Origin: Auricularia sp. M13
Taxonomy: Eukaryota > Basidiomycota > Agaricomycetes > Auriculariales > Auriculariaceae
Assembly: GCA_037042915.1 (NCBI GenBank)
Contig: CM073202.1
Location: 1,240,001 to 1,304,000, forward strand
Direction: 5' to 3'
DNA length: 64,000 nucleotides
In this document: positions 1-64,000 of the stretch, in pieces
How the letters are laid out: every line of letters begins with the position of its first letter
How positions within the stretch are numbered: position 1 is the stretch's first letter
Notes under the pieces: generated by a model
Told to the model about the DNA's origin: nothing
Seen by the model: only the letters and a program-made list of their open reading frames with translations
Databases searched by the model: none
Program-made: the position numbers and the translations under genes

Positions 1-319
1 ATTCCAGTTGCGGCCTAGGAATACGGGATTGTGCTCGTACTGCAGACCGATCAGCACCCAGGCGTATGCAAGTCAGCGAACAGCCTGTATATACCTCTTC
101 AAAACTGTTCACAGTGTAGCCATGGTCCTTCATGACCGGCTGCGACGGGCGTCGGCGCCAGCTCATGCGGCTGCATTGGATGTGGCGCACCTTAACCTGA
201 GCGGCCAGCGCTCGCAGCAACTCTCGCGCATCGTCCTCGCCCTTCCCTGGCAAAGGGCAGATGAAGTTGATCGCGTCGTTGGGGTTGGCCTCGCGCTCGT
301 TGAGCCGTACGTGCACCAT
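1..319 (-). CDS. WLM-domain metalloprotease (Wss1/SPRTN-like), 5' part only
   Basis: WLM proteases such as Wss1 are zinc proteases that cut DNA-protein crosslinks and SUMO-linked substrates in the nucleus. Three exons can be read: 319-197, 139-95 and 39-1, with introns of 57 and 55 nt, all GT-AG and in frame. The protein opens MVHVRLNEREANPNDAINFI, continues with a helix containing ARELLRALAAQ, then PVMKDHGYTVNSFEE and the typical FLGRNWN segment. This matches the start of the WLM fold as I know it from fungal homologs. The HExxH zinc site would lie further downstream and is outside the window, so catalytic competence cannot be judged. The start codon is the first ATG giving the conserved N-terminus. 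Each exon alone is short, so the gene is easy to miss in single-frame scans. Confidence 0.8.
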   Translation of the reverse strand, partial: MVHVRLNEREANPNDAINFICPLPGKGEDDARELLRALAAQVKVRHIQCSRMSWRRRPSQPVMKDHGYTVNSFEEVYTGCSLTCIRLGADRSAVRAQSRIPRPQLE

Positions 320-1515
320 CGGATGTGGCTGGGAACAAACCGCGTCTCGGCTCTTTCCGCATCTCCTCCTCCTGCTTCTCAGTTCTCTCACGTTCTATGA
401 CGCCCCTGCTGACGAGCGCACTACCCCGCCCCCCGCTTCGACCCTTTGATTGCTCGATTTCTCGGCGCCAACTCTTTCCTTCACTGTATGAAAAGCAATC
501 AGCCTCCTGTCGGCCTGACGTCTGGGCACCCGGTCTGGCACTGATATCATTGATGCTGCCTTCGACGCTACAAATAAATGCCGCTTCTGCTCACACGGCA
601 GCTTATAGTGGGCTCAGTATCCCCACTTCGGCCCTTGCGTGTGGCACGTGCTAGGGGGTCCCAGACGATGTTATCGCCCGACTTGCTGATTCTTCGGAAC
701 TTCGAAATCTTGCCCATCGATCTCGCTGAATGCGTGGCCTCCAGTGCCTTACCCACGCGACTCAAGTTGCTATGCACCACATGTTAAATTCTGGCTTCTC
801 AACCCTCTTGACACAGCGTTCACAGTTGCCGAGCTCCCTCAGCTTCGTCAAGCTGCGTCCTGTCCGATCCGATGCTCGTCTCTCAGATCGATGGTCTGTG
901 CCCAGACATAAGCGGCATGTAATGTCATTGTAGCTCGTGATTCACCCTATCGTACCTCGGCATTGACGTTAAACAAACCGCTGCCGTCGCTGATAACTTT
1001 CAAGCAGTTGAGGTGATGCATCCCATGCTCACGATCAACTCGGGCGAACCTTCATCAGAAATACGTATGGAGAGATGGGCTCTGCAGCTGCAATGCTGGT
1101 GGCTGCGAGGAAGAGATTTCGGAAAGGGACGTTTTCACCTGCCGTTCGAGTATTCGTCAGTCTACCATGGCACGGATACCGAGACTGGGACATCCAAGGT
1201 TGTCGTCTTAATCGGGATTCTGTATCGTCAAAAACTGCAGGCTGTTTCTTCCGAGCGTGCTGGCCTCTGCGTTTTATACTCAAGTTACACCTCTACATAT
1301 CCCATACCGACCCTTCGCGGACCCCGGGATGGCGCATCTCTGGAAGGCTCCAAGAAGCAGCCGGTGGCGCTTCTGTATTACAACTCAGTTAGTCAGGAGT
1401 GTGACCGGCCCCTACTAGACGCTGACACGAAGGACAGGTGCGCCACAACCTACGTACCTGCGCGTGTAGGCCTTATCATCTTCGGCAAGGCCCTTCGTGC
1501 CATCCTCGTCTTTTC
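320..1515. other. Gap with no supported gene
   Basis: This stretch separates the divergent WLM and NLR genes and must hold both promoters. Open frames of up to 200 codons occur on the plus strand near 1013-1624, but they have no recognisable domain and poor exon-like structure. I see no repeat or RNA gene. Confidence 0.4.
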
Positions 1516-4500
1516 ATGGCACCACTACCTCCCACATCGCTACTCAGCAACGAGTTACCATCTTTGGAGACAGCTCTGGCCAATGTCACGCAAGCCCTGT
1601 CAGATCTCGTCGCTATGGGCCTGAAAAAGGTCCTCATTATGCTTGTGTGCCGTGATAAGGCTGACTCCTTTTGTAGTCAAAGGACAAGAACGAAGTTATT
1701 CGCGCTGCGCGGGACTTCACAGACCTCGCTGGGGTATTTGTTTCCGCAGTAGTCCTTTCGTCTCCCCGACAACAGCCGCACGATTCAGCGTTCCTTTCGG
1801 TGGCCGCTGTAATTGTTGCATGCGAGTAAGTACGTCTCGCAACTATGCATCGAGTTCTCAACGATCGCAGAATATTCGAAGGCGTCGTCACTATCATCAA
1901 AGGGTATGCGACCCAGAGCGCGAATAAAGCCCCGAACTTGTTTGGCCGCATGGCGTCGTCCGTCAGTCAAGCCGTAGGGAAGCTTACGTCAAGCGACCCT
2001 GTCCAAGTACCGAAGAGAGCCCTCGAATCCTACAGCGAAGCTATGAGGACGCTCATGCAAATTCTACACGTAGGTCGCTCAGGGGATGGACGCTATGGGG
2101 CATAACTGAGCTGCGCGACAGATCGACCATTTGGCGAATACGCCCAAGTGTCTCTTGATCGAGGATCCGGCGCTGGGGCGCACTCAGGAGGCCAAGAAAC
2201 CTGTGAGTTCGAGGCATGTGTCTGCCTCGCCTGCAGCCCTGACTTCTCCGCAGATCGCGTTTGTTACCGTCCTCGAGTCTAGCGTTCGGCCGTCTCACTG
2301 AATTTGCCAGGCCGTTGTTTACCGCTGGACAGGCCGCGCAAGAGCAGTCCCAATTCGCGCTTCGGCTCCTGGCGTGTATATTCGAGGGTGCAGACGTCTT
2401 GGCCCCACTGAAAGCTGCGTGCCTAGCCCTCCATGAGATAGTCAGACACATAGAGGTCAGTCCTCTGAATCAAGTCGCCATGCACGAGCCGTATATCTAA
2501 TACCCTTTGTAGAAGGCCTGCACGGTCCACGAGCAACAGAATCGTTTGATCAAATTGATCGAGAGTTGGTGGAAACGTATGCGCACGCTCTATGACCAGG
2601 TCGGCGACTCGCCAGCTCTGCGCAATGTTTTCACGGTATTTCACTGGTGCGTGTTATCCTGGTCATACGGGAGGCTTCCCTTTGTATTTACCTCTCTGAA
2701 GCGACATGCTGCGCATAACCGTCGAGCTGACAATGGTCGACAAGTCAAAAATCACGTCCGCTCTTACCGCGGAGACTGTTCTCGAGTTCATCCGCGGGAA
2801 GGAGCGTAACCTCCAAGACGCTGAGTGGACGGTTGTTGTGCGTACGGTCTGCCGAGGAGAACTTCGATTACGGGCTAACTAATCACCTGGTCAGGTGAGC
2901 ACAATGACCGTCACCGCCGGAGACGTGACAAAGATCAGTGAACGTTTGCTTCTCCTGGACACGACTTTGCAGGAAAAATTCGATCACGTGCGGACTGGAC
3001 TTCAGGGTCTCCTCCAAAGTTTAGAACGTGCCGAGCGAGCACGAGCGACGCACCGCAAATTCCTTGTTGGAATCCTCGTCGGCTTACTCGCATGCGGCGT
3101 CGGTGTACTCTTGCAGCTGCACAGGCAGCGCAGTACTCATGCTGCTGTCATGAAGACATCCGACATAGTCGACGCTTCCCGAACAGAACAGCAGCAGGCA
3201 TTCGAAGCTGTCCATACCAACTTTGAATACAACATCGAGCTCCACTCCAAGACCCACAAGTACCTCGAGAGCTTTGTGGTACAATATAGCGCTAGGTGAG
3301 TTCTGCATTCTACTTTCTCCTGGCGGGGCTGAGCATGTTGGCGTCTTGCAGAGAGAATACCACCTCCTCGCGACAGTTCTCCAAGCCAGGCCTTGTTCGG
3401 GGTCGTGACCGAGAAATCCGAACCGTAGTCGACGCGATTCTGGCACTCCCTGGTGCAAATATCGCAATCCTCGGACCAGGTGGAATCGGGAAGACGACTG
3501 TGGTACTGGCGGCTTTCTATCATGCCGAAGTCAAGCAGCGCTTCGATAATCGACTCTACTCTGTGTCGAGCGAGGCCGCTCTGGATGCGAACGCGCTGAT
3601 GGCAGATATCGGCCGTGTGCTCAACCTGCCATCCAAGGCCAACATGCTCCCAGAGGTCATTCGCTACTTCGAAAGCCAGCCCCCCAGCCTCCTCTTCATT
3701 GACAATGTGGAGACGATCTGGATTTCGAACGATCAGAACGTTGCATCAGGCGCTGAGGATGCTTTTCGGTCCTTGGCGAGCATACCTCATCTTACACTTG
3801 TCGTGACGATTCGCGGTACGGACGCCCCGAGTATCTTCAGTGCTCGCTCTCGCTTTCATATCCCAGCGCTATCTCTGGAAGACGCACGCAGTATGTTTGC
3901 CGACATTGCACCAGACTATCCCAATTCCGAGGCGTCGGCAACGGACGAGCTACTCCGCGCGGTAGACGGTGTACCCCTTGCGATCGAGCTGCTGGCGCGG
4001 TTGTCTGCAATACCAGGAACCACGCCGTCACTTCTGCTCGAGCGTTGGAACGATTGCCATCTCGACATTCTCGAGGCGGAGTTGAATGGGGTGCACAAGA
4101 GCATCAGCCGCTCTGTCAACGTCTCTCTGTCCTTTCTCCCCGACAAGACCAAGGACCCAGAGCCGCTACAGCTCCTTGCCCTCTCCAGCCAGCTTCCGGA
4201 TGGCTTGCAGCGGACACTATTCCAGCGCCTCAAAGCAGGACGTTCGTTTCACCATATCAACAAAGCCGCTCAGACACTTGAGCTCCACGCGCTCATGTAC
4301 CGAGACCCCGCCGGCACGTACAGGTCTCTCGGCCCCATCCGCCTTTATGTTTCGCACGTCTACTCTCCGGCGCCAGCGCAGTACGACGCCATGCTCAAAA
4401 TCTACTTCGATATAGCATGGAAGGCCCGCACGAGGGGTACTGTGGCACCCAATGAGTCAGCCGAGAATGCTGCAGGACTTATTCGAGAATACGCAAACAT

Positions 4501-5485
4501 TAAGAGCGTGTTACTTCGCCACGCTCAGGGTGGTTTAGAGATATCACTCGGATTTCTCGAAGCCGTCCTCGACATAACAGGGTTTGGAAACGAGAGACCA
4601 TCTTCGTGCTTGCTCGTCCATGCTTGCTTGGACCGCCTCATGCCAAATGGGCGTGAGATGGGCAAAGCAGATCATATTACGCGACCACAGCTCATGGCGA
4701 CATATATGGTCGGCATGTGTTATGCTCGCCGCTTCGACGTCGAACGCGCGATGGAGTACTTGGAGCGCACGTCGACCCTTGCCTCAGCTGGCACGCCGGA
4801 CTCTGCCCACTTTCGCGCACAGTCGAACCTAGACATGGGGATTTTGCTCTTGGAGGCTCGCCCAGACGACGCAATCGTCCGCCTTCAGCTCGCTGCCACG
4901 CTCTACTCGTCTCTCGGGCTCCGCAATCAGCATATGCTGGCTATGTCGCTTATTGCCGCTATGCCCAACAGCAGGGCTGATTCCAGCTCCATCGTGGGTA
5001 TCATTCGTGAATGCGATAAGTTCATGGCGCAGAGTGAGCTGGGCGCGCTCTCGTGCTTTCCGCTCATCATTGGCGCGGACCTTGACGCGGACCAGTTAGC
5101 CGCGGTCGAGCCCTACCTCGATAATGCGCAGGCTCTAATGATGGCCCGCAGCGACGTGGACGGAGTTGCATTGTGCCTCGATTTCCGAATACGCATCCAT
5201 TGCAAGGGCAATGGATGCGACGGGATGGCCCAGAAATTGATCGCAGAGGCTCGCGCGCTAGTTCGGCTACCTCATATCACCAAGACTGCAGAGGCTCGAC
5301 TCGCACCCATACTCGCAACGGACCTTATATTTCAAGGGAAGCTCGAGGAGGCGCTTGCACTCGTTGAGAAAGCTGCAATCGTGGCTAAAGCGCGTGGAAT
5401 GCAGACCACACTCGATCGGGTCGCGATACAGGCCAAGGTGCTCAAAGAGATCATGGGTACCAAGAGGCGCCAGAAATCATCGTAA
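1516..5485 (+). CDS. NLR-like STAND NTPase: helical N-terminus, one TM helix, NB-ARC, TPR-like repeats
   Basis: STAND NTPases of this type act in fungal non-self recognition and regulated cell death. The N-terminal exons (1516 to about 3295, with many introns near 50 nt) encode helical segments such as MAPLPPTSLLSNELPSLETA and KLIESWWKRMRTLYDQV, reminiscent of HeLo/MLKL-type four-helix domains. A hydrophobic helix, FLVGILVGLLACGVGVLLQL, lies near 3060-3120. After the intron at 3298-3350, one long exon carries the NTPase: P-loop ILGPGGIGKTTVV, Walker B LLFIDNVETIW, RNBS-like LVVTIRGTDAP and GVPLAIELLARL (GLPL-like). About 350 helical C-terminal residues look like degenerate TPRs. I could not place one exon junction near 2.26 kb cleanly in frame. 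Start and 5' exon borders are provisional. The NB-ARC call is firm; the HeLo-like call is inference. Confidence 0.8.
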
Positions 5486-5740
5486 TGTCGCTGTCCGACC
5501 TCGATCTGTGTATGTATAGTAGTTACAAGCATGGTCCATTTCTTGGAGATCAACGCGTCCGTACAATCATAGGCTATTCCGATCTGAACGAATTAAGGAG
5601 GGGAGAGTGTCTGTTGGTAAGGGTACCGGTGAACTGTTCACGGTCTGTAAATCACAGCAACACTTTCGAAGACTCCAACCAAGTCAATCCTACGTACTAT
5701 TCCAGGCGAACTAAGATGGTATCTTTACGAACATGGATAT

Positions 5741-6349
5741 TTACGAAGGCGGCGGGACGCCGACTCCGTAGTTTTTGAGGTCTCCGAGACCCTTGGAAAT
5801 GAAGCAGCATTCGTCGCTGCCTCCGGCTCGGAACTGGTAGCATTTAATGACACCACGGAACTCCAGCCCAATCTTCTCCTGCACGCGCCGGCTGCGAGCA
5901 TTTTTCGGCGAGCAGAAGCCAAGTACTCCGGGGAGGCCACGCTCCTTCTGAAGCCATTCGATGGTGGCCTTGGCAGCCTCCGTCGCGTAGCCCTTGTTGT
6001 TCTCCTCCTCGATGATGGCGAACCCGATGTCGGGCAGCGTGATGATGCTGTCCTTCCCGCGCATGACGCTGATGGCGCCGATGTGCTTGCCACTGTCCTT
6101 GAGCGACACGAGGAAGTTGCCGTAGCCGTTGCGCTCGTACTCCTCGACGAAGCGGACGCCAATGCGCTCGCGCGCCTTCTCGACGTTCGTGATGTCCGTC
6201 TTGCCCTCGCCCGCGATGAAGAGCGGCTCGTTGTAGAGCTTGACGAGGAACTCGCAGTGCTCGTCCGTCGGGAGGAACTGCGTGATGCGGAGGCGCTCCG
6301 ACTCAATGGCGAAGTTGGGGTCCATGGCTGGTGTTGAGCATGTCGACAT
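5741..6349 (-). CDS. GNAT family N-acetyltransferase, RimJ/RimL type
   Basis: This single-exon gene encodes about 202 aa. It resembles Acetyltransf_3 proteins, which move an acetyl group from acetyl-CoA to an amine. The N-terminus has the usual ESERLRITQFLPTDEHCEFL opening, the centre has a DIGFAIIEEENNKGYATEAA stretch matching the acetyl-CoA loop (motif A), and near the end comes NARSRRVQEKIGLEF, the typical N-x-x-S/R-x-x-V-x-E-K-x-G-F pattern. I chose the ATG at 6349 because it begins MSTCSTPAMDPNF; a second ATG at 6325 is equally possible. The substrate cannot be told from sequence: it may be a small molecule or a protein N-terminus. There is no link to the neighbouring lam genes beyond proximity. 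Confidence 0.8.
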   Translation of the reverse strand: MSTCSTPAMDPNFAIESERLRITQFLPTDEHCEFLVKLYNEPLFIAGEGKTDITNVEKARERIGVRFVEEYERNGYGNFLVSLKDSGKHIGAISVMRGKDSIITLPDIGFAIIEEENNKGYATEAAKATIEWLQKERGLPGVLGFCSPKNARSRRVQEKIGLEFRGVIKCYQFRAGGSDECCFISKGLGDLKNYGVGVPPPS

Positions 6350-6632
6350 CGTCAAACTCTGCTCTAAATACTGTCGAGCATGCCGCCTGCGAGTCAATGT
6401 GGTCTTCGTCGGGCCCGCAAAAGCCCGCAGCCAGATTCTCACCGTGACTCCCAACCACTGAATCAGTGGCTGCGAAAATACCGCAGTCGACAGCGAAGGT
6501 TGCGGATCAGTGCGATTATCAGATTCATCCGGCCTCCTGCACCCTTTGACTCGTTCGGTAGCTCGCGGGTCCTATTACATAGGGCAGTAACAAAATTTTG
6601 CAAGCGCATATGTCCCACGACGGAAGATGATA

Positions 6633-7554
6633 TCAAACGCTGGGATAGAGCTTTTCGTTGAGCCTATCGATGACCTTGCGCACAGCTTGGACGTTGTCGA
6701 CGGCCGTTTTCATGTCCGAGTGGATGCAGACGCTGAACGGCCGGCCTCTGAGGCCCATCTTGAAGCCCACTGATGAGCCCTGGACATAGGTAGTGCCCTC
6801 CTCCGCTATCCTACGCACGCGCTCGGCGCAATCCTCGGGCGACATGGTCTTGCTCTGCGCAACGGGCAGCAGCTTGCCGTTCGCGTCGTACTCGATATCC
6901 ACGTAGACCTCCGGCACGAACGGCACGTCCAGATCCCTGCAGACCTCCTCGTGAAGCGTGCCCGGAAGACCATCTGGACAGCGCTGGTAAGCTCAAGAGG
7001 TGGTACGCTGGCAGTCGCTTACAATACGGGACCTTGAACGCGGCTACCGCTCGAACAGCTGCTTCACATATCTCCCTGCTTGTGAGAAGATAGAAGTATA
7101 GGCTTCCGTGAGGCTTGACATGGTCGAGCGGCACGCCTTCCAGCTGGCAGAACGCGGCGACTGCTCCAACTTGGTATGTGATAAGATCTCCAACCTCTTG
7201 CGCGCTGAGCGTAATAGTGCGTCGGCCTTTTCTCTAGGTCAGCCAGATGTATTGTCGAACACCTCGTCGTACCGAAGCCTGCGAGGTCGAAGAAGCCCGG
7301 GTGCGCGCCGATGCCAACATTATGAGCTTTCCCCAACTTGACGGTCGTGTGGAGCGTCGTTGGGTCTCCGGCATGTCCACCTGCGGCTACATTCGCAACG
7401 TCGATATGCGGCATAATTGCAGCATCGTCGGCGAGGATCCAGCGACCGAACGACTCGCCCATCTGCCGGCGCCGCGTAAAGAGACGTCATTAACGATGGC
7501 ACTGAAGCTCACGTCGGCGTTGAGGCCAATCTTCTTCAAAACAGCGGGTGCCAT
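6633..7554 (-). CDS. lamB: LamB/YcsF (PxpA-like) lactam utilisation protein
   Basis: LamB/YcsF proteins are TIM-barrel-like proteins. In bacteria PxpA works with PxpB and PxpC to open 5-oxoproline at the cost of ATP; in Aspergillus nidulans lamB is needed to use 2-pyrrolidinone. The first exon is only 42 nt (7554-7513, MAPAVLKKIGLNAD), joined across a 50-nt intron to MGESFGRW, giving the family signature LNADMGESFG. Further marks are ANVAAGGHAGDP, VGIGAHPGFFDLAGFG, LDHVKPHGSLYFYL, GLPGTLHEEVC and PFVPEVYVDIEYD, ending with the C-terminal DNVQAVRKVIDRL helix. Two further introns (around 7240 and 7000) restore frame. The protein is about 250 aa, full length for the family. It is divergent from the carboxylase fusion at 7806, its expected partner. 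Confidence 0.9.
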
Positions 7555-7805
7555 GGTCTGCCTCGGCGATGATGACCCGGTCAGAACTCGACGCTACGAG
7601 GGTCTCGCCCTGGAGTGGAGAGACGACAAGGTCAGCTGGTTACGACAGTGGACGCCTGCGGCAGAACTTGACGGCAGGGGGTCAAAGGCACCGATTATCT
7701 ATGTACGTTACTGCAGGCGCGGCGCGGCTCACCGGGCCCCTATCTGCTTAGAAAAGGCGACGCGACCCCACACCGTGGCACACACTATCAAGGCCCAGCA
7801 TCCCA
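7555..7805. promoter_or_regulatory. Shared lamB/lamA divergent promoter with two GATA-type sites
   Basis: The 251 bp between the two start codons must drive both genes. On the minus strand it holds two HGATAR matches, AGATAA (7695-7700, read as TTATCT) and AGATAG (7740-7745, read as CTATCT), the consensus of AreA/NIT2-type nitrogen GATA factors. Two such six-base sites can occur by chance, but position and pathway fit nitrogen control. I see no clear TATA box. Confidence 0.4.
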
Positions 7806-10800
7806 ATGTCGCCCACATCGGGATTCACTGCTTCGAGGGGAGCGTTCACGCCGCAGGCGCTTCGGGTCGTCCTTGTCGCGAACCGGGGAGAAATCGCCCT
7901 CCGACTCATCCGCTGTGCGAAAGCACTGGGCCTCAAGACTGTTTCGGTGTATACACCCGAGGACGAAGGCGCGCCGCACAGGTGGGTCGGTATTCCAGCG
8001 CTGGATGAGACGCAAGTCTGACTATCTCCAGGGCTGCAGCGGACACGAGCGTACTCCTCCTTGGGAAGGAGGCAGAAGGCAAGGGCTACCTTGACCAGGA
8101 TGGCATTATCAAGGCAGCTCTCGGCAATGGCGCACAGGCCATTCTGCCTGGATACGGGTTTCTCTCCGAGAATGCATTGTTTGCCTCCAAAGTCGAGCAG
8201 GCTGGTCTCGTCTTCGCGGGACCTACGCCAGAGACCATCAAGGAACTTGGTCTGAAGTTTCGTGCGCGAGAGCTCGCAGAGCAGGCCAGCGTCCCGTGCG
8301 TTCCAGGGAGCAGCCTCATATCCGACCTCGAGCATGTTCGTAGCGAGGCGCAGAGGATTGGCTTTCCCGTGATGCTCAAAGCGAGTTCCGGTGGTGGCGG
8401 CATGGGTCTGCAGGTGGTCCGCACACCGGAGGACCTGGAAAGCGCATACAACACCGTTACGGGTCGTTCCAAGAGTCTCTTTGGCGACGCGGACTGCTTT
8501 TTGGAGAAATACGTGGAACACGCGCGGCACATCGAAGTACAAATATTTGGCAACGGCGCTGGCGATGTGGTCCACTTTGAATGCTCCATTCAACGCAGAC
8601 ACCAGAAGATCATCGAAGAGGCGCCGTCGCCTTTCGTCATGTCTCGCCCGGGTCTCCGAGAGAGCATGGTTCGCTGCGCTGTGTCGCTGGCGCAGTTGAC
8701 CCGCTATCGCTCTGCTGGCACAGTTGAATTCCTCGTCGATGATGACACCGCCGAGTTCTACTTCCTCGAGGTCAACACGCGTATTCAAGTGGAGCACCCC
8801 GTCACGGAGATCGTATGGGATGTCGATATTGTGGCTCTGATGCTGCAGCAAGCCGACTTCCAGCTGCAGGGCGAGTTTGGCATCCCGAAGGACACACTCC
8901 TGGCGCTTCAGCAAGCCTCGCCGAGCGGTCACGCCATCGAAGCTCGCGTGTATAGCGAAAATCCGCTCAGGGCATTCGCGCCGAGCCCTGGCCTTCTCCA
9001 GCTTGTCGAATGGACAACCGACCCCGACGTGCGCATCGATAGCTGGGTTAGCACTGGCACCGCCGTCACGCCAAGCTTCGATCCTCTCCTTGCCAAAGCT
9101 ATCTGCAAGGGCCCTTCGCGGAACGAAGCAGTTCACAGGCTTTTGAGGCTTCTCCGCGAGTCCAAGGTGTACGGCCCGACCAACATCGACTTCCTAGCCG
9201 CCGTCATCGAATCGCCACAGTTCAGGTCCGGCTATACGTTAACCAGCTTCCTCACGGCGTCAGGCTTCGAGTACAAACCCGCCGCTGTCGAAGTGCTGGA
9301 GCATGGCCTGTCGGTCTCTGTCCAAGATCGGGGCCGGCCTCGAGTAGGCCATGGCGTGCCCGTCTCGGGGCCCATGGACCAACTATCGTTCCGCGTGGCG
9401 AATGCTATCGTAGGCAACGACGAGTACACCGAGGCTCTTGAGATCACTCTGCGCGGACCCACGCTCAAGTTTCACTGCGCCGCTGTTGTAGCGCTGGCCG
9501 GCGCAGAGATGGCGCTCACCGTCGACGACCAACAAGTCGACATGTATACCGCCCTTGCTATCAAGGCTGGCTCTGTGCTGAAGATTGGTGCCATCGTCGA
9601 GGGTGGGTGTCGTTCCTACCTGGCCATTCGCGGCGGCTTCCCGACAATTCCCGAGTACTTGTCGTCCAAGTCAACTTGTGCAATGCTGGGTATCGGTGGT
9701 CATCAGGGTCGCGATCTCAGAATGGGCGACGTTCTCTTCCTCGACCCTCACCAAAGCCTATCAGCAGGCTTTTCCCTGCCAGACGCGCTTCGCTATAATC
9801 ATATTCTTGACGCCTTTTCGAAGGAAGCAAAGACTATTGAACTCTATTGCATGCGAGGTCCCTTCGACGATGATGAGTATATCACTGCTGAGGGTAGGAG
9901 GACGATATATTCGAAAGCAATGAACGTGACACCAAACGTGGCGCGTTCGGGCATCCGCCTGGAGGTCGCGCAGCTCCAGTGGTCAAGGAGTGACGGTGGG
10001 CAAGGCGGCAGGTGCGTCTATATGACCCTTTCTTATTTCAGCCATTGCTCATGGAGCCGTTTCTGCCATAGCCATCCCAGCAACCTCCTCGAGTTTTCGT
10101 ATTGTTGCGGCGGGCTCAACTGGAATGGCGACACTCCCGTCATACTGGGAGTGGATGGTCCCGATCTCGGCGGCCTCCTCATCAGCAGTACGCTCGTCTC
10201 GTCCGAGTTCAGGATGGGCCAAATCGCTGCGGGTGGGAAGGTTGCGTTCGTCCCGATTACCTACGAGCAGGCTTCGCTACTACGAAAGCGCCAAGACAAG
10301 TTCGTTCTCGATATCGCAGAGGCGGCTTCTCGTGGAAGCAAAACGACTGGCATCTCGCCTTTAGACATGACCATCGACAACATTCGTCCCTACGATCAGC
10401 TGCCGTCGTCTGTCATCAAGCGCTTGGATGCATCGTCTTCTCGCCCTGAGATGCGCTTGCGTGCTTGCGCCGACCGCGGCGTTATGCTCGAGTACGGCGA
10501 GATGAAGGCCGACACCGTTACTCGCGCTCGGATCGAACTGCTGCTCCGCGCCATCGAGTCCAAGAACGTTCCAGGGATCCAGTTCATCGACCCATTGATT
10601 CGCACCCTCATGGTCAAATTCGACCCTCGTAGCATCTCACAACAGGAAGTTGTCGACCTCATCATCGCGACCTCAGCTACGCTCCCCAGTGCGGCGGGGG
10701 CGAAGATCCCCTCCAAGGTTTGGAAACTGCCAATTTGCTTCGACCATCCCTCCATCCACGCTGCTGTGGATCGATACAAGACGACCGTCCGAAACAAGGC

Positions 10801-11744
10801 TGTCTACCTAGACGATAAGCCCGGAACTGACCAACGTGGGTATCTAGCCAAGGCGAATGGTCTCGCCGGCCCGAAGGAGGTCGAGGATGCACTCCTTTCG
10901 TGCGAGCTCCTCGTATTTGGAAACGGATTCTATGTTGGTTTGTGCTGGCGGTGTCTATTGTTCTTTCTCTCGCTGAAAGGTCGTAGGAACACCGATTCTT
11001 CTATCTAAGGACCGTCGCACTAGGCTGCGATGCCAGAAGAAGAACCCTACACGCCTTTCAACGCCAGCGGGCGCCTTTGGTTGGGGCGGTAGCTGCGGTG
11101 CCATTTACGGCGTCGAAAGCCCAGGCGGTTACTGCCTTTTGGGTCGGACGCTCCCCTGCTGGCGGACGTATGGAAACGCACCAGGCTTCGCGCCCAGTCA
11201 GCCTTGGCTTCTCGGCTCGTTTGACACCATCACCTTTTACCGCGTGTCAGTCGAGACATACGACGAAATCTATGCCTCGTTCCTCGCGGGCTCGTGGCGA
11301 TGGGATGTTCATGAAGCAGACTTCGACGTGGCCCAGCACACTGCGTTCGAGCGGGAGACCGCGGCTGAGGCGGACGAGTACGAAGCCAGGCAGGCCGTGT
11401 GCGTCAAAGCCTGCGAGGACGAGGAAGCAATACTATACCAGGCGTGGCGCGACGAGGAGGCCAAGAAGCTCGACGCTCGTGGGCAGGCTTCACAGCAGGC
11501 TGGAAGCGACTGGGCAAATGACCCCAATGCCATCGCTATCTCGGCGCCCATGGCGGCCTCGGTCTGGAAGGCGGTCGATGTTGGTACGAAGCTGAAGAAG
11601 GACGAACCTGTCGTCATCCTCGAGGCGATGAAGACCGAGATCCCTTGCAAGGCCACGACAGACCTCGTCATCAAGGCTGTTGTCGTGAGCCTGGGCTCGG
11701 CAGTCCAGCCAGGCGACGTCCTGGCGTACGCCTTGCCTCAATGA
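7806..11744 (+). CDS. lamA: Biotin carboxylase-PxpC-PxpB-biotinyl fusion (LamA, urea carboxylase-like)
   Basis: Exons 7806-7981, 8032-10011, 10072-10937 and 10987-11744 join in frame to 1259 aa. Order of domains: biotin carboxylase (residues ~15-470; [58 protein letters not shown]); PxpC/KipA-like (~490-800; [39 protein letters not shown]); PxpB/KipI-like (~800-1050; [17 protein letters not shown]); a linker with [14 protein letters not shown]; and a biotinyl domain with the biotin lysine in EAMKTE. This is the urea carboxylase half of Dur1,2 without an allophanate hydrolase amidase domain. Next to LamB it most likely forms an ATP- and biotin-dependent lactam-opening system, as genetics suggests for A. 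nidulans lamA. The GGGGMG loop departs from GGGGKG of acetyl-CoA carboxylases, as usual in urea carboxylases. The first three exons have ordinary GT-AG borders. Confidence 0.9.
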
Positions 11745-11849
11745 GCGAAACTATATTCTGCTCTGCATGCAATCGTATTGTAAGTGTACTACCAAATTAC
11801 ACCGGATCATGTCTCTTCTGGACAGCGCATTCTATGGGTCTCGTGAGTA

Positions 11850-12543
11850 CAGTTGGGGACAGTCAAAGTGTAGCCACTTTTATATACCCCCATACTTATA
11901 TAGTCGAAAATGTGCGTCTCGTTGAGGGCTTTCCAACGGTATAATCCTTATCGAAATCCAACGAGCCGTTCTCTGGGAAACTTCCTTTTTAGGAAGGAGG
12001 TCCCTGAAATTTGGCAAAAAGCTTAAAACCTGATAGAATATTACGTAATATATATCATTCGAAAGCTATCAATGCCCTGAGCATGAATCTGCACAAATTG
12101 GACGATTTTAACGAGCCATTTGTATGCCAATTAGCAAAAGGTCTCTGGTAGCGGAGCTGAGCAGTTTGATTCCGGAGCAGATCCAACGGCTGATGAGCAT
12201 CCGGAGGTCAATATCCCGCTCGGTGCAAATGAATTCCACTGCCAGACACCATCTAAAGGGTCAATGGGACTGAGAATCTCATGGGCCTCAAGCTTTTCAA
12301 AAAAATAATTTCCTATGTAAATTTCTCTTGTGCTCAAAATGCTTTTTGAGACAACTTGTAATTTTGGTTGAGAGCCAGAATTTTGGCAAAACCTTATTTC
12401 TCGTTAGAATATTACGTAAGCATACTCAAAAAATGCGCATTATTTTCCTGAACATGATGGTGTAACATTTGAGAGGGTCTATAGCCTGCATGGAAAGATA
12501 TGGGCAGGATACTATTTGGATACACTTTGACTGTCCCCAACTG
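11850..12543. mobile_element. Non-autonomous Tc1/mariner-pogo-like DNA transposon (MITE), 694 bp
   Basis: The ends are 23-bp perfect inverted repeats, CAGTTGGGGACAGTCAAAGT followed by GTA, at 11850-11872 and 12521-12543, with CCA matching again after one mismatch. TA dinucleotides flank both ends (11848-11849 and 12544-12545), the expected target duplication for this superfamily; the CAGT start recalls pogo-type ends. The inside is AT-rich, unlike its surroundings, and has no transposase frame. It lies just downstream of lamA, 105 bp past its stop, and downstream of PFK1, so it disrupts no coding sequence. Near-perfect TIRs suggest it is not very old. Confidence 0.8.
12007..12461. repeat. Diverged internal direct repeat within the MITE
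   Basis: Two AT-rich blocks, about 12007-12089 and 12371-12461, share the order TTTGGCAAAA ... TAGAATATTACGTAA ... CTGA(G/A)CATGA. They look like an internal duplication or the joined ends of two related copies. Confidence 0.5.
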
Positions 12544-12624
12544 TATGAGCGAGGATCAATCGTTTCTGTCAGTATTCTATACATTGCGTCCAAGACAGTC
12601 TATCAAAGTCTCTGCGCGAAGAGC

Positions 12625-15604
12625 TCAGTGGGTCTTGCCATTGGCCGCAATCGCTGTCCTGCCGCCCAGCAGTTCGACGAGCTCCTTGTAGCCCTCCCAC
12701 CACGAGTTGAGGTTCCTGCGGTTCTTCATGTCCGCATGCTCCTCCATTTCGTGGACCGGTGTCATGACGACGCGCGAGCCCTGGATGCAGATGACGGCCG
12801 CAGACGCCTTGGAGACCTTACGCTTGCCGTCGGGCTGGGCGCGCAACGCAAGTGCTTCTCGCTCCAGGAAGTCCATGCACTTCATGGACAACCGGACGGC
12901 GCGCGCGCGGTCCAGCGGCGAAGGGACGTCGCCTTGCAAGATGTGGCCCAACGACGCGGAGCGAGAGTCGAAGAGGCTGCCGCCCTCCTCTTTGATGATC
13001 TTGGCGATGACGTCTGTCGTGAAAATTTGCGAAGCTTGTTCGTTTCTGCGGATAATTAATACAAGGACAGCCAGCGTAACGAGGCCACTGACCTTAAGAC
13101 AAGGCGACCCTCCGCCTTGCCCTTCATGTCGAGCAGGTAACGCGTCTTCAGGAACTCGACGTCCTCACGCAGGAGGTCGAGGTTAATACCGACTTCCGGT
13201 GTGTAAACGAGGACGGCGCCAACCTTGAAAAAGTCAGTGAGCATGGCGTCCCTTCTGTGAATTCGGCAACTCACAGCAAGAGCGCCCATCGTTGCAATGT
13301 ACCCGCATTTCCCTCCCTGCGTCTCGACAACAAACACCCGGTTCCGGCTGGCAGACGCGCTCTGCCTGAGCACGTCGCACGCATTCACAAGTGCATTCAG
13401 ACTCGTGTCGCTGCCCAAGCTGAATTCCGTCACGGGCACGTTATTGCTGATGGTTGCGGGCAGGTGCGCCATCGGGATCCTGAAGGCGGGGTAATGCTGG
13501 CGGCCCTGCTCGAGCTGAACGAGGGAGGTGAAGGCCTCGAAGCCGCCGATGATGAAGAGCGCGTCAAACTGGTGCTGCTGGAACTTGCTTGCGACGTTGC
13601 CGATATCGACCGAGGGCAGCGTGCGGTTCGTACCAAGTTCGGACCCGCCACGCGCCATCCACGAGTCGACGCGCAGCCAGGAGAGCGGGTGCACGTTGTC
13701 GTCCAGCAAACCTTTGAAGCCGTTGTACACCGCGACCGGGGTGTGGCCATGTGCTTGGCAGTAACGTACCGCTGTGCGAGTTGCGCCGTTCATCCCGCCC
13801 GCTGGCGCCCCGACGTGGATGATACCGATACGCAGTCGCTGCGGACTTGGGTTCAGGTTTGGAAATGATAGGAAATACTAGACAAACCTTTTCCTCGGGT
13901 AACAGACGGGTTTTATCAAGACCAGACACGGTGAAGAAGGATTCCAACGACTCGGAAAACTCTGGGTCGCGGAGAGACATGGCCTTCTCGTAGTCCTTCT
14001 TCTCAATGCACTCGGCGATGGCTTGCGTCTAATGGTAATTAGAATCAATGGAGGAGTAGTGCGCGGCCTATCTACCTGCTTCACAGCTTCCATGAGAGGA
14101 ATACGAGTAATCTTGTTCTCTTGGATGCCGATCATGTATGACGGCGTTTCGGGCGTCGCCTCGAGAAGTGCATTGACAGCTTCGACACCCTGAAGCATGG
14201 GCTGAAAACGTATCGTCAATATATGCCAGGCTCGTATGAGCGAACGGACACACCAAGATGCGATCAAAGGCGCATGGCTTTCCACCGCGCTGGATGTGGC
14301 CAAGAGTGGTGACACGCGTATCCAGCTTCAATCTGTCCCTGAGAATCGTCTTAACGTAGTCGACCCCAATGTGCTTCATGTTGGCATCGTGGGCACCCTC
14401 GGCGACAATGACGATCGTCTTCCGCTTGCCAGCTGCGCGATGCTATACCACCAATGTCAGGACGTGTTATCTCCAAGAGTGGAGATCCCTACGCGTTGGA
14501 TGACCTCGCACATGTCGTCTTCCCACGGGTCCGCCTTTGGCGGGCGTTCCGGGATGAATACAAAGTCGGCGCCTCCGCTCCAGGTCGAATCAGGCTATGC
14601 ACCTGTCGCAAACACGGGGAGGGGCGCGCACCTGATTCCAGCCATGAGAGCCAGCCAGCCGCAGTGCCTGCCCATGACTTCAATCACGAACGCACGCGAG
14701 TGCGAAGTGGCCGTCGAGTTGATGTTGTCGATGGCCTCACAAATACGGTGCAGCGCGGTCAGGGCGCCAATGGTCAGATCGGTCATGGACATATCGTTGT
14801 CGATTGAGCCCACAAGCCCGACGATGCGCAGATGCGAGTGGCGCTTGTACTGCTCCTGCGTGATAGTTCCTGGACATGCTGGTCAATGGTATGCAACAGA
14901 AGATTGGCGAAGCCTGTGCGTGCCTTTTTCGTGCAGCTGCTTCATGAGAGAGGGCCATTCTGCGCGGAAGACATCTGCGCCGGTGAGCGAGCCATCGCCA
15001 CCGCAGACCACGAGCGCATTGATGCCCTCTTTGACGAGGTTGTGAGCTGCGCTGAGGCGCCCTTCCGGCGTACGGAACGTTTGGCTACGCGCTGTGCCGA
15101 TCAGCGTGCCGCCCTGTGTGGTGCGATTGTGAGCATGGTGCGATGGCGCCGTGCATGGACGCACCTCGCCGAGCCAGCCGCGGACATCGTCCCAGCCAAC
15201 GCGAATGATGTAGCGGCCCTTGAGTGTGTGGCCATCCGGCTGGTCCTCGGCGTCACCTTCGCCGTGCCTGAGCAGCTCGCCGTCGCCGAACCTGAGGTTG
15301 TTGACGAACGCGTCGTCCGCGTACTGCTCGGCTTGGCTCGACCGGGTGGGCGCTGCTGCTGGCGGCGCTGGAACGGTGTTGCCACGGACGAGACCCTCGT
15401 ATCCTTCGCGGACAACGTATGTCTCGCAGCCTCTGGTAGCCAGTGGTCAGCGCTGCGACCGTGAACGACATTCTTGGCGTACTTGAGAATGCCGGCCTTC
15501 ACGACCGTACGAACGGCAGCGTTCATACCAGCGCTATCTCCGCCAGACGTCAGGACGGCGAGCTTGAGTCTCTGCTTGCCATCGGTTGAAGTTTTGGTGC
15601 TCAT
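12625..15604 (-). CDS. PFK1: ATP-dependent 6-phosphofructokinase
   Basis: This enzyme phosphorylates fructose-6-phosphate to fructose-1,6-bisphosphate, the committed cytosolic step of glycolysis. The N-terminal catalytic half shows [37 protein letters not shown], the catalytic [33 protein letters not shown] and [17 protein letters not shown]. The C-terminal regulatory half, a degenerate copy, shows [52 protein letters not shown] and [20 protein letters not shown], and ends near [13 protein letters not shown]. The tandem arrangement is the standard eukaryotic form. Multiple short introns (for example near 14880, 14440, 14210, 14040, 13880 and 13070) interrupt the frame. I chose the ATG at 15604 (MSTKTS), which places the P-loop-like motif at the usual distance; the frame stays open upstream to 15781, so a longer N-terminus is possible. 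Confidence 0.93.
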
Positions 15605-16245
15605 CGTGCAATCAAGGTCGAAAGGACCGAAACGCGTCAGGAAGTTGCCGATGCGCGTCTTGTCCTCCTGTTTCTGCATCCGTTCAGCGAGCTGGTCATT
15701 TGCACTCAAAAAGGCGTCGTTTTTCTGCTCTATCAACTGCAGGCCATTTTGCCACCAATCAAGGGCAAAAATCTGGCTCATCCGTCTGCTCTACGACGTA
15801 CAGTAATTCTGGCCCTCCTCAAATGCTGGCTACCCTATTCTACAGGGGTGGGGTATCCTTGATTGCATGAGACTCGAATACGAGTTCTTGCGGATACCTT
15901 ACCAGCCCGTGTCCCCATTTTTCTGCCGTTCCAGCGATGCCTTGCCATCCTTCACGGCTTGAGTTAAGTCTTGGTGTACTTGGCATCGACGCGCCCTCTA
16001 CCTGCCTGCCCACGTCGGGAGCGGCTGGCTGTCTCGGATTATTATGGTCTCACCTTGGTTTCACCTGGATGCTCTGATCCGCCGTCGGCCACACTTCCGA
16101 CGGCAGATTCTAAATCCAACTGCGGCTCGATTGCATTCCTGAACGGCCTGACGAGTGGCTATAAATGCTGCTGGTCAATGGCCAATTCTCAGTATCATAA
16201 CCACTCCGAACTCTCTCAACCAAGAGCATCAGCCTCCAACTCGCC
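15605..16245. promoter_or_regulatory. Divergent PFK1/SFK1 intergenic region
   Basis: About 640 bp separate the two start codons. The PFK1-proximal 180 bp remain open in the PFK1 frame and may be 5' UTR or an N-terminal extension. A TATAAA-like tract (CTATAAATG) lies near 16158, about 85 bp upstream of the SFK1 start. Nothing else stands out. Confidence 0.4.
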
Positions 16246-17116
16246 ATGCGTTCCTCCCAAGACTCTAACGTGCGCCTCAACAAGGAGCAGTACGGAGCGG
16301 CGAGCCAGACGACAAGCACCCGCAACCGCAGCCATTGGTGGTACATCTGGATCCCCCTCCTTGCCGCCTTCGTGTGGTTCGGCACGCTGCTCGCGATGCT
16401 CCTCACCTGGCTCGCGCAAGGCCGCCCGCACTACATCTCCGAGTCCCCGGGGCAAAAGGTGGCCTACATCTCGGACGTCGGCGCCGACATCCTCAAGCCG
16501 CTCTTCATCGTCGCGTGCTCGATCACCGCGGCAGGCTTCTTCCTGTCGCTGGTGATCGAGCGCGTGCTGCGCCATTCGGGGCGGCTGTACCCCGACTTCC
16601 GCAAGCGCGAGCACGCGTGCTCCGTCCTCTCCATCCTTGGCTCTCTCATTGGCGGCGCAGGGCTCGTCCTGCTCTCAATATTCGACACGAAGAGGCACAT
16701 GGTCGCGCACCGCTGGTTCCTGCTTGTCTGGGTCGTTGGTGTGGCCATTTCCGCCATCTTCACCGTGATTGAGGTAAATTACTTTCATGCTTGCAACGAG
16801 CATGCCATACTGATCTCCTTTTGACCAGTTCCGCTGGATCGAGAAGACCTACCCGAACGCGCGGTACCTCCGCTTCACATACATCGTGAAGGCCGTCCTT
16901 GTCTTCCTGCTCGTTGCAGGCGCAATCGCATTTGGCGCCACGATCGACAGCAGACAGAACGTTGCCGCAATAATCGAATGGGCCATCGCGTTCGGCTTCA
17001 CACTGTACCTGCTCACGTTCTACTTGGACCTCCGTCCGAGCAAACATACCTCCGCCGGCGAGCTGACGCGGGAAAAGCTCGTTGCTGCTGGTCAGGTTTC
17101 GGCGACCCGCATCTAA
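16246..17116 (+). CDS. SFK1: Frag1/DRAM/Sfk1 family six-TM membrane protein
   Basis: Exons 16246-16773 and 16829-17116 join across a 55-nt intron to give 271 aa. Sfk1 in yeast is a plasma-membrane protein that helps place the PI4-kinase Stt4 and maintain lipid asymmetry. Six hydrophobic helices are visible: YIWIPLLAAFVWFGTLLAML, LKPLFIVACSITAAGFFLSL, SVLSILGSLIGGAGLVLLSI, FLLVWVVGVAISAIFTVI, AVLVFLLVAGAIAFGATI and AIIEWAIAFGFTLYLLTFYL. The first loop has the family hallmark HYISESPGQKVAYISDVGAD, and FRWIEKTYPNARYLRFTYIV sits between helices 4 and 5. Both termini are cytosolic if the family topology holds. The gene is divergent from PFK1 and convergent with the kinase gene downstream. Confidence 0.88.
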
Positions 17117-17387
17117 GGACACTTCGTGCTTGTACGGATAGATGGTGTAGCTTATCGGATTGCGTGTGCAATATCTTTACCCCTGTTATCAATGCTTTCT
17201 CTGGGCTCGAGGCCCAGTAATCGCTGAATTGCCTGCAACCTCACTGGCAGCCCAACCGGGCAGACGGCAAACGTAAAGTTGAAATCGCGCAGAGAGAAAC
17301 GCCACTCTGGGGTCTCACAACACGAAGAGTCAACAGGAGTGCTTGCATTCATTCACGTGGGAGTACATTTGGGTAGGGAATAGCGAG

Positions 17388-18863
17388 CTACATTTGAGTG
17401 GCTACATTGGAATCGACGGACTCTGGCTGCGCATTTCCGGTTTCAGCTGCAGCCTCAAACTTCTGCGCATCCTCTGGGTGCCTGTCTGCCTCGAGACTGT
17501 CCGCCGCGTCTTTCTGCGTTTGCCCATTCGGAGTACCGTCTCCTGGCGCATCGTCCACAGGTTGGCCATGCAGTGCGAGAATCTCCGGATCCGTTTGCGA
17601 CTGCAAAGCACAAACCCTCTCGTAAGCTTCCGCGGCAGTGGGACGGGCCTCGGGGTTCGGGTTCATCATCTGGAGCAAGAGGTCGACGAACTCCGGCATG
17701 TGCTTGTGCAGCAGTTCTCCCGTGTGGGAGCGGAATATCTGTGAAATTGTGAGCAAATAGTATAGCACATGGATATGTGCGACCCACAATGGCCTCGTTA
17801 ATGCACTCCTTCATGACAATGCCGAGGGCGTAGATCTGCATACGAGCACGTAAGATCGGAGGATGCGCCCTCCATATTCCCATTGGAAACTCACGTCGAC
17901 TGGAAATGGATTATAGGGAACGGTCTCAGACAGTTCGGGGGCGCCGCACGGAGGTGTGAAGATGTGCCCGACGGTGCGAATACTCTCCAGGGGCTCCTCG
18001 CGCGGAAACCTAGTCGACTCGTTGAAATCTATGAACCCATAGCGTACGTCAAACAGGGACCGGAAGGGGAGGACCCTATCTTCCGCCGCCGCAATTGCGC
18101 CTTGATAATTGATGACGATGTTGTTGGGTGAGATATCCTTGGATAGGTGAGCGTAATATCCCTCCAGGTACGTAGGAACTTACGCGATGTGCGATGCGGT
18201 GTTCATGTAGAAACAGAATGCCCTGCAATATAAATCAACGGTGAACAACAGGCGAAATGAAGCTCTACGCTGGGCGCACCTCAAGACACTGTTTGAGCAT
18301 CTCCACTGGTTCACCCATGGCATAGAATGGCGTAGCGTATTCAGCCCAGCAAGGCATGACCAGAAACGTGCAATGCCCAGTGTCTATCAGCCTGAGAAAG
18401 GGAATGGTATGGTCGCGAGGATCAGGATGTTTGCGTCTTTGATCGGCAAGATACTCGACGACTTCGCGTTCGGAGGCCTTGCGAATGACCTTTACGGCGA
18501 CCTCGCGCCTTGAATTATCGACCAGAACTCGTATCGTGGGCTAGAATCAAATATACACCTTCAATAATAACGGGAAACAAACTGGTCACTCACATAGAGG
18601 GACGTAAGATGAGTGTAAATGTATTTCACTGGTATATGGACATAGTTCTCATTGTCTCGAGGATTGAAAGAGTCGACAGGAGGCGGAAGATCAGGACCAC
18701 GAATTGACGCAAGTTGATTGTTCTCGTCCAGTATGTAAACCTGGCGATAACCCAACTCTTGAAAGAGTGGCATATAGTGTCTCCACTGGTCCTCGCTGGT
18801 CTCCACAGTTACGTCATCCCATGGCATGGGCGGGGGTCCATAGTCGACTCGCGACAGTAGCAT
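17388..18863 (-). CDS. Protein kinase-domain protein with atypical DFN motif
   Basis: The first exon (18863-18594, MLLSRVDYGPPPMPWDDVTV) codes a non-kinase N-terminus with LFQELGYRQVYILDENNQLA. The second exon (18540-18280) starts the kinase with REVAVKVIRKAS, giving the VAVK lysine. Later exons read GILFLHEHRIAHR|DISPNNIVINYQ (HRD and catalytic-loop Asn), GFIDFNESTRF in place of DFG, CGAPELSE (APE), IYALGIVMKECINEAI and MNPNPEARPTAAEAYERV (subdomain XI Arg). The C-terminal ~70 residues are acidic, Pro- and Gln-rich and probably disordered. Such kinases are expanded in agaricomycetes and usually uncharacterised. The Gly-rich loop is poorly conserved and the DFG Gly is Asn, so activity is uncertain, though Lys, Asp (HRD) and Asp (DFN) are all kept. 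Confidence 0.8.
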
Positions 18864-19435
18864 GACGATCTGCAGTCGATGGTTGTCGAAGGAGAGTCAA
18901 GCTCGTCTCCGGAAGAAGCCGACGGACTCTTTTGCCAGGGATTGAAACAACAAATTACCTACTCTCGGCAAACCGATTATCCTTAGTATAGGCCCCGATG
19001 TGGGTGTTACCATTGGAATAACGGCGGAGATCGGCGTTCGAGTGCCAGTATAACGGCGCTCACAGTTCAATAGCCTGGATCTGAGTCACAGTGCCCACCA
19101 GCACGAGATAAGTATCAGTATATATGCATCTCAGTGAGAATCGGACATAAGACATTGGCTCCTGAGCAGGCAACCATTCTCTTTGTGCCTGGAGCTTGAC
19201 GGTGCTCAGTTGAAGCCCTGAGCGGCTCCGATCATGTGTCAGAGCGGCTCCACAGGTCGGAGAGTAGATTCGACATCGGCCGTAACATTGAATGGTTGAA
19301 GACGGAAGGAACACATGACTTGGCTCCTGACGGAGTTGCATGTGGACATAGGAAGGTCGGCAGCATTATCGAGAACAGCTCAAGAGCTCTCTTGTATCTG
19401 CAGTCACCCCAGACGATCCCACAAGTCACCTCATC
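18864..19435. other. Gap with no supported gene
   Basis: About 570 bp upstream of both the kinase gene and the small gene at 19436, so it should contain two promoters. No coding exon, repeat or RNA gene was recognised. Confidence 0.35.
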
Positions 19436-19845
19436 ATGTTCGGCGCACCACTCCCCAGCTATATCATACAGACTCGGACCAGCTACCTTGCTCAGGACAC
19501 TGTCAATTTCTTCCTCGACCAACAGGTTCCGAACCCGAACACCGGTCTCCTCGAGCTCCGCCGCACAAACCTGACCGGGACGATCCTCTCTATCAAGCAG
19601 GAGACCACTGTGCGTCGTCCATGTACTGCTACGCTACTTGGACCATTAATAACAACGACGATATGCTATAGTCTCGGTTCATCAATGGCCGTAATGAGCC
19701 CATTATGGTCGTCAAGTACCAGATTCAGTACTTAGACCCCCAGAACGGAGTCTTCACCGTGGACAAAGTAATGGTCAACCAGATCACTGCATTAGTCCAC
19801 CGCCCCTTTCCCGGGCCAACGAGCGGCTTCATCGGGCAGTTATGA
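19436..19845 (+). CDS. Small two-exon protein of 115 aa, unknown function
   Basis: I do not recognise the family. Exons 19436-19609 and 19672-19845 flank a 62-nt GT-AG intron and are exactly equal (174 nt, 58 codons each). The protein starts MFGAPLPSYIIQTRTSYLAQ, has TVNFFLDQQVPNPNTGLLEL, and after the intron SRFINGRNEPIMVVKYQIQY and FTVDKVMVNQITALVHRPFP, ending GFIGQL. It looks like a compact soluble fold with alternating beta-strand-like segments; I see no signal peptide, TM helix or cysteine pattern. Support comes from codon-like composition in one frame across a clean splice, and from stops in the intron. It sits alone between two gaps, and neither flank hints at a role. Confidence 0.55.
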
Positions 19846-21658
19846 ATCCGTGTGCGTCCCTTCAGCTTTTGCCTGACTCATCTCATTGAGGATACTCATT
19901 GCGGCCCAACAACAGAGCGTCCACGCTGATTGGTGCAATTGGAGGTCCCCTTTCCTGTGATTCCCAGCCGTGTCCCTGACGCCGAATATATGTTGCATCC
20001 GAGTCCTCCCCCCGCGTACGCCGCCTGCGGAGTCCTATCTAAGCTTGCGCGAGAGTCAGGTCGTTGACTTGTCCTTAACTCCTTGACATGACCGCCAAGT
20101 TTCAATATTGATCGTCACATCCGATACGTCTCCCCTGCAGAGTTGCGAGGTTCAGACAGCGACTCGACTATGCCATACATAGGGTCTGCGGACCGGGAAG
20201 CTTCTGACAGCGTTATCGACGGCACAGTCCCAAATGCAACGGCGTGTGAAATGGAGGTGAAGCATATCGTATCCGAGCAGAAGACGTTTGTCTGAGAAAA
20301 ACGCCGGATTCGTTTGAGACGGCGTGAACACGTCCACGGCTATCTCTCATGTCGCAACGGAGACGCAAAGAAGAGGATAACACGTGGATTGTGGTTTGCC
20401 GGGATGCAATCCCGTGTGCGCAGCCCGGCAGATGCTCTGACACGGCGGACGGAAAGTGGGGATAGCCAAGAATCATCTATCAGTCATCTTTTCCGGACCG
20501 CAATATACCCAGCAAACCAGCTTCCACCGCTCAGAAAGGCGCGTATACCAGTTTTGTTCATAGGATCAGAGCGAAGGAACCGAGGCTCGGACGCGTTGTT
20601 CTCAGGTTGTTCTTTGCTGTATGCTCGGCGCCGTTGAATGCCGCACACACACCTAACCTCCGCCAACACAGAAAGCGAGGAAGTGCCCTTGCTACCATCA
20701 CTACCTCTCAGGTGGGCGGCTTGATCTTTAGCTGGTACGTGAGAACTATCAGAGATTACCTGGGGACTTCTTCAGTCTCTCGCGCAAAAAGACTGGCATG
20801 GGTCGATAAAGTCCTAGAGAAGGTAAACAGCCCCGCTCCTTCGTCCCATCGGATGGAAACGATAAGTTATCTAAATGTTGGATAACGATGCTTGTCTGAG
20901 ATCTAGTGGCGCTGAGTTCTTTGCCCCTATACTCAGTTGGACAGTCCTGCCCATTTTCATTGGAGCATTGTTGGACGCTGAACGAAAGCACAACTTGACC
21001 TCCATTGGTGCAGTCTGGAGAGATAATTAAAACCGGGAATGACGCTGGCGCGCACATTCGCGAGGTGGCAAACATATACACAGCCCATGTCAATCGTGGC
21101 CAAACAAAGTTGTTGATGGAATCAATCTGCCTCCGAAAAAGATTTTATTCTCTCATAGTAGGGAAGAGTAGGGATCACGTATAATGCTGATTGTGAACGT
21201 TTCTAACACCGTGGGATTCCAGGGTAATCATGACGTCGATCGAGCTCCTAATCCGGGATACTAAATGACGTGACGAGCGAGCGGAAGAAGACTAGTCTAA
21301 AATTCCACGATCGAGCAGAGGTGATCGAGGGTGCTGATATCTAGGGTGCACACCGAGGTAGGGAAGGCGATAAGAAAAAACACAAGGGACTCGAAAGGAA
21401 ATCTGGAACTTGACTCGTCGATGCTGACCACGAAGACAACAGACAGACAGACAGAGAGGGAACCGGACCAATGCAGATGAGAGGCGGGGCGTGGGTGTTG
21501 GTGTTGGTACAGACATGAAGGGTAAGGGACGGGACGCAAAAGAGTGAGAAGGGAAGGCAAAGGAACGAAAGGGATGGGAAGGAAGGAGAAGTCGTGCAGG
21601 ATGACGAAATAACAAAGTGGGAAACAATCCCAAGCAAGTGCGATGACAAGGGGAAGGG
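19846..21658. other. Gene-poor stretch of 1.8 kb
   Basis: No exon chain with domain or codon support was found on either strand. It holds a short (GACA)n run near 21440. The final 360 bp form the 3' side of the J-protein gene. Decayed repeats may be present, but I cannot show this by eye. Confidence 0.35.
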
Positions 21659-22841
21659 TCAACTGAGAATGCGCTCGGAGCGCTCGAGAACGTGGACGAG
21701 GGCACGCAAGAGCGTGCCTAACGTCGGATGCAGTATACTTCGGCGCGCCTTCAGCGCCGCCGCGCGCTCGCGCTCGCTCGCCGCGGCGGCCTCGGCCTCT
21801 TCCTGCAGCGCGAGGTCGATTGCCATAGGCAATGAGACCACTACCCGAAGCAATTCGAGAGATAGTCTGCACGAGGACGGGAACAATGCGTGAGTATTGC
21901 GACGAAAGACGCTGGCCATGACAGCTGCCTGTCCAACCGGCAGCACGCACCGTGTCCGCCCGAAGATATCGAAATACGACAGCTGGCGCAGCGAGTGCTG
22001 GATTTCCACCAGCCGACACAGTTCGAATCGTATGACGCGAATGTACGTCCGGCAGCCTAGTAGGAAACATGACGGGTCAGGCCAGGACAATAGGGGCGGG
22101 CACCGCGGGATGCGGCGCACCAAGCAGAAGATCCCGCAGTGACGATAAGCTCTGCAGCAGGGCCTCGATCTTGTCCTCGCCAAACGAGATGGCGGGGTTT
22201 ATCTGGTCGACGGCGTCTGAGAAAAGTCTAGTATGTGAGTGTTGCGTGCGAACGTGCGTTATGCGGCGACGCACGGAGGAATGTGCGCAGCGTGTCCAGG
22301 TCGCCCTCTACGAAGTCGGCGAAAACGGAGTACAGCACGCCGTTGAGCGTCGCGTCTGCTGGCCGGGTGGAGAAGAGGTTGGGCGGGGGAGAGTCAGGCG
22401 AGCGCGAGTCGTACGCGTGCCTCAGCGACGGCTTTGAGAGCACCTCGTACGCCGCGCTGACCTTTTTGAAGGCCAGCGTCGCCGGTTCGTGGTATTCCGG
22501 GAATTTACTGCACGGAAGAGCTGTATGAGCATGCTGTATGACTCCTTTGCTGCATTGTGCACTCACTCTGGGTGGCACGCGCGCGATCTGAGCAGGTAGG
22601 CTCGCCGCAGCGTGTGTGCGTCTAGTTTCGGGCTGTTTTGCAGCCCGAGCACGTCGTAGAGGTCTTCCAAAGCGAGAATGCGGTCTATTGTCGCATAGCG
22701 CTTGTCCGTGCGGCCGGGCTCAAACGCGCTCTGCGGCGGGGGTGCGCCGTCCTGTGTGAGCTGGACGACGAGGGCGCTGGCGGGGCGCTGCTGCTTGGAC
22801 GGCGGTGGAGGGTAGAATATGGAGGTGAGGTAGGTGCGCAT
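21659..22841 (-). CDS. J-domain (Hsp40-type) co-chaperone
   Basis: J-domains stimulate the ATPase of Hsp70. The first exon begins MRTYLTSIFYPPPPSKQQRP and reaches LYDVLGLQNSPKLDAHTLRR and AYLLRSRACHP; splicing to the next exon completes the diagnostic HPD, followed by KFPEYHEPATLAFKKVSAAY and EVLSKPSLRHAYDSR, the classic J-domain end. Downstream exons add ISFGEDKIEALLQSLSSL, RTYIRVIRFELCRLVEIQHS and an Ala/Glu-rich helix, with no Gly/Phe region, zinc finger or TM segment, so this is a class C protein. Introns have ordinary GT-AG borders. Function and location beyond Hsp70 partnering are not evident. A clear yeast ortholog did not come to mind. Confidence 0.75.
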
Positions 22842-23600
22842 AGGAACTCAAGGAACGTCTAGCCAAAGCAGGCCCGCCCTACGCAAACATGGGCGAGAGC
22901 GAACCGGAATGTGATTCCCGTCGGCAACGCCCGCGACTCTATTGCGTTGCTAATCTCGGACTCTGATAACAAGTTTATCTTTGACTCAGACTGATCATCG
23001 TTCATTGCATGCTGCATGCACCCAAGGAAGCACAAATCCTGGGATTCACTGCGCAAGCTACACATAGTGCGTCGTTAGGATGGGAAAGGGACTGCGGCGG
23101 TAATAAAACTTCAAGCACCACTCGCGGCACTGCCACATGCACTGCAACAGCATTGGCACAATCTATGCATCCTCGCACGTTTCTCCGTTTTGAAAACAAG
23201 ATGGTGTCTCAGAGCATATATCAGACAACGATTAGACGTTGTCAGGCAATTTGCAGTAACGGTGGCGCAAAGCTGAGTGAGACAGAGCCAACGAACCGCA
23301 CCGTTGGAGAGAAAGCTTGCATGACTAGCGCTGGCCATATCGCATCTCCGAGGGCAAAAGTTGCGAAAAGCACGGAATAATCTGCGAGGTGATACAGTAC
23401 TGCTTCATCTGGACTCAACTGGCTGCCAAGGCCATAAACCGTTTGCGCGACTCTGAACCCATGCAAGCTGGCCCAGAAGCATAATCAGGTCCAACAAGAT
23501 AATGTGTACTGTGTTTGAAGAGCCAGAAAGCATTGCCGACTGTGGTGGACAGACAAGCAGCAGGAAGAGATGCGGAAATTGCCGGCTTCACCTGCTAAAC
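22842..23600. other. Divergent intergenic region, no gene seen
   Basis: About 760 bp lie between the starts of the J-protein and APL6 genes. A GCATGCTGCATGC near-palindrome is at about 23006. No supported exon was found. Confidence 0.35.
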
Positions 23601-26243
23601 ATGACGGCGCTGGACGCGCTGCAAAGAAATGCGACACGGCTGACCGAGCGCATACAAGAGTCGCTGTCGGAGAGCACGCGGGGGACGTTTGGCGCCGGGC
23701 GGTCGCTGGACGCGCTGGACGCGGGCGACGAGCGGCTGGGCACGATCAGGAAGCAGCTCGACTCGCGCGCCGACGCGGACAAGCTGGACGCAATGCGGCG
23801 GCTCATCGCAGCGGTGTCCAAGGGCCGCAACGTGTCCGCGTTCTTCCCGGACGTCGTCAAGAACGTCGTGTCGGGCAACCTCGAGGTCCGCAAGCTCGTC
23901 TACATCTTCCTCATCCGCCACGCCGAGTCCGAGCCCGACCTCGCCCTGCTCTCCGTCAACACGTTCCAGAAGGACCTCGCTGACCCCAACCCGCTCATCC
24001 GCGCAATGGCCCTGCGCGTCCTCAGCAGCATCCGCGTCCCCATGATTGCCAGCATCGTCGCCCTGGCCATCAAGAAGGCCGCAGCGGACACCAGCCCGTA
24101 TGTTCGCAAGGCCGCAGCGCTGGCCATTCCCAAGTGCTTTAGGTAACTGTCTCCATGCTGCTAGACTGGGTCTCACCATTATTATTGCAGTCTCGACACG
24201 TCGCAGCAGTCCGTGTTGCTCGCCATCCTCACCCCCATGCTGGCAGACCGCTCGCCCTTGGCGGTGGGCAGTGTGGCGACCGCGTTCAACGCGTTATGTC
24301 CCGAGAGACTCGACCTCTTGCATCCCCATTTCCGCCGGCTGTCGCGCTTACTGGTCGACGTCGACGAATGGGGACAGATTGTCCTGCTGGACCTTCTCGC
24401 GCGGTATGCACGAACCATGCTCGCGCGGCCGCCTTCAGACGAGGTGAGCATATGTCTTTATCCTTAAAAACAGTGCTACAACAGCGTACACAGTCCGGTG
24501 TAATGGATCCAGACCTGCAACTCCTCCTCACGTCCTCAGAACCGCTCTTCGCCTCCCGCAACGCAGCAGTCGTCCTGGCCGTCACGCGCGCATACTACTA
24601 CCTCGCCCCGCCCTCCCAAACCTACCTCACGAAGCCCATCCTCCCTCTTCTCCGCCTCCTGCACCAGTCCCCAGAAATCTGCGCAACGGTCTGCGCGGAC
24701 CTCGGCCTGCTCGCGCGCGAGCACCCGGAGCTGCTCGTGCCGCACGTGCACCGCTTCTACGTGCGCGCGGACGACCTGCCCTCCGCGGCGCTGGAGAAGC
24801 TGCGCATACTGTCCGCCATCGTCGACTGCGCGCCGGAGCACGCGCCCGCGCTGCTGCGCGAGTTCGAGCACCACACGCGCTCGCCCGATGAGCGGCTCGT
24901 GCGCGCCGCCGTGCGCGCCGTCGGCCGCGTCGCGGCCAACGTCCCGGAGTGCACGATGCAGTGCGTCGCGCTGTTGCTTAAATTCATCCAGGATTCCTAC
25001 GGTGCGCGGCCCAGATACCGCTGGCTCGCTAAATGTCTAATATTGAATATGGCGTCGCAGCTCCTTTGGTGACGAGTGCCATCTTGGCCCTTAAGACGCT
25101 CGTGCAGACGCAGAAGGCCAAGGACGTCGTGCCCCGTCTTGCCGAGCGGCTGCAAGACATTCGCGACGGGCGCGCAAGGGCCTGTGTCGTGTGGCTAGTT
25201 GGCCAGTATGACGAGCCGTCGTCCAGCGGGCGCGACTTTGCGCCAGACGTCTTGCGGCTTGTGGCCCGTGGCTTCACGAGTGAGGTACGAAGTGGCATAA
25301 TGTCTTCCTGGAAATGGGCATACTGACAAGGATTCAGGCGTCGCAGACGAAACTTGCAGCATTGACACTCGCGGCAAAGCTGCTGTCGCGCGACGGCGCG
25401 CCGGGGAGCCTGCACCCCGCCATCCAGCCGCTCGCGGGCTACGTCTTCGCATTGGCCCACTACGACGCGGACGTCGACGTGCGCGACCGCGCGCGCACGC
25501 TCTCCGCGCTCGTCGAGCGCGCCGGGCTGATCAAGCCCGCCGCCATCCTCCCTTCCACCAACTCCGAGCCAGACGAAGACGCCTGGCGGACCGGCGCCGC
25601 GGCGGACTACCCGTCGGACCACCCCGACGAGCCGACGGGCGTCGTGTTGCGCGCGGAACAGGTGCGCCTGGTGCTGCGCTCGGGGAAGCACGTGCCGAGC
25701 GAGGCGCCGCTGTGGCCCGCCGGCGCGGACGCCGTGCGCGCGCTCGGCTCGCTCGCGCTGATGACCGGGCGCCACATGGGCGCGAGCCGGCTGCTGCCCG
25801 AATGGCCCGACGAGGGCACCGACGGCGCGTTGCGCGACGTGCCCGAGGAGCGGCCCGTCACGCCGCTCGGCTTCGTCCCGCGCGCGTTTGGCAATACCGC
25901 CAGCGCGGGCGGGCTGGCGTCGCCGCTCCCCGCGATGCAGCTCCCCGCGACGCCGACGAGTGCTGTGGAGCGCAAGGGCCCGTGGAGGGATTTGGACGAG
26001 TTTTATGCGGACGCGGAGGAGGGGAGTGAGGAGGAGGAGGAGGAGGAGGAGGAGGAGGAAGAGAGTGAGGAGGAAGAGAGTGAGGAAGAGGATGCTGGTG
26101 CAAGCGCGCCGCTCGTCGGTGCCGCCACTGCCGTTGCCGCTGCCGCCGTGGCAGAAAGCGAGGAAGAGGAGTCGGAAGATGACGACGACAGTGGCACCGA
26201 GGATGATGAAGCGACGGACGATCCCCATCGGGCTTACAGATAG
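23601..26243 (+). CDS. APL6: AP-3 adaptor complex beta subunit
   Basis: AP-3 sorts cargo from Golgi or endosomes to the vacuole. Exons 23601-24142, 24191-24443, 24494-25001, 25061-25284 and 25338-26243 join in frame to 810 aa, about the size of yeast Apl6. The trunk is adaptin-like HEAT repeats: MRRLIAAVSKGRNVSAFFPD, VVKNVVSGNLEVRKLVYIFL, IRHAESEPDLALLSVNTFQK, DLADPNPLIRAMALRVLSSI and SPYVRKAAALAIPKCF. These are hallmark beta-adaptin blocks, and the RxxAALAIPK segment favours AP-3. The C-terminal hinge is a run of Glu/Ser (26020-26100 and 26150-26220), a common acidic, phosphorylatable feature of AP-3 beta. No ear domain follows, as in many fungal Apl6 proteins. Confidence 0.9.
26026..26092 (+). 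repeat. GAG-rich microsatellite coding poly-Glu
   Basis: A near-pure (GAG/GAA)n tract inside APL6 encodes the acidic hinge. It is likely to vary in length between strains. Confidence 0.7.
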
Positions 26244-26326
26244 TCTGCCTTCGCCGCACACAGCAAAATGGGATTATATAGAGCACAACTACGGCATGCA
26301 AAGCAACATCAAAGCGCATCGACTCT

Positions 26327-28083
26327 CTAAGATACAGTCGCTCCGAGTGCCTCGGCAAACCGCAGAGCATACCTGCGTACCTCGCCAGGATGCCCCATAA
26401 CTGTCAGCCGAACATCGCAATCCTTCTGCAGCGCGTCGCTGTCACTGTCCAGCGGTGTAAGGTCGAATCGGCCAAAAGCCCAGTTGAGGATGAATGTGCG
26501 CGTCACAGACTTCGAGTCCGTTAGACGGACGAAACCCTTGACGCGGTACACCGAGTCTTTCGGGAGCGGCCAGAGCGCAGCTGAGAGCCCGGACCGTGTC
26601 AACTGCGGTTTTGCGGGTTCTGGTGCGTGTGCGGATGGTGGTGTTGGTGGTGCTGGAACGTGCGCGCCGGAACACGTCTCACATGCGACACCCAACGGCG
26701 CACAGATGTCGCACGGTTGCACAACGGGCGTGGGTGCAGCAGGTTTTGTGTGCGCGCCGGCGCACGTCTCGCATGCCTCGCCCAACGGTGCACAGATATC
26801 GCACGGCGCGACCTTCGCGAGTGCAGGCTTTGCTGCTGGCGGGGGCGATGGTGCAGCGGCGGAGGTAGGAGACACGACGCGGGATGGGCCTGCGCACGTC
26901 TCACACGCTTCTCCCAGCGGCGCACATATGTCGCACGGCTGGACCTTCGCAGGTTTTGGTATCGCGGTCGTTGTTGGCACAACAGGCTTGCTCGTGGCGC
27001 TGCACATTTCGCAAGCCTCGCCGAACGGCGCGCATATTTCGCACGCCTGGCCTTTGGGCGCGGACGGGCTTTGCGCCGCTTTCGACGCGCATGCGCAGTT
27101 TGGACCACAGCTACCTCCGCTGCCTTTGGCGTGTGTATGGCTATGGGGCGAAGGCTCGGAGGAGCCACGCGACACCGTCACAGTGCCAATTTCGTCGTTG
27201 TGCGTTGCGTCCTGCATGAATGCGCTGAGGTCTGCCGTGGCTGCGAGCTTCGAGTCCAGGTTGAACACCAAGGAAGGCGAGACGCCTTGCCGGCCGTTCG
27301 TCTTGATTTTGGGCGTAAGGTCATTGAGCGTGTACACATCATCGAGGACGCGATCGAGCGCGTCTTCCGAAAGCTATGAGGCGCATCAATACTGTATCCA
27401 CTTCCTTGTAGCAGAGCAAAACTGACGCTTTCCCATTTATTCTGAACGACCTGCGTCAGACTCGCAATTCGGTGACACGAAGCAACGCGGTACTCACGAG
27501 GAGGATGACATCCGAGAATTGCGCCTGCATTTTTGCAGTAGGCGAGGTGTCCTCGAAGCCCTTGAAGTTTTCGCAGTCGACAACTGTGACCACGGCGTCG
27601 AGTGCGAAGGCGCCGTCTGTCTCGCGCGCGAGTTCGCGAACTTGCAACACCAGTGGCGCGGGGAACGCGCTCCCGCTCGTCTCGATAATGATCCTATCTG
27701 GGTTGTACGACTCGCGGATTTCTTGGAGGGCGTGTTTCATGCGCCCGATGAGCACGCAGCACCTAAGGTCGGTGAACATGAGATGGCCCGTTCGCAAGGC
27801 GATCTGCAATGTACCACTCACATGCAGCCATTCAGAATCTCGCTGACTGCAGTTAGCGACGATTGTCGTGCAAGCTGGCTGTCAACTATAAGCACACAAG
27901 TGCCTTATCAGCCTTAGTTGTACGTGGAAATTCGGACCACTACGCGCCTTCGACGTCGCCGAACTCATTTTTGAGCAGCACACATTTATAGCCTTGAGGA
28001 AGTTGCGGCAGTAACGAGAGGATAATGCTCGTCTTGCCAGCGCCAAGAAATCCAGTAAAGATAGTAACTTGAATGGGGGCCAT
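26327..28083 (-). CDS. COG0523/CobW-type GTPase metallochaperone with Cys-repeat insert
   Basis: Exons 28083-27948, 27885-27822, 27762-27498, 27441-27427 (15 nt) and 27373-26327 give 508 aa. COG0523 GTPases deliver metals, often zinc, to client enzymes. Seen: Walker A FTGFLGAGKTS near residue 10, the family metal motif NGCMCC (CxCC) created by splicing, IIIETSGSAFPAPL (Walker B/switch), VVTVVDCENF, LLNKWE (G4-like NK) and a CobW_C domain (VYRVKGFVRLTD ... FILNWAFGRFDL ... LTVMGHPGEVRRYALRFAEA). Between GTPase and C-domain lies a long Pro-rich insert with a His/Cys segment (HSHTHAKGSGGSCGPNCACA) and four copies of CDICAPLGEACETC. Other family members usually carry a His-rich loop here. The first intron has GC-AG borders (gcgcgt). 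Metal and client are unknown. Confidence 0.9.
26672..27043 (-). repeat. Four 42-nt coding repeats (CxxC-x6-CxxC units)
   Basis: Units at 27043-27002, 26935-26894, 26803-26762 and 26713-26672 encode CEICAPFGEACEMC, CDICAPLGEACETC (twice) and CDICAPLGVACETC, separated by 16-30 residue Pro/Ala linkers. Start-to-start spacing is 108, 132 and 90 nt, so linkers vary while the units hold. Confidence 0.9.
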
Positions 28084-28617
28084 GAAGGGCAATGCGAAGG
28101 ATGTGGATGCTGTAGGTGGAAGGAAAAGGAAAAGATCAAGCCACCGGCTTACGCAGACGCAGGTTCCGCGCCACAGCTTATCAGATATCCCGATATCGGC
28201 GATGGCAAGTCAATCCGTCTTTGGGCTCCTCCAGATCTCAAAGCTTTGCATCTCCCAGCCTCCCATTGACATATAGCACACACCACAGAGAATTCACTCG
28301 CCAACCCACACCGAGTCTGCATACGCTGTTCATGGTCCCATGGACAAATACTCTCACCTAAGCTCACCCACAGGAAAGGACAAGAATTCATGGATCCGGG
28401 CCAACGACTCTGACCGCTGCCACGTGCATTATTAGTAGATAGCTGATAAAGCGGTCGAGAACTGCGTTGAGGTCCGCTAGCAATTTACGGCAAGCTCACG
28501 GCTATTCACTTTGAAGCGAACGATTTCAGCTGCTCGAGGGTACGGATTAACGCATGTGCATGGTGCATTGATCGCATAGACGTAGGACAAGCAAGCTACC
28601 CGCAGTGCAACACGTAT
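28084..28617. other. Gap between COG0523 and uS10 genes
   Basis: About 530 bp form the upstream region of the COG0523 gene and the 3' side of uS10. No exon or repeat was recognised. Confidence 0.35.
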
Positions 28618-29159
28618 TTAGCTGCTGGCGATGGTGACCTCGACCTCGACACCGGGCTCGAGCGAGATGCTCGTCTATCCGTCGGTCAGAGTCTGATAAT
28701 AAGGTTTTACTGTAGGCACGCACGATCTGCTTCACGATCTCGGACGAAGAGTGGAGGTCGATGAGGCGCTTGTGCACCTTGAGCTCGTAGCGGTCCCAGG
28801 TCTTGGAACCCTCACCGCAAGGCTGCAAGCATCACAAAAATGATCAGCAAGTTGCAAGGCAACGACAGCTGGTAGTACGCACCGTCTTACGGGTGGTGAT
28901 CTTGAGGACCTTGGTCGGGAGGCGGACGGGGCCCTTGACGCGGAGCTGCTTGTCCTTTGCACGGTTCACGAGGTCGCCGCAGACTGTAAACCGGATGAGT
29001 CCTACAGCCCACACGGGACTCTACACAGACCCACTCACACTTCTCGAGGTTCTTGACGTTGGAGCTCGTGAGCGTAATCCGGATTTTGTGGATCTTGGGC
29101 GCGGGCACCGGCGCGCCAGTCGCATCGTATTCCTTTTCGCCCTTCGCGACGTAGCTCAT
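28618..29159 (-). CDS. RPS20: 40S ribosomal protein S20 (uS10)
   Basis: This is a component of the 40S head in the cytosolic ribosome. Exons read [40 protein letters not shown], then [60 protein letters not shown] and, after a last intron, [18 protein letters not shown] and a TAA stop at 28618. The uS10 signature ([31 protein letters not shown]) is complete. The N-terminus is slightly longer than in yeast. Three introns are seen. Upstream, a GT-AG intron between about 29188 and 29250 seems to lie in the 5' leader, common in fungal ribosomal protein genes. Confidence 0.93.
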
Positions 29160-29501
29160 CGTGTTCTGGATGGAGTCAGAGGTGACTGAGCAGCAACACA
29201 AGCCGAGGTCAGCATCGAGGAGGTGCGAAACGCGTGTGGAGACGCGTACCGAAGGTCGTGGGTTTTCTTGAAGAAGTAGCGGGAAGATTTGCTTCCGGTC
29301 GTCTTTGACCACCAGCCGGAATAAGGTTTGGACGCGTGGATGAACTTCTCCCTCGCACGATAACGCTGAAAGCTCAATAAACCCTGTGTACTAGTATTCT
29401 ATCCTGAGAAAGAAGGTTCTCTATTAATGGTATCGAGTCAAGACGATGCGATAAATACAAGTCGTTCGGTTAGCTGTCACAGACTGAAAAAAGAGTACTA
29501 C
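29160..29501 (-). promoter_or_regulatory. uS10 promoter and probable leader with 5'-UTR intron
   Basis: Read on the minus strand, ATGAGCTTTCAGCGTTATCG (about 29377) opens a short frame (SFQRYRAREKFIHASKPYSG) that meets a GT-AG intron ending just before the uS10 ATG; the spliced frame stops before it. This suits a leader intron plus upstream ORF, but transcript data are needed. Confidence 0.3.
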
Positions 29502-32500
29502 TCAGACGCGATTGAAGCACGCTGGAAGAGGATCTGGGAAAAGCGTTCTTGGCATCTTCTTCAGGAGGCTTTTGCGATCGTGATCTTGAATTATCTGGGT
29601 CATGGTCCTGCTGAGCTCGCGGTCGACCTTGACGACTTCCCCAAGTTTTTGCGCATGTGCAGTACCGAAGAGACCGTAATCTTCCTCAAGGTCGATGATC
29701 TTGTTATACTGTTCGACGCTGAGCAGTGTCAGTAATTTCTGCAAAAGAGAGGAATGGTTGAGTGATAGAATGGCAAGAACCTTTCCTCGCGCATCTCGAC
29801 GGCGTTGTCCAAGACGATGCGCAGCAATTCACAAGCTTTCTCTGAAGGCCCATGGTCGACGGCCTCAAAGTTGGTTGCAACGCGAGACGTAATAATCTGG
29901 GCCGCAATGGTCGTAACTGCCACGGTCAAATTGAACTGCCTGACGGACTTACCTTGTGCATCTCGCCCATGATCTAAGTCAACAGTTAGCAAGTAAGACG
30001 CGACCAGCAACCGTTGACCCACCGAGAGTATTTTGGCTAGATGCACGTCCTGCGTGACAGGATCGTCCAGGTCGTCCACATCGCGCGCGAGTGTGAACTT
30101 GCGCGAGGCTGCCTTTGCACGGTCGTACTCTGCGAGGGGCTCAGTCGCACGTTGCACACTTGACGAGGCCTGAGCTAACCTAGCCTCGGCGTGCCGAACG
30201 TAGAAGATGGATCTTGAAGTCTTTGAGGAACGCCCAGCGGACGAGGTGATAGTGCAATGCGGGTAGTCGATGGTTCCAATGCAAAGGTGACCTTCTGAGT
30301 CCTTTGAGCGGGCTTCATGATAAGAGGGCTCTTCAGCGCGGACTGGAGTTTGATCTGAGGACAGTGAGCGGTAAGCAGGATGGTATTCAAGAAAAAAACG
30401 CACCGGCTCAGCTGGCTTGGCGCCTCTACTTCTATCCTGATCCTGGCGCATGAAGTCACTGACGGCGCGAGTGTATTCATCGTTCAACATCGGTGCGGCT
30501 TCGGTAGCTGAGCTGCTTGCAACGGCAGGACGAAGGGTAACATCGGAGGTTTCTGGCGAGGATGAAGATAAAATAGGTCTCGAGTTCAGTTCACGAGCGC
30601 GGTCAGGTGGGCGGATGCGAGACTGAAGCAGGCCGTTCTCGATCAGTAAGCCGTTCTTGACAAAAGAGGTCTGCGTGACTGCAGCGGGTTCATTCATAGG
30701 TGTAGGTTCCATGAGCTGATCCAGAGCATCCGCAACAGAAAGACGAGGGGATGCAGACGATGCGGCCGCGGCAGTACGAGTCACCTGGCCCTTGGAAGCC
30801 TGCTCAGCGACAATCGGAAAATCGGCATGCGCGTTATCCACAGCCATTGACCTGTCCGCCGACGGTAATTCAAAACGTGGGATAGGGGATTGGGAGAGCA
30901 CATGACCGAGGGGATGTTGCGAGAGCAAGCGACCTGCAGACGTTGAAGAGGATTTTATAGCGACAGAAGGTGCAGGTGGAGAGGTCGAGACCGTCGTAAC
31001 TTTAGCAGCAAGCAGGGCAGCACCAGCACTCGGAATTGAAGGACCCAGCGTAGCTTCGGCGTCCTTTCTGACGTGTAGCTCACTGGGCACGCCGCTGTCG
31101 AATTGCGATGTCTCCCAAGGCGCCTTCTTCGGTTTCCGGGAGCATGTAATGGGGGGAGCAGGGGACATAGCAGGTCGGACAGGAGTACTTGTAGCGATTG
31201 GGTCTGCGTCAGGAGCATCGAGGTTGGTCACTGGGAGAATAGGGGACAGATTGATGAAGCGCTCGAAATCGTCGTCAAAGCTGGCATCTGCAGAAGGTTT
31301 CAAGTCAGAAGCATCATGATGCGAGGCACGATGCTTGGTCTGCGGGTCAGCAACTGGTGCGTCCAATGAAGGTAGAAGCTCTGGCAAAATCTTAGAAGCA
31401 GGTTCTCGAGCAAGCGCGGGCTGTATATCAGCCTCCTTGACCCTTGAAGGTGCTCCGCCAGAAGATGCTGCCTGTTTCGTGGTCGTCGCGTGCTCATCGT
31501 CCTCATCTTCGTCAACGACCTTGCGCCCACGGCCCCTCGTCGTGGTTGCCTTTGGCGCAACAGGCAGATCGTCGTCGTCAGTTTCTTCAGATTCCTTTCG
31601 CAATGGCGTCTTCGGCATCGACTTCGGCTTCGGCTTGGGCTTGGGCTTGGGCTTGGGCTTCGCCTTCGGTTTGGCCTTCGGTTTCGCCACGACTGTGCTA
31701 TCGTCCGGAGCGGGGACAAAAATCGTGGCAGGAGCAGCTGCAGTAGAAGCAGGCACAGATGGAGGAGCTGGGGTCGCTATAGCCTTCTTTGCCTTTGCGG
31801 CGGTCGCACGAGTCTTGCCCTTCCCAGCTGCATGCTTCGTGGGTTCAGGCACGGCATCCGACTGGGGTATCACATCAAAGTTTATCGAGGGGCAGTACGC
31901 GTCGTCATCGTCCGAGGAGACCACGTTTTTACGCTTAGCTTTCGCGGACTTGTACTTCGTCCGTGGCGGCGACGAAGTAGGTACGAGCTGCTGGGAATTG
32001 TACGTGCGGAGCACCGCTGGTCGTTCTTGGCGAGTGCGTTTCGCGACGGGCTGGACCTCATCTTCAGCGTCGTCTCGGTCGGCCACCTTCCGCTTTTTTG
32101 AGGCCGCCGTAACTGCTGTCCTGTCTGTCCGGTCGTCGCCTTGCTCCGCGACTTTGGGCACGGCGACGTTTTCCTGTTCTTCGCCAGCAATCTTGATGCG
32201 CGTTTGCGGGACAGTCTTTCGTTTGGCGGGCGGTTTGCTGATCTTGGACGCGAGCGCTGTAGTGGGTTTCTTTGTTTTGCGAGTGGCAGGGGACGGCGAC
32301 GGTTGATGTGGCGGCGAGGATGGTGGAGATGCTGAAGAATGTAATTTCTCCACATACTCAATGGCAGCGGCAGCAGCATCATCGTCGACGGCCGAAAGAG
32401 CTGACTCTGGACGCGCGCCGAGATTCATCACCTGGGAGACTGGGACCTGATCTGGCGAATCGGGCACGAGTGTTTGCTCCTCCGGAACGACGATAACAGG

Positions 32501-34592
32501 CGACGAAGACCGTTCGAGAACTTGTGCAGAGTGAGCAGTGAAGCATCTGGCAAGATAGGTGATGCACATACAATCCAATTCCTCTCGGGCCCATTTCTGC
32601 AATTCTTCACGGGACACAGCAGGGTTGAGGGCTACTCCCTCTTCAGATATCGAGAATTTCTTTGTGGCTGCTGTTGTGCGTCCTCGAGACGACGATGCTG
32701 GAAGTTTTACGCAGAAGGTCAGATAAGCGTCCCACTCAAAAGCTTCGGTCACATACTCTCTGACTGCGAACGGTCCTTGTTCTGCGGGTCGCCGGCGGTA
32801 TGAAGCTGATTTGTGAATTTGAGCGCTTCAACCCTTGTTGTGTTATGGGTTGGAGCACGGAAGCCCAGCCCAGCATCGTCATATGGCTACGAATATATTG
32901 AGATGCCATTTGGACCTGCTATGCCTTTACTCACTAGGTCTCTGGTATTCAGCAGCTCGCAGAAGCGGTCGATATCTTCAGGTCGGACGCGAAAGCAGAA
33001 TTTATGCGGCGAAGTGGGCGTCGACGTGAAATCCTCAGACGTCGTGACTGGTGCACACGAGAGTGCTGGAGGCGCGTCAAGGCCTACCGCGACGGCGATC
33101 GTCTTCGTAGACCCTACAGGCTGTGAGCAGCGTCTCTGACCTATTCACGTAGAGAAGCCCACCTTTCAAGCACTGGAATCGGATTGACTGCACGGAACGG
33201 TAGGGCACTTCCAAGTCTTCCAAAACATCGTCCTGAGATACCGCGTGAGTCGGCCACGAATGCGTAGACTGATAGAAAAACTAACCGTCGCGGTCGCAAC
33301 GCACACGCGGAATGCATCGGCGTCGAGATAGAGGACTTCTTGCTGTCCTTCAACTCCCCTCGAGCGACCACTCACGCTGATGACAGACACGGTAACGGGC
33401 TGCGGCCTGGAAACAGATTAGCAGGCAAACACGAAGCACGGAAGCGACGTGCTTGTCCTTATTGCAGATTGCCATTGCCGACAGAATTTCATGGACTATC
33501 TGGAGCACGGGATAAGCACGTTGAAAAAAATATACATCGCGATATCCCCGTACCTGAGGCCATCCTTCCGGAGTCGCATCCATCACAGCCTGTCTGAGCT
33601 CGGCGCGCTTAGTCGAGGCAAATGCATGCCGAGTATCGGGGCCATCGAACAAGGACTTCAAATATGCAGCTTTGTTTTTCTCCGCCTTCGACGAAGGCAG
33701 TATACGAGGCAGGATGTCGAAGAGCGACTGAAGGCAGAGATAGTCTGAGCATATATTCAGCCAGAAGTCTACCGTTCCACCAGTGTCTCAACTTACTGGT
33801 TTGGTTAACTACTATTCTCCCAAAGCGAGCACTGCGCGCCTTTGTGAATACCTCAAATCCTGATGCTGCTCGCGACCTACGCAGATAGCACGCGCGGATT
33901 TCTTAGAAGTTCGTAATTGGCCTTGCAACCTGCATCATCCAAAAGCGCTATCGCCTGAACGCGGGTTAACTTGACAAAATGGACTCCATGACGAGATACT
34001 AGCCTCGCGCAAGAGTGCTCCTCCCAGCTTGTCTGCCCCAGGTATCTCCAAAAGAGCCAACACAGGTTTGAAAAGCTCCTTGCCTATCATTTCCAAGTCG
34101 GCTGAGGGCGCAAGAATCAGCTTCGCGTCCACAGAGCGGGGGGTCCCATACCTTGGCTGGATTCCACATATTTCTGATCAGATAGTGAGCAATTTTATTC
34201 GTGGCGTACTAGAACTCACAGCAGCCCCGGCAATTATACCGGCGAGCACGAGCTCAAACTTCTCGGTCGGTTCGTCGCTCTCAAGCGAAGGTCGGATTCG
34301 TTCTTCGACTGCGTCGCTGAACACGAGCGCGGATAGATGCAAGACTTGGCGCGCGCATCCCCGATGCAGAGAGGCGAGATCCAATGCGAACGCTTTCTGA
34401 ACACGCTGATAGTCTTCAATCGGGCTGCCATCGTTCTGTGCAATGTATGCTGAGGGCACATGGAGAGTGCGCTGGGAATGTTGCACGCACAATCTTCAGC
34501 CAGAGTAGCACACTGTCCAGTGCCGCCTGGAGTGCTTTGTTGGTTGCGGCGGGGCGGAGGAGGTTGACCGCCCGAGATATGTCGGTAGGCAT
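29502..34592 (-). CDS. Candidate meiotic chromosome axis protein (Red1/SYCP2-like)
   Basis: This many-exon gene codes for about 1,450 aa. The N-terminal ~330 residues are helical and ARM-like (MPTDISRAVNLLRPAATNKA, LILAPSADLEMIGKELFKPV, FWLNICSDYLCLQSLFDILP). A PH-like domain follows (VLYLDADAFRVCVAT, DDVLEDLEVPYRSVQSIRFQ, TKTIAVAVGL, HKFCFRVRPEDIDRFCELL). About 750 disordered residues contain NLS-like KRK/RGRGRK runs and a Lys-Pro tract. The C-terminal ~160 residues are helical (TTIAAQIITSRVATNFEAVD, KLLTLLSVEQYNKIIDLEED, VDRELSRTMTQIIQDHDRKS). ARM-PH, long linker and terminal coiled coil is the plan of yeast Red1 and animal SYCP2, the cores of the meiotic axis. The match is architectural, read by eye; Spt16M-type PH domains occur elsewhere. 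An in-frame ATG at 34667 is another possible start. One intron (33955-34003) is GC-AG. Confidence 0.5.
31621..31690 (-). repeat. Lys-Pro/Ala coding microsatellite
   Basis: A (GGGCTT)n-like tract encodes KPKAKPKAKPKPKPKPKPKP within the disordered linker of the Red1/SYCP2-like protein. It resembles linker-histone tails that bind DNA. Confidence 0.75.
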
Positions 34593-34854
34593 GGTCGTGA
34601 ACCGGGTCAGAGAGCCGTGTCGCCCTTTCCGACTCCGCGACGCGTGCCATGAGCAGTCACCGATCACGTGTCCGTGAGCGATATCCTACAGTCAAAGACA
34701 CCCAGCTGTCATCCACCCCATGTGTAACAGACGTACTACGTCAAGTTAGTAGACGAGCAATACACGGGCGCAACAGTACAATTGACATGGGGTAGGTTGC
34801 ACGCCTATATGCGTCCCACGGCATCATGTTTTGACTCGCATCTACAGTATATAC

Positions 34855-37502
34855 TTACAGCAACTCTTCTACCTCGTCCTCTGAGATGCCCAGCACCTGC
34901 CACAACACGGCCATCTGCCCAAACGGTCTCCGGCTCCCCAACAACGTGCTGGCAAACTCGTACTTATTTCCGGGCTCGCGCACGGCATCGCACAAGCGCC
35001 CATACGCGCGCCCAATACGTGCCAGCGAGCCGCGGTGAATGCGCGACGCCACGCTGGGCACAGAGAGCAGGGCCAGTCGTGGAGAGGAGTACACGTCCAG
35101 CGTGGAGAGGAAGGTATCGAACTCTTTAAGCGCCGCCGTCACCGCTTGGGAGGATGCTGCTGGTTCGCGAGAGAGCGGGCCCTGTTATTGTGGTCAGATT
35201 AATTGCCAAAATAGCGGGAGGCCGAGAGACTGACATCAGGCTTCGAGTCCATGACCTCTACAACGGCTGCCAGACCACTGTCTTTTACAAGCCGTGTATA
35301 CTGTTTCGAAAAGAAGTCAGAAAAACATGGCCAACGAGTCTTGAGTCTGCGGCAACGCACGTGTTCGTCCATGAGGCTGCGCACGTGTCCCTCAATCTGC
35401 CGTTCGAGCGCGTCTACCCTATCGACAGTGAACTCGAAGGGATCTAACACCGTCTGCATGTCGTCAGCACTGGCTCATAGCTAAAACATTTGGTAGCCTA
35501 CCTGCAGATAGACCCAACAATTTAACAAGAATATGTCGCGCTCCCAAGGGCCGGTGTCGCGGCCCATAAGATCGGCCATGCGCCTACACATTTCCTCCAC
35601 GGGGACAATGCTCGTCTCAAGGATACGCGCGAAGCCCTCCTTGGCCGCTGAGCCATCGCTCTCGCCCTCCAGTAGGGAGCTCTGGTAATCGCTCATAATT
35701 TCGCGTAGCACGTGCGAGAAGTCGCGCAGCGCGAGTGGCGCGGCGAGGTCTGCCTCGGGTGGATGCAGGAAGCGCAGTAATGAGCGCCCTTGCGCCTCGA
35801 GAGTGTCGAAGAAGACTTTGTATGCAAAGTCTGTGATTCTACGTCGGTTATAAGCAGTCGCAAGATAGGCTTTGGTTTAATGAAATGATACTAACTCTTG
35901 TACGGTCTTTGTGAGGACTGCTTCAGTGCCTATCGTACGCTGCATCGTGACGAGGTAGAACTGAAGCAGGTTGGCGATCTTGTACGACGTTATGCTGCCT
36001 TCTTGAGACCGGACCGTTTGCTGGACGCGCACCTAGAGCACCAGGTCAGCCAGTCTGCAGCCCCACGCCACACGCGTACCTTGAGCGGCAGACATAATTT
36101 CTCGAGATCCTCGTCCAGCAGCCGGCGAACGTACCGCTGCTCCTCGCTTTCATTCAGTTGGCTAGTGTTACGCACAGCGCCAACCATGCGCTCGTGTCGT
36201 ACACCAAAGAGCGACTCAAGAAACTCCTGCTCCCCGGCCATGGCCTGATGAACCCATGCAAGCATATCGCCCACGTATCGTGTAGGGTCATGCGCATGCA
36301 ATTCTATGGGCCGTGGCATGCCGCCCGGGCCACCTCGCGTGAGCGCCTCAATGAAGTTGTTAAGGAGCGTCGTCTGTCGCACAGATGAGAGCGCCGCGAG
36401 GGCTTCCCTGTACTTAAATTATCAGAGGCGCGAGATAAAGAAGGTATCATGATGTGACATACGAGAGCAGCGCGGGTTGCACGCGTAGTCTCCGGACGGC
36501 TTCACGCATCGTCGGGCTGACTTCGAGCAATGCGTCTCGTCCAAGTTGTCTGAATTCAAAGGAGCACCATCTGAACAGCTTTTGGTACGCCTGCTCCATG
36601 AGCTGGGACGTCATGGCCATGATGTCGAGTCTACGACGCATGAGCACACGCTTTAGAGCATAGTGAGGCACGCACCCAGCCTGAGACTCGCCTCCCTCTC
36701 CACTGAGCAATACTTTGCAGTCCTCTCGTATCCTCTCTGTCCTATCCATAGCGTCGAACATTTGCTTGCCGACCGGGACGTCGCGCGACGTAATAGCGTC
36801 CGTCTCTTCGTCCGCAAGGGTGAACCGCTTCAGAAAGCTGTTCACCAGCGCCGAGCGCGACGTGAGCTGCTCGCGCTGCGTCTGCAGGCCTGCGGCGCGC
36901 TCGAGCAGGTACTTGCACGCGTCGTTACTAGCCTGCAGCTGTGCCTGGATCTGGTCGTACCGCGAGCGCATGTCGGCGACGTGGGCGTTCAGAACGTCTA
37001 ATTTCTGAATACCATCAGTGTTTGTTGCGCGAGGCAATGCCATGGTCCAGCGCACCTCATCTACTTCGCCGAAAGCACGGAGGAATTGTTGGCTGCAGTC
37101 AGCCAGGCGGCGTTCCACGTCGCGTCGCAGGTTCTTGCGCGCGCGCACCGCGACGCCTGTAGAATGCCCGGCGGCGTTGGCAGCAGACTTCCGCTCCTTG
37201 TCGTCGTCGTAAAAGTCGGCGAGAGTGATGAGGGCTTCGCGCGTCGCCTCGTCCTCGAAGTTGGCCGCGAGTACTTTATACAATCGCAGCGAAATTGGAT
37301 TCCGCTGCTGGTTTGCAGCAGATTGCGACGACCCCCTGCGTTCCATGGGCGTCGGAAGGTCAAGCGATGCGCTCGACGGCACGCGCGGGAGCATCGCTGC
37401 GTTGGGTGAAACGGGAGTGAGCGTAGGGATCACCTTGCGCCAGCAAGGTCTGGGGGTGCGCAAGATACCGCCGGATTTGATTCCGGACCGTGCCGTTCCC
37501 AT
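34855..37502 (-). CDS. COG6: Conserved oligomeric Golgi complex subunit 6
   Basis: COG tethers vesicles in retrograde traffic at the Golgi; Cog6 belongs to lobe B. The first exon (37502 to about 36470) begins MGTARSGIKSGGILRTPRPC and contains ISLRLYKVLAANFEDEATRE, ALITLADFY, RRDVERRLADCSQQFLRAFG, LLERAAGLQTQREQL and FRQLGRDALLEVSPTMREAV, which follow the N-terminal Cog6 pattern. Later exons give FIEALTRGGPGGMPRPIELH, AHDPTRYVGDMLAWVHQAMA, GEQEFLESLFGVRHERMVGA, VEEMCRRMADLMGRDTGPWE, RDIFLLNCWVYLQVGYQMF and the C-terminal FDTFLSTLDVYSSPRLALLS to GISEDEVEELL. RYVGDMLAWVHQ and NCWVYLQ are characteristic. Introns of about 50-60 nt separate the exons. The protein is about 760 aa, near full size. 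Confidence 0.9.
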
Positions 37503-37899
37503 CTACCAGGCGCGTTCCGCAACCTTGTCACGGTATAACCTCCCGTCCGGCTGATCCTGTCGATTATTTTGTATGGACATATTTGTTGGTGTGACATGAC
37601 TGCACCTGCTCACTTGAGTAGGGCAATACACGACCTTCCTCTGTAGCTCTGCAACTATGGCAAAGGTCAACTTTTGCCCTAAAATTATATCATCAAGAAG
37701 TACATTGCAGAATGGATTATCCACATGATCTGTATAGTTTCTTAGGGCTCAGGATGTGTGAGGGCGGAGGAGACACGCTTCATCAATACGCGCGTTTAGC
37801 TCCGATCTGCCTCCGGCCGACGCGTTCTCCCCGCCCGCTTGCACTCGCTTAGACGCGCCGAGCCGCCTATCTACGCGTCGCTTTACGCGTCCTATATCC
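37503..37899. other. Intergenic region between COG6 and the transposase-like gene
   Basis: About 400 bp should contain the COG6 promoter and any left end of a transposon. I searched by eye for an inverted repeat matching 40770-41300 and found none. Confidence 0.3.
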
Positions 37900-40762
37900 A
37901 TGCCGCCGATCCGCAAGTCTAAACGCGCCAAACAAGACGCTGCTAAACGCGCACGGACGCACCGCTGGACTTCTCCCGATCGCGACAAGGAGAACGTCGA
38001 CCCCGCGCGCGTCACAACACGCGCTAAAGCGGCCCTGTCTCGTTCCGGACGCGATGCAACCCGCGATGCTCTGCGACAGCGAATCGCGGAGCTTGAGCAA
38101 GCTGTCAACCAGAAGGACGCAGCCAACCGTGCTCTACAGCACGCGCTTGCTGCATCATCCGGCGATGTTACAGCCGCGAAGACCGCCGTTTCGAACAGCC
38201 AACGGCTTGTTCGGAAATGGAGATCAAAAGCTCGCCAGCTCGAGGGCGAGGTCGCGAAGTTTGCTCCGCTCGGCGCTCGTCTGACACGCATCGTTGCATC
38301 GCGCAACTATTACCGCGCGGAGACCAAAGCTCTCAGGCTGCGGGTCGAGCGGGCGCCTTTATCGAAGGCCCGTGCAATTCGTAAGGCCGTTTCCAAGGAG
38401 GAGAAGGTGCGCCGGACGCTGCGGCTCAAGGTCAACGGCGCAGTCCCGGAGGACGTCCGAGCCATGTCCCGGAATCTCGTTGCGGCTGGCGTTCCCGTTG
38501 CTAAGGTCCCAAAGGTGCTCAACATCGTGGCCCAGGGCTCTGGGCTGGACGTTGAGGGCTCGCTGGATCGCCGCACCGTTGGTCGTGCTGTTCTGGAGGG
38601 CGGTGTTGCTGCTGATTTGCAGATCGCCGACGCAATTCAAAAGGCTACCAGTGAGTCGTCAATCCATTCATTTTGGCAGCACCTCATTTGGGGGAACAGG
38701 TCTCAGCATTAGTAGTGACGGATCGACGCACAAACATTGCAACTTCACGTCGCAGCACATCTATGTCAAGGGCGCTGACGGAGATGTCAACAAGTTTTTT
38801 ACTGGCATTGTCTCGTCGATCAACCATTGCAGTGAGACTCAGTTCAAGGAGTGGGTCTCACTCTTTGAACGGATTGTGGCACTGTGGAATGAGAGCCCAC
38901 TTGGCTCTCATGCGGGTGTCACAATCTATGAGTTTGTCAGCATTATCTCGGGTATGAGCACCGACCACGCCGAGGACCAGCGGAAGCTGGTCAAGCTCAT
39001 TCAGGCCTGGGTTCACGACTCCCGCCTGGAGGCCATTGGGGAGGCTGCGCTTATGGCTGTACCCCCTGGCAGGCTGGTGGCGATCATCGCCGAGGAGACG
39101 CCCTGCATGATCGACGCCCTCGGCGGACCCGTTGTCTGGCAGTCACTCAACACCGAGCAGCAGGCGCGGCACCACAACAAACTGTATGCTGAGATCGCTC
39201 GGCGCTTCGGTCAGGCTGCCTTCGATGCGCTCTCCGATGCCGAGAAGCGTGCCGTGTCGTTCTTTGTCTGGACCGGGTGCTGCATGCACAAGGACTTGAA
39301 TGCAGTCAAGGGCGGCAACACCGCAATGGCAGCTTTCTGGAGCTCGACCGGCACCGCACCCCTGAAGCTCATGAATGCTGATAACGTTGCTGTGGTTGCT
39401 CTTGACGCCAATTCTGCTGCCGCTGCTCGTGCGGAGGAACTATCGGGTGCTGGAGGCGTCAAGGCGGTGACGCTGATGGGCATGGTCTTCCGGAACAAGA
39501 ATGACAAGCTCGGGCAGCAGGACTCGACAAAGATCTTCTTTGAGCACCACACTGGCCTTCGTCTCACTTTTCCAGACACGAGCAATACTCGCTTTCAATG
39601 TTTCTGTACCGCCGCTGCAGTTGTCGTCGTCCATTTGGAACTCTTCCGGGATTTCATGCAGCACATCCGCGGTAAAAAGGAGTCCGGAACGTTCACCAAC
39701 ATCGAAAGGAACATCGCGCTTGCACTTGAGGACGCTCCTACTATCACGGAGATAATGGTGCTAGCGTTCTACAACGAGATCATCTCGCATCCGTACATGC
39801 TCATTGTCCGCCGCGAGACTTGCAACGCCCTCGAGCTGGGCCCACTACACGAAAAGGTCATTGCACACTGCAACACCATCATATCCAACCCCAGCATCCT
39901 ACTTTCCACCGAACCGGAGCCCTGGAAACTGGCAACTCTTGACGGCAATCCATGGACCCATCCCGACGTCGTGTCTCGCATTCTCGAACTCGCTCCCGCA
40001 CACCCGCACTTCATGGGGGCGCTCGCTGCATTCTTTACTGGCGTCCGTGACACCTTCGCTCGTTTCTCATCCGAATTTGCGGAGGGCGGCGTCATAAACA
40101 GCATGACCGCGGAGGAACGGGACTCGGTCTTTCTGCCGAGCACGAACGACGCCAACGAGGGCGAGATTGGAACAGCGCGCCAGCTTTTCCGCAAGTTTGG
40201 CAGTATCTCGCTGCTCCGCATGAACGCGCAGACGTGCTATCTGCGGAACGAGACCGGCCAATTCATGTCCGGACTCTCTGCGGGAGTCTTGCGTTGGATT
40301 TACGCGATCGCCCGCAAGCGCGACGCCTCGGGACTCGAACGCAAAGCGCGCATCGAGCAGGCGGAGTACGACGAGAAGGTGCGCCAGGAGAAAGAGCAGG
40401 TGCGGCGGGAGAAGGCCGCAAAGGTGGCGCAACGCGAGGCTGAGCTCAACGCACTCGCCGTCGTTTTCACCGCGGCTGAGCTCTCACGGCGGAAGATGAC
40501 GAAGGTCCAGATGGACGACCAGCTTGACTGGTATCGCCGCTGGCATTTCAACCACAAAACCGGGCACGCTGTGCCCTTGAAGTCGCATGTCCCGAAGCAC
40601 GGCGACAAGTTGGCCGCACTGAAAGCTGCGATCGCCGCGCACGAGCTGCACCATCCTCTCGTAACCCAGGGGCCTATCACGGATCATACTACCTTCCAGG
40701 AGGTAATGGAGCTCTTGGACCGCCAGATGGACGAAGATTCCTTGTTGCTAGAACGGTGCTAA
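37900..40762 (+). CDS. Transposase-like protein of an agaricomycete repeat family, 937 aa
   Basis: Exons 37900-38650 and 38700-40762 join across a 49-nt intron. The basic N-terminus (MPPIRKSKRAKQDAAKRART) leads into a coiled coil (DALRQRIAELEQAVNQKDAA, WRSKARQLEGEVAKF). The core has acidic motifs in an RNase-H-like order: SLSISSDGSTHKHCNF, ISGMSTDHAEDQRKLVKLIQ, a Cys/His block FFVWTGCCMHKDLNAVKGGN, and STNDANEGEIGTARQLFRKF. The C-terminus is a charged helix and a SAP-like unit (MTKVQMDDQLDWYRRWHFNH, VPKHGDKLAALKAAI). I recall such CCMHK...NAVKGG proteins as multi-copy in mushrooms, but with no named family. It could be a domesticated or live DNA transposase; the frame looks intact. No flanking inverted repeats were found. 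The D-D-E assignment is inference. Confidence 0.6.
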
Positions 40763-42794
40763 TGCCTCACATGTATTTCCCGTTGAATTTCGCCATCTCC
40801 AGCTTTCAAAACATATCAATGGTGTAATAAGAATATATTTTAGATTTGTTGAAGTTATTTGAAAGGGAGAAAAAATTCTGTCGGCGCGCTGTGGCGAAAG
40901 CGGTCGCGGACACGGTGGGCGAGCGGATCTGATCGGCACGTTTCCGGAACCGGCCTTGCGCACCCCCACAAGGTCTCTCGTTTGTGTGATATTCCTAAGC
41001 GCGCGTGCCCTTTTTCCGAGACTTTGCCGAAGCGCCCACGTCCGTGGAGCCGGATGCAAACCAGCTCATCTCCGAGTCTTGTCTCCGCAACCGCGCAACT
41101 GCAAGTGCTTTTTTTCCCACCAACTCGTTCAGGTGTACCACATGCATATCTTCTAATAAAATAGCTATCTGCTTCAGATTATGAGATTGGCGGTGGCCTG
41201 CAGTCCTCCCTGACGGCTGCCTATACACTTCTATTAGTGGCCGTGTCGCCACCTCGCTACCACCGCTGCTTGGACTGGATTCACCATTCCTTGACTTCGA
41301 GCTAATTAGTCGCCAATACTTCTTCTGACCAATTGTGTCTGCTATCCCACTATGGTTTTCCGGCTCCTGCTACTCTCCTGCCGTTTTTCCCTCTGACATG
41401 TGTGCTGCAGTGTGCACCCCAACTTCGGCTTCAAGAGGTGCCAAAAAGGGAGTCAGGCACGCTATTATCAATCTGCAGGGGGTCTGGCCAAACTGTGAGA
41501 ACGTTGCTCTAGCACCAGCACAATTGCCTTCGTGTCGAGCAGCGTCCGGGGGGTCGCAGTCGGCCGAGCTCCTTCTGCTGCTGCACCAGCGTCTGCATGC
41601 GCGTCTGTGAGGCTTCGCGTTCGCAACGCCAATCGTCCGGATAGACCGGGATGGGCTTGCGTCGCGCGATCGCCCCGCTCGACGAACCCTCGAGCTGCTG
41701 CCACTGCTGCTGGTCGAATGGCAGCGATTCACGCTTTACGGATGCCAAAGCAGATGAAGCCTGCGGCAGCACGAGAGATGACGATCGGCGGCCAGCGTCT
41801 CTACCCTTCGGTAGGGAGCACCGTCAGAAAACTCGAAGTGGAATCGTTTGCACCGGAGGATTGCCGTCAGCATAACTCACAGTGCGCACCGAGCCACATC
41901 TACCCGTGCACGTCGACTCCGATTCATAATGAAGCAGCGCACGACCCGCCGTCAAGGATGAATGTCTATTCGCTGCCGTGGTATAAGTTGACAACTTCCT
42001 CACCACACAAGCTCAAAATACTGTTCCAACCGTGTGCAAAGAGACCCTGCCACCAGGCTAAGTATTTCATGTGAATTCAGCTCACTACTGAAATTTGCTG
42101 TATTCTAGGACAGGGTGTACCAAGCCAGCAAAGGAAGACTCAATGCTCATTGACCATTTGAAATTCCATGTATCAATGTCCTCGCATCACTTCTTGCCGG
42201 ACCTGATCATAAACCTGACTAGTGGTGAATCCCAATTTGCCCAAAGCTCATTCATCCTGCGCACATCCTTCCCCAAGCCAATATCTGCCCTCTATCCTTT
42301 GAGATTGAACGAGACTCGTTGTTTTCGAAGGCTGATCGATACTTGTGGATTTGCAGTATCATAAATACACTTTGCGGTCCACTTGCATAGACTAACATCT
42401 TGCCTCGAGCGCAAGGTGACCCTGCCGGCACGTGCCGGCCATTGTCTAGTGAAGTTGGTGTGCGGAGAATGCTCAATATTCAACCTCCTTCCTGACCCAA
42501 GTGAAATATAGGGTTGAACATGCATTTGCTTTATATCCGAATCTACGCCTTTGCCTGGCATGAATGGAGCTTTACTATGCAGCTACAGTATCTCAGGGGC
42601 GGTTGGGAGGCCCAATACGCTTGGGTACATGCAGAGCAATCCCAGCGCCATTCTGACCGAGCTCGACCGAGGCATGGAGCTGCGCGCTTCAGGTGGCGCC
42701 GCCCTTCCGACGTGGTCTATCGTTTTGCAATCGGCTGTTATCGGCCCGGGATCGGACCTTCCGCCGACAAAAGGCCCTTGCGCTGTACACAATA
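40763..42794. other. Gene-poor 2-kb gap with one orphan exon-like stretch
   Basis: Between the transposase-like and HNH genes the sequence is heterogeneous in base composition. On the minus strand about 41509-41772 codes PFDQQQWQQLEGSSSGAIAR, RKPIPVYPDDWRCEREASQT and RMQTLVQQQKELGRL, which looks exon-like but has no partner exons. No other supported feature was seen. Confidence 0.35.
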
Positions 42795-44052
42795 ATGACA
42801 AACAAAAGCTGGCCCCGCCATCCACCGCTGGCACTGGGAAATATGGTAGCGATGCGTCAGGACTACGAAGATGGATATGATTTGGATACACCCCGGCCGC
42901 CTCGCCGCGACGTCAACATATTTGGCTTTCTCGAACATGATAACGACCCAAAGCTCATCGCAGGTGAACTTTAGGCTGCCCTACTGCAGACTGTTTGCTC
43001 ACTTTGACTGTGCAGGCTTCTACACCTACATTAATGATCGCTATCCCACACTCTGGAGAGCAGCCTATTCATACTGCAAAATACTCGTACTTCCAGGCCC
43101 GTCTCACGACTGGTCCATGGCCTGCATCTTCGAGTATAACATCGACACACAGAAAGTGGGCGCACTGCACGAGAAGGACACGAGCCGGGTCCTTCCAGGC
43201 AACTATATCATCCTCAAAGCTGACCAATCCGAGATGCCTTTGCGCATGAGCAACCAGTCACCTCGGCGCCGTGTGCCAACCATTTGCCACACTCCTTCGC
43301 ATGTGCGTCCGCGCGTTTGGCCTTGAAACCAATACCTCATATATGCCTTTTGCAATATCAGTATTGGACCAGAACTTGCGACCGAGATGGTTCGCGATGT
43401 CTTGTTACTGGCCGACGGTTCCCTAACTCGACAGCGCTTGATGCGGTACATATATTTCCAAGGGCTCACGATGAGGAGGTTCATCGATCACCTCTTTAAC
43501 TCGTACATCTTGACTGATATTCGCAAGTGGGTCAGCAAAGGTTTCAACAAATTGATCACCGACCCTGGCTCGCTCGCTCAAGTTGGCGGACATCTGAAGA
43601 TCGACTCGCTCCAGAATATTATCACTCTGCGGACGGATCTTCACGCTATGTGGGATGCTTACGAAATCGGCGTGAATGTCGACGTAAGTTGCATTCGTCT
43701 GTATGTCGAATTCTTGGTTTGACCTGTTCCGTCGCAGGACGAGTACCGCGTCGTCGTTTTCATCGGCGGGTACCCCGACCTGCATGGCAAGAAGCTCAAG
43801 CTCGCGCACATTCAGGATCCCAATATCAAGCCGCTCGATGCACTCCTCAAAGACCATTTCACACAATGTGTGTTGACCCACATCCGTGGTGCTGGAGCGC
43901 AAGACGACGATGTGGGAGGTCAGGGTTTCGAGCCCAATGTGATGGATCTATCGGACACGAACAAGTGGATGAGCGGGCGGGCCAAGGAATTGTTTGAAGT
44001 TGAATTGCAGGAACGGCTGGACGGTGCCCAAGTGCGCGACGTCCTTCCGTGA
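42795..44052 (+). CDS. HNH nuclease-domain protein, 347 aa
   Basis: Exons 42795-42963, 43016-43302, 43362-43478, 43528-43683 and 43738-44052 join in frame. The N-terminal part has GFYTYINDRYPTLWRAAYSY, CKILVLPGPSHDWSMACIFE and ALHEKDTSRVLPGNYIILKA. The HNH part runs from CDRDGSRCLVTGRRFPNSTA through LDAVHIFPRAHDEEW, DPGSLAQVGGHLKIDSLQNI and ITLRTDLHAMWDAYEIGVNV. The C-x2-G, HIFP, QN and LHxxWD pattern is the HNH_2 type with its conserved His, Asn and His. Splicing between HDEE and WVSKGF restores the family order, so an apparent frame break there is only a 49-nt intron. Such genes are highly expanded in agaricomycetes with no known biological role; DNA cleavage is inferred. Confidence 0.82.
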
Positions 44053-44224
44053 GATGCATTTAACGTATTCCCTCCCTCTTCATTTTTTTAGTGCAAATAG
44101 GTTGTATTTTACGGCCGCGTCTTATTGTCTATAGTACATCTACAGTATATCAGTAGTTTTCCACACGAATGCCACTGTTGATAAAGAATTACTGCTGTCT
44201 TCAACGTCGGATAAGCAACAACAT

Positions 44225-45592
44225 CTACTTAAATACAGTATCAGTATCGTTTTCGGCGCCCAGCAAGGACCTCAGCCATTCCACCCACTCCATACCCTCC
44301 TTGTGGTACATCATGAGCCCGAGCATAATTGGGAGGTACACCAGCGACAGGTGGAACAGTCTCCTCGCCTCCTTGTCTCCGCGCGTCCTCCAGAACTTCA
44401 CAGCACCGTGTAAGAGTACCGCGTTGGCCGGCAAACTGGTCGCGGCAAACGCCCAGGTCGTGAGCCCGGAGAGAGGCACCAATGTAGAGCTCATGGCGAG
44501 CAGCGCGATGCTATGTCGGAGCGAGACCGCGGCGTTCTTCGCGGGGTTGGTGACGGCGAGCATGCGGTAACCCGCTAGAGCGTAACCCTCACGCGTGAAG
44601 TGCGAAAGCGGGCAGAAGTGATGGAACTGCCAGGAGTACATGAACGCGAAGAGTGTAAGCGCCGCCATCGGGTTCCCGCTCGCGAAAGGCCACTGCGCCG
44701 CGTCGTAGAGGTAGGGTACGTAGGGCTGCAGCGCTTCGACAATACCAAGACCCTGTGCGGGCAAGTAGAGCAGCAATGGGTGCAAGGCAGACGGCCATAA
44801 CGCCCCGCCGACGGCTGCCCATCCAAGGAGGAACGGAGCAGCACCGATGACAGACCCAACCCAGGTGTTGGCGACCGTGCGGCGTTTCATGGGCGTATAG
44901 ATGAACGCGTAAGCCAGCATAGTACCTGCGCCAATCGCGCCTGCGAGCGGGGTTGCGAAATTCCATAGGATAGCAGGTCCAGCGATGCCCGTGACAGTCG
45001 CGAAAGCTGCTGCGTGCGAGGGTTTTATGGCACGCCGCACAAGCGGCCGCATGCGTGTCCTGGCCATCTGAGCGTCGTACGGGACCTCACTGACCTGGTT
45101 TGTCGCGTTCGCCGCGGCGCAGCAAAGGGCCGTCCCAGCAGCCGTGGCCAGCAGAACGGGAACCGTGGCGGGAAGGGGACACAGCGCAACTCCCGCCATG
45201 GCGACGATGACGTTGAGGACGGTAAGACGTCCCTTCGACAGTTCGACATAGACCTTGAGAGTGCGAGGCGCTGTGAGCGGTTGCGCTGGCTTGAAAGTAC
45301 GCAGTTCCTCCTCGGTTGGCAGAGGCAAGAGTACGGGGAACCGCGACATGTCTGCACCGCGGCGCACCTCGATGCCCTGTGGCCTGTCATCAAGGACTGG
45401 CTGGACCGCGGTGGATTGAGGACTGCGTGGCGAGCTCGGGGGGTATGAGAAAAAGTTGGCAAATTTGTTACTGGCTGGCAGCGCCGTCGTCGAATACAAG
45501 CGACGCGTCGACTGAAACGCGCCAGAGACTATGCGTCGCCGCAAAATACTAGAGCATCGCGTGCAGACGAACAGAGGCGACGATGCCAGCAT
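44225..45592 (-). CDS. COX10: Protoheme IX farnesyltransferase (heme O synthase)
   Basis: Cox10 attaches a farnesyl group to heme b to make heme O, the first step to heme A for cytochrome oxidase, in the inner mitochondrial membrane. The single exon encodes 455 aa. The N-terminus is a likely presequence (MLASSPLFVCTRCSSILRRR). The catalytic face shows VYVELSKGRLTVLNVIVAMA, ATNQVSEVPYDAQMARTRMR (NxxExxxD plus RTRMRPL), and later YTPMKRRTVANTWVGSVIGA and APFLLGWAAVGG, with several TM helices up to LVYLPIMLGLMMYHKEG. The UbiA pattern is complete. It is intronless, unlike most genes here. The divergent PNGase A gene starts 272 bp away. Confidence 0.93.
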   Translation of the reverse strand: MLASSPLFVCTRCSSILRRRIVSGAFQSTRRLYSTTALPASNKFANFFSYPPSSPRSPQSTAVQPVLDDRPQGIEVRRGADMSRFPVLLPLPTEEELRTFKPAQPLTAPRTLKVYVELSKGRLTVLNVIVAMAGVALCPLPATVPVLLATAAGTALCCAAANATNQVSEVPYDAQMARTRMRPLVRRAIKPSHAAAFATVTGIAGPAILWNFATPLAGAIGAGTMLAYAFIYTPMKRRTVANTWVGSVIGAAPFLLGWAAVGGALWPSALHPLLLYLPAQGLGIVEALQPYVPYLYDAAQWPFASGNPMAALTLFAFMYSWQFHHFCPLSHFTREGYALAGYRMLAVTNPAKNAAVSLRHSIALLAMSSTLVPLSGLTTWAFAATSLPANAVLLHGAVKFWRTRGDKEARRLFHLSLVYLPIMLGLMMYHKEGMEWVEWLRSLLGAENDTDTVFK

Positions 45593-45864
45593 GAATGCTG
45601 CTTTCTGCCCAAGTTCGAGGCGCGACCGGACAAGACTGGGCGCCTATCATTGGACACTCCGACGCTTATCCTCCTGAGTCCTTCCTCGCTCAACTTGTCA
45701 ACACGGTTACAGTGCTCATATGTTGCATTGTTATCGCCAGCGACAGTCGTGGCGCTCGAGCATGAACGCAGCCGTGCTTCCCGTGATGTTCACGGCCCGT
45801 TTTCTCCTTTGCCGTGGCTCCTTTCCTCGCGTCCCTGGTCTTCATACCGTCGCACGATAACGCA

Positions 45865-48227
45865 ATGAGCTCTAATTTGCTCATCCCGAGGCTCTTCCTG
45901 CTGGTACTCCTGGCTAGAACTCTTGCCTTGAAACCCGGACCTCTCGACGAAGAGCCGCTGCGCAATTTCCAAGTTGCTGCTCCTCTGCTACTTCCTGCAG
46001 GACCAGACGTCCGGACATGCACTCTGCCGCTTGTACACCACAACTTCGCATTCTCTTTTGGCTTACCTGCGGTGGTGGATTACGCTGTGCGTGGGAGAAC
46101 CTCCAGGTTGCCTGCACGCTCTGATCTGGTTATCATGAAGCCTCCCACGAGTGTGGCACACCGGGGACCTGGTCCTCGATAGCGCTGAACTTTACGGCGA
46201 TGTCTAACGGAACGCAATTTGACCGGCTGAGTAGTGTGTACCTCAATGCTGTAGAAATCTGGAGGACATCCACACCAGAACCAACTGCACTAGGTATCAT
46301 CTGGACTGCTCTCAAGGATGCCTCGCACTATATGGCACTATTCTCTCAGCCAGGGTACGTGGAGCCAAACAGTATGTCCCCAGACAGTTGGAAAGTGCAA
46401 TGCAGAACGCTGGTGCTTGATCTGGCAAACCTCTTGGATGCGTCTCTCGGTCTCAATGGCGAATATGACGGTAGTGGATTCGTTCCTCAACACCAACTTA
46501 TCTCGATTCTTGCTCGCAGCACATCTATCAGCGAATTTCTACTCGTCCACTGCTGCCCATCCCCCACACTCCGGCGCCGATGTGATTCTTCCGCTGTCGA
46601 AGAAAAACACGACCGGGGCGTCGCTCTTCTCCGTCCCGCCGCAAGGCGAAGTGTGGCACATATTCTCGTCAGCTGAAAGGAACTAAAAGCATTGATAGAC
46701 CGTTCTCACGCTGCCCCGCAACGCGGCGCAAGCGTTCGTTGAGATTTATGCCTCTGGTGATTCGTGCGTGCATCCTTCTTATGCGCTCTGTCTCCTTTGC
46801 CTTAAGAACTTGCACAGAAGCGAAGAATTCTGGGTATAGAGTTCACGGCATTTCACACGGCACGGTGCTTACCCCATGACGTGTGTAATAGTACGGTAAT
46901 GTTCCAGACGATTTCTTTTCTCAACTACCGCCCTGGAATGCGCCCGACGGCCAGGCAAATGGAAAGGGTACTTTACTCACGTATCGTGAACGACGTCGGC
47001 GACGTTGACGTGTACGCCACCGACAGGACCATTCCGCGAGGTGCAGTTGTCCATTGACGGCGAGCTGGCCGGCGTTGTATTCCCATATCGTATGCTCGGT
47101 ACCGACTAGAAATCGAACAGTGCTCATACTGTTACAGCTGTCATCTACACCGGAGAGTTTCTTCCATCCATCTGGAGGTGAGAAGCTAGCTGTACGTCAC
47201 GTCCAAGCTGACGGTTGCCCTTGGAAGGCCCATGGTTTCTTACGGCGCATTCGATTCGCCGACGTACTACGTCGATGTCTCTGCATTCATCCCCAAACTG
47301 AGCGACGGGCTGCCCCATACGGTGGCGCTGGACGTGGCTGGCATCGGCGCGAACCACTCCATCAACAGCGACTGGCTGGTGTCTGGGAACCTTCAGGCAT
47401 GAGACCAGCCCTCGCGTCGACGTCATGGCGCTTGACATGTTCGTGTTCATGCTCTAGATCGTTCTGGACAGCTCCTCGGAGCCGACGACGGGACGCATCA
47501 CCCGCTACGACGTCGAACCGTTTGCGCGAGTGAATGTCACGGGGAGGGTCTCGGGATCCGCACCAGATGTTACGGCGTCGACTAGTGCAGTCCGCTCGCT
47601 GCTCATTGAAGGAGAGGCTATGACGGGAAGCGGAAGGATCATGCACTATCGGTGGCAGCAACAGGGAACGGTGAGTGGCAAATTTGGACAGCATGCGTTG
47701 GAAGCTAGTCGCTCACCCTCTCCTCGAGTTCACAAATAGCGAGACATATGTGACCAGCTCAAGCTCCGGGCTAATCACACAGCACGTTAGACAGAAAAGT
47801 ATAGGCTTCTCCGTCGGTACTCTCAACGGCGTGGATACTGTCGAGGACAACTTCAATTACCCACTTGAGCTTGAGCTCACATACCGCGTCCTCCCTTCGC
47901 CCGGATTGCAGACATTCTACGATTACGGCGTACACCTTGATCACTCGTTCAATCGCGAGCTCCTTTTCCCGAAAAGAGAGCCTGCTGTCCTGATCGACAC
48001 GCAACAGAAGTGCGATGGAACGCAGGTGCGTCCGCTAGTGTTTCCTCGCAGTGACAGAGTGCCGAATCATGATGCAGTCCCGACACGAAGAAAACGTAAC
48101 GCTGAGAACTGGGCATACTTCGCAGGATTTCACATCGGAATCCCTGGGACTGGAGAAGGCCTTCACCCGCCGTGTGGCGGTAACCACCTTCGTGCCACAA
48201 TGCGACCGTCGGCTTGCCGTCTGTTAG
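45865..48227 (+). CDS. Peptide-N4-(N-acetyl-beta-glucosaminyl)asparagine amidase A (PNGase A)
   Basis: PNGase A enzymes remove N-glycans from glycoproteins and are secreted or luminal. A signal peptide opens the protein (MSSNLLIPRLFLLVLLARTL, cut near LALKPGP). Thirteen exons with 12 short introns join in frame: NFQVAAPLLLPAGPDVRTCT, CGTPGTWSSIALNFTAMSNG, TQFDRLSSVYLNAVEIWRTS, TLVLDLANLLDASLGLNGEY, TVLTLPRNAAQAFVEIYASG, SEEFWYGNVPDDFFSQLPPW, PFREVQLSIDGELAGVVFPY, PVIYTGEFLPSIWR and PTYYVDVSAFIPKLSDGLPH. EIWRTS, EEFWY.NVP and DG..AG are hallmark blocks. N-glycosylation sites (NFT, NGT, NVT) fit secretion. The intron at 47397-47457 has GC-AG borders. The C-terminal exon after 48050 is the least certain. 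Confidence 0.87.
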
Positions 48228-49614
48228 CATGTCCAGCGTGCTGTATGACCATGTACATTAAATGCTACCTTGACGGAAGGTGGCCCAGGCCCACACGAAC
48301 CCAGTTGACCTCTGTTTATGATCGCTCCTGCGTCGTAGTGCGGGAAGTTTTTGAATTCGACCGACGTCATGGCAGTGCATATTTCAATGACAACAACAAC
48401 TATCGTGGTCAAGACACGAGGATCATGCGTGTTCGCTCCACTGTGGGTAATCCCTCAGGTGTAGCAGACCTTTCAGAGACGCACAGGATCCGCGGAAGGG
48501 CTATCAGTCGTGGACTGTGGTTTGTGCAGCCCGGCTGCTGATTCACGGCTTGACGGAGATGTTTTTGACCACCTCCGCTGGAATCTTCACTAACAACAGC
48601 TCGACGATCGTGCCCCCGAAAGACAATACAGGCTATAGGTTTTCCGCATGTGCCTTAGAGTTATCCAGCCCTCGCAATGGTTCTGAGACTCTGTTTTTAA
48701 CTGCTCCGGAGACAACACTACTTCTTGTGTAAGACAGCTACCGCTCACTTCGGAGATCCGAAAAGTCTCTCGGCCAGCTCAACGCGTAGCGGGAAGCGTA
48801 ATAGTCCCCCTCGGCGGACAGTACAGGCTGTTCCAGTTTCGTTTAGCATGCGAACTGGCCGACAGCCTGCCTGCCCTTTCGAACAATCAGGCATGCACGG
48901 AGCCCCGAGTATACCTTCTACCAGCCTTCTACGGGAAATGAACTCGATTACAGGTCCACGCATCCCCGCATGTCGAATCATGTGCTGTACGCCGTCGGAT
49001 TCAACCGTTTATTTCTCACGATCGCACTCTGGAATTTCTCCCAAAAGCGCAAGACTAAGGAAGCAGCCTCGAAGACGACTAAAGAGTGCATTGTCGGGAG
49101 GCATGAGAAAGACTAAAGCTGGCAGTGTGGGATTCAGAAGGTGAATGCAGCGCGCTTCGGTCCCAAAGAATCGGGCGTTGCCAGCGTGATGTCGCCACCG
49201 TTGCCGTGCGACCGCGCGGTGTTTACATCTGCAAATCGCGAACAAAAATCACGAGTCTCGATGGGCCAGACCGCAGACAAGAGGCGGACGCGGCGAGAAA
49301 GAACTGCCATTACGGGTTAGATGCTGTGGGGGCGATGGGAAGCACCAAGGTCCCAACGCCCAAGATCCGTGCGCGCGGCGACGACCTCGCGACATCGTGT
49401 CTCAATGGAAGGCGACGTGACGGGGGCAGTGCGAAATTGCTAATGCCGGCTGCGGAGGGACGCGAGCGCAGCTGCGGGACCGCCTTGTTCGGGACCCTCG
49501 TCGGGCGCGGCCGTGCGGATGATCACCTCGCTTGGGGCCGAGCCTGCAAGGGCGGCTACCGCGCCGAGTCGGGCCCCCATACCCAGCGATGCTGGCGGGC
49601 GCGGCTGCGCTCAG
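48228..49614. other. Convergent 3' region without a supported gene
   Basis: This 1.4-kb stretch lies between the stops of PNGase A and JJJ1. Open frames exist but none shows a domain or a convincing splice chain. No repeat was noticed. Confidence 0.35.
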
Positions 49615-51607
49615 CTACTTCTTCTTGCGCTTCCCGGCGCTTTGCTTCGGCTGCGCCTGTACCTGCGGTTCCGCGGCCGCATGGCCCGTCCGGGTGATGT
49701 GTTCAAACAGCTTCGTCCGCGACTCGAACGTCTGTGCACACACATGGCACTGCAAACGTGATAGAGGATGTCAGCCTGCAACGTCAACGCGGAGCTTCTC
49801 TTCGCGAAGCCGGGAGACCGAACTGCGAAGTGCTCACCGTCTGCGCGTCCGAGGTCGCCTTCGCCTTCTTTGCAGCTTCTTTCGCCCGTCGCTTTTCTTT
49901 CTTAGAAATCTGCGTGGGCTTCACAGACGAGGAGTCCGGCACTTCCTGGGCTGCGGGGATATCCTCGGCGTCGTCCAGTCGGGACTTACGAGACACGTCT
50001 TTCTCCTCAAAGATGGCCGCTGCCGGGGCAGGCTTCTTCTTGCGGGCCTTCTTGCGCTTCTTGGCTTCGCGCTGGGCTGCCGTGTTTCGGTCGACCTCGT
50101 CGTCGTCGTCGGTACTATCTTGATCGGAGTCGTTCTCAGCGGCATTCTCTTTTGCAGGCGGCGAAGGCGATTCTGGCACATCTCCGGAGTCCGAGTCCTC
50201 GTTATCCTCGGCCAAGTCTTCCTCGGGGTTCAGGCCCAGCTCCGCGTCCTCCTTGAGCATCTCTCGCCGTAATCTGCAGTTGTGAAAGTCAGACGTTTTG
50301 CCCGGAGAAAGTCGCGAAATAAAACTGACAGCTCGACCGCCTTGAGATGTTTCTTGCTCCTCTCGTGGCTCTCCCATGCAGCCTCCGAGCGGAATGCACG
50401 TCCACAGGCCACGCACTCCCACTCTTCGGCACCTTCTGCGGCGGCCCACTCAGCATCATCTTCGCTCGTCCGCGGCGGCTTGACGCGCTGCCAGTCCTGC
50501 TCTACGAAGTCGACAGGCGGGGGTGGTTGTAGCTTGGAAGTCTGCGGCTTCGGCTTGGGAGTTGACGCGCCGCTGCCCGAAGCTGACAGTGACTGTTGCG
50601 CCGCAAGATGGGCCTTGTATCGCGGATCGCGTTTTCTCACGAACAACACCAGATTCTACCATCCTTTTAGTCTTCGCAGAGATCGCAAGAAGAATCGAAC
50701 GCATACCCTGACAGTATCATTGAACTCCTTCCGTCCGTCCTCGCGCGCCTTCTTGTTATCCTTTTCCATAAGCCGACGAAGCTTCCTATCGGGCGCGTCG
50801 TTGACGTTCCAGTGGTCCGTCCATGAAAAGTCCTTGTGCGTGACAAACGATGTCCAATAGTTATAGAACGTCCTCGCACTGTTGTCCGGCACGTTCCTGT
50901 CCTTCGAGCGCGGGACGGCCCAGGGCCAGCTCGCATCGCCGAACTGCGGCACCTGGTCCGCAGGCGGACCACCGTGCAGCTCCTCCTCCTGCGCCAGGCG
51001 CGCGAACAAGTTGCCGTATATCGAATAAAAGCTCTGCAAAGCCGAGTGTCAGCAGTCGACAATGCGCGACTCGTCCGACAGTACGCACGCGGTCGTCCGT
51101 GCCAAAGCCGCTCCACACGCCCGTGCTGAAGAACATCATGAGGTGGTTGGCGGTGAGGCCGCGGTCGCGTGCGCGCGGGGGCGCCGCGCCGCGCCGCACG
51201 TCCTCGAACACGGTCTCGGCGTCGGCCTCGGGCGCGAGCGCGTTGCGATGGGCGTCGTACCATTCGCGCTCCTTGTCGTCGCCCAGCACCTCGTACGCGG
51301 CCTGGATCTGCGCGAACCGCGCCGTCGCGCCTGCCACGTCGTCCGCGTTTTTGTCGGGATGGTGCACGAGCGCCAGCCGCCTGCATCACGCAAGGGTGTC
51401 AGCAGCAGCCAGCGGTCCGCGGGCACATAGACGCGCCTGTAAGCTTTCTGCGCGCGCGGGTGTCAATATGGCGGTATGCATTGCTTTGAACGAGACACGC
51501 ACTTTGATCTCATCGCTTGTGGCAGTCTCCTCGACGCCAAGAACAGCATAGAAGTCGGGCGCAGCGGGCTGCGCGTCCGCACCCGGCTTCGAGCCTCCCG
51601 CGCCCAT
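49615..51607 (-). CDS. JJJ1: DNAJC21/Jjj1-type J protein of 60S ribosome maturation
   Basis: Jjj1 works with Hsp70 and Rei1 to recycle Arx1 from cytosolic pre-60S particles. The first exon starts [20 protein letters not shown]; the J-domain continues [55 protein letters not shown] and [20 protein letters not shown]. Then come the Jjj1 block [14 protein letters not shown] with [14 protein letters not shown]-like [40 protein letters not shown], and two C2H2 fingers, [20 protein letters not shown] and [20 protein letters not shown]. Acidic and Lys-rich linkers separate them, ending GKRKKK. The order J-domain, charged middle and two U1-like fingers defines the family. One intron in the J-domain has a GC donor (gcgcgt at 51436). 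Confidence 0.9.
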
Positions 51608-52151
51608 TGCGCGTGCTGACGAAAATTTTGCAGGTGAGCACGGCTCGCGGCTTCAACCGGTGGCACGGTGCAACCGAGCGCTCCCGCGATGACTTGAACG
51701 GCGCGTGGAAGGCAAACAAAAATCTGCAGGGATCGTATTTTCGATAACGATGCGGCAAGAACTGAACGAACTGGTACTACATGCAAATGCGAGAAGCGGC
51801 AGCAACAACAGAAGCAGAGAGGAGAGGAGAGGAGAGAGGTCGTAACGGTCACATTTCACTCGTAAAGAAGGAACGCGGGGGTCGTGATAGGGCAAGGACA
51901 GAGAGCGGACAGCATCAAAGACAGGCAGACAACGGACAAAACGACGTGAGGTCCTACGGACAAGAGGTCTATGCAAAGGAAGTGAAAAAATGAGGCAAGC
52001 AAAAAAGGAAGCGGAGACGGGAGAGACGGGAAGTCGTGGCAGAATCAGTGGATGGAGGACGTCAGAGGTATGATCATGAGCGAGGTATGCTACTAAGCGA
52101 GAGTAGAATTTCGTCGGGTCTACTCTAGGCGGGGGTCATGGCACGGTGCGC
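51608..52151. other. JJJ1 upstream region, no gene seen
   Basis: About 540 bp contain a (GAGAG)n purine run near 51815-51840, possibly part of the JJJ1 promoter. No exon was recognised. Confidence 0.35.
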
Positions 52152-52946
52152 TTAACGCTTCCTCTTGGTGCCACGGGGGCCGTTGTCGTCGGCGAGCGGA
52201 AGACGCTCGAAGCTTTTGCGGGCGAGCGCGCCGAGGCCACGCGTGCTGCCTGCCGTCGGGAGCCAGCTGTCAAAGTCGTCCTCCATGCGGGACGGCAGGC
52301 TCCTGCGCTGCTTGTCGAGGCGCGCGGTGGGTGGCGCCGGCAGCTTGTGGTTGAGGATGTCGGCAAAGAGCTTTTGGCCCTTCAGCGGCGCGGCGGTGGC
52401 GCCCTTGTGCTGCCCGGGGTTGTAGTTCTCGTCCATGAGCACGTCGTCGTCGTCGTCGAGCGCGAAGGTGGGACTTTTGAGCTTGGTGGGGCCGGCGCTG
52501 CGGGGCGCGGTCTTGTGCGGCTTCTTTTGCGCCATCGTGGGGCTGAGCCGGGCCAGGGCGCTCGAGAGCGACTTGGGGATGCGGGGCGAGCCCGCCAGCC
52601 CCTTGGACGGCGAGGAGCACGGGCTGAGGTTGAAGTGCGCCACGCGCGAGATGCGCAGCGACGTGTCCGGCGTCGCGCGCGAGAACGGCGAGCAGTCCGA
52701 AAAATTGTCGTCGTCGTCGTCGTCATCGTCGTAGTCGTAGGGCGACAGCGGGCTCGCCGTCGTGGAGATGCGCTCCGAGCGCGGCGTGCCCGGCACATAG
52801 GCGAGCGGCGAGTGCGGGCCGCGGGGCGGTGTGGCTGGCAGGGCGCCGGCCAGCGTGGCGGCGAACGAGTTGAGTGGATCAGTGGGCATTGAGTACGGCG
52901 ATAGGGGCCGAGGACCGAAGATACGTGAGGGCAGGGGAAAGGTCAA
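52152..52946 (-). CDS. Intrinsically disordered Ser/Thr-Pro-rich protein, unknown
   Basis: I do not recognise this protein. The single exon gives 264 aa from MTFPLPSRIFGPRPLSPYSM, or 245 aa from the second ATG (52889). It is low in hydrophobic residues and rich in S/T-P sites (ATPPRGPHSPLAYVPGTPRS, TASPLSPYD, NLSPCSSPSKGLAGSPR, ARLSPT, KLKSPT), with two Asp runs, a C-terminal basic KRKR, and short helical candidates LFADILNHKLPAP and FDSWLPTAGS. The pattern suits a nuclear cyclin-dependent kinase substrate; RxxL-like and DENYN segments could be degrons. The continuous 264-codon frame and biased, non-random composition support coding. It could belong to cell-cycle inhibitors of the Whi5/Nrm1 sort, but I see no diagnostic motif. 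Confidence 0.6.
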   Translation of the reverse strand: MTFPLPSRIFGPRPLSPYSMPTDPLNSFAATLAGALPATPPRGPHSPLAYVPGTPRSERISTTASPLSPYDYDDDDDDDDNFSDCSPFSRATPDTSLRISRVAHFNLSPCSSPSKGLAGSPRIPKSLSSALARLSPTMAQKKPHKTAPRSAGPTKLKSPTFALDDDDDVLMDENYNPGQHKGATAAPLKGQKLFADILNHKLPAPPTARLDKQRRSLPSRMEDDFDSWLPTAGSTRGLGALARKSFERLPLADDNGPRGTKRKR

Positions 52947-54017
52947 AAGAGGAAAATCGTAAAGCGAGTCAGGGTTTATATACGGATATGAAGACAGGGG
53001 GCCGGAGAGTGTTTCGCGGAGACCGAAAATTAGGCAACATGCCGCGCATCACGTGATGCGTCAACAGAGCCAACGCGTGCCAAACAAACGACAAACAAAC
53101 AAACAAACAAGCCACGGTGCAGAACTGACCGTGACACTGACAGGACACCGGTGGGCAGGGAGACGAACCTGACACCGAACGCGCTTGCAAATCCGTCTGG
53201 CATGCAGGCGCTGATCAGTGCCCAATGTGTGCCTGCGTGCCCGATGGGGTTCTACACAGCCTGAGGGTTATCGACGAGGGCTGCTCTGGTCGCCGGCTCC
53301 GGGGAGCCTGCAAGCACACCAGATCCCGAGATTCGCAGGGAGGGGGAAGGTGTTTCAGGACGCTTGAAGCGTACAACTTGTATTGCGCCCGCGATTCCAC
53401 ACGTATCCCCGGCCCGCGCCAGGCCACCGTTTCTCAAGAGTCTCGTAATGTGTCCCCTGCCGCGTAACGAGGGCATGTTGCCTCCGGGTCTCGCCCTCAG
53501 GACGGTGCCCGCGCCGTGCAGCTCCCAAGCTTGCAGAGAGATGCTGCCGGCGTGCTCTGCTAACTCGAGATTAAGACGGGGTCAGGATCGGCAACGGCAC
53601 AGTTAAAGCTGCTGCGCGAGGCGCTGCCGTTGGGAAATCGAGATTGGATATGCATCCTTTGCAAATGGCCCGCTGCGCCTTCTGGCCGGGCGCGTTTGGC
53701 CATACTGGGGCTCGAGGACTGCAATATGACCGGTTCGAGCAGGATTCAGCGACGAGCGTTGCCATCCGGTCTGCAGCGCGAGTCTCAAGTCTTGCTTCTC
53801 TCACTCCGCTGGGCTTCCCGCCTATCAGACACGCCGTTTGCGGCCTCTGAGTCACGCGCAAACAGGTGGGACGGAGACAGCAGCAACGCGGGCAGTGACA
53901 GCGTAACTGTTGAAGCTCCGTTGGGCGTCGGAAGAGCCGAGCGAGGCGGGTTGGTTCCGAGGCGGAGCCCGAACGACCGCCAACGCAACACGCACACGCT
54001 CGCGGACGTCGCACACG
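52947..54017. other. Divergent intergenic region of 1.07 kb
   Basis: It contains a (CAAA)n microsatellite near 53083-53109. Antisense frames run into the U1-70K gene but have no support. It should hold promoters for the disordered protein and SNP1. Confidence 0.35.
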
Positions 54018-55322
54018 ATGACGCACCTGCTGCCGCCCAACCTGCTCAAGCTGTTCGCGCCGCGGCCGCCGCTGCCGTACATGCGGCCGCTGGACAAGGA
54101 TGTGAACCGGGTCCGGCCAAAACACATGGATGGCGTCGCCGACATCCTCGCCCGCGTGCGCGAGGAGAACGCGCTGGGCAACGGCGTCGGCAAGCGCGGC
54201 GACGACACGGCCATGGAGGAGGGCGAGGAGGTCGAGGAGCCGTTCACGCTCGCCGAGGAGTACCGGCGCCAGGTCCGCCGCGAGGAGCGGAGAAAACGCA
54301 AGGAGGAAGAGTTCCAGCGCGCAAAGGCGTCTTGTGCGTGTGCCTGGCGTCTTGTTCGCTGCTCTGTGGCCATGACCTGACTGCCAACCCCCCGCAGACA
54401 AGCCGTCCGAGGACCCCGAGGCCGTCGGCGACCCGTACAAGACGCTATTCATCGCCAGACTAGTCCGTGCACGTCGCTCTAGCGCGGCCTGTTGTCTGAC
54501 CCCGTCTGCAGAGCAAAAATGCCACAGACTCCGACCTGCGGCGCGCGTTCGAGCAGTACGGCCCGATCGAGCGCGTCCGCATCGCGCGCGACAAGAAAGG
54601 TAGGAGCAGAGGGTATGCATTCATCGTTTTCGATCGCGAGCGCGACATGAAAGGTAAATGCCATTCCCTGCACCTGCCTGCCGCAAGTGTGTGCCAGAAA
54701 AGACGGTGAGTATTGACACCTTGCAGTCGCTTACAAGGAGGCAGACAAAATGGTCGTCCTCGGTAAGGCTATCCTCGTCGACGTCGAGCGCGGCCGCACA
54801 GTGCGCGACTGGAAGCCTCGCCGCCTGGGCGGTGGCCTGGGCGGCCGCAAGAAGCCAGAGCCTGCCCCCGCCTTCTTTGGCGGGGGCGGTCCTCCCCGCG
54901 GCGGCTTCGGGGGCCCTCCACGCGGTGGCGGCTTTCGGGGTGGTCCGCCTGGCGGCGGGGGGCGCGGTGGGTTCCGCGGTGGAGGCGGAGACCGTGGCTT
55001 TTCAGGTGGGTACGGAGGCCCGCCAGGAGGCGGCGGTGGGTTTGGTCCGCCGGACAGAGGCTACGGCGACCGCAGTTTTCGAGGCGGAGGAGGAGGCGAC
55101 CGCGGCAGCGGCGGCTTCAGGTCAGTCGTTATCGCCGTTGCAAATTCCCGTCGCTGCTGACACGCTGGCCCGTGTTTCAGAGGAGGGGGCATCGGCTACC
55201 AGGGCGGCGGCTTCAACGGTCCTCCTGGTGCGGATGCCAACGGTTACGGTGGCGGCGACTCGCTCAAGCGCGACGCGGCCGGCTTTGACGACCGGGACGC
55301 GAAACGGATGCGTAGGTATTAG
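54018..55322 (+). CDS. SNP1: U1 snRNP 70-kDa protein
   Basis: U1-70K binds stem-loop I of U1 snRNA and helps define 5' splice sites. It starts [20 protein letters not shown], the invariant family opening, followed by [20 protein letters not shown] and a charged helix ([20 protein letters not shown]). After an intron, [17 protein letters not shown] begins the RRM; RNP1 is [17 protein letters not shown] and the RNP2-like strand is [30 protein letters not shown] follows, as in all U1-70K proteins. The C-terminus is a long Gly/Arg/Phe-rich tail ([15 protein letters not shown] and similar) ending DAKRMRRY. At least five introns are seen. The RGG-type tail replaces the RS/RD-rich tail of animals. 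Confidence 0.92.
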
Positions 55323-55716
55323 CGCGCGTTGCGAACGCCGCGACCGAGGTTTGTCGAGCCGTGTGAACGTGCCCTGTGTGTGCCTTAGTTCCCTTCCGAA
55401 TCCGAGCCCGAAGCGGTTTTGTTGTCATGCAAACAAAAGAAAAATAAACCGTGACGACCCGCATCACGCCGGCCAGAAAGCAACAGCCCGGACACGCGAG
55501 ATGCTGCCGCGTGAATCCGAAGGTTTTCTTTCCGTGTTGCTCTCGTCCCCCTCACGCCCAGCGCTCTTTTTTCCTCCTCCCCTTCCCTTCGCCGAATCCT
55601 CTACATAGTACTTTCATTTTCGCACACATTAAGCCCGAACCCCCGACACGCCTCGTACCTAATCCACAACCGTGGCTACCGCACTCGTACACTCTACTCA
55701 ACCCTGGGTTGGATTT
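55323..55716. other. Intergenic region, SNP1 3' end and homeodomain gene leader
   Basis: About 390 bp. A TATA-like ACATAGTACT and pyrimidine-rich tracts (55545-55600) precede the homeodomain gene. No further gene was seen. Confidence 0.35.
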
Positions 55717-57804
55717 ATGCCCATGGAAGGTGCGCCCGCCCCGCCGTCTCACGCTGCGCCGTCTCACGCAGCGCGCCGCAGCCAACGACTCGCCCCATCA
55801 CACCCACCAGCGAACGCATGCAGCGCGCGACGATTCGCTTCGCATCGACGCCTCCGGCCCGTCCGTTGGCGCGTCCTCCTCGCTAGACTCGCCCGAGACG
55901 CCTGCGTCCGCGCGCCCAAGATCCTCCACGACAACACACTTTAACGATCCCCCCCACACCACCTCCCCCGCGTCGGCCCCGCCCCGCGCGAGCAGGCCGT
56001 CGACCGCAACATCGACCAAGTCTGCCGCGGCCGGTGGCGCGTCCGAGCCGACGGGCAAGCGCAAGCGGTCGCGCGTCACGCCCGACCAGCTCATCCACCT
56101 CGAGCGCATCTTCGCGCAGGACCGCAGCCCCACCGCGGCCCGGCGCAAGGAGATCTCAGAAATGCTCGGCATGCAGGAACGCCAGACGCAGATTTGGTTT
56201 CAGAACAGGTATGGCTCCATCGCGCGCCAAACGCGCTAGGACCGTCGTCGCTGACGACCCCGCCACCCGCCACAGACGCGCCAAAGCCAAGAACTTAGAC
56301 GGAAAGGGCAAGGCGAACCGCAGCTCGCCGTCGCACAGCCCGCCCGACACGCCGCCCGAGACCGTCCCGTCGTCGTCCGCGTCGTCACTCGACCACGACC
56401 GCCATATGCTCATCCACGAGGATCACCGTACGCGCGTCTCTTAAGCGCCCGTGTGTACAGCTCGCTTATTTGAATTTCCCCGTCGTTCGCGCAGCTGTCA
56501 ACTTCCTCCCTTGCGACGACCTCACGATCGGCAACTGGCGCCGCATAGCAAGCGTCACGACGCGCAACGACCTGCTTGCGTACTCGTGCGACGCCAAACG
56601 CGTCGTGGCCTGGTACATACAGATGACCGGCTTCGGCTTCAAAATGGAGATCCCGTACGAGATCATCACGCGCATCGAGCTCACGCACAGGCCAGACCGC
56701 CCCGAGCTCGCGTGTGTCTCGTTCTTCCTCTCTGGCACTCCTTCGTTCTTTCTCGAGACCGTGATGCCCACGCCGCACGTGACCGGCGGCCAGATTCGCA
56801 TCTGGCAGCCGTCGCAAGACTGGACTGAGGGCGGCCAGGCTAGCAGAGTCCGGCGGCACGATATCGTTGGGCCGTACGGCCATATGACTGCAGCTCTGAG
56901 GAACATCCCTTTGGGGCCTAGGATCGTGGGTCTTGGTGGTCACGGTCTCTACCGCCCTGACTCTGCGTCGGCGCTCCCGCTGCAGCCTCCCCAACTCCTG
57001 AACTTATCCATGGACCCTCCCATGCCTGTCTCGCTCCCGCAGTCCGATGCTGAAGGGCGCAGTCCTGTTGCGACTTTCCAGGGCCGGAAGCGCTCGTTGT
57101 CCGGTCCCCCGCCTCTCTCTGCTCCTGTGCAGGATTCCCAGCCTCCTGTCTTCTCGGCCCCCTCTGCAGGGCCACCGGCTTCGTACATGCAGCCCGGGGG
57201 ACGTCCCAGTTCGCTCCAGTTCAACGTTGCGTACCCGACGCCTCAGCAACAGCAGCAACAGCAGCAATATCCGCAGCAGGTATTCCGCTTCGCGCCGCCG
57301 CCTATCCCTCAGCAGTCGACGCCCAGTCACTCCACGCCTTCCCCAATGGAGTACTCTGGCTCGGGCATGCCGCAGGGATACCCGTCGCATATGCCCAGCT
57401 CTGCGGGCATGGGCATGCCGTCCTTGCTATACGACACGGCAGAACAGTCCCAGGAAATTCGAGGGTTCTCGTCGAGCGCGTCTTCGCACTCGTTCGGATC
57501 GGATTCACCCCCGCTTCTCACCCAGCCGTTCACGCCTAACGTAGCCGGCTCCGCGGGGATCTCCGGCGGCATGGTCTCGCGCGACGGAGCGGCGGTGATG
57601 CCCTTGCACAACGTCGACGTGGACCACCCGATGAGTGCCCATTACTCGTACGGCGACGAGCCGATGTCTGCGGAATCAATGCACAGCGAGTCGTTCATGC
57701 ATCCCGGTTCAGCCGGCGGGGAGTTGCCACCCTCCACGTCGAGCAGCTCCCTCGAGGGCGCCCTTGGCCTCTCCATGTCACACAATAGGCCGTCGCCTCA
57801 CTAG
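55717..57804 (+). CDS. Homeodomain transcription factor
   Basis: The homeodomain lies near residues 85-145: KRKRSRVTPDQLIHLERIFA, QDRSPTAARRKEISEMLGMQ and ERQTQIWFQNR, with RAKAKNL joined after an intron that splits the recognition helix; WFQNRRAK is complete. A start at 55717 (MPMEA...) using an intron of about 90 nt gives a clean frame. After the homeodomain come S/P-rich residues, then a conserved-looking globular block, VNFLPCDDLTIGNWRRIASV, VAWYIQMTGFGFKMEIPYEI, ITRIELTHRPDRPELACVSF and PHVTGGQIRIWQPSQDW, and a long Pro/Gln/Ser tail with polyQ. Basidiomycete homeobox genes such as Schizophyllum hom1/hom2 act in mushroom development; I cannot say which one, if any, this matches. Confidence 0.87.
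57243..57275 (+). repeat. CAG-type polyQ microsatellite
   Basis: A CAG/CAA run codes PQQQQQQQQYPQQ in the tail of the homeodomain protein, typical of activation domains. Confidence 0.7.
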
Positions 57805-58506
57805 CCTCTTCCTCCACGCCACCCGCCAATTTCCCACCGCTTGCTTTCTTGCTCCCGACGCTACCCCAACAATTCACCGAGTGCGAGACTCCTCGTGCTC
57901 TGTTGACGACTAATTCAGAACTCTCCCGACATCACGACCTCGAGGATCTCGCGCTTGGCTCTACAGCTCATTTTACTACTACTCTCCCTACACCCACCTA
58001 ATCATATCCGACGCGATCTAGGCTCCGGCATCATGAGGCCTGCGACTACTTGCAGCCTCCACGTTTTTTGACTCCCCCGACCCGCCAGCAATCATTTACG
58101 AAGTGTCACGCTCTGCTGTCTGTCGCCACTGCCTGTGTCTTGTGTTGGAAACTTGTCTCTTTACAGTTGTTCTATTCAACACTCAGTCTCTCATTTACTA
58201 CTACACTCACTCACTCCCGGCGTCCAATACCCTCCTCCATTTGCACGTCGTACACCCCCCAGCGCTGGAGCATCCTCACCTACAATCGTTATCATCTACT
58301 TATACACTCACACTATTGTTACCTCACGCCTACCACTACCACCGTATACGTACTAGTATAACCCGTCTGTTCATTGTGTAGCAATTTTTTCACGCGCGAA
58401 ATCAACACGATACCCGTTGGCTAACAAACAAACGCTTTGTGCGAGGCTGTGGCTTCGAACTATGAATTCGATCGTGTTCGTGTTCTAGTTGTATGCCACA
58501 TCCTGA
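57805..58506. other. Convergent 3' region
   Basis: About 700 bp of pyrimidine-rich sequence between the stops of the homeodomain and PNG1 genes. It probably holds both 3' UTRs. No gene was recognised. Confidence 0.35.
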
Positions 58507-60273
58507 TCAGGTGCTGTCATCCTTCTTGCCTCCCTCGCCACGCTCCTCTACCCATTCCTTCGTGCCACTCGTGCGGCCAGCCAGATCCTTATCAGCAGAT
58601 TGCGAAGCGGCACTGGCCAGCCACTGAGCCTCCGCGCTGTCCTCCGCCTCGAGGCGCTGCAGGTCCGAGGGGTGCAGCCCGAACCGTCTCCGCGCAGTGA
58701 CGGCTGCGAGTGCCTAGGGGGGAAAAGCAAACAAAAATCGATGCAGTTACGCGTGAGAACCCTTCTGCAGTGCTCCACCCCTCGGGCAGATCCTCGTCCG
58801 AGCACAAAGACGTCAACGCACCGTGGCGAGGTCCGCTTCGGACATCCTGTTTCGGCGCTGCAGCGCGGCGGGCCAGTCCTGGATGTACGCCCGGCTGACG
58901 TCGCGCGCGCCGTCGGTCGAGAACGCGAGGACGTAGCTCATCTTCTTCCCCCATCCGCGGTCGTACAGCAGCGCCTCGTCGCGCACGCACTCGCACGAGT
59001 CCAGGTGCACCCATCGCTTGAGCCCGGGTGAGTAATACTGCCGCCGCCCCACAAGGATCACAGAGACACGCCAGGCGGAGATCTCAGATGCACTGGATTT
59101 GCACCGATCGAGTCAAGTGAGGGACGCACCTCGTTCCTGGATGCAGTGAAGAAGTCAGATCTGGAGTTCAGATGGGGAACTTTCGAAAAGGAAACAGGGT
59201 AGGGTATTGCACAAGACAAGGCGGAAGGGGGTGGGGGACTGACCACACATGGTCCTCGGCATTCCACACTGCGGGGAGCGGTGAGACGCGGTGGGATCAG
59301 AAAACGCCTTCGGCACGGACCATAACGCGCGCGCAGCCCCACAGCGCGCAAGAAAAGCGTGAACAGGTTGGCGAATTCGCCGCAGCGACCGATGCGCGAT
59401 TTCATCAAGGCGGAGAGTTCGCTGCAGAGCGGGATTCCGACGAGCCCGAGCGCAAGTCCGAGTACGAAGGATTCATCATGTCCATCATAATCGCAACGGT
59501 GACAGCAGTGTTGACGTTGACAGTCGCACAGCAGCAGCGCGATATCATCACAGAAAGGAATCATCTCCAGTCAGCGCACGCACATCTCGCTCCCACGAAT
59601 ACGCGAAATGAAGACTGACTTGTACCGGGGGAAGCGCAAGGGGGTGCCGTCCTGATCGCACGCATACAGCTCGACAACGCCGGCGCCACCCGCGCGCTCG
59701 GCCGGCGTCGGTGCGGCGTGTCCGCGGGAAGCCATGGGCGCCTCGCACGTCGGGCAGGGCATGGGGTCAGCCCATTTGAAGAAATTTGGCTTGAACCACT
59801 TGACGAGCGCGTCCGCCAGCGCGTCCTCGAAGCACGGCAGGGCGTCAGGGCCGTTCTGACGCGCGTCGGCGGTCTCATGCAGCTCCTGCAGCGGAATGTG
59901 CGACATGGCCTCGTCCTGCACCCACCGCGGCGCGCGCACTCAGATCTCGATTAGATAAGTGCGCGAGGATATGACGTGCCAGCAGAGCGCCTTGCTCGTA
60001 CGTGTCCATCTGCTGGTCCAGCCTCATGATCGTGCCCACGAGCGCGCGCGCGGCATTCGAGCTGCTGGGCGCCGCAACAGTAGGAGTAGCGGTGGGAGCG
60101 CCAGCAGACTGTGGCCTCAGAGCGCGCACTTGCGCGATGACCTCGTCGGCTCGGGCACGCAGCTGGTCGCGCTCCTGCTGGGTGATGATGTGCGGGTAGC
60201 GACCCCTGGCCGCGCAGAGCTGTATCCAGCGCGCGCCGACGATGGACGCAAAGGCTTCAGCATTCAGCGACAT
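58507..60273 (-). CDS. PNG1: Cytosolic peptide:N-glycanase
   Basis: Png1 deglycosylates misfolded glycoproteins during ER-associated degradation. It opens MSLNAEAFASIVGARWIQLC and goes on VQDEAMSHIPLQELHETADA, WFKPNFFKWADPMPCPTCEA (start of the transglutaminase-like core with the zinc CxxC), VELYACDQDGTPLRFPR, then LMKSRIGRCGEFANLFTLFL with the catalytic Cys, RAVGLRARYVWNAEDHVWNE with the catalytic His, and VYYSPGLKRWVHLDSCECV with the catalytic Asp. The Cys-His-Asp triad is intact. The C-terminus (TARRRFGLHPSDLQRLEAED) ends in a charged tail. Introns are mostly short, with one near 200 nt. It is head-to-head with TIM13, with 78 bp between start codons. Confidence 0.9.
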
Positions 60274-60351
60274 GAGAGCTACTGGCAATGGCAAAGAAAC
60301 GGACGCGTGGCCGCCGGACAGTGCCGAAACGCGACCTTCCAGTGCAACGCC
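60274..60351. promoter_or_regulatory. PNG1/TIM13 bidirectional promoter, 78 bp
   Basis: The whole space between the two start codons is 78 bp, so both genes must share it or start transcription inside each other's 5' ends. It contains AAACGGACGCGTGGCC-like GC-rich sequence with an ACGCGT (MluI cell-cycle box type) element at 60302-60307 read as acgcgt. Confidence 0.45.
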
Positions 60352-60914
60352 ATGGCTGACTTTTTGAGGTCCTCGTCGTCGTCGTCGAGTGCGCAGACTC
60401 AGTGCCACATAGGCTCGTGTTAACGCATGTTCTTCGCAGCCGATATGACGGCGCAGAAGGAAGCCATGATGCAGCAAGTAAAATCCGAGATTGTGCGCAC
60501 CTTTCCAACAGCATTCTGCTATCAGTCATTAACTGGGTGTGCACAGGCGCTGGCCAATGCGCAGGAGCTCATGAATGTACGATGCAGATCCAAGCGGTCC
60601 TAACGTTCTAACCTCGCATTTGCAGAAAATGAACGAAAAGTGCTTTGCGCGCTGCGTTACAAAACCAGGGACCAGTTTGTCCAGCTCCGAAGAGGTATAC
60701 TCTTTCTAATATGACCATACACGTGGATACCCCTAACGCACGTGCAGGGCTGCATTTCGCGCTGCATGGACCGTTACATGGAAGCTTGTGAGTCGCTTTG
60801 AGCTACTGTACTTGAAACATGCCCATTTGCTCATTGAATCCAGTCAATATTGTCAGCCGTGTATATGTAGAGCGACTAGCGCGGGAACGTCAGTCAGAGG
60901 CGCGTTCAACATGA
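60352..60914 (+). CDS. TIM13: Small Tim chaperone Tim13
   Basis: Tim8-Tim13 complexes escort hydrophobic proteins across the mitochondrial intermembrane space. The exons are short: MADFLRSSSSS|TDMTAQKEAMMQQVKSEI, ALANAQELMN, KMNEKCFARCVTKPGTSLSS, SEEGCISRCMDRYMEAFNIV and SRVYVERLARERQSEARST. The twin CX3C motifs (CFARC and CISRC) and ALANAQELMN...EKCFARCVTKPG are diagnostic of Tim13. Intron borders are all GT-AG; the first exon is only 34 nt. No single exon reaches 60 codons, so the gene does not show as a long frame. The protein is about 90 aa, as expected. Confidence 0.92.
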
Positions 60915-61118
60915 GTAGTTGACGGCCATAGACTGTAAGACCGTCCTAATTCACACCCATCTCCACAACGCGCGAAGGGTGCCCTCTTGAGATCTTTGAA
61001 TGGATTGAAATTCCAAGATCGCGAGCTTGAGGCAGACAGCGAGGGTACAACGGCAGAAATGGCGCAGAAATGGAGACGTTGGAGTTTCTATTGAGCGCAG
61101 AGTGACACAATGCTACGA

Positions 61119-61688
61119 TCAAGGTTCCAGGGAGGCAGGGAAGGTGCCAGCCTCGCGCTGCTCGTCCCAGCGAGACACCTGTGCATGTGGGATTAGCAGA
61201 AGGCTTCGAAGCGAGATGAAGACGAAGACTACGAACCCATTCGACTGTAATCCAGAAGGACAGATAGGCAGCTAATTAGGCTTTGACGTTGCGCAAAGAG
61301 TGCGCGGAACGCACTCGGGCAGAGGGAGCGGAAGACCCTCTTGAACTGCTTGCAGGGCGCAAAGTCCTCGCCCTTGGCGTTGACGCACTTGTGGTAGTCG
61401 ACGTAGCTCTGCCAGCTGCGAAGGGGTCATCTGGCCGGTCGCTGACACCGGATCGCAGGCGCATACCAATGCCTGGTCTGGTTCTGGTTGGGGAAACGCG
61501 CTGAGTGGTGCGTCAGCGCTATGCGGACATGGACATTGGCCGTACCATCGAAAGGCGCGGTCTGGAGCACGAATTTGCTGCGAAAGAAAAGAGATATGTA
61601 AATAATATTGCCAATATATAGAGTTAGTAGATAGGCACCTCTTAAGCTCCTGGAGCTCGTTGCGGCCTTCCTCAGAGTCGGCGGGCAT
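61119..61688 (-). CDS. COX12: Cytochrome c oxidase subunit VIb
   Basis: Cox12 is a small intermembrane-space subunit of complex IV. Spliced exons give [72 protein letters not shown], then IEWVSRWDEQREAGTFPASL and EP. Cysteines sit at HCW, HKC, APC and SLCP, giving the CX9C-CX10C pair needed for oxidative folding via Mia40. The length is about 95 aa. The Ile before EWV replaces the usual Ser and follows from my choice of splice site. Five introns, including one of about 60 nt after a nine-base exon (TC GAA TGG), make this hard to predict automatically. It is convergent with TIM13 and divergent from PRP18. Confidence 0.9.
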
Positions 61689-61780
61689 CGTCAAAGTACG
61701 CGGTGAGAGGGAGGGTTGACCAAGTGATGGGCTCCGGTGTCTGCCGGTCCGCCGCTCTCGACCCCGCCACCGCCAGCCTC
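61689..61780. promoter_or_regulatory. COX12/PRP18 bidirectional promoter, 92 bp
   Basis: The start codons of the two divergent genes are 92 bp apart. If PRP18 begins at the in-frame ATG 61724 the gap is only 35 bp, which favours the 61781 start. No named motif is evident. Confidence 0.4.
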
Positions 61781-63093
61781 ATGGACTTTCTCAAGAGCGA
61801 GATTGCCAACAAGCGAAAGGCGCTGGATGATGATATCCCGCGTCCGTCCAAGTACATGCGCCGCGGCGACCTCGAACGCATGCGCGAAGAAGAGGAACGC
61901 AAGCGCAAAGAAGAGCAGGCAGCAGAGGCTGCGAAGGCGGCAGCTGCGGCTCAGCTGAAGGTATGCTTGCTATGTTACATGTATGCGAGCAAATAATTGT
62001 GGTTGACACGTCGGGTATGCAGGCTTCCACCCCGCGCGAACGCTCCAAGTCCGGCTCGCCGTTCCCAAGCGCGCTCCCAGACGCATCGGCGGCCAAGGGC
62101 GGCGAGGGCGGGTTCAACATATCCAACGAGGATGCAATCCGCCGTCTGCGGCAGAAAGGGCAGCCCATCCGCCTGTTCGGCGAGACGGACAAGGACCGGC
62201 GGTTGCGCCTGCGCGCGCTCGAGCTCATCGAGGAGAAGGGCGGCGACAAGGGCAGCCAGCAGAACGACTTCAAGAAGGCGCTGGAAGACGTCGAGCGCAG
62301 TGACCGCATGAAGGCCGATCGGCAAGACAAATCCAAGGATGAGGACAACGCGAAGAGCGAAGCGGAGGAGGTGCTGGACTTGCAATTGGTCAAGACCGAT
62401 CCCGACAAGCTCTATCCTATCATTTATTTTGCTCTTAAGAAGAAGCTGAAAGAGTGGGAGGAGGCGCTGGAAGAACGGCCTGGTATGTGCACCTATACTC
62501 AACACAATGGGATCTTAACTTTTCTTCCAGACAATATCAAGCGTTCGACACAGGGAAAGCTGGCTGCGGCGACCCAAGTGCAATCTGCGCAATACATGAA
62601 GCCATTTTTCAAGATTTTGCGGTCACGGGTATGTCGCTCGCATTGTCGTCATATTTTCCGCTGAACCTGCCGCAGTCTCTACCTCCTGACATGCTTCTTC
62701 GGGTATCGGAAATTGTACACTACATGCAAAAACGACAATACCAGAAGGCAAACGACTCCTACCTGCGACTCAGTATCGGCAACGCACCATGGCCCATTGG
62801 CGTAACGATGGTCGGGTGTGTATTATCCACGCCAGACCTTGTAACTTGTGCTCACATCATATTTTCAGTATCCACGAACGTTCCGCTCGAGAAAAGATCT
62901 CCACCGACCAGGTCGCTCACGTGTTGAACGACGAAGTCAGCCGGAAGTACATCCAAACTCTGAAACGGTGCGTTCAACCCCCAGGTTAGTGTCCAGCTTG
63001 CGTTTGCTCACCAACATCCTGCTTGGGTCCAGGATATTGACGTTTGCGCAAACGAAATACCCGCCCGAGGACGTGTCGCAACTCATGGGATGA
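61781..63093 (+). CDS. PRP18: Pre-mRNA splicing factor 18
   Basis: Prp18 acts in the second step of splicing with Slu7. It starts [20 protein letters not shown], the conserved opening, followed by a charged helix and the SFM/PRP4-like motif [24 protein letters not shown]. After [20 protein letters not shown] and an acidic linker the Prp18 domain follows: [102 protein letters not shown] and GVTMVG, which is the invariant loop, then [20 protein letters not shown] and [13 protein letters not shown]. The domain is complete. Six introns are visible. Confidence 0.92.
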
Positions 63094-63480
63094 CACTCGT
63101 GCGCTCATTACGCCTGCCACACCTGTAATTCCTAGCTTTCCCTGTATTTGTCCCGCCTGAAACATGTTCATGGTTCTGCGCAGTTCGTCATTCAATTGCG
63201 TTTGGCTTGTGGGCGATGCGGGGGCTTCCCTTGGCTGGCAAATCTCAGCTCGCAGGGACAAGTAACGTTGCTATTCATGGTGTGTTTGATGACTACTATG
63301 AAGTGTGATGTCTCTCAATACGAGCAATGCGGGCCACTTTTTGACAGCCAGCTTTCGACTTCCAGGAATGCGGTAGTCACTGGCTTTTTGTACCCCGCCG
63401 CCTAACGTCTGTCTCGACTAACTATAAGGTGTGTAAGCTTTAGCGCTAATCTGGGGTTGCGCTTGGTCTTGTCTTGCTCA
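63094..63480. other. Gap downstream of PRP18
   Basis: About 390 bp, T-rich in parts, probably the PRP18 3' end. No gene was recognised. Confidence 0.3.
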
Positions 63481-64000
63481 ATGGCCCACCAATCCATGCT
63501 TTGTGCACGTGCACCCCAGGCTGTCTTGGCTCTGAATCGGTCTTGTTAGTTTTGGCCTGTTTTCGGTGCTCTCTCCAGCGGCCTGGGCCAAGTCGGTCTC
63601 TTCGAAGGACAGCTCACAACTACCGCGTTCTTCGGCAGTGCTCCTCCTTGTGGCAAGGGCGCAACCTTCTGTCACAGGCTCACGGCGGTTCATTGACTAC
63701 TTTTGGCCTCGGTGCATGCTCGCTCTCGATTCTTTTCGCAGCGTCCGTGATCTCGGGAACTGTCACACGCACCGAGGCGATGCTGGATTACGCTCGGGGC
63801 CCTTTCTGCGACGGGCGCCGTCCAAGTCAGAGTCCCACGTCGCTGCTTCGCTGTCTTAGAAATCTGGTAACGGGAGCTCCAGGACAACTACTCAGTCGCC
63901 TTGACACCTGCAGTCGGCGCGCTCACTCTCTTGGGTTCAATTGTCCTACATGCCGGCATCTTCAAACCTCCGCAGCTGCCAGACAGCGTTGACTTCCAAT
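63481..64000 (+). CDS. Possible membrane-protein gene cut by the right edge
   Basis: Low support. An exon from the ATG at 63481 (MAHQSMLCARAPQAVLALN) can be spliced to GLGQVGLFEGQLTTTAFFGS and APPCGKGATFCH, and the last 110 bases read DNYSVALTPAVGALTLLGSI and VLHAGIFKPPQLPDSVDFQ, which looks like a membrane helix and loop. Middle exons are not resolved and I recognise no family. Confidence 0.3.

Follow-up and report, generated by a model that had tools for sequence, protein, structure and literature searches.

A COG0523 GTPase gene with an inter-domain insert

The window, which is the whole stretch of 64,000 nucleotides analysed here, carries an entire COG0523 GTPase gene on its minus strand (26327..28083). 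The start ATG is at 28083 and the stop codon ends at 26327, and these are exactly the limits that the sequence-only reading had given to the gene. The gene model was built by hand and is a prediction. Five exons (28083-27948, 27885-27822, 27762-27498, 27441-27427, and 27373-26327) are joined into a frame of 508 aa without a stop codon, and the four introns between them (27947-27886, 27821-27763, 27497-27442, and 27426-27374, minus strand) are 62, 59, 56, and 53 nt long. Introns 2 to 4 have GT-AG ends. Intron 1 is a GC-AG intron in the model that retains EVDSQLA; E. coli YjiA reads SVDDQL at the same place. With a GT-AG alternative for intron 1, VDS is replaced by GA and the rest of the protein is unaltered.

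The previous assignment of the protein to the COG0523 GTPases is borne out by the match to Pfam cobW (E 5.1e-43), by the core motifs, and by YjiA as the closest relative of solved structure (E 9.7e-22). The GTPase (cobW) domain, as delimited by Pfam, spans aa 6-179 (27317..28068, minus strand). It contains Walker A (GFLGAGKT), Walker B (IIIETSG, for hhhExxG), and NKWE (for NKx[DE]); the COG0523 motif list used for comparison is that of PMC12584730. The CxCC metal motif, NGCMCC at aa 64-69 (27756..27832, minus strand), had also been recognized before. Its codons are split by intron 2, so that it is formed by splicing, and it aligns with NGCICC of YjiA. At the other end of the protein, a CobW_C-like domain (aa 412-488; 26390..26620, minus strand) includes RVK as the RxK motif. 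It scores 17.3 bits against the Pfam cut-off of 22 bits; the whole end of the protein, RVK included, can be aligned to the C-terminal region of a COG0523 protein without insert from Candidatus Dojkabacteria (L018, 2501-3025).

Between these two domains lies an insert of about 180 residues (about aa 235-410; 26623..27151, minus strand). The extra residues fall between TVTVSRGSS and the C-domain. Alignments with YjiA and with the Dojkabacteria protein, neither of which has a counterpart of it, place the insert between the GTPase and CobW_C-like parts, as had been proposed. It is rich in Pro and Ala (33 P and 36 A among 189 residues), with 19 Cys and 6 His among the same 189 residues. For the His-rich sequence that an MchB type would have in its C-terminal half, the sole candidate is HSHTH (aa 237-241; 27131..27145, minus strand). 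It is followed by CGPNCAC (aa 249-255; 27089..27109, minus strand); a His/Cys-rich segment in the insert had also been noticed in the sequence-only reading.

The upstream neighbour, on the same minus strand (28550-28831), matches ribosomal protein S10p/S20e with an E-value of 2.9e-8. No zinc-response-like element (ACCTTNAAGGT, with up to two mismatches) is found between the gene and this neighbour. Over the window, such elements match 17 times against 15.7 expected; this is chance level, and the element was rejected as a candidate. Downstream, a convergent frame on the plus strand (25287-26243) has a long Glu-rich acidic tail and a sub-threshold match to Adaptin_N (E 0.0058); it is perhaps an adaptor-complex beta subunit. 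An antisense open frame of 364 aa runs over the repeated units on the plus strand (26331-27425). It is probably a by-product of G+C-rich codons, and was set aside since the minus strand carries both the exons of the GTPase and the CobW_C-like end. The genome is 52 Mb in size, in 14 contigs. It gives one match for hydrophobin, with a stop codon inside, and 16 matches for the class II peroxidase extension family, a gene content that suggests a basidiomycete living by wood decay.

Four Cys units and their sequence constraint

The insert contains four units of 14 residues with the pattern CxxC-x6-CxxC. In the spliced translation, on the minus strand, unit 1 is CEICAPFGEACEMC at aa 271 (27002..27043), unit 2 is CDICAPLGEACETC at aa 307 (26894..26935), unit 3 is again CDICAPLGEACETC at aa 351 (26762..26803), and unit 4 is CDICAPLGVACETC at aa 381 (26672..26713). 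Relative to the two identical units, one of the others differs at one residue and the other at three. All 16 Cys are intact over the four units. The invariant residues are C, I, C, A, P, G, A, C, E, and C, six of which (I, A, P, G, A, and E) are not Cys. Successive units are separated by spacers of 22, 30, and 16 residues. The sequence-only reading had described four near-identical tandem units; four near-identical copies of 14 residues are indeed present, but with these spacers they are not strictly tandem. The units are absent from the list returned by Tandem Repeats Finder.

The pattern is rare by chance in a sequence of this composition. When the insert's own residues were shuffled 20,000 times, 19,748 shuffles had no unit, 246 had one, 6 had two, and 0 had more. 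Over all six reading frames of the window, CxxC-x6-CxxC occurs five times, four of them in this gene. The fifth occurrence (54043-54084, plus strand) has other residues that are unrelated to those of the array units.

Units 2 and 3 differ by eight synonymous codons and by no amino acid. When the six unit pairs, which are not independent, are pooled, differences amount to 38.5 of 52.0 synonymous sites (pS 0.74, a saturated value that dates nothing) and 13.5 of 200.0 non-synonymous sites (pN 0.07). The pN is 0.10 when the Cys codons are left out, which was done because the units had been found by them. The flanks were compared gap-free, as they are not truly alignable, with pN 0.50 and pS 0.72 for the 14 codons before each unit and pN 0.54 and pS 0.60 for the 14 codons after. 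The pN of the units is thus about one seventh of that of the linkers, at similar pS. With pS near saturation, and with a pN of 0.07 where the flanks have 0.50-0.54, the units are best regarded as old copies under constraint, whose shared protein sequence was preserved as the linkers drifted. At the level of sequence, this contrast is the strongest evidence for units acting as modules. Recent slippage or assembly duplication is ruled out by the near-saturated synonymous sites between units and by the shuffles.

The AlphaFold2 model of the array, predicted from the single sequence, has a mean pLDDT of 57.2. The blocks assigned to units show 58-74 and those assigned to linkers 41-51, where the assignment of units to blocks is ours. 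Each unit is modelled with two short helical turns at low confidence, which lends weak support to metal binding by the units. The model of the last exon is poor (mean pLDDT 41).

Paralogs, prokaryotic relatives, and distribution of the unit

A search of the genome for cobW found three loci, including the window gene. One of the other two (L012) has matches to cobW and CobW_C and no match to a more specific model; we take it to be ZNG1/MchA-like. The other (L011) is matched by the ZigA model in two exons. It also has an acidic stretch and the terminal sequence DDHDHDHDHEH, and acidic and terminal His stretches are described for MchC (PMC12584730). By its sequence, L011 looks MchC/ZigA-like. Because L011 looks MchC/ZigA-like and L012 is presumably ZNG1/MchA-like, the window protein is tentatively assigned by elimination to the MchB type, with which it was compared through the published description only.

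The unit is confined to this gene in the genome as searched. A single unit as the query, with the best candidates scored, matched four times in the 52 Mb, always inside this gene. The whole array, with the best candidates scored, matched beyond the gene in two unconvincing places (E 0.24 and 0.74) with stop codons inside. The whole protein as a query of prokaryotic genomes gave 6 pattern stretches, none of which was confirmed. Array searches of viral contigs gave 4, 4, and 456 pattern stretches, again with none confirmed, and an array search of plasmids gave no match. In PDB, the array had no match and the unit profile had one irrelevant 7-residue match. Pfam had no accepted match for the Cys unit. 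Membership in the Rubicon homology domain (PF13901) was rejected, as the insert scores 18.5 bits against a cut-off of 28.1 and covers 19 of 206 model positions. The statement that no described COG0523 protein has this array agrees with the open-access literature as partially listed, in which no COG0523 protein with such a Cys4 array was found. The array may be common within its order.

A scan of prokaryotic genomes with the GTPase domain confirmed at least 524 relatives. The best 80 were all examined; this sample is biased by the search pattern and includes no fungi. The CxxC-x6-CxxC unit is present in 0 of these best 80. Any CxxC after residue 175 is seen in 1 of the 80 (L046), beside a run of X. 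Weak negatives are included in these counts: 4 of the 80 extend for fewer than 80 residues beyond residue 175, and X is present in 4. At least 15 His after residue 175 are found in 43 of the best 80. In some relatives Cys and His occur together, as in L062, where CTCGCH lies inside a His-rich loop. After the GTPase match, 54 His are counted in L078 (Eubacterium MAG) and 45 His in L070 (Lachnospiraceae MAG). L078 consists of recurring HGHHHEEHGHEHEA-like stretches, a His counterpart to a repeat-built metal loop.

In a FastTree phylogeny of 83 GTPase domains (79 of the 80 relatives, YjiA, the window protein, and two paralog composites; the 160-residue L042 was dropped for its length), the window protein pairs with the Dojkabacteria protein L018 with a support of 0.995. 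Their GTPase domains are 45% identical. L018 is by this tree an unexpected nearest prokaryotic relative, and it is the nearest among the fetched sequences only.

Possible function of the array and comparison with known systems

The insert is regarded as a probable metal loop because it is placed where relatives bear His-rich metal loops: 43 of the 80 prokaryotic relatives above are rich in His, a His-rich region is reported for about 40% of COG0523 proteins (PMC2770081), and in plant ZNG2 the inter-domain part contains His stretches (PMC10642216). The sequence is read most economically, and most probably, as one in which each unit binds metal: two CxxC knuckles lie six residues apart with a fixed P and G between them. 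The same spacing, Cys-X2-Cys-X6-Cys-X2-Cys, is found in Ssu72, where a review calls it zinc-binding (PMC8038829). Three observations make zinc the favoured metal: YjiA in its GTP-bound form prefers Zn, with a Kd of 3.3e-12 M (PMC7895991); the COG0523 protein MigC coordinates Zn through the three cysteines of CxCC and one further ligand that is not a thiolate (PMC12208494); and the mch genes of A. fumigatus are induced under zinc limitation (PMC12584730).

We consider it about an even chance (roughly 0.5) that the protein is an MchB-type metallochaperone whose inter-domain loop is a tether of four Cys4 metal-capturing beads. We infer the binding of metal, its identity as zinc, the one ion per unit, and any transfer step. 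Of the ideas in the sequence-only reading, up to four putative extra four-Cys sites is the one we prefer, and a store or sensor, tuned by repeat number, is a more speculative proposal. In the place where relatives often have a His-rich metal loop, this protein would have a loop of four Cys4 beads and a short patch of His and Cys. The individual CxxC-x6-CxxC units would fold into small hairpins, in each of which four thiolates would bind a single metal ion, probably Zn(II). The flexible Pro/Ala linkers would leave the beads free to move next to the GTP-gated CxCC site, and the array would catch metal and keep it near that site. The metal would then be handed to the CxCC site or to a client by thiol exchange or upon oxidation of the bead. 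Zn(Cys)4 sites usually bind with a better than picomolar affinity, and so more tightly than the YjiA site. A plain downhill transfer from bead to CxCC is therefore doubtful, and exchange or oxidative release would be required.

A more specific form of this reading is only tentatively suggested. The array would be a four-site Zn(Cys)4 magazine, which loads when zinc is plentiful and from which oxidation releases zinc to the GTP-gated CxCC site; the number of beads would set its capacity and vary among fungal lineages. If this were true, the metal supply of clients would be coupled to the redox state.

The main rival to metal capture and delivery is that the units are structural zinc knuckles which dock a client or a partner and whose metal is permanent and never handed on. 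It is the main rival because residues other than Cys are also kept: at six such positions the four units all have the same residue, which exceeds the needs of metal binding alone. The Rubicon homology domain binds zinc and a partner GTPase, and the insert weakly resembles a short Cys stretch of this domain (E 0.0019, 18.5 bits, in four stretches). This resemblance is, however, under the family cut-off of 28.1 bits, single units give E 0.12 or nothing, and no partner is known. Docking is possible, but we consider it unlikely.

It is less likely again that the units serve as a redox switch, in which oxidized CxxC pairs form disulfides and release the metal or alter domain contacts, so that metal supply tracks the redox state. 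The pairing of CxxC fits this. In A. fumigatus, the mchB deletion mutant does not show the rise of ROS that zinc deficiency otherwise brings, and its sensitivity to H2O2 is raised under zinc limitation (PMC12584730); a redox-gated store is worth considering because MchB is linked there to ROS and H2O2 sensitivity. Against the switch, the window protein is assigned to MchB only by elimination, MchB is described as His-rich in that source, and the effect of the deletion may have another cause. Sequestration of a metal such as Cu(I) or Cd, as by a metallothionein fused to the chaperone, would suit the 19 Cys among 189 residues. Metallothioneins have a dense CxC pattern, unlike the regular Cys4 spacing and the kept P and G of these units, and this explanation is quite improbable. 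A functionless low-complexity linker or duplication artefact, for which the Pro/Ala-rich composition and the low-confidence structure prediction could be cited, is the least credible of all, as the pN of the units is about one seventh of that of the linkers at similar pS, and as neither drift nor an assembly duplicate yields eight synonymous and zero amino-acid differences between units 2 and 3.

Metal capture by four Cys4 beads, the preferred reading, can be compared with several known systems. YjiA, the closest solved relative, has the same CxCC and the same domain order, but is without the insert. The Rubicon homology domain is similar in one short Cys stretch, but below the cut-off and over 19 of 206 model positions. 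HypB of Bradyrhizobium japonicum is analogous in its working, since this G3E GTPase carries its own multi-metal store, with 18 Ni per dimer (PMC2770081). Its store is, in contrast, based on His, N-terminal, and one for nickel, and HypB belongs to another subfamily. For Arabidopsis ZNG1, a flexible Cys-rich loop was proposed for direct Zn transfer (PMC10642216). ZNG1 is of another subfamily, whose gene in this genome is presumably the ZNG1-like L012, and no repeat array is described for it in the available text of that paper. MchB of A. fumigatus is one of three fungal COG0523 types, the other two of which seem to be present in this genome, and it has a region of metal type in its C-terminal half (PMC12584730). 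That region is described in the same source as His-rich, not Cys-rich.

The His-rich loops of ZNG2, CobW, and other COG0523 proteins are likewise presumed metal stretches outside the GTPase domain, inter-domain in the case of ZNG2, but they consist of His stretches instead of Cys4 units. A metal loop between the domains is thus already known, though His-rich, and a Cys loop is not new as a general concept either. Within this known family, a loop of putative Cys4 beads is a new variant. The metal loops described for COG0523 proteins in the papers considered are His-rich, with roles little tested. An array of Cys4 beads would be a tighter, redox-sensitive type of loop fused to the GTPase, and its countable, constrained units make the question of what such loops do testable directly, unit by unit.
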